Shown here piece after piece: positions 1 through 34,763 of a stretch of DNA of 34,763 nucleotides. Each line of letters opens with the position of its first letter. Position 1 is the first letter of the stretch. This DNA is from a virus: IMG/VR virus record IMGVR_UViG_3300030101_003682, positions 1-34,763 of that record. One strand, 5' to 3'. Under the pieces are notes generated by a model. It was not told the origin of the DNA and did no database searches. It saw only the letters and a list, made by a program, of their open reading frames with translations. A program made the position numbers and the translations under genes.

Positions 1-2346
1 TTGATAGTTGTTTCTATTTACAAGTAGATTAGTAGGCATACCTTGATTGTATAGTGATGCTACTTCTAAATCTGTAAGTGTTCTGTTGTACATTCCTACT
101 TCTGTTAAATTACCTTGTAAATATTCTCCTGATAAACTCCTACCTAATGTTAAATCATTAGTATTAGCAGAAATAGTATAACTAGCACTTACAGTACCAT
201 CTAATTTACCATCAAGATAAAACTTTATATTTGAATTATCAGAAGTAAAAGCAATATGATGCCACCTGTTTATTGTTAGTCCTGTTGTAGAATTTTTAGC
301 ACCACTATTGCCTAAAAATACTCTTTGTTCTACTCCTGATGCAGTTGTTCCTATATACCAATAATAACCACCACCTTTATTTAAAACAGTACCATAACTA
401 TTTGATGTTAGGTAAATCCAAGCACTACAACTAATTATACCATCTGTAAAATCTAAATCTGTTGTATTAGGGTCAGAAATATTTAAATAATTATCACTAC
501 TATCAAACAACATACTCTTAGTAGAAGTAATTAGTGGATTAGCTGACTGATAAGCACCTGCATTAAGCATTAAGTTTGTAGCATCATGCTTTAGTTCTTG
601 TACTACTATGTTGTCGACAAAAAAGAACTGACCACTTCCTGCATTATTCCAAGTTACGTTACCAAAAGATATGTCTGTAGAATTAGAATCTGCTACAAAA
701 TCAAAAGAGTATTGTACAAAACTACTTGTTAAACTTATATTTTGTGCTATAGTTTGTGCACTTGTATCAAAATTATGCCTTACATATATGTTAGCACCTG
801 TAGTATTACCATCTTTAATTTTGAAAGAAACTCTATAAGTTGCACCTATATTATAAGATATTGTTTGTCTCAAAAAACTACTTCTCCAATCACTATCAGC
901 AGTTTTTAATATTTTTACTGCACCATCTTCTAAACTTAAAGATGCACTAGCTGCAACTCCACCATAATCTGAAACTGTCCAATGCTGCCCTACTTCTTTG
1001 ACTGATATGTTTGTTACAGAACCTATAAAATCTACATTACCTGTAAAAGTAATTCTATCATTAGTTGATGAAGGTGTAAAAAATAATGTATAAGAATCTG
1101 TTGTTGTTATATTATTGTGGTTATAATGACCACCTACTTCAATGCTTGTTATGAATCCTGAAGTAACTGTAGCATCAAATTGCATTTTATATTGCTTACC
1201 AACGACTAAATCTAAAGTAACACCACCTACACCATTTTGTTGTTTTAGTTCTGCATTTCCTGTCTGAGAGCCATCACATATTGCTTTGCCTTCTATTGTT
1301 GTGTTATAACCATCACTAACCGTAGTTTGTTCAACACTCCAACCATCTCCAAAAGTAAAACCTTGCCCAACCTCTTTTACTGATATGCTATTAAATACAG
1401 AACCTACACCTGATGAGTACCCATTATTTAACCCAATAAAATCATTAACCGAACCACCTCTTATATATATTGTTTGTACACCAACAGTTAATGCTGCACT
1501 ATTATTACCACCTGCATATATATTAGTAGTACCATCTAAACTTGCTACATCTACAACTATTTTATATTGTTTACCTGAAGTTATAACTCCACTTCTATAA
1601 GCTAAACCACCACTTGTTTTTGTTCCTTGCCCACCTGACACACTTATTGAACCATTCCAACCACTACTTGTAGCAAAGTCGCCATTAGTTACAAGTTCAC
1701 TACCTATCTGACTAAAATCTCCATTAGTTATTTCTTCGTTACCAATCTGTGCAAAGTTACCATTAGCTACTCGGTTAGGAGAGAAGAATGTGTTAAACAT
1801 ACGAGTAACCTCAGCTTGTGTAAGTTCTCTATCGTAAACTGCAAACTCATCTATCTTGCCTTCAAAACTATTACCACCTACTTGTTGGTCGCTACCTATA
1901 GTTAGTGATTCTGTGTAAGCATTTAAAGTAGAAGGTGTGTTAGCAGTTAAATCAGGGGTTTGTAAAACACCATCTATATACAGTTTAGAATTAGTCATAT
2001 CATTAGTGTCTGCATATACTACCCAATGATGCCACTCTCCATCATCTTGTGCAGAATTATCAACCCAATACCTAAAAAACGAATTACCTAAATATAACAA
2101 AGGTCTATTTGAATTTTCGTTAAAATGAAAAGCACCTATATTAATATTTCCGTGTCCAAAAACACCTAAATTAGCAGTATTCGTACTTGACTTGCACCAA
2201 AAAGAATAGGTAGTAGATTGTGCTACAGTATCTGCACCATCAGTGACTATTCTTTCTTCTACTCCATCAAAATCGACAGAATGTTCGTTTACAAATTTAT
2301 ATATAGGCTCTGTAGAGAGACTTGTATTTTGCGCTAACTTAAGCAT
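1..2346 (-). CDS. LamG/CBM multi-domain tail fibre or adhesin (3' end cut)
   Basis: The frame is open from the ATG at 2346 to the window edge, giving 782 codons with no stop, so the C-terminus is missing. Residues about 10-180 form a concanavalin-like LamG domain (SFWCKSS, WHHWVVYAD, IDEFAVYDREL). Three 11-residue repeats follow at about 190-222 (cores NGNFAQIG, NGDFSQIG, NGDF). Next come three jelly-roll, CBM-like segments, the first two ending in ISVKEVGQ near residues 320 and 445. A second LamG domain lies at about 600-770 (WHHIAFTSDN, GNLTEVGMYNRTL). Such domains bind glycans in family members, so a virion-surface role in adsorption to host polysaccharide is inferred. It starts 3 bp after the preceding gene. 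The first LamG domain closely resembles that of the 291-aa protein at 23171-24046, suggesting duplication within the genome. Confidence 0.8.
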   Translation of the reverse strand, partial: MLKLAQNTSLSTEPIYKFVNEHSVDFDGVEERIVTDGADTVAQSTTYSFWCKSSTNTANLGVFGHGNINIGAFHFNENSNRPLLYLGNSFFRYWVDNSAQDDGEWHHWVVYADTNDMTNSKLYIDGVLQTPDLTANTPSTLNAYTESLTIGSDQQVGGNSFEGKIDEFAVYDRELTQAEVTRMFNTFFSPNRVANGNFAQIGNEEITNGDFSQIGSELVTNGDFATSSGWNGSISVSGGQGTKTSGGLAYRSGVITSGKQYKIVVDVASLDGTTNIYAGGNNSAALTVGVQTIYIRGGSVNDFIGLNNGYSSGVGSVFNSISVKEVGQGFTFGDGWSVEQTTVSDGYNTTIEGKAICDGSQTGNAELKQQNGVGGVTLDLVVGKQYKMQFDATVTSGFITSIEVGGHYNHNNITTTDSYTLFFTPSSTNDRITFTGNVDFIGSVTNISVKEVGQHWTVSDYGGVAASASLSLEDGAVKILKTADSDWRSSFLRQTISYNIGATYRVSFKIKDGNTTGANIYVRHNFDTSAQTIAQNISLTSSFVQYSFDFVADSNSTDISFGNVTWNNAGSGQFFFVDNIVVQELKHDATNLMLNAGAYQSANPLITSTKSMLFDSSDNYLNISDPNTTDLDFTDGIISCSAWIYLTSNSYGTVLNKGGGYYWYIGTTASGVEQRVFLGNSGAKNSTTGLTINRWHHIAFTSDNSNIKFYLDGKLDGTVSASYTISANTNDLTLGRSLSGEYLQGNLTEVGMYNRTLTDLEVASLYNQGMPTNLLVNRNNYQ

Positions 2347-2349
2347 TTC

Positions 2350-2652
2350 TTATCCTAATGTATACTTGTTATATCCTATTGCTAACCCACTTGTTAAAGT
2401 TATACTTTCTATTCGCATGAAAATAGTAGTACCTGCAGGTATAGTTGTAACTAAAGCACTCTCGCCTGTCGCCTGAGAAGATGAAATTGAACTTATTACA
2501 CTTTCCAATATGAAATGTATTGCATAAAAATCTTTTCCTGTCTGTGGTGTTGTTGTAAATACCTCTACACCATCAGCCTGTCCTAGTGCTTCTATCCCTG
2601 CTATAGCTTCTAATGAAGGTGCGTTAGCATTATTAATGTATGGCTCTCCCAT
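2350..2652 (-). CDS. small virion-associated protein, unknown
   Basis: A 100-aa protein beginning MGEPYINNAN. I chose the ATG at 2652 over the in-frame ATG at 2694 because the extension (FYLWLSINKKYIN) looks like translated AT-rich leader. The protein is rich in Thr, Ser, Ala and Ile with alternating hydrophobic residues, as in beta-rich structural proteins (SALVTTIPAGTTIFMRIESI). It has no cysteines and no signal peptide. It stops 3 bp before the large LamG protein, so the two are probably co-transcribed; it may be a small decoration or fibre-associated protein. I do not recognise the family. Confidence 0.6.
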   Translation of the reverse strand: MGEPYINNANAPSLEAIAGIEALGQADGVEVFTTTPQTGKDFYAIHFILESVISSISSSQATGESALVTTIPAGTTIFMRIESITLTSGLAIGYNKYTLG

Positions 2653-3256
2653 GTTTATATATTTTTTATTTATACTAAGCCACAAATAAAACATAATAAA
2701 TTATATAGGACAAGAAATTTTTGGAAATTTCTATTTTACCAAAAACTTCTTAAATTTTAATTTATTTTCTTATACCTTCGTGAATCTTATAGGATACACT
2801 ATTGCTCATATCGCAATTAGTATATCTAATACCAAAATATACAATGTTGAAATTGAAAATAGGCAAACTTACTATTCAACTTATCCCACCTAAAATAACA
2901 TATAATCTGTAATTATGAAATTGAATTATGGTTTGGTGCGTGGGTGTGTGTTTGTATAAAATAAACAAACCGCAAAAATTACGGATTTTACAAAAAAACG
3001 TTTTTCCAAAAAAAAACAAAGTGAAAAAAATAAAAAACAATTTGTTAAAAAGTTTTTGTATGAAAATTTGCACAAGAAAAGAAAAAAAGCAGAGCAAAAA
3101 AAGTATTTTATTAAAATAATTTCTAAGCCCTGCAATTTATTTAGCAACCAAAAAGAATAATAATAAAAAATAATATTGTTAACGTTTCGTTGCTTAATGG
3201 GATTTTATTAAAGTTATTAAAAGCGTGTTTTCATAGGCGTGTAATTTAGTTAGTAA
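2653..3256. other. AT-rich region without a convincing gene
   Basis: About 600 bp. Frames on both strands contain only low-complexity Lys- or Phe-rich ORFs that look like translated poly-A/poly-T, several with TTG starts. It holds an all-A/T perfect inverted repeat (arms 2713-2720 and 2725-2732) and a 6-bp inverted repeat at 2950-2955/2965-2970 inside GGTTTG...CAAACC arms. I see no clear TTTG-N19-TAnnTTTG promoter. It separates the accessory cassette from the left-end tail genes and may hold their control signals. Confidence 0.5.
2713..2732. repeat. perfect 8-bp inverted repeat
   Basis: Arms AGAAATTT and AAATTTCT flank a 4-base loop, about 60 bp upstream of the start at 2652. The stem is mostly A/T, so it would be a weak hairpin; an operator is as likely as a terminator. 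No U-run follows on either strand. Confidence 0.4.
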
Positions 3257-3403
3257 TTATTTTAAATCTTCAATTTTGTTTTGAAGTTCATCAACTAAAG
3301 AAAGTATTTTTTTAACTTCTTTGCTTTCTTTGTTGTTTTGTATAATTAGATAATAAATATTATCTAAATGTTTTATTAAATCTTTTATTATTATTTTATT
3401 CAT
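3257..3403 (-). CDS. small charged helical protein, unknown
   Basis: A 48-aa ORF, ATG at 3403, TAA at 3257-3259. It starts MNKIIIKDLIKHLDN and ends LVDELQNKIEDLK. The second half has heptad-like Leu/Ile/Val spacing (VKKILSLVDELQNKI), typical of a short coiled coil. It starts 26 bp after the stop of the 380-aa gene and is probably the last gene of that cassette. The normal, non-low-complexity composition and the close spacing support it as real. Function unknown. Confidence 0.5.
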   Translation of the reverse strand: MNKIIIKDLIKHLDNIYYLIIQNNKESKEVKKILSLVDELQNKIEDLK

Positions 3404-3429
3404 AAGTATATATTTGTTTAATGAGTTGT

Positions 3430-4572
3430 TTAAATGTCTAAATCTCCGTGGTAGTGATAATGGCCACTATGACTGTTATATACCGCATCATCTTGAAAAA
3501 CGTAATCCTCGCGTTCATCTATCCAAATTACATAGTCTTGATGATAATGACAACCATCTACTTCTGAAAAACAAGCCTCATCTTCGTCTATATATTCCTG
3601 TAAATGTTCGCAAAATAGTCTATTTGAGTTTTCGTTGTAGTGGCCATCAGTTAAATCTAATTGGATTTCTGACTCTCCCTCCTCGCAACTTTTTAAATTG
3701 TTGGCGGTGTACTTAAAGAATCTAAATGTATCAATATATGGGTAATTGTCCAAGCTCTCGAAATTGTCCTGTGTGATTTGGATTTCAAATTCTGGAATTG
3801 AATACTTACAGGCAAACAATAAATTTTTATTTACTAAATCATTAGAAAATAAACTTTTATAATAATCTTTAATCTGAAAAGCATTTGAACAGCAAAGTTT
3901 ATTTAATTTAAAAGATCTTTTTGTCTTTGCCCATAGTTTAGACTGTAAATCAATTTTTATACTGTTATCGTATTGGCTACAAATGTATATTCTATCTAAA
4001 AAATATTTGCGTTCGTTTTTGTCGGCTGATTCTTTACGCCAAAGTATCGCCCTTGCAATTACATTATTTTTGTTTCTTAATCCAACAATAAAAGTATTAA
4101 CATTAATAAATTTGTCATAAATTTCAAAATATGATTTGTCTTTACCTTCCATGCATGAACCATTTTTTAATACGTTATATTTATATCCTTCCTCCTGAGC
4201 ATAAAAAGCTGATACATCTTTTTCAATAAAAAAAGAAACATCTTTGACACTTTCGCAAATAAGCTGTTTTGTAACTGTTTCGCCCACTTCGTTTAATGTT
4301 TTTGTCTGTTCTAAAGTAGAAGCTTTGAACATATTATTTAATAACTTAATTATGCTAGTATTATCTAGATATTTTTTTTGTTTTTTGGTATTTTTAAAAA
4401 TAATATCTTGATGGCTTTTAAGTCCCTCAATTTTATCTTTTTTAATATACTCTATTTTTAATGGCTCTGTATCGCTTACATTGATAAATTTATAATCATT
4501 AAAATTTTTACTTTTCTCAACTGTTAAGCTAGTCCAGTTAATTGCGGTCTGTATTATATTTATATTTTTCAT
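3430..4572 (-). CDS. 380-aa protein with C-terminal Cys/His-rich tandem repeat, unknown
   Basis: The ATG at 4572 overlaps the stop of the upstream 47-aa gene (ATGA). Residues about 100-260 form a mixed alpha/beta region containing NGSCMEG and VIARAILWRK followed by YFLDRIYI, a pattern faintly like an acyltransferase-type core in uncharacterised phage proteins (weak inference). A stretch DNYPYIDTFRFFKY lies near residue 278. The last 60 residues carry two degenerate ~22-residue units, about 326-347 and 356-377, sharing the pattern (D/E)Y(I/V)..D(D/E)A...(x)G...H.D. The first retains Cys (C321, C334, C341) and His; the second has replaced Cys by His and other residues. Metal binding is plausible. 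It has no hydrophobic segment. It is the main gene of an accessory-looking cassette and could be a host-takeover or anti-defence factor, but nothing in the sequence proves this. Confidence 0.7.
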   Translation of the reverse strand: MKNINIIQTAINWTSLTVEKSKNFNDYKFINVSDTEPLKIEYIKKDKIEGLKSHQDIIFKNTKKQKKYLDNTSIIKLLNNMFKASTLEQTKTLNEVGETVTKQLICESVKDVSFFIEKDVSAFYAQEEGYKYNVLKNGSCMEGKDKSYFEIYDKFINVNTFIVGLRNKNNVIARAILWRKESADKNERKYFLDRIYICSQYDNSIKIDLQSKLWAKTKRSFKLNKLCCSNAFQIKDYYKSLFSNDLVNKNLLFACKYSIPEFEIQITQDNFESLDNYPYIDTFRFFKYTANNLKSCEEGESEIQLDLTDGHYNENSNRLFCEHLQEYIDEDEACFSEVDGCHYHQDYVIWIDEREDYVFQDDAVYNSHSGHYHYHGDLDI

Positions 4573-4712
4573 AATATTATGTTTTTAAAGATTAATAGAA
4601 TTGCACTTATAAAACAAATGTAGAACGTTGCGCAAATTGCAAAAATAAAGGCATCTTTTGTTACTTCAAAAAACGACTTATTGTCTGTAAATATTGAATT
4701 ATTTTTTTTCAT
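4569..4712 (-). CDS. 47-aa single-pass membrane protein
   Basis: ATG at 4712; the TGA at 4569-4571 overlaps the next ATG by 4 bp, a strong sign of translational coupling to the 380-aa gene. A polar, Lys/Asn-containing N-terminus (MKKNNSIFTDNK) is followed by one hydrophobic segment at about residues 21-42 (AFIFAICATFYICFISAILL). It overlaps the end of the upstream 53-aa gene by 14 bp. It could be a small membrane effector or a partner of the 380-aa protein. I do not recognise it. Confidence 0.6.
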   Translation of the reverse strand: MKKNNSIFTDNKSFFEVTKDAFIFAICATFYICFISAILLIFKNIIL

Positions 4713-4860
4713 TATTCTGATTTTTGTTAATTAATAATTGATTTTTAAAATTTGGTTTTTTGTTCCAGCAATTAAATGTTTTGTTGAAACTAGGCAAACC
4801 ATTTTCACCTTTCCAATATTGGGAAAGGTCTCCTGCCTTTAGTAGTTTTTTAGTTTTCAT
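4699..4860 (-). CDS. 53-aa basic protein, unknown
   Basis: ATG at 4860, TAA at 4699-4701. It begins MKTKKLLKAGDLSQYWKGEN and is rich in Lys and Asn, with two Trp and one Cys and no membrane segment. Its last codons overlap the start of the 47-aa membrane protein. A TAAATTTG box (4865-4872) lies just upstream of the ATG but has no TTTG box at the expected spacing, so a leaderless promoter here is uncertain. It is the first gene of the four-gene cassette running down to 3257. Confidence 0.5.
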   Translation of the reverse strand: MKTKKLLKAGDLSQYWKGENGLPSFNKTFNCWNKKPNFKNQLLINKNQNNEKK

Positions 4861-4938
4861 AAAGCAAATTTAATAAATTTATATGAAATATTAAAATAAT
4901 TTATAAAAAATATTAACATTTATTTGTTAATTGTATTG

Positions 4939-4964
4939 TTTAACATAATAAATATTATGTTAAA
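4939..4964. repeat. perfect 12-bp inverted repeat (operator candidate)
   Basis: Arms TTTAACATAATA and TATTATGTTAAA are exact reverse complements separated by 2 bp. No U-run follows on the minus strand, so a terminator is unlikely. A symmetric site of this size, about 80 bp upstream of the accessory cassette, fits an operator for a dimeric regulator such as one of the phage HTH proteins (inference). Confidence 0.6.
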
Positions 4965-4975
4965 TTGCGCACAAC

Positions 4976-4992
4976 AACGCTATTATAGCGTT
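4976..4992. repeat. 7-bp inverted repeat
   Basis: AACGCTA and TAGCGTT flank a 3-base loop, 12 bp from the larger inverted repeat and overlapping one copy of the direct repeat. It could be part of an origin or operator array; the sequence alone does not decide. Confidence 0.4.
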
Positions 4993-5013
4993 ATAGCAGA
5001 CCTAGCAATTTCA
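4983..5013. repeat. direct repeat, copy 1
   Basis: Copy 1 of a ~31-bp direct repeat whose shared core is TTATAGCG(C)TTATAGCAGAC followed by an AGCAA block. Copy 2 begins 86 bp away. Read on the minus strand both copies can be translated in one frame into related peptides (here AVEIARSAITL, then a stop), so they may be remnants of duplicated gene ends. Confidence 0.55.
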
Positions 5014-5068
5014 ACAGCATAATCGTAAAATTAATTTTTGTAAAAAAAATATAAAAAAAATTACTCTT

Positions 5069-5100
5069 TTATAGCGCTTATAGCAGACTCAGCAAACTCA
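5069..5100. repeat. direct repeat, copy 2
   Basis: Copy 2 of the repeat, directly after the stop of the 66-aa HTH gene. On the minus strand it reads AEFAESAISAIKE, then a stop, in a frame shifted relative to that gene. It differs from copy 1 by one inserted base and a few substitutions. Confidence 0.55.
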
Positions 5101-5101
5101 G

Positions 5102-5302
5102 CTAGTCTTTGATGTAGGTTTTGTACTTTATAATTTTGTTAATGATTGTTTGGTCAACGCCATAAGTTTTTGCGATTTGTTCTTGTGTATACAGACCTTG
5201 CTCATATTCTAATCTTATCTTTTGTGCTTCTTCAAAAGTAAATTTTCTTTTAGCATAGCCACCACCTCGCCTGTCTTTTCTTTTATATACGTTTACACTC
5301 AT
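5102..5302 (-). CDS. small HTH DNA-binding protein
   Basis: A 66-aa basic protein. Residues 22-60 read as a helix-turn-helix of the resolvase/NUMOD type: FTFEEAQKIRLEYEQGLYTQ, then EQIAKTYGVDQTIINKII. The N-terminus is Lys/Arg-rich. Its ATG overlaps the stop of the nuclease gene (ATGA), so the two are coupled. It is the last gene of the third early unit. A role in transcription or replication control is inferred from the fold only. The DNA just past the stop encodes AEFAESAISAIKE in another frame, so an older longer form may have been truncated. Confidence 0.7.
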   Translation of the reverse strand: MSVNVYKRKDRRGGGYAKRKFTFEEAQKIRLEYEQGLYTQEQIAKTYGVDQTIINKIIKYKTYIKD

Positions 5303-5688
5303 AGTTTACCATTAAAATAATCTTTAATAACTTGTACTGATTCATCAAAACCTTTTGTAACTGTAGCGTAGTATCCCACACTGTTTAGATATTCTATCCA
5401 CTGTTTTTGTTCTTTAGTTGGGTAAGACCTTTTATCTTTTTTTATCTCAAGGAACAGTCCATAGTAACCTTTATTATGCACCCCCCCCCTATCAACAGGC
5501 ATACATATCTGCAAGTCAGGAAAGCCTTTAACATAGCCAGTGACTTTAGCCTTTACAGCCTGTTTGTAAGACGTTCTAATACCTCCTAAACTTGCGCAGT
5601 ATCGTACTTTAGGATACTTTATCTGTAGATACCTTACTACGCTTTTTTGTACTTCTTCTTCTTGGTTTCTCAACTTTCTTTTTTTCAA
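5299..5688 (-). CDS. VRR-NUC domain nuclease
   Basis: A 129-aa single-domain protein of the VRR-NUC (PD-(D/E)XK-related) family, structure-selective nucleases common in phages. Visible motifs: acidic helix near residues 9-20 (QEEEVQKSVVRYL), GFPDLQI with D58, LEIK with E81 and K83, then QKQWIEYLNSVGYYATVTKG. The reading frame begins with TTG (5688, or a second TTG at 5673); no ATG precedes the acidic helix, which the fold requires. The start overlaps the upstream gene by up to 80 bp. A run of nine G (5481-5489 as C on the plus strand) encodes part of DRGGV and is striking in such AT-rich DNA. Probably acts in recombination or replication intermediate processing. Confidence 0.85.
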   Translation of the reverse strand: MKKRKLRNQEEEVQKSVVRYLQIKYPKVRYCASLGGIRTSYKQAVKAKVTGYVKGFPDLQICMPVDRGGVHNKGYYGLFLEIKKDKRSYPTKEQKQWIEYLNSVGYYATVTKGFDESVQVIKDYFNGKL

Positions 5689-5881
5689 GTGCAGATAACC
5701 TTTCTTCTGTTACTTTGTTACTGTGCATGAGAGCATTTATCTCATTAAACAAAATATCGTCAGTAGTATCACATTCACTTTCTAAATCTCTAATTCTCAA
5801 ATTTAAATAAAGACTATATAAAAAAAGAATAATTGCTATAAAAGTTTCTATATACATAATGTTAATAAACTGTTTTGCCAT
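5609..5881 (-). CDS. membrane-anchored coiled-coil protein, unknown
   Basis: A 90-aa protein with one hydrophobic segment at about residues 9-28 (MYIETFIAIILFLYSLYL), then a polar coiled-coil-like region (LRIRDLESECDTT, ALMHSNKVTEERLSALEKKK) and a very basic Lys/Arg/Ser tail (PRRRSTKKRSK). The layout resembles an inner-membrane spanin, but it lies among early replication genes, so a membrane tether is just as possible. Its 3' end overlaps the nuclease gene by up to 80 bp in a different frame. Confidence 0.6.
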   Translation of the reverse strand: MAKQFINIMYIETFIAIILFLYSLYLNLRIRDLESECDTTDDILFNEINALMHSNKVTEERLSALEKKKVEKPRRRSTKKRSKVSTDKVS

Positions 5882-6104
5882 ATTGACCTTCTATTTCTAC
5901 TTTGTCAAATAGTATATCTAGGTCAGCATGTTTTGTTTTTACTTTTCTTTTTATCTTACCTCTAATTACCTCATCATTCTTTATTTGCACTATGTTGTTA
6001 GTAGTGCAAAATGTGTCTATATTACCACGCTTGTAGTAAGTTGTTGCTCCTTTTTTCTTATATCTAAAGGCTATGATAACCCTATAGATAGGCTTAGGAT
6101 TCAT
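5862..6104 (-). CDS. conserved-looking early protein, unknown
   Basis: An 80-aa basic protein with alternating beta-like segments (YRVIIAFRYKK, TYYKRGNIDTF, NNIVQIKNDEVIRGKI) and a C-terminal acidic patch (ADLDILFDKVEIEGQ). It has no cysteine pairs or membrane segment. It overlaps both neighbours by about 11-20 bp, as expected in a tightly packed early operon. I do not recognise the family. Confidence 0.6.
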   Translation of the reverse strand: MNPKPIYRVIIAFRYKKKGATTYYKRGNIDTFCTTNNIVQIKNDEVIRGKIKRKVKTKHADLDILFDKVEIEGQYGKTVY

Positions 6105-6363
6105 CTAGCTTTAACCTTTCAAGCTCAAACTTTAGATGTGCTATAGCCTTTGTTATACACTCCTCAGCAGTTCCATGCTTTCGCTGACAACGTAAAAGAT
6201 ATGAAACGGCAGTCCCTAAATTGTATGTTAGCTCAAAATCTTCAATTACTTTTCTTGCCTCGTAACCATGATGTTTGCCTATATAGTAACTAGGTATATC
6301 TTTTTTTTTGTCTACTGGCATATTTCTGTCAAATTCATAATAATATTTATTGTGTTTTGTCAT
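6094..6363 (-). CDS. DUF3310 family protein
   Basis: An 89-aa protein matching the DUF3310 pattern: PSYYIGKHHGYEARKVIEDF, then NLGTAVSYLLRCQRK, then an ECITKAIAHLKFELE helix. The family is widespread in phages, sometimes labelled nucleotide-kinase-like, but its biochemical role is not settled. An all-helical core with a conserved Asp/Glu pattern suggests a MazG-like nucleotide-binding fold (inference). It starts directly after the HTH_39-like gene. Confidence 0.75.
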   Translation of the reverse strand: MTKHNKYYYEFDRNMPVDKKKDIPSYYIGKHHGYEARKVIEDFELTYNLGTAVSYLLRCQRKHGTAEECITKAIAHLKFELERLKLDES

Positions 6364-6645
6364 TTATCCCCATATTAATTGTTGTTCATATTGTCTCTTT
6401 GGCTTAAAGTATATGTATTTAGCTATGGTAGTTTTTCTTCCAAACCTTGTAATAAACTTTAAATCAGTTGTTTGTATGTTGTAACCTTCTTCTTTTAAAT
6501 TAAAAATTATACTTGCAAGTCTTGTTGCTCCATATTGATTTATTGCCTCTAAACTTGTGATATGACCATAATTCAATAAATGCCACTTGACTGCATCAGT
6601 CTGTGTTTTTATCTTATCTTTTGTTATTGTTATAGTTTTCATCAT
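6364..6645 (-). CDS. HTH_39-like helix-turn-helix protein
   Basis: A 93-aa protein. Residues 12-60 follow the winged-helix pattern of small phage HTH_39 proteins: KTQTDAVKWHLLNYGHITSL, EAINQYGATRLASIIFNLKEEG, then a beta wing (YNIQTTD, TKYIYF-like). A second ATG lies one codon downstream and could also be used. It sits between a putative helicase-loader-type gene and DUF3310 with no gaps. Probably a DNA-binding accessory of replication or regulation. Confidence 0.7.
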   Translation of the reverse strand: MMKTITITKDKIKTQTDAVKWHLLNYGHITSLEAINQYGATRLASIIFNLKEEGYNIQTTDLKFITRFGRKTTIAKYIYFKPKRQYEQQLIWG

Positions 6646-7002
6646 TTATTTTATTAATTTAGGTGGTTCTTTATAATATCTAACTTCTTTTGGGTCTCTG
6701 CCCATTGTATGCACTTCATAATGTGCTTCGTTCAATATTCTTTTCCATGCTTTTAACCAATTATAATATGTCTTGACGTTTAAGACATACAGCTCTGTGT
6801 GCCTTACGCCATGTCTAAAGGCATTTCTAACGTCATCTAAGGTAAACTTACTATAATCTCTTAAAAGGTCGTCAGAAAGCGACTGTGCAAGTATTACAAT
6901 ATCTTGCTCTGTCTTTGCCTGTCCTAACTCTACAAATGTTTTACTTACTAAGTCTACACATTGTAGTGTTATCTCTTTTTTGTTTTGTTCTTTAATTAAC
7001 AT
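6646..7002 (-). CDS. replication-module protein, possible helicase loader accessory
   Basis: A 118-aa mostly helical protein. It carries LAQSLSDDLLRDYSKFTLDDVRNAFRHGV followed by YVLNVKTYYNWLKAWKRI, split here only for reading; this resembles the short proteins that follow DnaD-like initiators in Bacteroidota phages, where a helical N-terminus and an N..T...WL..W..R motif recur. It directly follows the putative replisome organiser (TAATG-type junction at 7002). A role in helicase loading is a guess from position and overall pattern. Confidence 0.55.
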   Translation of the reverse strand: MLIKEQNKKEITLQCVDLVSKTFVELGQAKTEQDIVILAQSLSDDLLRDYSKFTLDDVRNAFRHGVRHTELYVLNVKTYYNWLKAWKRILNEAHYEVHTMGRDPKEVRYYKEPPKLIK

Positions 7003-7652
7003 TATTGATTTTGTATTATGTCTCTAGCCTTTTGCCATGAGTTTATCTGCGCCTCGACCTTACTGCTTGTCTTCTTTGTGTTATATGTGCTTGACTCCCA
7101 GTTTCTGACTGCTGCCTTCCAGTCTTTCATCTTTGACTTACCAACAAGCCAACCTTTACTTTCATAAAAATCATAGAACTTATTTGCATTTACGTTATTG
7201 TTACGTTCTTTACAATACTCATTTATTTTTTCTACTGTTGGCTTTTTAAATTTGTTAATTATTGGCTTTGATATTTCACCATCAAATCCTGCTACATCTA
7301 TTGGGCTTATACCTTCTACATTATATACATCGTACTTATCAATTCGTTTTATAACTGATTGGTGCGGCTTACTGTTTGCATTTAACTGACCATACTGGAA
7401 GTCTATAAACTTTGGTATAAACCATTTGTTACCCTCGTCAAATATCTTAATATAATCTTTAAAATATTTTATAGCTTCGTTTTGACTAACCTTACTACCT
7501 ATACGTATTGAAGCTACTTCAAAATCAGTTTCCCATATACCTGCATGACAACAATCATCTAGTATATATAGCCACAGTAACTTGTACTTAGCAGGTAAGT
7601 TTTTTATAAAACTTTTTTTCCATTTGTCTGTATCTGTATATCTTTTTGGCAT
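7002..7652 (-). CDS. putative replisome organiser (DnaD/replication initiator-like)
   Basis: A 216-aa protein. The N-terminal half (residues 1-100) reads as the winged-helix domain of phage replication organisers: KWKKSFIKNLPAKYKLLWLY, LDDCCHAGIWE, NKWFIPKFIDFQYG. The C-terminus has the conserved segment EINEYC..R near residues 143-150 and FYDFYESKGW...MKDWKAAVRNWE near 160-190, typical of phage replication proteins that recruit the helicase to the origin. No ATPase motifs are visible. It overlaps the next gene by one base. Its place in the third early unit with nuclease and HTH genes supports a replication role. Confidence 0.75.
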   Translation of the reverse strand: MPKRYTDTDKWKKSFIKNLPAKYKLLWLYILDDCCHAGIWETDFEVASIRIGSKVSQNEAIKYFKDYIKIFDEGNKWFIPKFIDFQYGQLNANSKPHQSVIKRIDKYDVYNVEGISPIDVAGFDGEISKPIINKFKKPTVEKINEYCKERNNNVNANKFYDFYESKGWLVGKSKMKDWKAAVRNWESSTYNTKKTSSKVEAQINSWQKARDIIQNQ

Positions 7653-7653
7653 T

Positions 7654-8682
7654 TTATTTTTGTTTAGTTAAATATTTGTTTACTACTTCAAAGTTCTCAA
7701 AAGAGTCATTGTAGTCTAACATCTCATCTATTTCATCTTCGTAAAAGTGCAAGTCACTGCAACACTTGTCACAATATAAATAGTCTTGTCCAAACTCACT
7801 GTCTTGTAGCTCTTTATTGTTGCAGTAATAACACATAATGTTATTGTCTTTGTCTACAACTATCTCTGATGTGTAGTTGTTGTTATATGCATAATCTAAA
7901 TCATAGTCAAAACCACTATAGTCATTTTGTGTGTCGTACTTGTGTGCAAACTTTTTGTTACCCAAAGCTGTAAAGATATGCATACACATAGACAAACAGT
8001 TGTCTGCATCTGTAAACACTACAACCTCTGTATCTGAGTGTGGATTGTAATAACCACAAGACATGTTAGCAACTGATACACCTATACCGTTCTGTGCTAG
8101 TTGTCCTACATCTGTGATTGCACCTCTTGACTCTTGATAGCCATACTGCTTGATAACAGGGGCTACAGCTTGTGCAAAGTCATCTGAGTATAGCTGACCA
8201 CTGATAGAGTGTACAAAGTCATTGTTGCCTCGCCTGTCACCCTGTAAGCAATAAGCAACGTCAGTAAAGAAAGACATGTCTGCATTTCTGCTACCAATGC
8301 AACCTATCTCTTCTGAATGAAAAAATACACATTTGATAACGTCAAAAGACATAAGCATTTGTAAGCAAAGCCATATACCTACCTTGTCGTCACCACCTAC
8401 GCCTACTTGTTGCATTTCGTCTGAACTAAATGCAAAAATTTGGTCGTTGCTTTCGTGTACTGTAAAGTGTTTGTGTATGCTGTGTACTGTATCTGTATGA
8501 GATACCATGCATGGATAAGAGGTTGACTTGCCTTTGGTTACATATACGTTGTTGTCTTTGATGCAAGACTTGACGTTTGGCAAAGCGCTACAAAAGTCAT
8601 GTATGTATGCAATCATGTCAAACTCGTTACCGCTTGTAGTTTGTATAGATAAAATGTCAATAAGATGTTGTTTTCTAGTCAT
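7654..8682 (-). CDS. M20/M42-type metallopeptidase with C-terminal zinc ribbon
   Basis: A 342-aa protein with the di-zinc aminopeptidase motifs of peptidase T/M20/M42 in order: SHTDTV (H62, D64), GGDDKVGI (D99), HSEEIG (E124, E125), LQGDRRG (D149) and NPHSDTE (H215). All metal and general-base positions appear intact, so activity is likely. The catalytic region is shorter than cellular M20 enzymes (no clear lid/dimerisation domain). Residues about 275-320 add a CYYCNN...YCDKCC zinc ribbon, not part of the usual family. It is the first gene of the third early unit and has its own promoter and leader hairpin. The substrate is unknown: peptide scavenging, peptide-signal destruction or a non-peptide amide are all possible. 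Confidence 0.8.
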   Translation of the reverse strand: MTRKQHLIDILSIQTTSGNEFDMIAYIHDFCSALPNVKSCIKDNNVYVTKGKSTSYPCMVSHTDTVHSIHKHFTVHESNDQIFAFSSDEMQQVGVGGDDKVGIWLCLQMLMSFDVIKCVFFHSEEIGCIGSRNADMSFFTDVAYCLQGDRRGNNDFVHSISGQLYSDDFAQAVAPVIKQYGYQESRGAITDVGQLAQNGIGVSVANMSCGYYNPHSDTEVVVFTDADNCLSMCMHIFTALGNKKFAHKYDTQNDYSGFDYDLDYAYNNNYTSEIVVDKDNNIMCYYCNNKELQDSEFGQDYLYCDKCCSDLHFYEDEIDEMLDYNDSFENFEVVNKYLTKQK

Positions 8683-8705
8683 ATGTATAGTTTTAGTAGG
8701 TTAGG

Positions 8706-8776
8706 AAAAAAAGACAAGAGAGTGCTAGTAATAAAAGATTGGAATGAAAAATAACATAGTTTTGCACCCTCTTGTC
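8706..8776 (-). terminator. long-loop hairpin plus U-run in leader of the peptidase gene
   Basis: Arms GCACCCTCTTGTC (8764-8776) and GACAAGAGAGTGC (8713-8725) pair over 13 bp with one G-U, with a 38-nt loop, followed on the minus strand by seven U (8712-8706). It lies downstream of a strong promoter and upstream of the 8682 start, so it can only act as an attenuator of that gene, the end of a small RNA, or the terminator of the preceding unit. Confidence 0.6.
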
Positions 8777-8778
8777 AT
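8725..8778 (-). CDS. putative 17-aa leader peptide
   Basis: ATG at 8778, TAG at 8725-8727, encoding MTRGCKTMLFFIPIFYY. The ORF spans the 5' arm and loop of the leader hairpin and its stop codon touches the 3' arm, so a translating ribosome would open the hairpin. No strong ribosome-binding site is visible. It may be coincidental. Confidence 0.3.
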   Translation of the reverse strand: MTRGCKTMLFFIPIFYY

Positions 8779-8792
8779 AACAAAAATCACTG

Positions 8793-8823
8793 CAAAGATA
8801 CGAAAAATATTTGTATGTACAAA
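8793..8823 (-). promoter_or_regulatory. Bacteroidota-type promoter for the third early unit
   Basis: On the minus strand a TTTG box (8820-8823) and a TATCTTTG box (8793-8800) are separated by 19 bp, an exact match to the Bacteroidota -33/-7 consensus. The transcript would begin near 8787, within the gap between the SSB-like gene and the peptidase. Confidence 0.75.
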
Positions 8824-8850
8824 ATAATTTCATAACTCTTTTACAATAAT

Positions 8851-9105
8851 TTAGAAAGGCACATCATCTTTTTTTTCTGTGTAACTATCTGTGTTGTCTT
8901 GTTCCTTAGGCTCATATGTATTTTCGTATGCATAGTGTGTAGCTCCCTTTTCAGAAGGCTCACGTCTTTCTGCTATAATAATATTTACCCAACCTCTTTT
9001 CTCTATCTTCTTTAAATCTTCTAATCTAAAGTTCGCATTGTATATTGCGCCATACTGTGTAGTTATTTTTTTTATACTACTTACTACGTAATTTTTTTCT
9101 GCCAT
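8851..9105 (-). CDS. SSB-like small protein with acidic DDVPF tail
   Basis: An 84-aa protein ending DNTDSYTEKKDDVPF, an acidic, Pro-Phe-terminated tail like the protein-interaction tip of bacterial SSB (DDIPF). The body has beta segments (YGAIYNANFRL, GWVNIIIAERREP) compatible with a shortened OB-fold, but it is shorter than full SSB (about 110 residues for the OB domain). It is the last gene of the second early unit, downstream of the annealing-protein candidate. Role inferred: ssDNA binding, or mimicking the SSB tail to recruit host repair and replication proteins. Confidence 0.55.
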   Translation of the reverse strand: MAEKNYVVSSIKKITTQYGAIYNANFRLEDLKKIEKRGWVNIIIAERREPSEKGATHYAYENTYEPKEQDNTDSYTEKKDDVPF

Positions 9106-9326
9106 TTTTCTTTATTTTTTATTTTTATTTCTGTTAATTTATCTGCTAATTTGTTATAATTATATACCATATCATTTACAAGGTCAGATGTCTTTTCTAT
9201 CTTACCGCTATACTTAAAATAATTATTCATATCAATATATTTATTTTTATATATATCTTGTAAATATTTTTTTTGTTTATAATCTTGCACAAACAAGTAA
9301 GATTTATATTTTTGGGATACTGACAT
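9084..9326 (-). CDS. Lys/Tyr-rich early protein, unknown
   Basis: An 80-aa helical, basic protein (YLFVQDYKQKKYLQDIYKNK, then DLVNDMVYNYNKLADKLTEI). A coiled coil is possible at residues 45-75. It overlaps both neighbours by about 22 bp. No recognisable domain. Confidence 0.55.
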   Translation of the reverse strand: MSVSQKYKSYLFVQDYKQKKYLQDIYKNKYIDMNNYFKYSGKIEKTSDLVNDMVYNYNKLADKLTEIKIKNKEKWQKKIT

Positions 9327-9591
9327 AACTTTCTTCTCCTTCTACTACTATATCAGCTTCTAAGTCTACCTCTATTATATCTACTATGTCTTTAACATCT
9401 ATGTTAAAAAACCTAGCTAATCTTTCCATATGATAGTATCTCATGTAATATGGGTAGTCTAAATACTTTTCTATTGTATTGCCTTTTATGTTTAAGATTC
9501 TGCCAAATTTTTGTTTTGACACACCTCTTATTCTTAATATAGCCTCTAGTTCGTTTCTTGAACTTCTTACTTTGTCATAATCATTTCTCAT
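9304..9591 (-). CDS. XRE-family HTH regulator
   Basis: A 95-aa protein with a Cro/C1-type helix-turn-helix at residues 10-70: RNELEAILRIRGVSKQKFGR, ILNIKGNTIEKYLD, then HMERLARFFNIDVKDIVDI, where the LARFFNID segment is the usual fifth helix. The acidic C-terminus (EADIVVEGEESYV) is short. It is a plausible repressor or early/late switch acting on the inverted-repeat sites in this genome (inference). It overlaps the next gene by 23 bp. Confidence 0.75.
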   Translation of the reverse strand: MRNDYDKVRSSRNELEAILRIRGVSKQKFGRILNIKGNTIEKYLDYPYYMRYYHMERLARFFNIDVKDIVDIIEVDLEADIVVEGEESYVSIPKI

Positions 9592-9763
9592 TATAAAATT
9601 TATTTTTTGTTACAATATTAATTAACTCTTGTTTGTTTATAATATATACACTTGGGTTTTGTTTTTTTAACTTACCATGCACTAATCTTTTTAGCTCATG
9701 TGTAGTAAGTACACCTAAAAAAACCTCTCCGTTAAAAAGCGTATACTCATTTATGCTACTCAT
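9581..9763 (-). CDS. small early protein, unknown
   Basis: A 60-aa protein. I take the ATG at 9763 (MSSINEYTLFNGEVFLGV); an upstream TTG at 9832 would extend it across the preceding gene for 56 bp. The 3' half is basic (LKRLVHGKLKKQNPSVYIIN). The overlap of 11 bp with the XRE gene suggests coupling. No family recognised. Confidence 0.55.
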   Translation of the reverse strand: MSSINEYTLFNGEVFLGVLTTHELKRLVHGKLKKQNPSVYIINKQELINIVTKNKFYNEK

Positions 9764-9776
9764 ATTTCTATAGCAT

Positions 9777-10034
9777 CTAATCAGTAAAGACTCCTGCCCT
9801 GTGCATTTTTTTATATTGTTCTCTTGGGTCAATTTCTATTTTATTTTGGTTTATTAAATCAATTATCTCCTCTGCTTCTATCTCTGTCATTTCAGGCAAA
9901 CTGTGATATATGTTGCTCTGTTCTTCTATTGGTAATGCTGTATATGGTAGGAGGCTGTCAATGTAAGAAACTTGCCAAAGCTCTGCTTTTGTAGGTTCTC
10001 CATTAACAATCTCCTCAAACCATAACTCGTCCAT
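9777..10034 (-). CDS. acidic early protein, unknown
   Basis: An 85-aa acidic protein with segments YIDSLLPYTALPIEEQSNIY and TEIEAEEIIDLINQNKIE. It starts by TAATG overlap with the stop of the annealing-protein candidate, so they are translationally coupled. The EAEEIIDLINQNK helix resembles short tails found on Bacteroidota phage recombination-operon proteins, but I do not recognise a domain. Confidence 0.6.
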   Translation of the reverse strand: MDELWFEEIVNGEPTKAELWQVSYIDSLLPYTALPIEEQSNIYHSLPEMTEIEAEEIIDLINQNKIEIDPREQYKKMHRAGVFTD

Positions 10035-10453
10035 TAGTCAACCATCTCGTCTTGACCAAAGACTCCTTGCTCATAAAAACCTGCAACCTTTAAGACAACT
10101 CTTGACATGGCTCTTTTCTCTGCCATAGCAACAGGAAACTTTTTACCACCTCCCATCAAGTTGTCGTCACTTGCCTCGCCAAAGCTTTGCATGTTTCTAA
10201 TTGTTTTGCCTTTATGACCTGTTGTCATACTAGCTGTAGCCCTCATGACTACCCAGTCTTTTTGCATAACAACTGGCTCATAGGCTACTGTTATATTGTT
10301 TTTTGATACAATCTTATCAATGCCTGTTCTTGTAATTATTACAAATCCTCTCTTGTCTTTGTATACATCTTCTTCAACTAGGTTGTTGTCTGAAAACAGT
10401 CTACGTAAAACATCTTTACGAGTTTCTTTGGTTTTTTCTATATTATTTGTCAT
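10034..10453 (-). CDS. Rad52/ERF-like ssDNA-annealing candidate
   Basis: A 139-aa protein. Its C-terminal half has a pattern typical of phage annealing proteins: a beta hairpin (DWVVMRATASMTTGHKGKT), a GEAS turn at about residue 104, then FPVAMAEKRAMSRVVLKVAGFY, the Lys/Arg-rich helix that ends Rad52/ERF-type domains, and an acidic GQDE tail. The N-terminus is short compared with classical ERF or Sak proteins (about 180-200 aa). Placement between a zinc-ribbon gene and an SSB-like gene supports a recombination role. Other small ssDNA-binding families remain possible. Confidence 0.5.
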   Translation of the reverse strand: MTNNIEKTKETRKDVLRRLFSDNNLVEEDVYKDKRGFVIITRTGIDKIVSKNNITVAYEPVVMQKDWVVMRATASMTTGHKGKTIRNMQSFGEASDDNLMGGGKKFPVAMAEKRAMSRVVLKVAGFYEQGVFGQDEMVD

Positions 10454-10471
10454 ATTATTATATTTAGTTAG

Positions 10472-10696
10472 TTATTGATTTATTCTTCTCTCGTCACTCA
10501 TCATTTCTTCATAGTCCATTCTTTGTCTTTCTCTGTACTCATCTTCCCATATTTCTTCACATTGATTACCACATGTCTCACATAGCAAGTCATCATACTC
10601 ATAATCATGTGTAAAGTTAGTACCACAACAATCACTGACCATTTCTGTATAGTCAGGAGTTGCAAGTTTCCAATTATCATATCCGCTAATGTTCAT
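10472..10696 (-). CDS. zinc-ribbon protein, first gene of second early unit
   Basis: A 74-aa acidic protein with CxxC-type pairs C23-C24 and C39-x2-C42, plus C46 (VSDCCGTNF, LLCETCGNQCEE), a zinc ribbon seen in small phage early proteins. The C-terminus is a charged helix (WEDEYRERQRMDYEEMM). It starts about 33 bp below a strong promoter, so it should be expressed early. The function is not known. Confidence 0.65.
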   Translation of the reverse strand: MNISGYDNWKLATPDYTEMVSDCCGTNFTHDYEYDDLLCETCGNQCEEIWEDEYRERQRMDYEEMMSDERRINQ

Positions 10697-10728
10697 AAGA
10701 AAAGTTTTAGTTAGTAAATAATTTTATG

Positions 10729-10759
10729 CAAATATACAACTTTTTTTTAAAAAAGCAAA
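10729..10759 (-). promoter_or_regulatory. Bacteroidota-type promoter for the second early unit
   Basis: A TTTG box (10756-10759) and a TATATTTG box (10729-10736) on the minus strand are separated by 19 bp, a full consensus match. The expected leader to the start at 10696 is about 28 nt and has no hairpin, unlike the other two early promoters. Confidence 0.75.
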
Positions 10760-10773
10760 TAATTTATATATTA

Positions 10774-10820
10774 CTTTAACTTTATCTTTTTCTTTATATT
10801 TTTCTTTATCTTTATATTTA
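10774..10820 (-). repeat. A/G-only repeat tract upstream of promoter
   Basis: On the minus strand this is almost pure purine and repeats the units AAAGATAAAG and AAATATAAAG. It sits just upstream of the -33 box of the second early promoter, where an A-rich UP-like element would act. No ORF. Confidence 0.4.
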
Positions 10821-10830
10821 AGAGTAATAA

Positions 10831-10850
10831 ATACCCTTTGGTAAGGGTAT
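10831..10850 (-). terminator. hairpin after metallophosphoesterase gene
   Basis: ATACCCTT and AAGGGTAT pair perfectly over 8 bp with a 4-nt loop, 8 bp beyond the stop of the 362-aa gene. The U-run on the minus strand is interrupted (UUUAUUAC), so termination may be partial. Confidence 0.6.
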
Positions 10851-10857
10851 CTTAAGG

Positions 10858-11946
10858 TTAAAAATAGTGTGTAATACGTGCTACTTGTCCATTTTCTTTT
10901 TCGTGTATAAACCCTTCCACAGCCTTATGAATTCCACAATAACCTTTTCTGTGATGCCAACTATCAGAACCACTAGGGCTACGAAGATACTCAACAGTAA
11001 CACCGATATAATCTTTCGCATCTTGCCATTTGTATTTAATTTTATGGTGCAAATGATGTAAATACCAATATCTAAATTTTGTGTCAGCCCAGTCTTGCGA
11101 TTTTTCTTGCGCCATTAGTAAAGGTAATTTATCCATTTTTGCAGCATCACCATGCTCAAAACCAATTAGGCTTTTACCATATTTATAATATTTTCTGTGT
11201 GCAACTCCAACGTCAAAACTAACATCTTCTGCATTTCTAAACCAACTTTCTAAGTTTTTTGCTAAGTGATATCCGCTTTGATAATCATGATTTGACATAC
11301 AATGCACCACATCTACAGGCGCAATCTCTCGTAGTCTTTCTATACATTTTACATATAAGCTCATTGCTATATCTAAATGTTCCCACCACTTACCATCAAC
11401 ATCTTGTCTTGTGCCTTTTGTTGTCGTATTATATACATTGTCTATATGCAAAACGTCATTACCGATACAAAATAAAATTTTACCAATAGCAAAACCATTT
11501 GACTTTTGTATCAAACCTTCTATACCTTCTATTACTCTAACAAATGCTATATTACTATTATATTCTTCTCCTGTCTCATCACTGTTTGCATACTTACCTA
11601 TATGTATGTCAGCAGGATTTACAACTAACAAGTGACTGCCTTCTCTTTTTCTAGCAATTTTAGGATACTCAGGTGAATATTCTTGTATAAATTTAGAAAC
11701 ATTTTTTATTATTGTTGTTTCATTTACACCTAAATTTTCTTTTGTAACTACACTAAATCTATAATCACCATTAGCTGATTGCCAATGCTTTACAGACACA
11801 ACATCTTTTTTTTCTATACCCCTTTCTTTTAGATGTAAATCTAGTGCTGTATTGTCATTGATATTGTCTAAGGTCTTACCTCTAAACTGTCTTATTATAT
11901 CTTCTTCTTGTGGTGTAAGCCTTAGTCTTTTACCATAAATTTTCAT
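10858..11946 (-). CDS. calcineurin-like metallophosphoesterase
   Basis: A 362-aa protein with the metallophosphoesterase motifs in order: PADIHIGK (D113, H115), GNDVLHID (D164), MSNHD (N219, H220, D221), FEHGD (H265) and LHHLHH (H297-H301). The Gly of the usual GNHD is Ser, otherwise the metal ligands look complete. The first ~100 residues read as a winged-helix-type segment (LTPQEEDIIRQFRGKT, LKERGIEKKDVVSV), so DNA binding is plausible and the enzyme is probably a nuclease or DNA-end processing phosphoesterase rather than a protein phosphatase. It stands alone between a leader with promoter and terminator and a downstream hairpin. Confidence 0.85.
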   Translation of the reverse strand: MKIYGKRLRLTPQEEDIIRQFRGKTLDNINDNTALDLHLKERGIEKKDVVSVKHWQSANGDYRFSVVTKENLGVNETTIIKNVSKFIQEYSPEYPKIARKREGSHLLVVNPADIHIGKYANSDETGEEYNSNIAFVRVIEGIEGLIQKSNGFAIGKILFCIGNDVLHIDNVYNTTTKGTRQDVDGKWWEHLDIAMSLYVKCIERLREIAPVDVVHCMSNHDYQSGYHLAKNLESWFRNAEDVSFDVGVAHRKYYKYGKSLIGFEHGDAAKMDKLPLLMAQEKSQDWADTKFRYWYLHHLHHKIKYKWQDAKDYIGVTVEYLRSPSGSDSWHHRKGYCGIHKAVEGFIHEKENGQVARITHYF

Positions 11947-11976
11947 ATCTTAAATTTAAATAAAAAAAAACACGAT

Positions 11977-12014
11977 AAAAAAAAAGAGTGAGAAGTTATT
12001 AACTACTCACTCTT
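11977..12014 (-). terminator. strong intrinsic terminator
   Basis: CTCACTCTT (12006-12014) pairs with AAGAGTGAG (11984-11992); after one mismatch four more pairs close a 3-nt loop. On the minus strand it is followed by seven or more U. It ends the late operon after the holin gene, but it also lies between the promoter at 12060-12088 and the start at 11946. Confidence 0.85.
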
Positions 12015-12036
12015 AATACCTAACTAAAACCATCAT
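12013..12036 (-). CDS. putative 7-aa leader peptide
   Basis: ATG at 12036 encodes MMVLVRY; its TAA (12013-12015) runs into the first base of the terminator stem. A small CATTGT/ACAATG hairpin (12031-12048 region) covers the start. No clear ribosome-binding site; could be chance. Confidence 0.25.
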   Translation of the reverse strand: MMVLVRY

Positions 12037-12059
12037 TGTTTACACAATGCCTAGTAGTG

Positions 12060-12088
12060 CAAATGTATCAAATTATTATGAAAACAAA
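12060..12088 (-). promoter_or_regulatory. Bacteroidota-type promoter upstream of metallophosphoesterase
   Basis: TTTG (12085-12088) and TACATTTG (12060-12067) on the minus strand are 17 bp apart, matching the consensus exactly. The start would be near 12053, leaving a leader of about 105 nt that contains the intrinsic terminator. Confidence 0.75.
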
Positions 12089-12098
12089 GGCAATTATA

Positions 12099-12290
12099 CT
12101 ATTTTTTTGCGATATCTGCAATACCTTGACCAAGTATTAGTGCAATTATAGAGTATAATATTGACTCAGTTTGCACAGGGTCAAGCCCAAAGTTGTCGCT
12201 TAGTAGTTGTACAAGCACAGCAACTATTGCATACCAAAATTTTTTTGACCTAAACATTTGTCCTATTAAATATTTTTCTAGTAGTTTCAT
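12099..12290 (-). CDS. probable holin
   Basis: A 63-aa protein: a basic start (MKLLEKYLIGQMFRSKKF), a hydrophobic stretch at residues 19-31 (WYAIVAVLVQLLS), a short polar turn (DNFGLDPVQTE) and a second hydrophobic stretch at 44-60 (ILYSIIALILGQGIADI), then Lys-Lys. This two-helix layout with a GQGIAD motif fits small phage holins. It directly follows the DUF5675 lysis-enzyme candidate and is the last late gene before the terminator at 12014. Confidence 0.6.
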   Translation of the reverse strand: MKLLEKYLIGQMFRSKKFWYAIVAVLVQLLSDNFGLDPVQTESILYSIIALILGQGIADIAKK

Positions 12291-12291
12291 T

Positions 12292-12726
12292 TTATCTGTT
12301 TTTTATTACTAATTCTAGTTCATTATATAGCTGTAAATCATACATTAGATTGTAAAAGGCACTTTTACTATCTCCTACAAAATTTAAAGCTCTTGTGTTA
12401 CCTAACAATATACAACCATTTGTGTCTTTAGGATAATTACCTATGTGAAATAATATATAATTTCTATTTGGTACATTTTCTATTAACAAATGCTCATATT
12501 TATAAGAAGCACTTTTATTTGGGTGTCTTTTACTAACGTCGTAAACACCTTTAGGTATGCAAGATACATTTTTTTTATTATCTTGCCATGAAAGTTCTAG
12601 TGTGTGTCCGTAAAAATCACCGTTGACATATAGTTTACCTATTGTGCTTTTATCAGTAAACTGGTCTCTTATGATTAATAGATTGGCTTTATTTACCTTG
12701 CCCTCTATATTTTTTTTTATAGCCAT
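12292..12726 (-). CDS. DUF5675 protein, probable lysis enzyme
   Basis: A 144-aa protein of the DUF5675 family. I chose the ATG at 12726 (MAIKKNIEG); an ATG at 12759 would add 11 residues of unlikely sequence. The core is LLIIRDQF, GHTLELSWQDN, IPKGVYDV, FHIGNYPKDTNGCILLG. The H94 and NGC (C105) arrangement resembles the His/Cys active site of YkuD-like L,D-transpeptidases, so action on peptidoglycan is inferred. A holin-like gene follows at once, which supports a lysis role. No signal peptide is visible, so it would need the holin for export. Confidence 0.65.
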   Translation of the reverse strand: MAIKKNIEGKVNKANLLIIRDQFTDKSTIGKLYVNGDFYGHTLELSWQDNKKNVSCIPKGVYDVSKRHPNKSASYKYEHLLIENVPNRNYILFHIGNYPKDTNGCILLGNTRALNFVGDSKSAFYNLMYDLQLYNELELVIKNR

Positions 12727-12813
12727 TTTGACCCTTTGAAGCATTTTTTGTATGCACACCTTTTCGCTTCGTTGTTTTTGTTTTTTTAAAACTAAAAGTT
12801 ATTTTTTTTGGCA

Positions 12814-13290
12814 TTAGGCAGTTACAATCAAAAATTCTATGTCAACTGAATTATCTACATGATTACTCTGTGCTGCTATTTCTGTAAATGATGTTATATC
12901 ATTTACTACATTACCACCACTAACTGCTGAGTGGTCAATACCACTAGCCATTAACACCATAGAATCACTTGCTTCTACCTTCATATATACAAAATCAGTA
13001 CCGTTACTTAATCTGAGATTTAAGATATTTGTGTCATCTAAATTAGATATTCTAAAATATTTAAAGTCAGCACTTTTTACATCACTAGCACTATCAGCAC
13101 CACCAAAACCTATTATTGTTGTATATGTATTTCCTGATTCACCTTTAGCAGCAATACTCATGATTCTTTGTTCTGCTTTTGTGTTTGTAGATACTATAGT
13201 AGTTTTATTATTACCATATGTGACACCATTTAAATTAAGGCTTTCTGTTATTGTTATATTTAAATCTGCTGCTGTTACTGTTGTTGCCAT
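12814..13290 (-). CDS. virion-like beta-rich protein
   Basis: A 158-aa protein, MATTVTAADLNITITESL..., with alternating beta strands (TTIIGFGGADSASDVK, FKYFRISNLDDTNILNLRLS, FVYMKVEASDSMVLMASG). The middle looks like the repeated beta patterns of small capsid decoration or tail proteins. It lies between the 51-aa membrane protein and the lysis enzyme. I assign it to the virion by composition and place, not by family. Confidence 0.55.
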   Translation of the reverse strand: MATTVTAADLNITITESLNLNGVTYGNNKTTIVSTNTKAEQRIMSIAAKGESGNTYTTIIGFGGADSASDVKSADFKYFRISNLDDTNILNLRLSNGTDFVYMKVEASDSMVLMASGIDHSAVSGGNVVNDITSFTEIAAQSNHVDNSVDIEFLIVTA

Positions 13291-13293
13291 TCT

Positions 13294-13449
13294 TTATTCT
13301 TTTAATTTTATAAATTTATATATTGTATAACTAATAGCAACTAAAAGTGATATTAGTGTTAAAATTTCGTTTACTTGACCTAATGAAATACCTATCGCAC
13401 CACCATTAATCAATCCTATCTCCATTGTATCTTTCATTTGTTTTGTCAT
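13294..13449 (-). CDS. 51-aa single-span membrane protein, holin-like
   Basis: ATG at 13449, one base after the stop of the preceding gene; longer reading from upstream codons would overlap that gene. MTKQMKDTMEIGLINGGAIG, then a hydrophobic helix at about residues 29-45 (EILTLISLLVAISYTIY) and a basic KFIKLKE end. Similar short one-helix proteins precede lysis genes in many Bacteroidota phages, so it may be a second holin or antiholin; a structural anchor cannot be excluded. Confidence 0.6.
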   Translation of the reverse strand: MTKQMKDTMEIGLINGGAIGISLGQVNEILTLISLLVAISYTIYKFIKLKE

Positions 13450-13450
13450 T

Positions 13451-14104
13451 TTAATATTGTGTTGTACATACATTGACCTGCCAATATATGTTGCTGTCAC
13501 CCCCACCTGAATCTTTAATAAATGCAACTACATAATCACCCTTAGCTAATGTAGCGTTGTCAAAAGATGTTACATCTATTTCAATTAATTTACTTTGGTT
13601 GCCCAAACCTGTAACTGCTATTTCTTTAATTAAAATACAATCATTTGCACTTGTTGTGTTAGCTGTAGGGGTTACTTTTGCTAAGGCTAATGTTGTAGTA
13701 TTACTACCACTTGAACTAATCCAACCATATATTTTATAAATTGTAGAAGCTGCTGATACTACATAATTATTAGCTCTAGTAATTAGAGCATTACCTGTTA
13801 AAGATATAGAAGAAACAGAAGTAGCGTCTGTGTCAACATCAAAGTGAAAAGGAGATTTGTTATCTGATATGTGAGCCTCTCTAAAATAATTTGTACTGCT
13901 ATAATCTGATGACGTTATATATCCTGATATTTTAAAATTGACTGACCCTAAATTACTTTTAGATTGCCAGTTTAATGTACCATCTTGCTGCGCTGTTCCT
14001 GTACCTGCAGTTTTACATAATACCGTACTATTTAAAGCGTTTTCAAATCCTTTAGGATTATGTCTATTTACGTCAGTTAAATTTTTATGTTCGTTAGATG
14101 CCAT
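13451..14104 (-). CDS. virion protein, possible head decoration/fibre
   Basis: A 217-aa protein beginning MASNEHKNLTDVNRHNPKGF, a start I associate with decoration-type proteins of flavobacterial phages (recollection, not checked). The rest is beta-rich, Ser/Thr/Asn-rich (SSISLTGNALITRANNYVVS, STIYKIYGWISSSGSNTTTL, SKLIEIDVTSFDNATLAKGD), like a jelly-roll surface domain. It follows the connector candidate by 1 bp, which fits a head-associated role. Confidence 0.55.
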   Translation of the reverse strand: MASNEHKNLTDVNRHNPKGFENALNSTVLCKTAGTGTAQQDGTLNWQSKSNLGSVNFKISGYITSSDYSSTNYFREAHISDNKSPFHFDVDTDATSVSSISLTGNALITRANNYVVSAASTIYKIYGWISSSGSNTTTLALAKVTPTANTTSANDCILIKEIAVTGLGNQSKLIEIDVTSFDNATLAKGDYVVAFIKDSGGGDSNIYWQVNVCTTQY

Positions 14105-14105
14105 T

Positions 14106-14708
14106 TTAACAATTTATTAAACAGTTACAATTATCTTCCATAAAGCTATAGCAATTACCACATCTTTGTTTGTTGTACGTATAAATACTGTCGTAAAATA
14201 TCATGCCATGATTTTTGTATGTATCTAACATATTTTTTGGTTTGTTGTTATCATAGGTAGGAAACATGCCGTCTTGTTCGCTATCTGTAATGTAATCAAT
14301 CATATCTTTTGCAAATATTTCTGCTTTTCTATATGTGTCTTGTTTAAAAGAGTTAAAATCTTTTGGAGATATAAGTCTAGAAAACTCGTCAATATTATTT
14401 ACAATACCACTAGATGTTGTATTATTCATTATATCGTTAGCTACCTCAAACCTTACATACCAACACAAAGTATCTTCTAAAAAATATTGCATTAAAGTAG
14501 CATTGTTTGTAGACAGTGTACCGTTGTTATGCTGCAGTTTTAATTCACCATAAAACTTATCACCAAGTAAAGGTCTAATGTGTGCAAGTTCTGCTAGTAT
14601 TATTGTGTTCTCTGAAATTAGAGTAGGGTCTGTATTTTTATTTGTAAATGTTTTTTCTATAACTTCTGCTGCTGAAACTAAAGTTGTATATTGTCTGTAG
14701 TTTGCCAT
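14106..14708 (-). CDS. head-tail connector candidate
   Basis: A 200-aa mostly helical protein immediately downstream of the portal. The helices EVIEKTFTNKN, IILAELAHIRPLLGDKFYGE, TLMQYFLEDTLCWYVRFEVA and DTYRKAEIFAKDMIDYI match the layout of DUF6712/adaptor-type connectors in Bacteroidota phages. The C-terminus is unusually Cys-rich (RCGNCYSFMEDNCNCLINC), five cysteines in the last 20 residues, suggesting metal binding or disulfides. Role inferred from position plus fold pattern. Confidence 0.6.
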   Translation of the reverse strand: MANYRQYTTLVSAAEVIEKTFTNKNTDPTLISENTIILAELAHIRPLLGDKFYGELKLQHNNGTLSTNNATLMQYFLEDTLCWYVRFEVANDIMNNTTSSGIVNNIDEFSRLISPKDFNSFKQDTYRKAEIFAKDMIDYITDSEQDGMFPTYDNNKPKNMLDTYKNHGMIFYDSIYTYNKQRCGNCYSFMEDNCNCLINC

Positions 14709-14709
14709 A

Positions 14710-16023
14710 TTACTCTTGTGTTACTGTTATTTCTTTTTCTTCTTCATCATCATCATCACTACTAACTTCTGTAGAGGTTACAATGTATTGTCTATCTGCT
14801 ATAAACATATCACCATCATCTAACATAGGTAAATCTTCGTCTAACATTGCTCTTTGCTCATTTATTGTTAAGACTAATTTTATGTCAATATCATTTACAA
14901 ATGACACTGGCGGCTCGTAATGTATAAGTATACTCTTAGGGTCAAAATTTAAATATTTAAACATTACGTTACGTATACCATTTAACAACATTTCAGACGT
15001 ATCTTTAATTACTGTTGTCATTGCTAAATCATAAGCAATTCTTATCTCGCTACCTGTGTTATTCATTTTACCTGAACTAACTATACCTGACAAAGATGGT
15101 TGCCACCTATGTGCTGTAATTATATTTTGGTCAGTTATTTTTTGTAAATCAATCCAACTACCTTCTTGGTCGTCTTTAATTATTTGTACGTTTGCAGGAG
15201 ACGTGTCACCGTTTTTAACAATAAATAATATCTTACCATTGTTGCCTTCACCAACAAATTTCTTTTGCGCTTCAGTAACCATCTTTTGTGCTTCTTCTTC
15301 GCCCATATCACCACTAATTTCTACTATTGCAGAAGGTTGAAAGCCATTTAAAAATTTAGTGTGATTCCATTTACCTATTTCAAAGTCTACTGCTATATGC
15401 TCTAGTGCTGCAACATAATCAGGCAAACCATAAAAATTAAACGTAGGCTCGTAATCTTTATAATGCACAACAAATTTGTTGCCTTTTACATTTGGCGCTA
15501 TTGGAAGCCTATGCATTTTTGATTCATCATCAAAATATTTGCGCCAGTTAGGATTTATATATACTTCTTTTTTATTTTTTGCTACTCTTACTGTTGTAGC
15601 ATCTAAGTGATACATATTAACACCACCCTCATATATAACACATTCTAGAAAAGCATTGCCAAATGTATAATAATCGTCTGCTAATTTTTTAAATACATCT
15701 CTTAAAGATTCGCCATCTGCATTTACATCTTCTATGTATTTTTGTACGCCATCATCACTTGTAACAAATTTAGCACCACTTGTAAAAACAGTTTTTTGTG
15801 CTAAAACACTTCTATGTGTAGATGATTTTCTTTTTAGTTCTGCTAAATATTGTGGAAATAAATTGTCTTCTCCAAACGGTATCCATTTTGTGTTTACCGT
15901 ATCTAAATTTTTCGGTTCTCTTATAGTGTTAGGTACAGTTAAATTAAATACACCAAATTCAAAAGTATTATTTTTTACTGCCTTTTTTATCTGAGATAAT
16001 TTTTTTACTGCTCTTTTTTTCAC
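14710..16023 (-). CDS. portal protein
   Basis: A 437-aa portal of the HK97/PBSX-like group. Recognisable: WIPFGEDNLFPQYLAELKRK near residue 45, LKKLADDYYTFGNAFLE near 110, FNFYGLPDYVAALEHI near 195, then KWNHTKFLNGFQPSAIVEI and NNTGSEIRIAYDLAMTT. The C-terminus is acidic (SSDDDDEEEKE). Translation seems to start at GTG (16023), because an in-frame stop lies six codons upstream and no ATG is near; it overlaps the preceding gene by 56 bp. Portals form the dodecameric ring for DNA entry. Lying after the capsid gene is not usual for this family. Confidence 0.85.
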   Translation of the reverse strand: MKKRAVKKLSQIKKAVKNNTFEFGVFNLTVPNTIREPKNLDTVNTKWIPFGEDNLFPQYLAELKRKSSTHRSVLAQKTVFTSGAKFVTSDDGVQKYIEDVNADGESLRDVFKKLADDYYTFGNAFLECVIYEGGVNMYHLDATTVRVAKNKKEVYINPNWRKYFDDESKMHRLPIAPNVKGNKFVVHYKDYEPTFNFYGLPDYVAALEHIAVDFEIGKWNHTKFLNGFQPSAIVEISGDMGEEEAQKMVTEAQKKFVGEGNNGKILFIVKNGDTSPANVQIIKDDQEGSWIDLQKITDQNIITAHRWQPSLSGIVSSGKMNNTGSEIRIAYDLAMTTVIKDTSEMLLNGIRNVMFKYLNFDPKSILIHYEPPVSFVNDIDIKLVLTINEQRAMLDEDLPMLDDGDMFIADRQYIVTSTEVSSDDDDEEEKEITVTQE

Positions 16024-16192
16024 TTGACTTGTTAGTTTTTATTATAAAATCTCCACTATTAAAATCTTCATATGCATATGCTAACTCTTCAGCACTTGCT
16101 GTGTCAAGATATAGCTTTATTGACTTACCGTCACTACTAGAAAAAATTACGCTTTTACCTGCGTGTTTTTCATTTACTTTATAATCTGCCAT
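15968..16192 (-). CDS. small protein before portal, unknown
   Basis: A 74-aa protein from the ATG at 16192 (MADYKVNEKHAGKSVIFSSS), preceded by a typical A/T leader. An in-frame ATG at 16255 would add 21 residues (MCNCDNGKNVVDLQHVKIYI...) but it begins only 7 nt below a hairpin and is less likely. A beta N-terminus and a Lys/Ser-rich tail (SSEKKSSKKIISDKKGSKK) are visible. Possibly a capsid-associated or connector accessory. Confidence 0.5.
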   Translation of the reverse strand: MADYKVNEKHAGKSVIFSSSDGKSIKLYLDTASAEELAYAYEDFNSGDFIIKTNKSSEKKSSKKIISDKKGSKK

Positions 16193-16262
16193 TAATATAT
16201 ATATTTTTACGTGTTGTAAATCTACAACATTTTTGCCATTGTCACAATTACACATAAAATAT

Positions 16263-16282
16263 GCAGGGGTTTTACCCCCTGC
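16263..16282 (-). terminator. GC-rich hairpin after tail-tube-like gene
   Basis: GCAGGGG (16263-16269) and CCCCTGC (16276-16282) form a 7-bp, all-GC-rich stem with a 6-nt loop, 11 bp past the stop at 16293. The downstream U-run on the minus strand is weak (AUAUUUUAUG), so partial termination or 3'-end protection of the upstream message is likely. Confidence 0.6.
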
Positions 16283-16292
16283 TCTATTTTTA

Positions 16293-16868
16293 TTATGCTA
16301 AATCTGCTGTTGCGTTACCAGAATTTTGCGTAATTGCACCTGTATATGCTCTTGGCTGTTCAAAAGACCTAGCAGTAATAGTTACTGTAGCTCCATTACC
16401 ATCTCCAAAATCAGTACCACTTGTTGATTCTACAGTCATTACACCAAATGTTTTGTTGTATTTGTAGTCATCACTTCCGTTACCTGTACCTCCATATTCT
16501 TGACTTATACCAACAGTCATGTTAGTACCACTGTACATTTCTGCTACAGCGACAATACATTTGTCTGTCATTGATTGTAATACTTCTAGCCTAGAAGAAG
16601 TAATATTAGGTATATACCAAGTTAATGTTGTTTCAAAAACAGTAATTCCGTTTTCTTTTGTAGATGTTGAATTCCAAGAAGCAGTATTTGGTTTTAATTG
16701 AAACATTGCACAACCTGAAACTGTTAAATTAGTATAAGCGTGTGTATCTGATGTTGCATCTACAGTAACTGCTGTTAGTGATTCTAACTCAGTTACATAG
16801 ATATTTCTTAGACCACCAACTTCAACTAATCCTGCACAGTTTATTGCGTTACCTCTATCTATTGCCAT
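16293..16868 (-). CDS. putative major tail tube protein
   Basis: A 191-aa protein, MAIDRGNAINCAGLVEVGG..., with a beta-sandwich-like run of strands: FETTLTWYIPNITSSRLEVL, KCIVAVAEMYSGTNMTVGIS, FGDGNGATVTITARSFEQPR. The C-terminal DGNGATVTITAR..E.P pattern recurs in phage tail tube proteins. It sits directly after the major capsid protein, has its own short leader and a downstream hairpin, as expected of a highly expressed structural gene. A head protein (decoration) is the alternative. Confidence 0.6.
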   Translation of the reverse strand: MAIDRGNAINCAGLVEVGGLRNIYVTELESLTAVTVDATSDTHAYTNLTVSGCAMFQLKPNTASWNSTSTKENGITVFETTLTWYIPNITSSRLEVLQSMTDKCIVAVAEMYSGTNMTVGISQEYGGTGNGSDDYKYNKTFGVMTVESTSGTDFGDGNGATVTITARSFEQPRAYTGAITQNSGNATADLA

Positions 16869-16896
16869 TTTACTTCTTTTTTTATGTTAAAATTAT

Positions 16897-16918
16897 GTGG
16901 AGGCTTTTACACCTCCAC
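16897..16918 (-). terminator. hairpin after major capsid gene
   Basis: GTGGAGG (16897-16903) and CCTCCAC (16912-16918) pair over 7 bp with an 8-nt loop, 9 bp after the capsid stop. No strong U-run on the minus strand. It may boost or protect capsid mRNA relative to downstream genes. Confidence 0.55.
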
Positions 16919-16926
16919 GTTAATTA

Positions 16927-17997
16927 TTAGTCTACTAATGCTCCACAAGCAACTAATGAGTTGTAACCAAACTGGTAACCCATTTTAAATAAACTTCTTA
17001 TATACATGTTATCAGTAACTTCATCATAAAACATTTTAAATTGGTTTTCTTGAGAAGTAACGTCAGAACCTATCATTAAGTTTGATTTAGCTGCGTATAC
17101 AACACCATTTTTATAATCTGCTGCACCACCACCGCTATTTATATTCCATAAAGCAGGTGTTAAATCAGTAAAAATAGTATCCCACTCATACATTGGGCAA
17201 ATTTCTACGCCTCTGAAAAATAATCTTGTGTAACTAGCACCGCTAATAGCTTCTGCTCTAGCACCATCTGTGCTACCTGCAGCGTTTATTAGAGTTAAAG
17301 CGCCAAAGTAAGCGTTGTAAATGTTTGGCGTTACAAACATTTTTTTCTCACTTGCAGGTACTTGTTGTAAGTTTGCAGGTGCGCTATCAAAGATTTTAGT
17401 AAGTAACGAAACTGCGTCACCACTTAAGATAGTTCCACCTACTGCTTTATGTCCAGTACCTGAAGTAACTGCTTGTTGTATTGGTGCAATAGATGCATCA
17501 TTAAACAATTCAAAAAGACCATCTGCCCACTTATAAGTTACATCAGAAGAAGAAGTGTCACCACCCCACATTACTCTAACTATATCTTGCGCTAGACCTT
17601 TTCTAACTCTATCAGTAATTACTCTTGCAAGTTCTGTACCTGTTAAATCAGGCATGTTAATACCTGTTTTGTATGATTCTACTATAACCTCTTGTGTAAA
17701 TGTGTCAAAACATTGTGACATTTTTACTGAACAATTAGAAACCTCAATCACTTTATCGTCAATGTTAAATGAAGTAGTTAAACCTGTACCTGAATTATCA
17801 GTGCTTCCACAACCTCCATTTGCCATAACAATTTTGTTTAAACCTGTTGCTAATAATACGTTTTGCTTGTATTTAACATTAGGTAAAACAGTATAATTTT
17901 GCATTACATCATCAGAACGAAATATCGGCTCTAATAACATTGATGCTGCGTAAGTACCGTTATACGTTACGCTAATATTATCTGCTGCTGCTGCCAT
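16927..17997 (-). CDS. major capsid protein (HK97-like fold)
   Basis: A 356-aa protein just after the protease-scaffold gene. Its composition and layout match Bacteroidota-phage capsids: an N-terminal arm (MAAAADNISVTYNGTYAASM), LLEPIFRSDDVMQNYTVLPN, RVITDRVRKGLAQDIVRVMW, a long Ala/Gly-rich axial region, then RLFFRGVEICPMYEWDTIF and DVTSQENQFKMFYDEVTDNM. No cleavage site can be fixed by eye. Two hairpins flank the next two genes, suggesting strong and separate dosage of capsid message. Confidence 0.8.
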   Translation of the reverse strand: MAAAADNISVTYNGTYAASMLLEPIFRSDDVMQNYTVLPNVKYKQNVLLATGLNKIVMANGGCGSTDNSGTGLTTSFNIDDKVIEVSNCSVKMSQCFDTFTQEVIVESYKTGINMPDLTGTELARVITDRVRKGLAQDIVRVMWGGDTSSSDVTYKWADGLFELFNDASIAPIQQAVTSGTGHKAVGGTILSGDAVSLLTKIFDSAPANLQQVPASEKKMFVTPNIYNAYFGALTLINAAGSTDGARAEAISGASYTRLFFRGVEICPMYEWDTIFTDLTPALWNINSGGGAADYKNGVVYAAKSNLMIGSDVTSQENQFKMFYDEVTDNMYIRSLFKMGYQFGYNSLVACGALVD

Positions 17998-18016
17998 TTT
18001 TTATATATTTAAATTA

Positions 18017-19018
18017 TTAATTATTATACTTAGATTTAATTCTATCTGCTAATGTAGCGAAACACTGTACATTTGCATCTACAACTTTATCCTCTCTTAC
18101 ATTAGGGTCGCCCTCAGTTTTAACTTCAGTTCCCTTTGCCTCAGCTTTATTAACTAAAGCATTTAGTCTTTCTACTTCCTCAGTTAGAGTTAATTTTTCT
18201 CCTTCTAATTCTGCAACAAGACCATCAAGTTCAGTAACCTTTACTTCAAAATCCGTAAGTTTTGCAACTATCTCATCATTATCAGCAACTTTTACTACAA
18301 CTTCTTCTGCTTCTGCTTCTGACTTTTCAGCTTTTACACTTTTTATTATGTCGTCAACTTTAGCATTAAACCAATTTTTCAATTCATCAGTCATTTTTTT
18401 GCTATTTTGATTAATACTTAATTTACTTGATATCTCCTCATTTGTTATATTTTTAAATTTAGAAACATCATATTTAGCTGCTATTTTAATAGCATCTGAG
18501 ATAGAGTCAACAAAACCTAATTCGTAAGCCTCTTCAGCACTTAACCAAGTTTCTTCGTCCATCATGTCTTTTACCTTATCATAAGGCATACCTGTTTTTT
18601 TAGTATAGATGTCAGCAATCTCACCGCTAATTTTATCTAGTAGTTTTGCTGTTTTCATCATATCACGAGCTTCGCCTGTAGCTCCACCCCAAGCATTATG
18701 TATCATAAACAAACTGTTTTCTGCCATAATTACTTTGTCTGCTGCTAATGCTATAACACTACCCATACTTGCCGCTATACCTTCTATATATACTGTAGTT
18801 TTTGCAGACCTTTTTTTAATTACATTATAAATAGCCATACCTTCAAACACGTCACCGCCTACACAGTTAACATGTATATTCATTGGGCTACCTTTATGTG
18901 ATTTTATTTCTTCTATAAAACTTTGTGCAGAAACGCCAAAGTTACCTATTTCATCAAAAATGTAGACATCTACTATACCTTTAGATACCTCATTTTTAAA
19001 ATTGTACCATTTATTCAT
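18017..19018 (-). CDS. ClpP-like prohead protease fused to scaffold-type tail
   Basis: A 333-aa protein. Residues 15-185 are a ClpP/SppA-type protease: NCVGGDVFEGMAIYNVIKKR, GIAASMGSVIALAADK (Ser84 nucleophile), FMIHNAWGGATG (His107), and D136 in EIADIYTKKTG. Residues 209-333 are acidic coiled coil (VVVKVADNDEIVAKLTDFEV, LDGLVAELEGEKLTLTEEVE), like phage scaffolds. An in-frame Met209 (KKMTDELKNWFN) could start a separate scaffold product, a common arrangement. A TATTTTTG box sits just above the start (19024-19031) but has no good -33 box. The order protease, then capsid fits the family. Confidence 0.85.
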   Translation of the reverse strand: MNKWYNFKNEVSKGIVDVYIFDEIGNFGVSAQSFIEEIKSHKGSPMNIHVNCVGGDVFEGMAIYNVIKKRSAKTTVYIEGIAASMGSVIALAADKVIMAENSLFMIHNAWGGATGEARDMMKTAKLLDKISGEIADIYTKKTGMPYDKVKDMMDEETWLSAEEAYELGFVDSISDAIKIAAKYDVSKFKNITNEEISSKLSINQNSKKMTDELKNWFNAKVDDIIKSVKAEKSEAEAEEVVVKVADNDEIVAKLTDFEVKVTELDGLVAELEGEKLTLTEEVERLNALVNKAEAKGTEVKTEGDPNVREDKVVDANVQCFATLADRIKSKYNN

Positions 19019-19021
19019 AAA

Positions 19022-19037
19022 TGCAAAAATATTTGCA
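19022..19037. promoter_or_regulatory. palindrome at protease gene start
   Basis: TGCAAA and TTTGCA flank 4 bp, just upstream of the ATG at 19018. The right part contains a minus-strand TATTTTTG (-7 type) box whose expected start point would be at or near the ATG. No matching TTTG at 17-19 bp. An operator or weak promoter for head genes is possible. Confidence 0.35.
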
Positions 19038-19076
19038 AGAAATGAGAAACTTGCGAAGTTTTTGGAAAAAATTTTA

Positions 19077-19397
19077 CTAAGCTATATTATAAGTCCAAAT
19101 AGATTTTTTTCTGTCTTTATAAACTATCGTTTGTGCCTGTCTTTCTGTTATGTCGTACTTTATAGACAAATCCATAAATGTGTGTGTTCTACTACCTTCG
19201 TTACCTACTAATAACTTATCAAAATCATATATAATCATATAGTTTCGTAATCTCTTTGGTTCTACCATTCCTTTTTCTACTAAGTGTCTTATAATATCTT
19301 TTGTTGTAGGATTGTCACCAAATCTTTTGTACAACTCTTTTTCAAGTACATCTAGATACTCAACAACAATAATACCTTTGTTTTTTCTTTTAGACAT
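19077..19397 (-). CDS. small HTH-like protein
   Basis: A 106-aa protein. The C-terminal half reads SRTHTFMDLSIKYDITERQA, then QTIVYKDRKKS, which looks like a Mor-type helix-turn-helix; the N-terminal half (VEYLDVLEKELYKRFGDNPT, TKDIIRHLVEKGM) is helical. It stops about 60 bp above the protease gene and overlaps the preceding gene by 8 bp. It could regulate head genes or be a terminase-like DNA-binding protein; no direct proof. Confidence 0.5.
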   Translation of the reverse strand: MSKRKNKGIIVVEYLDVLEKELYKRFGDNPTTKDIIRHLVEKGMVEPKRLRNYMIIYDFDKLLVGNEGSRTHTFMDLSIKYDITERQAQTIVYKDRKKSIWTYNIA

Positions 19398-19641
19398 TAT
19401 GCCACTCTTTATATACTTGGTTAAAAAATTTTACTACAGCTTTTCTACAACTTGTGCAACCAACATCTTGTTTTATGTTAGGAAAAATTTTATGCCATGC
19501 GCTAAATAGATAATATATAGAGTCCATGTCATATTCGTTTGCTGTTTTAATTTTGTTGTTATTTTTATTTACGTAATGTATAAGCTTTTCTTTTATATTT
19601 AAAGGTATGTTATCTGCAGCTTTTTTTATTACACTATTCAT
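19390..19641 (-). CDS. small conserved phage protein with CxxC
   Basis: An 83-aa protein. The segment YDMDSIYYLFSAWHKIFPNI, then VGCTSCRKAVVKFFNQVYKE matches a pattern I know from small Bacteroidota phage proteins, where an aromatic helix is followed by a CxxC (here C62, C65). It is paired with the Cys-rich protein upstream. The function is unknown. Confidence 0.6.
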   Translation of the reverse strand: MNSVIKKAADNIPLNIKEKLIHYVNKNNNKIKTANEYDMDSIYYLFSAWHKIFPNIKQDVGCTSCRKAVVKFFNQVYKEWHNV

Positions 19642-19836
19642 CTACCATTTTTTTAAAGGACACTCACCAAGATATTCTTTTGTTAAAGATGTTTTAGCAT
19701 CTAAAAAGCAAGTACACTTGCCACATCTTGCGCCTTTCATAATTTTTGGTTTTCTTAACATTAAGAAATTTCTATAAAACTCGCAATTTTTACATATACT
19801 TAAACGTTCCTGTTTTGTTTTTTTACTAACAAACAT
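19642..19836 (-). CDS. zinc-ribbon small protein
   Basis: A 64-aa protein with paired cysteines: SICKNCEFYRN (C15, C18), ARCGKCTCFLDAKTSLT (C38, C41, C43) and ECPLKKW (C59). The CxxC...CGxCxCFxxxKTxL...CPxxxW pattern is a recurring short zinc-ribbon in Bacteroidota phages and host genomes. It starts 5 bp after the tape measure gene. Role unknown. Confidence 0.65.
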   Translation of the reverse strand: MFVSKKTKQERLSICKNCEFYRNFLMLRKPKIMKGARCGKCTCFLDAKTSLTKEYLGECPLKKW

Positions 19837-19840
19837 TTGT

Positions 19841-22636
19841 TTATATTGTTGCTTCTGATTGTATTGCGCTTACTGTATTTTGTGCATCTGTTATGTCTGA
19901 TTCTACTACAATAACTTTTTGTTGACTCATGTTAGCCTGATTATTTAAAGCATCAAATTGTGCAGTCGTAAAAGAAGGCATATTTAATAAACCACCATCA
20001 GCAAACTTAACACCACCTCCTGCAGCGTTCATAGCAGACAGTTGTCTTTTAAACATAGACGTGCTTCTTTTATTTATTACAGCCTCACCACCTTCTAGCT
20101 CAACTACACGCCCACCGACTGCAAATTTTTCACCACCTTCTGCATGTGACCTACCATGTACCATACCACCTTGTGCATAAGTAGTTCTTGTTCCTGCAGA
20201 CACATTAGCTACATTAGAACCACCACCTCCTATCATACCTGCACTTTCTGCAGGTGCTATTTTAGCTAATAAATTATCTACTAAATTACCAACAGCTAAA
20301 CCTGCTCCTGCTGCAATCAACAAATTAGCAGGAAAAGGAATTTTAGTAATAACTTTAGAAATTTGTGACGCTACAGCTTCCATTACCCTTGCTCTTATTA
20401 CAGATTTTACTGCTTCTAAAGCATTTTGCCCTGACAATGATGCAGTTACTATTTCATCTTCTAATCTATCTTTATCTTCTTTTTTCTTAATTTTATTTGC
20501 TTTTTCTTCTAACTCTATGATTCTGTTTAATATTTTTTCTCTGTCAATGACAAATCCTTTTTGTGTAGTTAATAAATTTTTTAAATCATTTATTTCATCT
20601 TGTATTAATTGTTTTCTGACATCTGCTGCCTGTTCCTCTGACAACAAACCTTGCATTAGTAAAGTTGCTTTAAACTCTAACAACTCTTTTTCCATAGCAA
20701 GTCTATCTTCTCTTGCTTTGTTGCCTTGTTCTAATGAGTTTGTAAGTGTAAACTCACTCTTTTCATAATTAGCATTAGCATCTGCAGTTTTTAATGTTTC
20801 AAGTTGAGTTTGCTGCATTTGTATTGTTTTGTCAAACTCTTGCATTTGTCTTGCTACAAAAGCATCTTTAAGTCCTGCTTCTCTTTCTCTAAATATTTCG
20901 TTTGCTTGTTTTTCTAGTTCTTGTCTTCTTACAGAACGTGCTTCTTGTTTTGCTGCAATTTCGTTTTCTAATCTTTCTAATTCAGCCTTAACTCTTGCTT
21001 GTTGTTCAAGGCTAACTGTTTCTGCTTTTAGCTCTTGTATTAATTTTTGTCTATTTTCAAAGCGTTTAGCATCACCAAATATCGCTTCTTTTAGCTTGTC
21101 ATAGCTATCGGTCGTTTCATCTACTTGTTGTCTAAATTTAAAAAAATCTGCACCTAAAGAAATAATAGCTGTTGCAACAAGTGCAAAAGGATTTTTTAAC
21201 ATTGCTGCAGTTAATGTTCTAACGCTTACAATTAATCTTTTATTAGCAAAAGTCAATTTATTAGTTGCAGTATTTAAAATTAAAGTAGCAGCATTTGTTA
21301 TTAATATTGCAGCCCTATATGTTATAAAAGTTTTGGCTGCAGCTCCTAAAAATTTAATTACATCTGCAATTAAACCTGCAAATTCTGTAAGTTTATTTAA
21401 AAACTGAGCTAATGATTCAAAACTACTTTGTAGACTACCACTAAAATTTTCCATAAAAGCTATAGAAAAACCTTCTAAAGCTGATTTAGCTTTTAGCAAT
21501 GAACCCTGCAAAGTATCACCAATAACATCAGCCATTCTTTGACCTTCACCATTTGCATCAAATAAAGCATTTCTAAAAGTTTCTATAGTATCTACGTTAC
21601 TTAACATCTGTTCAAATGTTGCAACTTGTCTTTGGTCAACTACCTCTAAAACATCAAATAAACTACCACCCTCTTGTGAAAATTTATTTAGTGCAGGAAC
21701 AAGCTCATCTAAACTATGTATAGTTCTACCAAAAGATTTTACTAAATCTGAATTTGGGTCTTGCATTTTTAATAAAATATTTCTTAAAGAAGTACCTGCT
21801 ATAGAAGCCTCAATACCTGCATCAGATAATACTCCAAAAATTGCTGCTGTGTCTTCTATAGAAAAACCTGCTGCTTTTGCAATAGGAGCAACTTTTGTCA
21901 TACCTGTTGACCATTTTTCTATATCAAGTGCAGAGCCACTAAAAGCTACAGCCATAACATCAACTACTCTTCCTGTTTCTTCTGCGTCTAAACCAAAACC
22001 TCTTACAGATGCTCCTGCTACACTAGCACTTCTAGCTAAATCACTACCTGTGGCTGTTGCTAAGTTTAGAGTAGCCTGTTGTGCAGCTTCTATTTCCGTA
22101 GCAGTAAAACCTAATTTAGAAAAATTTAATTGTAGTTGTGCAACTTGTTCTGCTGTAAAAAATGTAGTTCTTCCAAGTTCTTCTGCCGTATTATTTAAGC
22201 TTTTAAATTCTGCATCTGTCGCGCCTGACACAGCATTTACTTTTGCCATTGTAAATTCAAATTGTGTAAATGTAGAAATCATACCGCTTACAAGACTATT
22301 TAATCTTCTAAATGCAGTTACTACAATACCTACTGCAGCAGCTCCTTTTATAAACTGCTTTGCCATATTATTACTACTACGTGTAGCTTTTGTAGAGGCT
22401 GCTATGTTATCTTGTAATTCTTTTTTTCTTCTTCTTAATGCAGCAGACTCTTTATTTATTTGTTTAAACCTAGTATCAAAACTTGCAGCTTCTGCCTTGC
22501 TTACTTTTTCTTTTTTACCTAATTCTTTTGTAAGCTCTCTTTGTTCTTTTCTAAGTTCTTTAAGACTAGCTGTTAATTTTGCTATTTCTTGTACTTTAGA
22601 TACTTTTACTTCTATTGCTAATTCTCTTCTTGCCAT
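19841..22636 (-). CDS. tape measure protein
   Basis: A 931-aa tape measure protein, setting tail length and occupying the tube lumen. The start is a charged coiled coil (LRKEQRELTKELGKKEKVSK). Residues about 115-340 match the phage minor-tail/tape-measure core (FSKLGFTATEIEAAQQATLN, TGMTKVAPIAKAAGFSIEDT, IFGVLSDAGIEASIAGTSLR). Hydrophobic helices lie near 430-480 and 765-800, with long coiled coil between. The C-terminus has the usual GGMVHGRSHAEGGEKFAVGG and LEGGEAVINKRST signature (about 823-858). Its ~930 residues suggest a tail near 140 nm by the usual 1.5 Å per residue, a rough inference. Confidence 0.9.
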   Translation of the reverse strand: MARRELAIEVKVSKVQEIAKLTASLKELRKEQRELTKELGKKEKVSKAEAASFDTRFKQINKESAALRRRKKELQDNIAASTKATRSSNNMAKQFIKGAAAVGIVVTAFRRLNSLVSGMISTFTQFEFTMAKVNAVSGATDAEFKSLNNTAEELGRTTFFTAEQVAQLQLNFSKLGFTATEIEAAQQATLNLATATGSDLARSASVAGASVRGFGLDAEETGRVVDVMAVAFSGSALDIEKWSTGMTKVAPIAKAAGFSIEDTAAIFGVLSDAGIEASIAGTSLRNILLKMQDPNSDLVKSFGRTIHSLDELVPALNKFSQEGGSLFDVLEVVDQRQVATFEQMLSNVDTIETFRNALFDANGEGQRMADVIGDTLQGSLLKAKSALEGFSIAFMENFSGSLQSSFESLAQFLNKLTEFAGLIADVIKFLGAAAKTFITYRAAILITNAATLILNTATNKLTFANKRLIVSVRTLTAAMLKNPFALVATAIISLGADFFKFRQQVDETTDSYDKLKEAIFGDAKRFENRQKLIQELKAETVSLEQQARVKAELERLENEIAAKQEARSVRRQELEKQANEIFREREAGLKDAFVARQMQEFDKTIQMQQTQLETLKTADANANYEKSEFTLTNSLEQGNKAREDRLAMEKELLEFKATLLMQGLLSEEQAADVRKQLIQDEINDLKNLLTTQKGFVIDREKILNRIIELEEKANKIKKKEDKDRLEDEIVTASLSGQNALEAVKSVIRARVMEAVASQISKVITKIPFPANLLIAAGAGLAVGNLVDNLLAKIAPAESAGMIGGGGSNVANVSAGTRTTYAQGGMVHGRSHAEGGEKFAVGGRVVELEGGEAVINKRSTSMFKRQLSAMNAAGGGVKFADGGLLNMPSFTTAQFDALNNQANMSQQKVIVVESDITDAQNTVSAIQSEATI

Positions 22637-22645
22637 AATCTAAAT

Positions 22646-23170
22646 TTAAAAAGGTGTATCAGAAGCATCTACATCTACACTTATTATTTGATTCCCTGAG
22701 AAACCAAGTTCAGCAGATGCCTCTATGTTTTTATCTATTCCGTCTATTATTCTGTTTAATATTGCATTAGGGTTTACTCTTTGAAAAGCATTACGTATAA
22801 AGTTCTTTTCAAATGTATCAGGACTAGATGGATATCTGTCATTTAATCTAGCCACTGTACGTTTTATGAATAAATCTTTTTCTTTGTCAGAACTAAAAGA
22901 AATGCCTTTTGCATCTACCCAAGCCCTTATCTCTTCTTCATCAGTATTTACACTACCTTCACCTTCATCAACTAATTGCATATAATCTACACCTGACACT
23001 ATTTGCATACTATATGTGTCAAAAAACTTAAGTATTTGTACCTCAAAACTGTTTTTTAATTTTTCTGTTGCAACGTGGTCTTGTGCCTCTAATTCTTCCT
23101 GTAGCTCTAATATGTATTTTTCGCCTACTAACTCTAACGCTTCTTCTAATATTTGTAATGTATCTTTCAT
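22646..23170 (-). CDS. HK97 gp10-like neck/tail-completion protein
   Basis: A 174-aa protein. YMQLVDEGEGSVNTDEEEIR followed by AWVDAKGI and DLFIKRTVARLNDRY is the typical gp10-like arrangement (V-x-x-G-T/E-G near residue 65-72, then a helix with Trp and a K.L..R..Y segment). The N-terminus is a helical hairpin (LQILEEALELVGEKYILELQ). It sits just before the tape measure, as neck proteins often do in Bacteroidota phages. It probably joins head and tail. Confidence 0.6.
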   Translation of the reverse strand: MKDTLQILEEALELVGEKYILELQEELEAQDHVATEKLKNSFEVQILKFFDTYSMQIVSGVDYMQLVDEGEGSVNTDEEEIRAWVDAKGISFSSDKEKDLFIKRTVARLNDRYPSSPDTFEKNFIRNAFQRVNPNAILNRIIDGIDKNIEASAELGFSGNQIISVDVDASDTPF

Positions 23171-24046
23171 TTATGGTGTGTCAAATGTTATATCGTTTTC
23201 TTGCATGTTTGTCATAACTCCAGTAGCATTGCCAACTACACTATTTGAATTTGGAAAAGCAGTATTGTCAAATCTGTAATATGCAACTAAATTATCTGCT
23301 GATACGTAATTACCTGTATTTATAGTCAAATCTGTAGGAACTCCTGAGTTGTAAATACTTTGTACTTCTAATAAAGTAAGCTCACCGTCAAATATTGCAA
23401 ACTCATCTAATTTACCTTGATATGCATGACCACTACTTTGTTGTGTAGCTCCTATTGTTATTGGTTCTGTATAAGCCAAAGCACTACCACTTGATGAAGA
23501 CGTATGATATTTTTCTTGCAGTTGACCATCACAATATGCTTGACATTTACTAATATCAGTAGGGTCAACATAGATTACCCAGTGATGCCATGCATTATCA
23601 TCTGATTTTGTGCTTTCAACCCAATACACATAATATTCTAGGTTTAGATATAACAAATTTCTATTTGTTGATGCAAAATTAAAATGAAAACCTCCTCTTT
23701 TTTGGTCGCCATGACCAAAAACACCTCTGTTATCAACTGTTTGAGATGATTTAGCCCAAAAAGAATATGACTTTTTAGATGCTACGCTATCAGTGTTTGT
23801 AATAAGCCTATCGTCTACACCATCAAAATCTATACTTTGTAAATTTACAAAACCACTGTCTGTAGTTACAGGTCTTTCATTACTAACCTTATTTAAAACT
23901 TTTTTTATTCTACCAAATTTATCTTTCATAACAACTTCTACATAGTATTCATCACCTGCGCTTGTTGTTAATGTACAATATGTTTCAAGTCCTGCATATT
24001 GTGCAACACCCTGATTTGTTATTTGTTGTTTTAATTGTTTTGTCAT
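23171..24046 (-). CDS. LamG-domain tail protein
   Basis: A 291-aa protein. After a short N-terminal coiled region (QLKQQITNQGVAQYAGLETY), residues about 48-262 form a LamG lectin domain: LQSIDFDGVDDRLITN, SYSFWAKSS, GVFGHGDQKRGGFHFNF, WHHWVIYVDPTD, GKLDEFAIFDGELTLLEVQS. The same motifs, in order and with similar codons, appear at the start of the large gene at 2346-1, so the two are paralogues. It overlaps the 1056-aa hub stop (ATGA). A surface lectin on the tail tip is inferred. Confidence 0.8.
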   Translation of the reverse strand: MTKQLKQQITNQGVAQYAGLETYCTLTTSAGDEYYVEVVMKDKFGRIKKVLNKVSNERPVTTDSGFVNLQSIDFDGVDDRLITNTDSVASKKSYSFWAKSSQTVDNRGVFGHGDQKRGGFHFNFASTNRNLLYLNLEYYVYWVESTKSDDNAWHHWVIYVDPTDISKCQAYCDGQLQEKYHTSSSSGSALAYTEPITIGATQQSSGHAYQGKLDEFAIFDGELTLLEVQSIYNSGVPTDLTINTGNYVSADNLVAYYRFDNTAFPNSNSVVGNATGVMTNMQENDITFDTP

Positions 24047-27000
24047 ACGTTACCTAAAGGGTTATCAGGCTCATTACCTTGCTGTGTATTTACTCCGCCA
24101 CTTGGGCTAATAAATACAGCATCAGTTACAGGCATACTACCTACAAATTTATTTTCTATTAGTTCAACTTTTGTTGATATATTTTTATGTGGTTTATAAT
24201 CACATATTTTTTCTAGCGTATAATACACGCCATCTATGTGTATTAATTTACGAAAAGATAAATCTATAATGTCTGTTATTTTTAAGTCTACATATAAAAT
24301 TCTTTTGCGCGGACTTGCTTTTAAATTTTCAATTTGTTCTCTATAATATGTTTCATAAAGACCAATTTTTATCTGTGCATTTGTATAAGAATCGGTTGCA
24401 GCATCATAGTCTCTTGCCCATACGTTACCATATGCTAAATTATAACCATTAGTATAATCTTCTCTGTCATACATAATACATTGCGGTATATTGTGTGTGT
24501 TTTGGTCGTAACCACAAGTAAAAGGTGTTGTAGGGCATTGTATATAATTTGTGTAAAAAGGCAAAACAACTGTTGCGGTTTGTACGCTAAATCTTTTTAC
24601 GTCTATATTGCTATTTGCCAATCTATTATAGTACAAAAGTCTAGGTGTAAAGTCAAAACCCTTGTCAGGTCTTGTTGGATTTTGTGTGCTATTACCAATA
24701 TCCATTTCATACATTCCTGCTAAATAAAAAGTATCAGACGTATTTTCACCTACTTGTCTATCTTTGATAGAAAAAGTACCTGCAAAAAAAGGATTTTCAA
24801 AAACTAAATCTCCTCTTTCGTAATTGCTTGATAAATTTTCAATATATGGATATTCGTCTAGAACGCCATCAAAAAACAGATTGCCTCTAGAAGCCACCTC
24901 TTCATCTTTACTATCTGTTTTGTATTTAAATATTAATCTTCTTTTTAAATTAGTTTGCAGCCAAGTGTCATTTATATCTTTGCTCCTGTCAACTTTGCTT
25001 GACCAATCTATAGAGTTTGAAATGCCTTGATAAAAGTTATTGTATGGTTCAATAGTTATTATTTTTCTTATTTCATCTGTTTGAAATTGTAAATTAAAAG
25101 CGTGTGCTATTCCTTTTACAAAATCTATTTGTTTTTGGTTTTTATTTAAAACATCTTGTAAATTATATGTTTGTCCATACGCAGGTTTTTCTGCCTCAAA
25201 CTCTAAATTAAAAACACCATTTTTTCTGTTAGTTGCACCACCTAAAAAATTAGAATAACTTTGACCAAACAATTCTAATTTAAATCTAAAGCTTGTATTA
25301 ACAGGAGGACTACTGCTACTAGTTGCATGTTGTACAGTTGTTCTAACAGCTAATTTTATTCTGTCACCGTTATTAAAATACCTTCTTTCTTCTATGTTAG
25401 GAAAATTAATACCAAAGTTATAAGTACCTGCATTTGCTATACCTTGATGTCCTGACATAGGCATGTCACCATTTAAAGTACCTGTTTCACTTATAACCAC
25501 GTCATGATAATCAGGCTCTCCTACTGTTCTTACTTTTATTATAAATTCTATGTTTACTATACGAATAGTAATGCCACTTTGTGTTTGAGTCGATTGATAA
25601 TAATTTTGACTTAGGTTTGCAAAAAAATTATTTATTCTACAAGTATAGTAACCATTTTCTCTTATATTAAAATGGTCAGAGCCAATAGAAGTGCCTTGCG
25701 AAAAAGGTTGGTTGTCAACTGTAGCAATAAAATTACCTGCATTGCTAATGCTAACATTTTGTGTAAAAGATTTCAAATCGTCATAATTATCAGATGATGT
25801 ATAGGTATGAGCCATTGTATTGTTAAAAAATCTTGCTGAGGTTTGCGAAAAAGGATTTGTTGTGTTGTCAGTAAACCTTGCCTCATAGCTAAATAATTGA
25901 TATCTGTCGTTGCTATTATTATATTTAAAGTTTGGTGTTGCATATAATAGCTTTTTAAAAAGACTGCTTTCAATAAAATTGCTATTTATAGTGTAACCTG
26001 CCTGTTGAAATATTTTTTTAAATAAACGATAAACCCAAATCATTGGTCTCCAATCAAGCACAGGTTCAGGATTATTATAATTACTATTATTATTATTATC
26101 ATGCGCACCATAATATCCAGTTCTTTGTGGTACGTTGCTGCCAAAAGCAGTAAATAAAAAATCAGCCCTAGATTGCAAAAGCTGTATACTGTCTTCTCTA
26201 CCAGTTTCATTCATTTTACCATAAGCAGCTATAGGATATACGACAGGAGAAGTGTTTACACTTACAGTTCCTGATGCATCTGTACTTTGTAATGCATCGT
26301 CTGATTGCCATGTTTGTACAATAGAAGAGGGCTTTAGTTCTAAATTAGTTGAATTATCTAAAACTAAATCAGACATATATTTATTATCTAAGTCTGTTGC
26401 CCAAGATAAATTGTCACCATAAAAAACACAACTATAAGAATTTATTTTACCAACACCATTCATGCCTGTTATTTTTAACAAGCCATCTAGACTATACAAA
26501 TCACCAACAATAATTCTACATCTTTTTTTTGTGTTTATATCAGCATTTTTGTTTGTGCTATTTATAATATTTAAATTTTTAAGTAATTTATTGTTGTTTG
26601 CTGTTGCAGGTATTTTAAAAGTTTTACTATATGCACCTTTTTTTGCTGTAATTTCTTGCGAACTAGCTATTTGAAAATTTAAAGACAAAGGGAAATCTTG
26701 GTCTGTAGAGACATCTAACTCGCCAACAAAATTTTTATTAGAACTACCAAGCTCAAATAATTGTACATTGTCAATTTCTAAAACAGTATTTGTATTACTA
26801 AGCAAAGATAACCTGTCTGTATTGGTGTTACCCTGTATCCAATCTATTTGTATAATTTCACCTGAAGCACTTTGTGCTGCGCTTGTAAAAAAAGGATTTA
26901 AGTCTATGTTTACGCCACCTAATCCATGTTGTGACAAAGCTAAAAAACCAACACCATTAAAATTCATTACTTTAAATACTAGCCTATATTGTTGATTTTC

Positions 27001-27213
27001 TACTAAAGGCACATCTAATATTTGTTCTATTCTATCTTGCCCTGTACCCTTGTGTGCCAAACCCCCTGATATAGACCATGCAGAAGTGCCTAAGGGATTT
27101 AAAACCCAGTTTGTATTAGAATTAAACTGACCGTCTGTTACAAAATTAGAACCTTGTGTTTGTAATTCAGTAACATCAAATAATTGTAATCTTATGTTTT
27201 TATTACCTGACAT
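24043..27213 (-). CDS. tail hub/fibre-base protein with N-terminal CBM
   Basis: A 1056-aa protein. Residues about 22-155 are a jelly-roll, CBM-like module (NFVTDGQFNSNTNWVLNPLG, VPLVENQQYRLVFKVMNFNG, VLEIDNVQLFELG). From about 165 the body begins with the segment LSLNFQIASSQEITAKKGAY, SKTFKIPATANNNKLLKNLN, which I recognise as the hallmark of Bacteroidota phage tail hub proteins, followed by long beta-rich regions ending in HIDGVYYTLEKICDYKPHKN. Position between the 632-aa protein and the LamG protein supports a baseplate/tip role. The extra N-terminal CBM is an addition not seen in the simplest versions I know. Confidence 0.7.
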   Translation of the reverse strand: MSGNKNIRLQLFDVTELQTQGSNFVTDGQFNSNTNWVLNPLGTSAWSISGGLAHKGTGQDRIEQILDVPLVENQQYRLVFKVMNFNGVGFLALSQHGLGGVNIDLNPFFTSAAQSASGEIIQIDWIQGNTNTDRLSLLSNTNTVLEIDNVQLFELGSSNKNFVGELDVSTDQDFPLSLNFQIASSQEITAKKGAYSKTFKIPATANNNKLLKNLNIINSTNKNADINTKKRCRIIVGDLYSLDGLLKITGMNGVGKINSYSCVFYGDNLSWATDLDNKYMSDLVLDNSTNLELKPSSIVQTWQSDDALQSTDASGTVSVNTSPVVYPIAAYGKMNETGREDSIQLLQSRADFLFTAFGSNVPQRTGYYGAHDNNNNSNYNNPEPVLDWRPMIWVYRLFKKIFQQAGYTINSNFIESSLFKKLLYATPNFKYNNSNDRYQLFSYEARFTDNTTNPFSQTSARFFNNTMAHTYTSSDNYDDLKSFTQNVSISNAGNFIATVDNQPFSQGTSIGSDHFNIRENGYYTCRINNFFANLSQNYYQSTQTQSGITIRIVNIEFIIKVRTVGEPDYHDVVISETGTLNGDMPMSGHQGIANAGTYNFGINFPNIEERRYFNNGDRIKLAVRTTVQHATSSSSPPVNTSFRFKLELFGQSYSNFLGGATNRKNGVFNLEFEAEKPAYGQTYNLQDVLNKNQKQIDFVKGIAHAFNLQFQTDEIRKIITIEPYNNFYQGISNSIDWSSKVDRSKDINDTWLQTNLKRRLIFKYKTDSKDEEVASRGNLFFDGVLDEYPYIENLSSNYERGDLVFENPFFAGTFSIKDRQVGENTSDTFYLAGMYEMDIGNSTQNPTRPDKGFDFTPRLLYYNRLANSNIDVKRFSVQTATVVLPFYTNYIQCPTTPFTCGYDQNTHNIPQCIMYDREDYTNGYNLAYGNVWARDYDAATDSYTNAQIKIGLYETYYREQIENLKASPRKRILYVDLKITDIIDLSFRKLIHIDGVYYTLEKICDYKPHKNISTKVELIENKFVGSMPVTDAVFISPSGGVNTQQGNEPDNPLGNV

Positions 27214-29111
27214 TAATTTCTTTGTGTTTTTACTTCATGCGCGTAAGTGTATTCAAAAGTAATTACTACTTGTTTTTGCTCGTCACTTTCTATATCAATA
27301 TTACTATTTGTAATAATAACAGGGGTATATTGTAAATTAGTTGGGTATCTACCATCTTGCGCTATACCACTTGTGTTGTCACTATAACTTTTTTGATTTA
27401 CTTTAGCAAAAATACTACCCTCTACAGTATGGTCAACAGTGTCAGTTTCTATCCAAACGCTTGGTGAAGTAGCTATTTCTCTTACCCACTCAGCTACACG
27501 TGGAGTCATTGGTTTTGTTTGTATTGTTGCTACTCTGTCAGCGTTAACACTTAAAACTTCTCTACCTCCTTTGTGATTGTCTCCTCCTCTTAAAGTATCG
27601 CTAAAAAAATTACTTGTATATGGGTTTGCAGAAGAAGTAAAACCAATACCATAATTAAATCTATTACCTTCGTTTCTTTTTATTATTTCTCTATTTATGT
27701 TGTAGCTTTCTGTATACATGCCTTTCGCAGTATAGCTATCAATACCACCTGCAGTATTTAACCAAAAAAACTTTACGTAATTTTTTTTGCCAGTGTTAAA
27801 TGTTATGTTAGGGTTACTTCCTGAACTTGTAGACATACTAGATAATATTTTTTCTTTATCTATTTTATAATATCTATATTCAGACAATCTTATTACATTA
27901 CTGCCTTCTTTTCCCTCTAACGATACTCTATAAAAACTATGATTAGCTAAATCTATGTTTGCAATCGTACCGCCATTTTGCCACGTTTTTTCTATTGCTG
28001 AGGTACTAGATATAGCGTTTTTACGTATAAAAGCAGGGCTTACATTTTGCACCAAACATTGATTTTGGTCTAAAATAAATTTACCAGTATTATCTGTTTT
28101 TAAAAATTCATTAAAATCATACAAATAAAGCCTATTTGTTATTGTGTTATTTATATCACAAACCTCTACTTCTATTCTTACTTTGTCAAATTGAGCTGTG
28201 CCATTGCCTAACTTACCTTGAAACCATTGTAGATACTCAGCATTATCTGTTGGTCTAATTTCTTTAAAATTTGCAACTTTAGCCCCTATGTCTAAGCTGC
28301 TTGTTTGTATTACTTTATTTGGACAATTAGTTTGGAAGCTTTTTGGATTTGTTCTTGTAGGTGTAAAATTAGAAAGCTCAAATACTTCTGCAAACTCTGC
28401 ATGGTCTAATCTATTTTTATCATATTCTGTAACGCTATTTATAATATAAAAATCTTCAAATTCTAACTTGCTACTTGACGTTGTTGCTTCTAATATTGTA
28501 CCGTCATCTTTAATTATTTCTGCCCTTGTAGCTATTTTAATATTACGCCATGCTCCATTTTCTCTTTGTATATAAGGATTTACTGCGACATATAAAGCTT
28601 GATTATCGTGTACTATTTCACCACCATTTAAACCACCAAACTTATTAGACGTCCATGTTCCCTTACCTATTGGTACTAAACTGTAACTAAGCAAGTCTTT
28701 ACATATTTCGCTTACATCTACTGTAAATCTATGATTTAAAGGAGTTGTAAGACCTGACATACCATTTACTTTAAAATTTCTTTTTAAATTGTTAGGAATA
28801 TCTCTAGATTTTCTAACAGTTGCAACTAAATCATAATCTGCTATGGAAGCAGGTGTTATTCCACCTACATTTTGATATATATCAAATAATATATTGACAA
28901 CATCACCATTTGCTGAGCTGTAATTTGCTGCAGAAGGCTCTGTCAATTCATTTAAGCCTGAGTTTGACCATACAACTTGAAAAACAAGTGGACTGTTTAC
29001 AGAAAGTAACCTAGAAAAACTGTACTCAAATTGATTTGTTCTATTTAAGTTAGATTGACCGTCTTCGTTTACTCCAAAGCTTTTTGCTAATGTACCATTT
29101 ATTCCTGCCAT
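27213..29111 (-). CDS. tail protein, likely distal-tail/tip component
   Basis: A 632-aa protein. The N-terminal third carries FSRLLSVNSPLVFQVVWSNS, DYDLVATVRKSRDIPNNLKR and LNHRFTVDVSEICKDLLSYS, beta-strand rich. The C-terminus has TPRVAEWVREIATSPSVWIE and YTPVIITNSNIDIESDEQKQ, VVITFEYTYAHEV, a pattern of Bacteroidota tail proteins downstream of the terminator-type protein. It is joined by TAATG to the hub gene. Function inferred from neighbours and overall pattern. Confidence 0.6.
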   Translation of the reverse strand: MAGINGTLAKSFGVNEDGQSNLNRTNQFEYSFSRLLSVNSPLVFQVVWSNSGLNELTEPSAANYSSANGDVVNILFDIYQNVGGITPASIADYDLVATVRKSRDIPNNLKRNFKVNGMSGLTTPLNHRFTVDVSEICKDLLSYSLVPIGKGTWTSNKFGGLNGGEIVHDNQALYVAVNPYIQRENGAWRNIKIATRAEIIKDDGTILEATTSSSKLEFEDFYIINSVTEYDKNRLDHAEFAEVFELSNFTPTRTNPKSFQTNCPNKVIQTSSLDIGAKVANFKEIRPTDNAEYLQWFQGKLGNGTAQFDKVRIEVEVCDINNTITNRLYLYDFNEFLKTDNTGKFILDQNQCLVQNVSPAFIRKNAISSTSAIEKTWQNGGTIANIDLANHSFYRVSLEGKEGSNVIRLSEYRYYKIDKEKILSSMSTSSGSNPNITFNTGKKNYVKFFWLNTAGGIDSYTAKGMYTESYNINREIIKRNEGNRFNYGIGFTSSANPYTSNFFSDTLRGGDNHKGGREVLSVNADRVATIQTKPMTPRVAEWVREIATSPSVWIETDTVDHTVEGSIFAKVNQKSYSDNTSGIAQDGRYPTNLQYTPVIITNSNIDIESDEQKQVVITFEYTYAHEVKTQRN

Positions 29112-29112
29112 G

Positions 29113-30291
29113 CTAGTATATTTTAAATTTTCTGTTTAAATAATTTTTTACTTCTTCCCTTTCGTTACTTTCTAAAGCATTGTTGTATACTATAACTTCA
29201 CAAATATCTCCTTTTAAATATGCATTTTCTGACCCTTCATCTGCATAACCAATAAAAAAGTGCGCGTCATCAAAACCAGTATCATTATTGTTAAAGTCAG
29301 TAACGTGTGTAGTTACTTCTGTATCATTATTTAGTTGCACAAATATATCTGAACCATTACTGCCTATTCTTTTTTTCATTCTGCAACTAGCTATTGAAAA
29401 GCTTGTAGAATTTGTGTCAGATAAAACAGTACCTGCGTGTCCATCATCATCTATTACTTTGAGTGATAATTTACCATTATTAGCATAAGAAAACTGTAAT
29501 CTGTCTGTACCGCTTTCTTTTATGCTAAATAATTTCATTTCTGTATTCGTAAGGTCAGTATATTTACTTACTATAAATATTGTAAAGTCATTGCCTGTTA
29601 TTGGTGCTAAATTTGCAGATATAAAATGCTGTGTTGTTCCATTAAAATTAATTCTTGTTTTATCTAAAGCACCATCATAAGTAAATCTTAATGGTTGATT
29701 ATTTTTTGTAAGTTGTTTAACAGAATTACTATTACCTGATTGGTCTGCCCAATTTGTTATTTTTTTTGTTGGTGTGCTATATGTCAAACCACTGTCTGCT
29801 TTTAACCAAACTACAAGTTGAGTAAAATCTGATGGATATTGCGAAACTGGCATAAAACATCTTGAGTTTATCTTTAGACTAAAGTTCATACGTATTTGCA
29901 AAAGTTGGTCATTTGCCACTTCCTTTCTTCTTTCTATAGATATAGACTCATCATCAAGCCAAGCCAAAAGTTGATTGTCTTGATAAAAGCGAAGAAATAA
30001 ATCTAGCCATTCATTTGCTAAATCTTGCAAGTTATCCCATCTTTGTTCTATACTTTCGTTAGATTGATGCGTCCTTTGATATAAGTCAGAAAAAAAAACA
30101 GTAAAACTAAGTTCCTCCCAACCATTATTACTTCTAAACTCAGGAAACACAGAGTCTGGCGGTGTTATAAGCATAGAAGGATATTTTGTGTTATGGTTAT
30201 CATTAAGTTCTTCTGTATAACCAAAATAACTATCTCCATAAGTCCATTTGGATTTCATCACACCAACTATGTCTGTAAGTCTTGTACTCAT
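29113..30291 (-). CDS. tail-terminator-like protein fused to a LamG-like domain
   Basis: A 392-aa protein. Residues 1-150 look like a tail terminator/completion protein of Bacteroidota phages (RLTDIVGVMKSKWTYGDSYF, TFVFFSDLYQRTHQSNE-like, ending NDQLLQIRMNFSLKINSRCF). Residues about 155-385 are a separate lectin-type domain: LVVWLKADSGLTYSTPTKKI, NWADQSGN, FIVSKYTDLTNTEMKLFSIK, CEVIVYNNALESNEREEVKN. The start overlaps the preceding stop (TAATG). A terminator ring carrying surface lectin domains would be unusual; adsorption or decoration is the likely purpose of the C-terminal half. Confidence 0.65.
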   Translation of the reverse strand: MSTRLTDIVGVMKSKWTYGDSYFGYTEELNDNHNTKYPSMLITPPDSVFPEFRSNNGWEELSFTVFFSDLYQRTHQSNESIEQRWDNLQDLANEWLDLFLRFYQDNQLLAWLDDESISIERRKEVANDQLLQIRMNFSLKINSRCFMPVSQYPSDFTQLVVWLKADSGLTYSTPTKKITNWADQSGNSNSVKQLTKNNQPLRFTYDGALDKTRINFNGTTQHFISANLAPITGNDFTIFIVSKYTDLTNTEMKLFSIKESGTDRLQFSYANNGKLSLKVIDDDGHAGTVLSDTNSTSFSIASCRMKKRIGSNGSDIFVQLNNDTEVTTHVTDFNNNDTGFDDAHFFIGYADEGSENAYLKGDICEVIVYNNALESNEREEVKNYLNRKFKIY

Positions 30292-30527
30292 TACATTTGT
30301 ATTTTGTTTGAATTATTAATTGTTTCATGTACCTTAGATTCATATTCGTTTTTTGCATTTATCCAACTCAAATATGTTAAAACTTTATATAAGTCTGTGT
30401 TTTTTACGCTTTCTATGTCGTTCATCTTATCTATTTTAAAAACACCTCTTTCCGCTAATAAATACAAACTGTTTAGCCAACCAAATGGTTTTATATATTT
30501 ACTGTATAAACCTTTTGTTTTTGCCAT
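30291..30527 (-). CDS. tail assembly chaperone, second frame (also -1 frameshift product)
   Basis: A 78-aa ORF from the ATG at 30527 (MAKTKGLYSKYIKPFGWLNS), 2 bp after the stop of the 233-aa gene. The same frame is open upstream without a stop through the T-run at 30597-30605, so a -1 frameshift there would join it to the 233-aa protein as a ~313-aa fusion (211 + 24 + 78 residues), exactly the gpG/gpGT arrangement of tail chaperones. Independent initiation at 30527 remains possible. A TAATG links it to the 392-aa gene. Confidence 0.7.
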   Translation of the reverse strand: MAKTKGLYSKYIKPFGWLNSLYLLAERGVFKIDKMNDIESVKNTDLYKVLTYLSWINAKNEYESKVHETINNSNKIQM

Positions 30528-30529
30528 GT

Positions 30530-31231
30530 TTATGCTTGTATTTTCATTTGAGAATATGATTGGGAAAGTTTTAGCAATATGTTGTTTTGCATGGTCAAAA
30601 AAAAACTGAACTCCCAAATAATATCCATTGTAAGTTTTTTAAATTTTTCTGCTTTTGCAGGTATAGCGTCGTCATCATACTCTTCATCTATCTTTCTACA
30701 AAGTATAGCCATTTGTTCAGGTAAAATATCAAACCTACCATGCTTCATGTTTTCTATGTACATTTCTAGTTGCGTTGATTCTATAAAATCACCATAAGTG
30801 TTTTTTTGTAACATTTCAGAAGGAAAAAAATATTTGTCACCTTCAAAATCAAAACTTCGCATACCTTTTGGTTTATATTCTTGTAACAAAGCATGTATTG
30901 TACCTATGACTTCAGTAACACTTTCAAGACTTACATTTTGCATAGCTTTTTTGTCTAACTGTGTTACATATGCAAACAAGTCGGTATTTAATTTTAACAA
31001 TTCGTATTCATTAAAATCATACTCGCCCATGTCAGTAAAAGCAGAAGCGTCTGTATCTTGTTTTTTGTAATCTTCTTCTAAAGCAGCTTTCTTTAATTGT
31101 GCTTTATCATAATGTTTTTTTATAATATTTGCCATGCCACCCCAATATTCAACAGTCATATCTGACCATTCTGTTGGTATGTCAACATCTCTTTTATCTT
31201 TACCTTGTTTTAAAGTTACTGTTATGCTCAT
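30530..31231 (-). CDS. tail assembly chaperone, upstream frame
   Basis: A 233-aa protein with the pattern of Bacteroidota gpG-type chaperones: an early IPTEWSDMTVEYWGGMANII, a helical middle (ELLKLNTDLFAYVTQLDKKA), FDFEGDKYFFPSEMLQKNTY, GDFIESTQLEMYIENMKHGR, and ILPEQMAILCRKIDEEYDDD. Near its end AGT TTT TTT TTG (S209-L212) gives nine T in a row, a heptanucleotide for -1 slippage. The zero-frame tail is LTMQNNILLKLSQSYSQMKI. Such proteins coat the tape measure during tail assembly. Confidence 0.7.
   Translation of the reverse strand: MSITVTLKQGKDKRDVDIPTEWSDMTVEYWGGMANIIKKHYDKAQLKKAALEEDYKKQDTDASAFTDMGEYDFNEYELLKLNTDLFAYVTQLDKKAMQNVSLESVTEVIGTIHALLQEYKPKGMRSFDFEGDKYFFPSEMLQKNTYGDFIESTQLEMYIENMKHGRFDILPEQMAILCRKIDEEYDDDAIPAKAEKFKKLTMDIIWEFSFFLTMQNNILLKLSQSYSQMKIQA
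30597..30605 (-). promoter_or_regulatory. slippery site for -1 programmed frameshift
   Basis: Nine T on the minus strand, read in the 233-aa frame as (AG)T TTT TTT TTG. A -1 slip on T TTT TTT continues as FDHAKQHIAKTFPIIFSN... into the 78-aa frame without a stop. The position, near the end of the first chaperone ORF, is as expected. Confidence 0.65.
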
Positions 31232-31642
31232 TTAATTTTGTATTTTGGCTATAATTTTTGTTTTTTTATCTTCCGCTTCAATATCATGTAATATGTCAGT
31301 TGTTTGTCCTACAACGTCAAGTGTTTTATCAAACAATTTACTTCTTAAGGTTTCTATTGCTTCATAATTTTTTTCGTGACTTATGCCGCTTAAAAAGCCC
31401 ATACAAGAATATAAAAGTAAATTAGGTATCATGTAAGCCCATTCTCTTATTTTAGCTTGTTCAGAAACTATGTTTTTAAAAGCATTTGCATAACGCGTAA
31501 CATTATCTATGATTTCATTAAACTCTGCAAATTTATTATAAGAATAATCTTCAGTTGCTGCATATACAATTTTTTGCACATATTTAACATAATTATTCAT
31601 TAGCTTTTCGTGCTTTTTATTTATTGCGCAAATTTTTTCCAT
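31232..31642 (-). CDS. helical protein in packaging cluster, unknown
   Basis: A 136-aa all-helical protein from the ATG at 31642 (MEKICAINKKHEKLMNNYVK); an upstream TTG would add 8 residues, but AGGA lies at good distance from the ATG. Later helices include EIIDNVTRYANAFKNIVSEQ and EAIETLRSKLFDKTLDVVGQ. It starts 78 bp after the terminase stop and immediately precedes the chaperone pair. It has no cysteine pairs of note and no membrane helix of clear length. Unknown function. Confidence 0.55.
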   Translation of the reverse strand: MEKICAINKKHEKLMNNYVKYVQKIVYAATEDYSYNKFAEFNEIIDNVTRYANAFKNIVSEQAKIREWAYMIPNLLLYSCMGFLSGISHEKNYEAIETLRSKLFDKTLDVVGQTTDILHDIEAEDKKTKIIAKIQN

Positions 31643-31719
31643 AAGTTTTTTCCTATAATTTCGCAATATTATAGTTTTTTTTTATAACTAGCTAGAAGTT
31701 TTTGGTAATCGTAAAAATT

Positions 31720-33174
31720 TTAAGAAAAATATACAATTTTAGCGTGATTCCACATGTGCTTGTTTATAGCCATGACTAAACAATCTACCATGTCATCATG
31801 TTTTGCAGATGGAAACTTAACTAATTGTTGTAAAAATTCTTCATTCCATTTGCCATGTAGCAAACTTACCCTACCTGATTCTAGACTAGCAGAAATATCT
31901 TGTACTCTAGCTACCTTATCTTTAGAAGGCGGCTTGTCTTCTCTTATATTTAAGCCAGTCTCTTTTTGTAAAGTTTGTACGATAGATTTGCCTGATGCTT
32001 TTGGCTCTACATATATTCTGCTTCTGTTACTGTAGCCATTTTTTTGCACCCATTGTGGTATAAACCTTATTAAATCAGGAAACTCTTTATGTACATTTAC
32101 ACAGTCAATAACTTGCCACTTGTTTTCGTAGTATGTATATGCTAATAATGCAGAAGGGTCATTTTTTTCATTTGCTGTATATGCAGGGTCAATTACAAAG
32201 TTAACTACTGCTTTGTCATCTGTTATACGAAACTTATCTATTTTAAACCATTCTGTTTTAATCATACCGCTATTTAATGGCGTAGGTGTTTGCATTAGTT
32301 GTCCTGCGTAACCATAACTACCTAAAGCTTCTTTGTAATCATCTAATATTTCTCTGCTAAATCTATCTGTCCAAAATAAACCGTTTTTGTCATAGTGTTC
32401 TTTTAATTTTTTTGGTTTTAAATCGTCAGACAATTCTGCAGGTATACATATGTGTTTATGTCTCAGTCTGCTCTCTGCATCTGACAACAAGAAACCACTT
32501 AAATCGTTGTCATGTATTCTTTGCATTATAACAATACGAACACCAGTTAATGGATTATTAAGTCTAGAGTAAAAAGTGGTTCTATACCATTCGTTTGCTT
32601 TTTCTCTTTCAACTTCAGATGCTGCGTGTTGAGGTGAAACAGGGTCATCTACTATCAAAAAATCTCCCCCTTGCCCTGTAACAGTACCCCCAACAGATGT
32701 AGCTCTACGCACACCTAATAAATTGTTTTCGTATCTTGCCTTTAAGTTTTGGTCTTTTTTTATGTGAAATAAATCACCCCACCTATTTTTAAACCATTCG
32801 CTGTTTATTATATCTCTGCTTCTCGTTGCATGTTCAATAGACAAGTCAGCAGAATATGAGGCAGTTATAAATCGCAGTTTTGAGTTTCTTATCCATGTCC
32901 ATACAGGAAACATAACAGTAACAAGTAAAGATTTTGTACTACGAAAAGGTATATTTATAATTATATCTTTAGTTTTTGGCTTATTTTCTATAACTCTTTC
33001 ACACTCTTGTTGTAATATATCACACAAATACTTATGATGCCAGTTAGTAGACAGTGGGACTGAAGGCTCTACAATATGCCATGCTTGTTTAAAAAACTCG
33101 TAAAAAGATAATTCACATAGTTTTTTTTCTATTGCAAAACGTAAAGCTTTATCAGTTGTTGTCAATTTCGTCAA
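31720..33174 (-). CDS. terL: terminase large subunit
   Basis: A 484-aa large terminase. ATPase: Walker A INIPFRSTKS (K81; the usual Gly before the Lys is Thr), Walker B DFLIVDD (171-177), and a coupling-type motif IMQRIHDNDLSG. Nuclease: FVIDPAYT (D329), IYVEPKASG (E390) and HDDMVD (D460, D461, D464). The size and motif order fit a headful- or cos-type terminase of the TIGR01630-like group. Translation must begin at TTG (33174), since a stop lies 4 codons upstream and there is no early ATG. It overlaps the small terminase candidate by 23 bp. Confidence 0.93.
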   Translation of the reverse strand: MTKLTTTDKALRFAIEKKLCELSFYEFFKQAWHIVEPSVPLSTNWHHKYLCDILQQECERVIENKPKTKDIIINIPFRSTKSLLVTVMFPVWTWIRNSKLRFITASYSADLSIEHATRSRDIINSEWFKNRWGDLFHIKKDQNLKARYENNLLGVRRATSVGGTVTGQGGDFLIVDDPVSPQHAASEVEREKANEWYRTTFYSRLNNPLTGVRIVIMQRIHDNDLSGFLLSDAESRLRHKHICIPAELSDDLKPKKLKEHYDKNGLFWTDRFSREILDDYKEALGSYGYAGQLMQTPTPLNSGMIKTEWFKIDKFRITDDKAVVNFVIDPAYTANEKNDPSALLAYTYYENKWQVIDCVNVHKEFPDLIRFIPQWVQKNGYSNRSRIYVEPKASGKSIVQTLQKETGLNIREDKPPSKDKVARVQDISASLESGRVSLLHGKWNEEFLQQLVKFPSAKHDDMVDCLVMAINKHMWNHAKIVYFS

Positions 33175-33538
33175 GTTTTGCTCTTAAATCATTTATACTC
33201 ACGTCATCATTAAGTTCTATCTTGACTTTCTTAGTTGTATTGTCGTTAATTTCTGCAGAAGAAAGTTTTGGAACAGTGTAATTTAAAAGTTTTGACACTG
33301 CATTTATATATGCTTCAGGATTTTCATTAAATAAAGCGTCAAGAGCCATTCTAATCTTAGTCGAATGTCCTTCTAAAGCCCATGTAAGCGCATTTCTGCT
33401 TATCTTAGTAACCTTGACATTGTTCTTAGTCTTTTCGCCCTTTTTACGTCCTGACGTGTTTATTTCGCCACCATTAGGAAAATATTTTTTAGCTGTATCC
33501 TTGTAAGGATTTAGCTTATCTAATTTATCTTTTGACAT
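33152..33538 (-). CDS. probable terminase small subunit
   Basis: A 128-aa basic protein just upstream of and overlapping terL. YFPNGGEINTSGRKKGEKTK near residue 19 is the Gly/Lys-rich DNA-binding start seen in small terminases of this group, and the helices SRNALTWALEGHSTKIRMAL and AYINAVSKLLNYTVPKLSSA fit the oligomerisation region. The C-terminus (VSINDLRAKLDEIDNN) is acidic. Assignment rests on position plus overall pattern. Confidence 0.65.
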   Translation of the reverse strand: MSKDKLDKLNPYKDTAKKYFPNGGEINTSGRKKGEKTKNNVKVTKISRNALTWALEGHSTKIRMALDALFNENPEAYINAVSKLLNYTVPKLSSAEINDNTTKKVKIELNDDVSINDLRAKLDEIDNN

Positions 33539-33539
33539 A

Positions 33540-34586
33540 TTACTTTATATTTTCTATTATAGTGTTTTTAAGTTTCTCAATATACTCATCTAGTTCTTCA
33601 TCAAGCATTGCCTGTGTAAGCTCTCCATACTTTTCGTCATCTTTGTGTCTGTTGTCAGCGCTGTCAAAAGTAAACATAATATTCATTTCTCTATCGCCTT
33701 CTTTAACTGTCACTTCTAATTCACCTGTAGTATGTAGCTTTTCCATCATATCTTGTGTAAAGTTAAAATGAAAATCGTGAGACTCATCACCATAATATTT
33801 TTTCTTATCAGCCATGTTTTTCTCTTTTTTAGTGTTTCTCATTGGGTGTTTTTCAGGTAGCAAGTCTGTATCGTGTTTACCACTCCTATATCTACCATTT
33901 CTTAAAGCATAAAGTAGAGAATTACAACGAGCTAAAGCCCACTGGTCAGGGCTTGTAACATTCTCTCTTACGCTTTCAGGGTTAGTGTAGTAAGCTCCAA
34001 CTCCTCTGATAAAACATTTTCTTAGTTTTGCCATAGTAATTTTTGGATTCCATTCTACATCTAAATCTTTTACATCTTCATTATGCTCTTCCATTTTATT
34101 TTTAAGAGCTTTTTCCATCTTTTCAGATATTTCTATCTTTCTCTTTTTTTCCTCTTCTTCTTGATTGTACATAGATTTCTTTCTGTCTATCTGTTCTAAT
34201 TTTCTTATAGCCCACTCAACACCACTCGTTCCTCCCCAAGCATCGTACATTAGACCTCCACAACCTTCGTCATAAGGAACATCTTTATGTTGTTGGTGCC
34301 TTTTAAATGAAGCCATACGTGCTATAGTGCTTCTAGTCAAAGGCTCTCTACTAGCTAATTGTCTAGCTCTTGTCCACCCAACCTGAGTTCCACAAGAACT
34401 ACCGTTTTCTTCTTTGTACTTTATAGCTCTTTTTGCATTATTACTTGCTGATTGTGGATAATCACTGTAAGTTTCTTCAGCATAATAGTCTTTATTAGCC
34501 TCCTCACATATTGATTTAGAATCATACTGGCATCTGCCACTGTCTCCAAATCTCCATTTACCATTATCACACTCGTAGCAAGGCAT
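33540..34586 (-). CDS. multi-module protein upstream of terminase
   Basis: A 348-aa protein with four parts. Residues 1-30 are a Cys knuckle (CYECDNGKWRFGDSGRCQYD). Residues 43-135 carry a segment repeated in many phage structural or packaging proteins (SASNNAKRAIKYKEENGSSC, SREPLTRSTIARMASFKRHQ, DEGCGGLMYDAWGGTSGVEW). Residues 180-250 hold a second known module (DQWALARCNSLLYALRNGRY, then DLLPEKHP). The last 91 residues begin at an internal Met258 (NMADKKKYYGDESHDF) behind a good A/G-rich region and may also be made alone. Probable role in head assembly or packaging; the exact job is not clear. Confidence 0.6.
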   Translation of the reverse strand: MPCYECDNGKWRFGDSGRCQYDSKSICEEANKDYYAEETYSDYPQSASNNAKRAIKYKEENGSSCGTQVGWTRARQLASREPLTRSTIARMASFKRHQQHKDVPYDEGCGGLMYDAWGGTSGVEWAIRKLEQIDRKKSMYNQEEEEKKRKIEISEKMEKALKNKMEEHNEDVKDLDVEWNPKITMAKLRKCFIRGVGAYYTNPESVRENVTSPDQWALARCNSLLYALRNGRYRSGKHDTDLLPEKHPMRNTKKEKNMADKKKYYGDESHDFHFNFTQDMMEKLHTTGELEVTVKEGDREMNIMFTFDSADNRHKDDEKYGELTQAMLDEELDEYIEKLKNTIIENIK

Positions 34587-34587
34587 A

Positions 34588-34763
34588 TTACATTGGGTTT
34601 TCAGGCGTCCAATCAGAACCTCTTACTATTTCTAGTATCTCCTCGTGAGTATATTGGTCTAGTCCTTCTAAAAAAGATGGAGTTTCGCCCATAAATTTAG
34701 CAATAAATAATGTACCATCTAATGACTTTCTAATAGTTGCAGGACTGTCTTCTATAATTTGTG
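34588..34763 (-). CDS. C-terminal part of an unknown protein (cut by window)
   Basis: 58 codons ending at TAA (34588-34590), 1 bp before the ATG of the 348-aa gene. Visible: DGTLFIAKFMGETPSFLEGL and QYTHEEILEIVRGSDWTPEN. The tight junction suggests the same operon. The start lies outside the window, and I do not recognise the family. Confidence 0.5.
   Translation of the reverse strand, partial: QIIEDSPATIRKSLDGTLFIAKFMGETPSFLEGLDQYTHEEILEIVRGSDWTPENPM

Follow-up and report, generated by a model that had tools for sequence, protein, structure and literature searches.

A predicted small-RNA gene at the late/early border of a virus genome, with a linker complementary to the starts of early genes

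In virus record IMGVR_UViG_3300030101_003682, a minus-strand promoter is separated by an intrinsic terminator from the exonuclease gene below it, which raises the question of whether the terminator governs that gene by read-through or ends a separate transcript. The window, by which we mean the whole stretch of 34,763 nucleotides analyzed here, makes up most of the 39,460-base record. A late block, marked by portal, head maturation protease, tape measure, and terminase genes, borders an early block opened by the exonuclease gene, and the element lies at this border, with a 63-aa gene stopping at 12099 (minus strand) just upstream of the promoter. Among the cultured phages listed for the portal protein, the best E-value was obtained with the marine Nonlabens phage P12024S. 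This match and the promoter type together suggest that the host is probably a marine flavobacterium; two narrow scans of GTDB for hosts or prophages, one with protein and one with an exact RNA pattern, gave 0 matches. The features at the border are as follows.

12060..12088, minus strand: P1, promoter of the predicted small RNA, TTTG-N17-TACATTTG, of the Bacteroidetes sigma-A type (sequence and conservation in relatives)
11977..12055, minus strand: predicted small RNA of ~79 nt (fold, covariance model, and position of the consensus box)
12029..12055, minus strand: 5' hairpin with a CATTGT/ACAATG core and outer pairs (fold and relatives)
12015..12030, minus strand: unpaired linker GUUUUAGUUAGGUAUU, the proposed pairing region (fold; complement enriched at gene starts)
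11977..12014, minus strand: intrinsic terminator of the predicted small RNA, with nine T (fold and compensatory changes)
11951..11958, minus strand: P2, second promoter-like box TAAATTTA with one mismatch (position conserved in relatives)
10858..11946, minus strand: exonuclease/metallophosphoesterase gene, 362 aa, downstream of the RNA unit (PHROG 704 DNA repair exonuclease, E 6.7e-67)

Read along the minus strand, P1 is followed by the hairpin CATTGT-GTAA-ACAATG, by GGTTTTAGTTAGGTATTAA, by the terminator hairpin, and by the exonuclease start at 11946. A first-pass annotation had placed a promoter at 12088-12060 upstream of a canonical terminator at 12014-11977; both sites proved correct to the base, and the terminator alone has a predicted energy of -14.0 kcal/mol (z -5.3). 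Neither was among the sites listed by a generic sigma-70 plus terminator scan. The window contains 8 copies of the strict pattern TTTG-N17-21-TAnnTTTG, compared with 2.6 in shuffles, and three of the five on the minus strand (12088, 10759, and 8823) lie directly before early genes. As had been noted, two of these three early promoters have a terminator between promoter and gene, since a terminator-like hairpin follows 12088 and 8823 and is lacking after 10759. In Flavobacterium psychrophilum the TAnnTTTG box lies at -12 to -5 (PMC9723704); P1 is of this flavobacterial type, and the small RNA would therefore be expected to start near 12055. The resulting 79-nt RNA is predicted to fold at -21.7 kcal/mol (z -3.8) into the 5' hairpin, the linker, unpaired except for its first two bases, and the terminator. 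A covariance model built on 43 relatives recovers the RNA in the window, while an Rfam search yielded no match at the gathering score in 11 sources, the element itself giving sub-threshold hits only.

A protein search for relatives returned 80 loci. After loci that lacked the element or were cut at a contig end had been left out, 50 sequences with distinct upstream regions, window included, were retained, and all 50 carry a strong terminator with a TAnnTTTG-like box 40 to 63 nt before it. The same order of promoter, 5' hairpin, unpaired linker, and terminator, usually followed by another promoter-like box located at the exonuclease ATG or immediately upstream of it, was seen at about 70 unique loci from many related phages of the ocean. 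The exact TAnnTTTG box of P1 is present in 62 of 70 unique loci (3.9 in shuffles), and the box was found in 68 of 70 loci of a second set. Compensatory changes affect 6 of the 11 terminator pairs and, in one subclade, the 5' hairpin as well; the 5' part folds better than shuffled sequences (mean z -2.5 over 61 unique sequences). Using the terminator-loop pattern alone, 51 usable loci were recovered, of which 49 lie directly before the exonuclease gene and two are chance matches in coding sequence. A scan for another subtype led to the analysis of 70 copies, with at least 66 before the exonuclease gene, three preceding a different gene, and one at the edge of a contig. Each of the larger contigs carries one full copy of the RNA (16/16).

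These results bear on an account of the locus in which the hairpin is a plain terminator of the late operon and the promoter above it is a chance or residual sequence, with no functional RNA. The hairpin does stand at the very end of the late block, the expected place for a terminator, and it probably also ends the late operon. A plain terminator would have no conserved promoter or RNA above it, whereas here P1 is kept far above chance and the folded 5' part and the linker, which a terminator does not need, are conserved. Moreover, one clade of relatives (L015-L044 and L072) has neither the RNA nor a terminator at this place. We regard this account as very improbable. As judged from sequence, the element has its own promoter and its own terminator, as a free-standing small-RNA gene should, and the unit, in its promoter, structure, terminator, and position, is well supported; its transcription and the ends of the transcript are predicted from the same features.

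Whether the exonuclease gene depends on P1 can be judged from the region below the terminator. Applied to P2, the -12 to -5 rule places the expected transcription start on the A of the exonuclease ATG. The P2 copy in the window deviates from the pattern at one position and lacks a clear -33 box. Across 70 unique related leaders, an exact TAnnTTTG lies between terminator and ATG in 26, compared with 5.1 in shuffles; 15 of these boxes are exactly 3 nt before the ATG and most of the others about 24 nt before it. In the second set, TAnnWTTG was found in this interval in 69 of 70 leaders. In the distant cultured phage snusmum, the exonuclease gene directly follows TATATTTG, with just a direct promoter at this place. 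The best reading of these leaders is that a promoter of its own, situated below the terminator, serves the exonuclease gene. Two further observations were made in this interval. In the window (11946-11958), as in relatives of the L007/L019/L100 type, the box lies 3 to 4 nt before the ATG, so that the predicted mRNA would have almost no leader or none, and in L004, L006, and L010 a TTGAAACTGCT-type unit is repeated between the terminator and the exonuclease gene.

The first-pass annotation had suggested a phage-wide conditional read-through, which the comparison does not support. At this locus it amounts to an attenuator: the exonuclease gene would be transcribed from P1 when a leader peptide, an antiterminator protein, or a structural switch allows the terminator to be read through. 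P1 does stand above the terminator, and the 7-codon ORF (MMVLVRY) that stops at the stem and the CATTGT/ACAATG hairpin are both present as described; phage P12024S, too, has a promoter, a terminator, and a gene in this order with no obvious second promoter. Against this, a gene dependent on read-through from the upstream promoter is hard to reconcile with the P2-like box below the terminator in nearly all relatives, so that the leaders of related phages match the very case, a gene promoter below the terminator, that the annotation had named as contrary to its proposal. The ORF is kept only in the nearest relative; an ATG ORF of at least 4 codons occurs in 18 of 67 RNAs, and the encoded peptides are unrelated. 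No conserved leader peptide was found among the leader ORFs of relatives, and no competing antiterminator fold was seen in the predicted structures, where the terminator is very stable. Attenuation at the 12088 locus was rejected on the grounds of the second promoter-like box and the unconserved ORF, and we consider it unlikely. An aside in the same annotation, that two small RNAs might be made, pointed in the right direction for the 12088 element, which forms a free-standing small-RNA unit in relatives.

The annotation had also described the same architecture before the peptidase-like gene at 8682.

8690-8823, minus strand: leader of peptidase-like gene 8682, with a promoter at 8823, 13-bp stem arms at 8776-8764 and 8725-8713, a 38-nt loop, and a T run (sequence)

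This leader is real and of a different kind. It has no promoter below the hairpin, and in L109, L130, and L095 a promoter drives the peptidase gene with no terminator between them. A second copy of the small RNA at this site was considered and rejected, given the long loop as well as these two differences. The peptidase leader could itself be an attenuator and is the better candidate for one than the exonuclease locus. It contains a 17-codon ORF (MTRGCKTMLFFIPIFYY) whose codons span the 5' arm and end just ahead of the 3' arm. Other structured sites were observed elsewhere. Another terminator-like intergenic RNA follows a gene ending in DDLPF in L100, L043, L012, L022, L109, and L130, with GGTTAGTAATT...CAGCG.TTATACTT...GATTACAATTCC shared by the L043 and L100 copies, and in the window two strong GC-rich palindromic hairpins between late genes, at 16263-16282 and 16895-16920, were listed on both strands by a terminator scan.

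Complements of the linker end no more than about 15 nt from the ATG of early genes of the same phage. Three such sites in the window are proposed as targets.

10704..10714, minus strand: proposed target CTAACTAAAAC, 7 nt before the ATG of gene 10696; the longest linker complement in the 39-kb genome
10463..10471, minus strand: proposed target CTAACTAAA, 9 nt before the ATG of gene 10453; a 9-nt complement
8690..8705, minus strand: proposed target CCTAACCTACTAAAAC before the ATG of peptidase-like gene 8682; the most stable linker duplex (-18.5 kcal/mol) among 1643 minus-strand windows

In relatives, the complements reach 18 nt ending at the ATG (L017) and 16 nt overlapping it (L104), and 13-nt complements were found in L012, L128, and L053. 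Of 38 distinct linkers, 28 have their longest sense complement at a gene start, where 10% would be expected, and the sense strand is favored over the antisense strand by 26 to 3. Over 17 contigs, 64 of 158 matches of at least 9 nt fall at gene starts, compared with 13.2 expected; in 6 of the 17, gene starts are not the main site of the longest complement. When the window is taken by itself, 12.5% of trials with shuffled linkers attain the gene-start count that was observed. The strongest test of targeting is the swapping of linkers between phages, in which linkers were assigned to types by eye and ATG ORFs served to predict the gene starts. A linker fits the gene starts of its own phage better than one taken from another phage does, with P < 1e-5 for 11 types, P = 7e-5 for 15 types, P = 5e-6 for 17 types, and an exact P of 0.0014 for seven near-complete contigs representing 6 types. 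No such matched signal was seen when six held-out linker types, all from short contigs, were analyzed by themselves (P = 0.7). Complementarity to messages encoded elsewhere thus exceeds chance, although the held-out short contigs failed to show it. Repeats resembling the linker complement were also observed: tandem CTTAACTAAC-type repeats about 1.2 kb after the RNA in L130 and, in L014, an ACTA repeat run up to the ATG in the leader of the gene at +1787.

The core motif is AACTAA. It was predicted that relatives without the RNA would also lack this motif, and the prediction failed, as AACTAA is just as common before their genes (39% versus 35%). The RNA therefore probably makes use of a leader motif whose presence has some other cause. 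The same finding, together with the held-out linker types without a signal, would suit a free-standing small RNA with some other function, such as protein binding or action on host mRNAs, its complement at gene starts being a by-product of a common leader motif. The better fit of own than of swapped linkers and the matches of up to 16 to 18 nt argue against such a by-product, and we hold this explanation to be improbable, less so than attenuation.

The reading that we prefer, with a probability of about 0.65, is that the locus is a free-standing small-RNA gene whose product is a trans-acting antisense RNA masking the phage's own early translation starts, with the exonuclease gene served by its own promoter. 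P1 would give rise to the ~79-nt RNA made up of the 5' hairpin, the unpaired linker, and the terminator hairpin; the linker would act in trans, pairing with short stretches at or immediately upstream of the start codons of several early genes of the same phage; and this pairing would most likely block the start of translation, so that early expression is damped. We infer the targeting of early messages, the pairing itself, and its repressive sign from complementarity and its position. Bacteroidetes hosts initiate translation without Shine-Dalgarno sequences, and a broader form of the proposal, which we put forward tentatively as the less probable version, is a general off-switch: the RNA would mask a shared AACUAA-like start-site motif used in place of the Shine-Dalgarno sequence, turning down an entire set of early genes and perhaps some host genes, and linker and leaders would change together as the phages diverge.

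To our knowledge, little is known of gene control in Bacteroidetes phages. If the preferred reading is true, the RNA would represent a new family, directed against a group of early start sites, and would offer a simple means of timing infection, and the start-site motif would become experimentally testable; a terminator between promoter and gene need not mean an attenuator. A limited literature search found no published description of this RNA. Among cultured phages no carrier was found, BLASTN matches being weak; of these, the ones in Polaribacter phages were inspected and rejected as carriers because they are antisense matches to coding sequence. The leader of Nonlabens phage P12024S (JQ823122) is similar in layout: a TATATTTG promoter is followed, after about 60 nt, by a terminator and then a gene, at the same late/early border in front of a metallophosphatase-type gene. 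It differs in that the RNA model does not match it, its phosphatase is not alike by BLASTP, and it has no obvious second promoter.

Phage antisense RNAs that pair with the phage's own mRNAs include the C4 RNA of phage P1 and the CI RNA of phage P4. Compared by description, the sar RNA of P22 and the OOP RNA of lambda are likewise short phage RNAs that pair with their own phage's mRNAs, and sar blocks the translation start of ant (PMC12197685). Rfp18 of Flavobacterium psychrophilum (PMC9723704), also compared by description, resembles the present element in being flavobacterial and in its predicted pairing with several mRNAs through one region; it differs in being a chromosomal host RNA whose pairing region is the third stem-loop and whose loss lowers target mRNA levels (PMC9723704). 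Both sar and OOP are antisense to a single gene, whereas the RNA described here lies apart from most of its proposed targets, which seem to be several, and belongs to phages with Bacteroidetes-type promoters. We propose that it would work like the phage antisense RNAs sar and OOP but is encoded apart from several of the messages that it may control.
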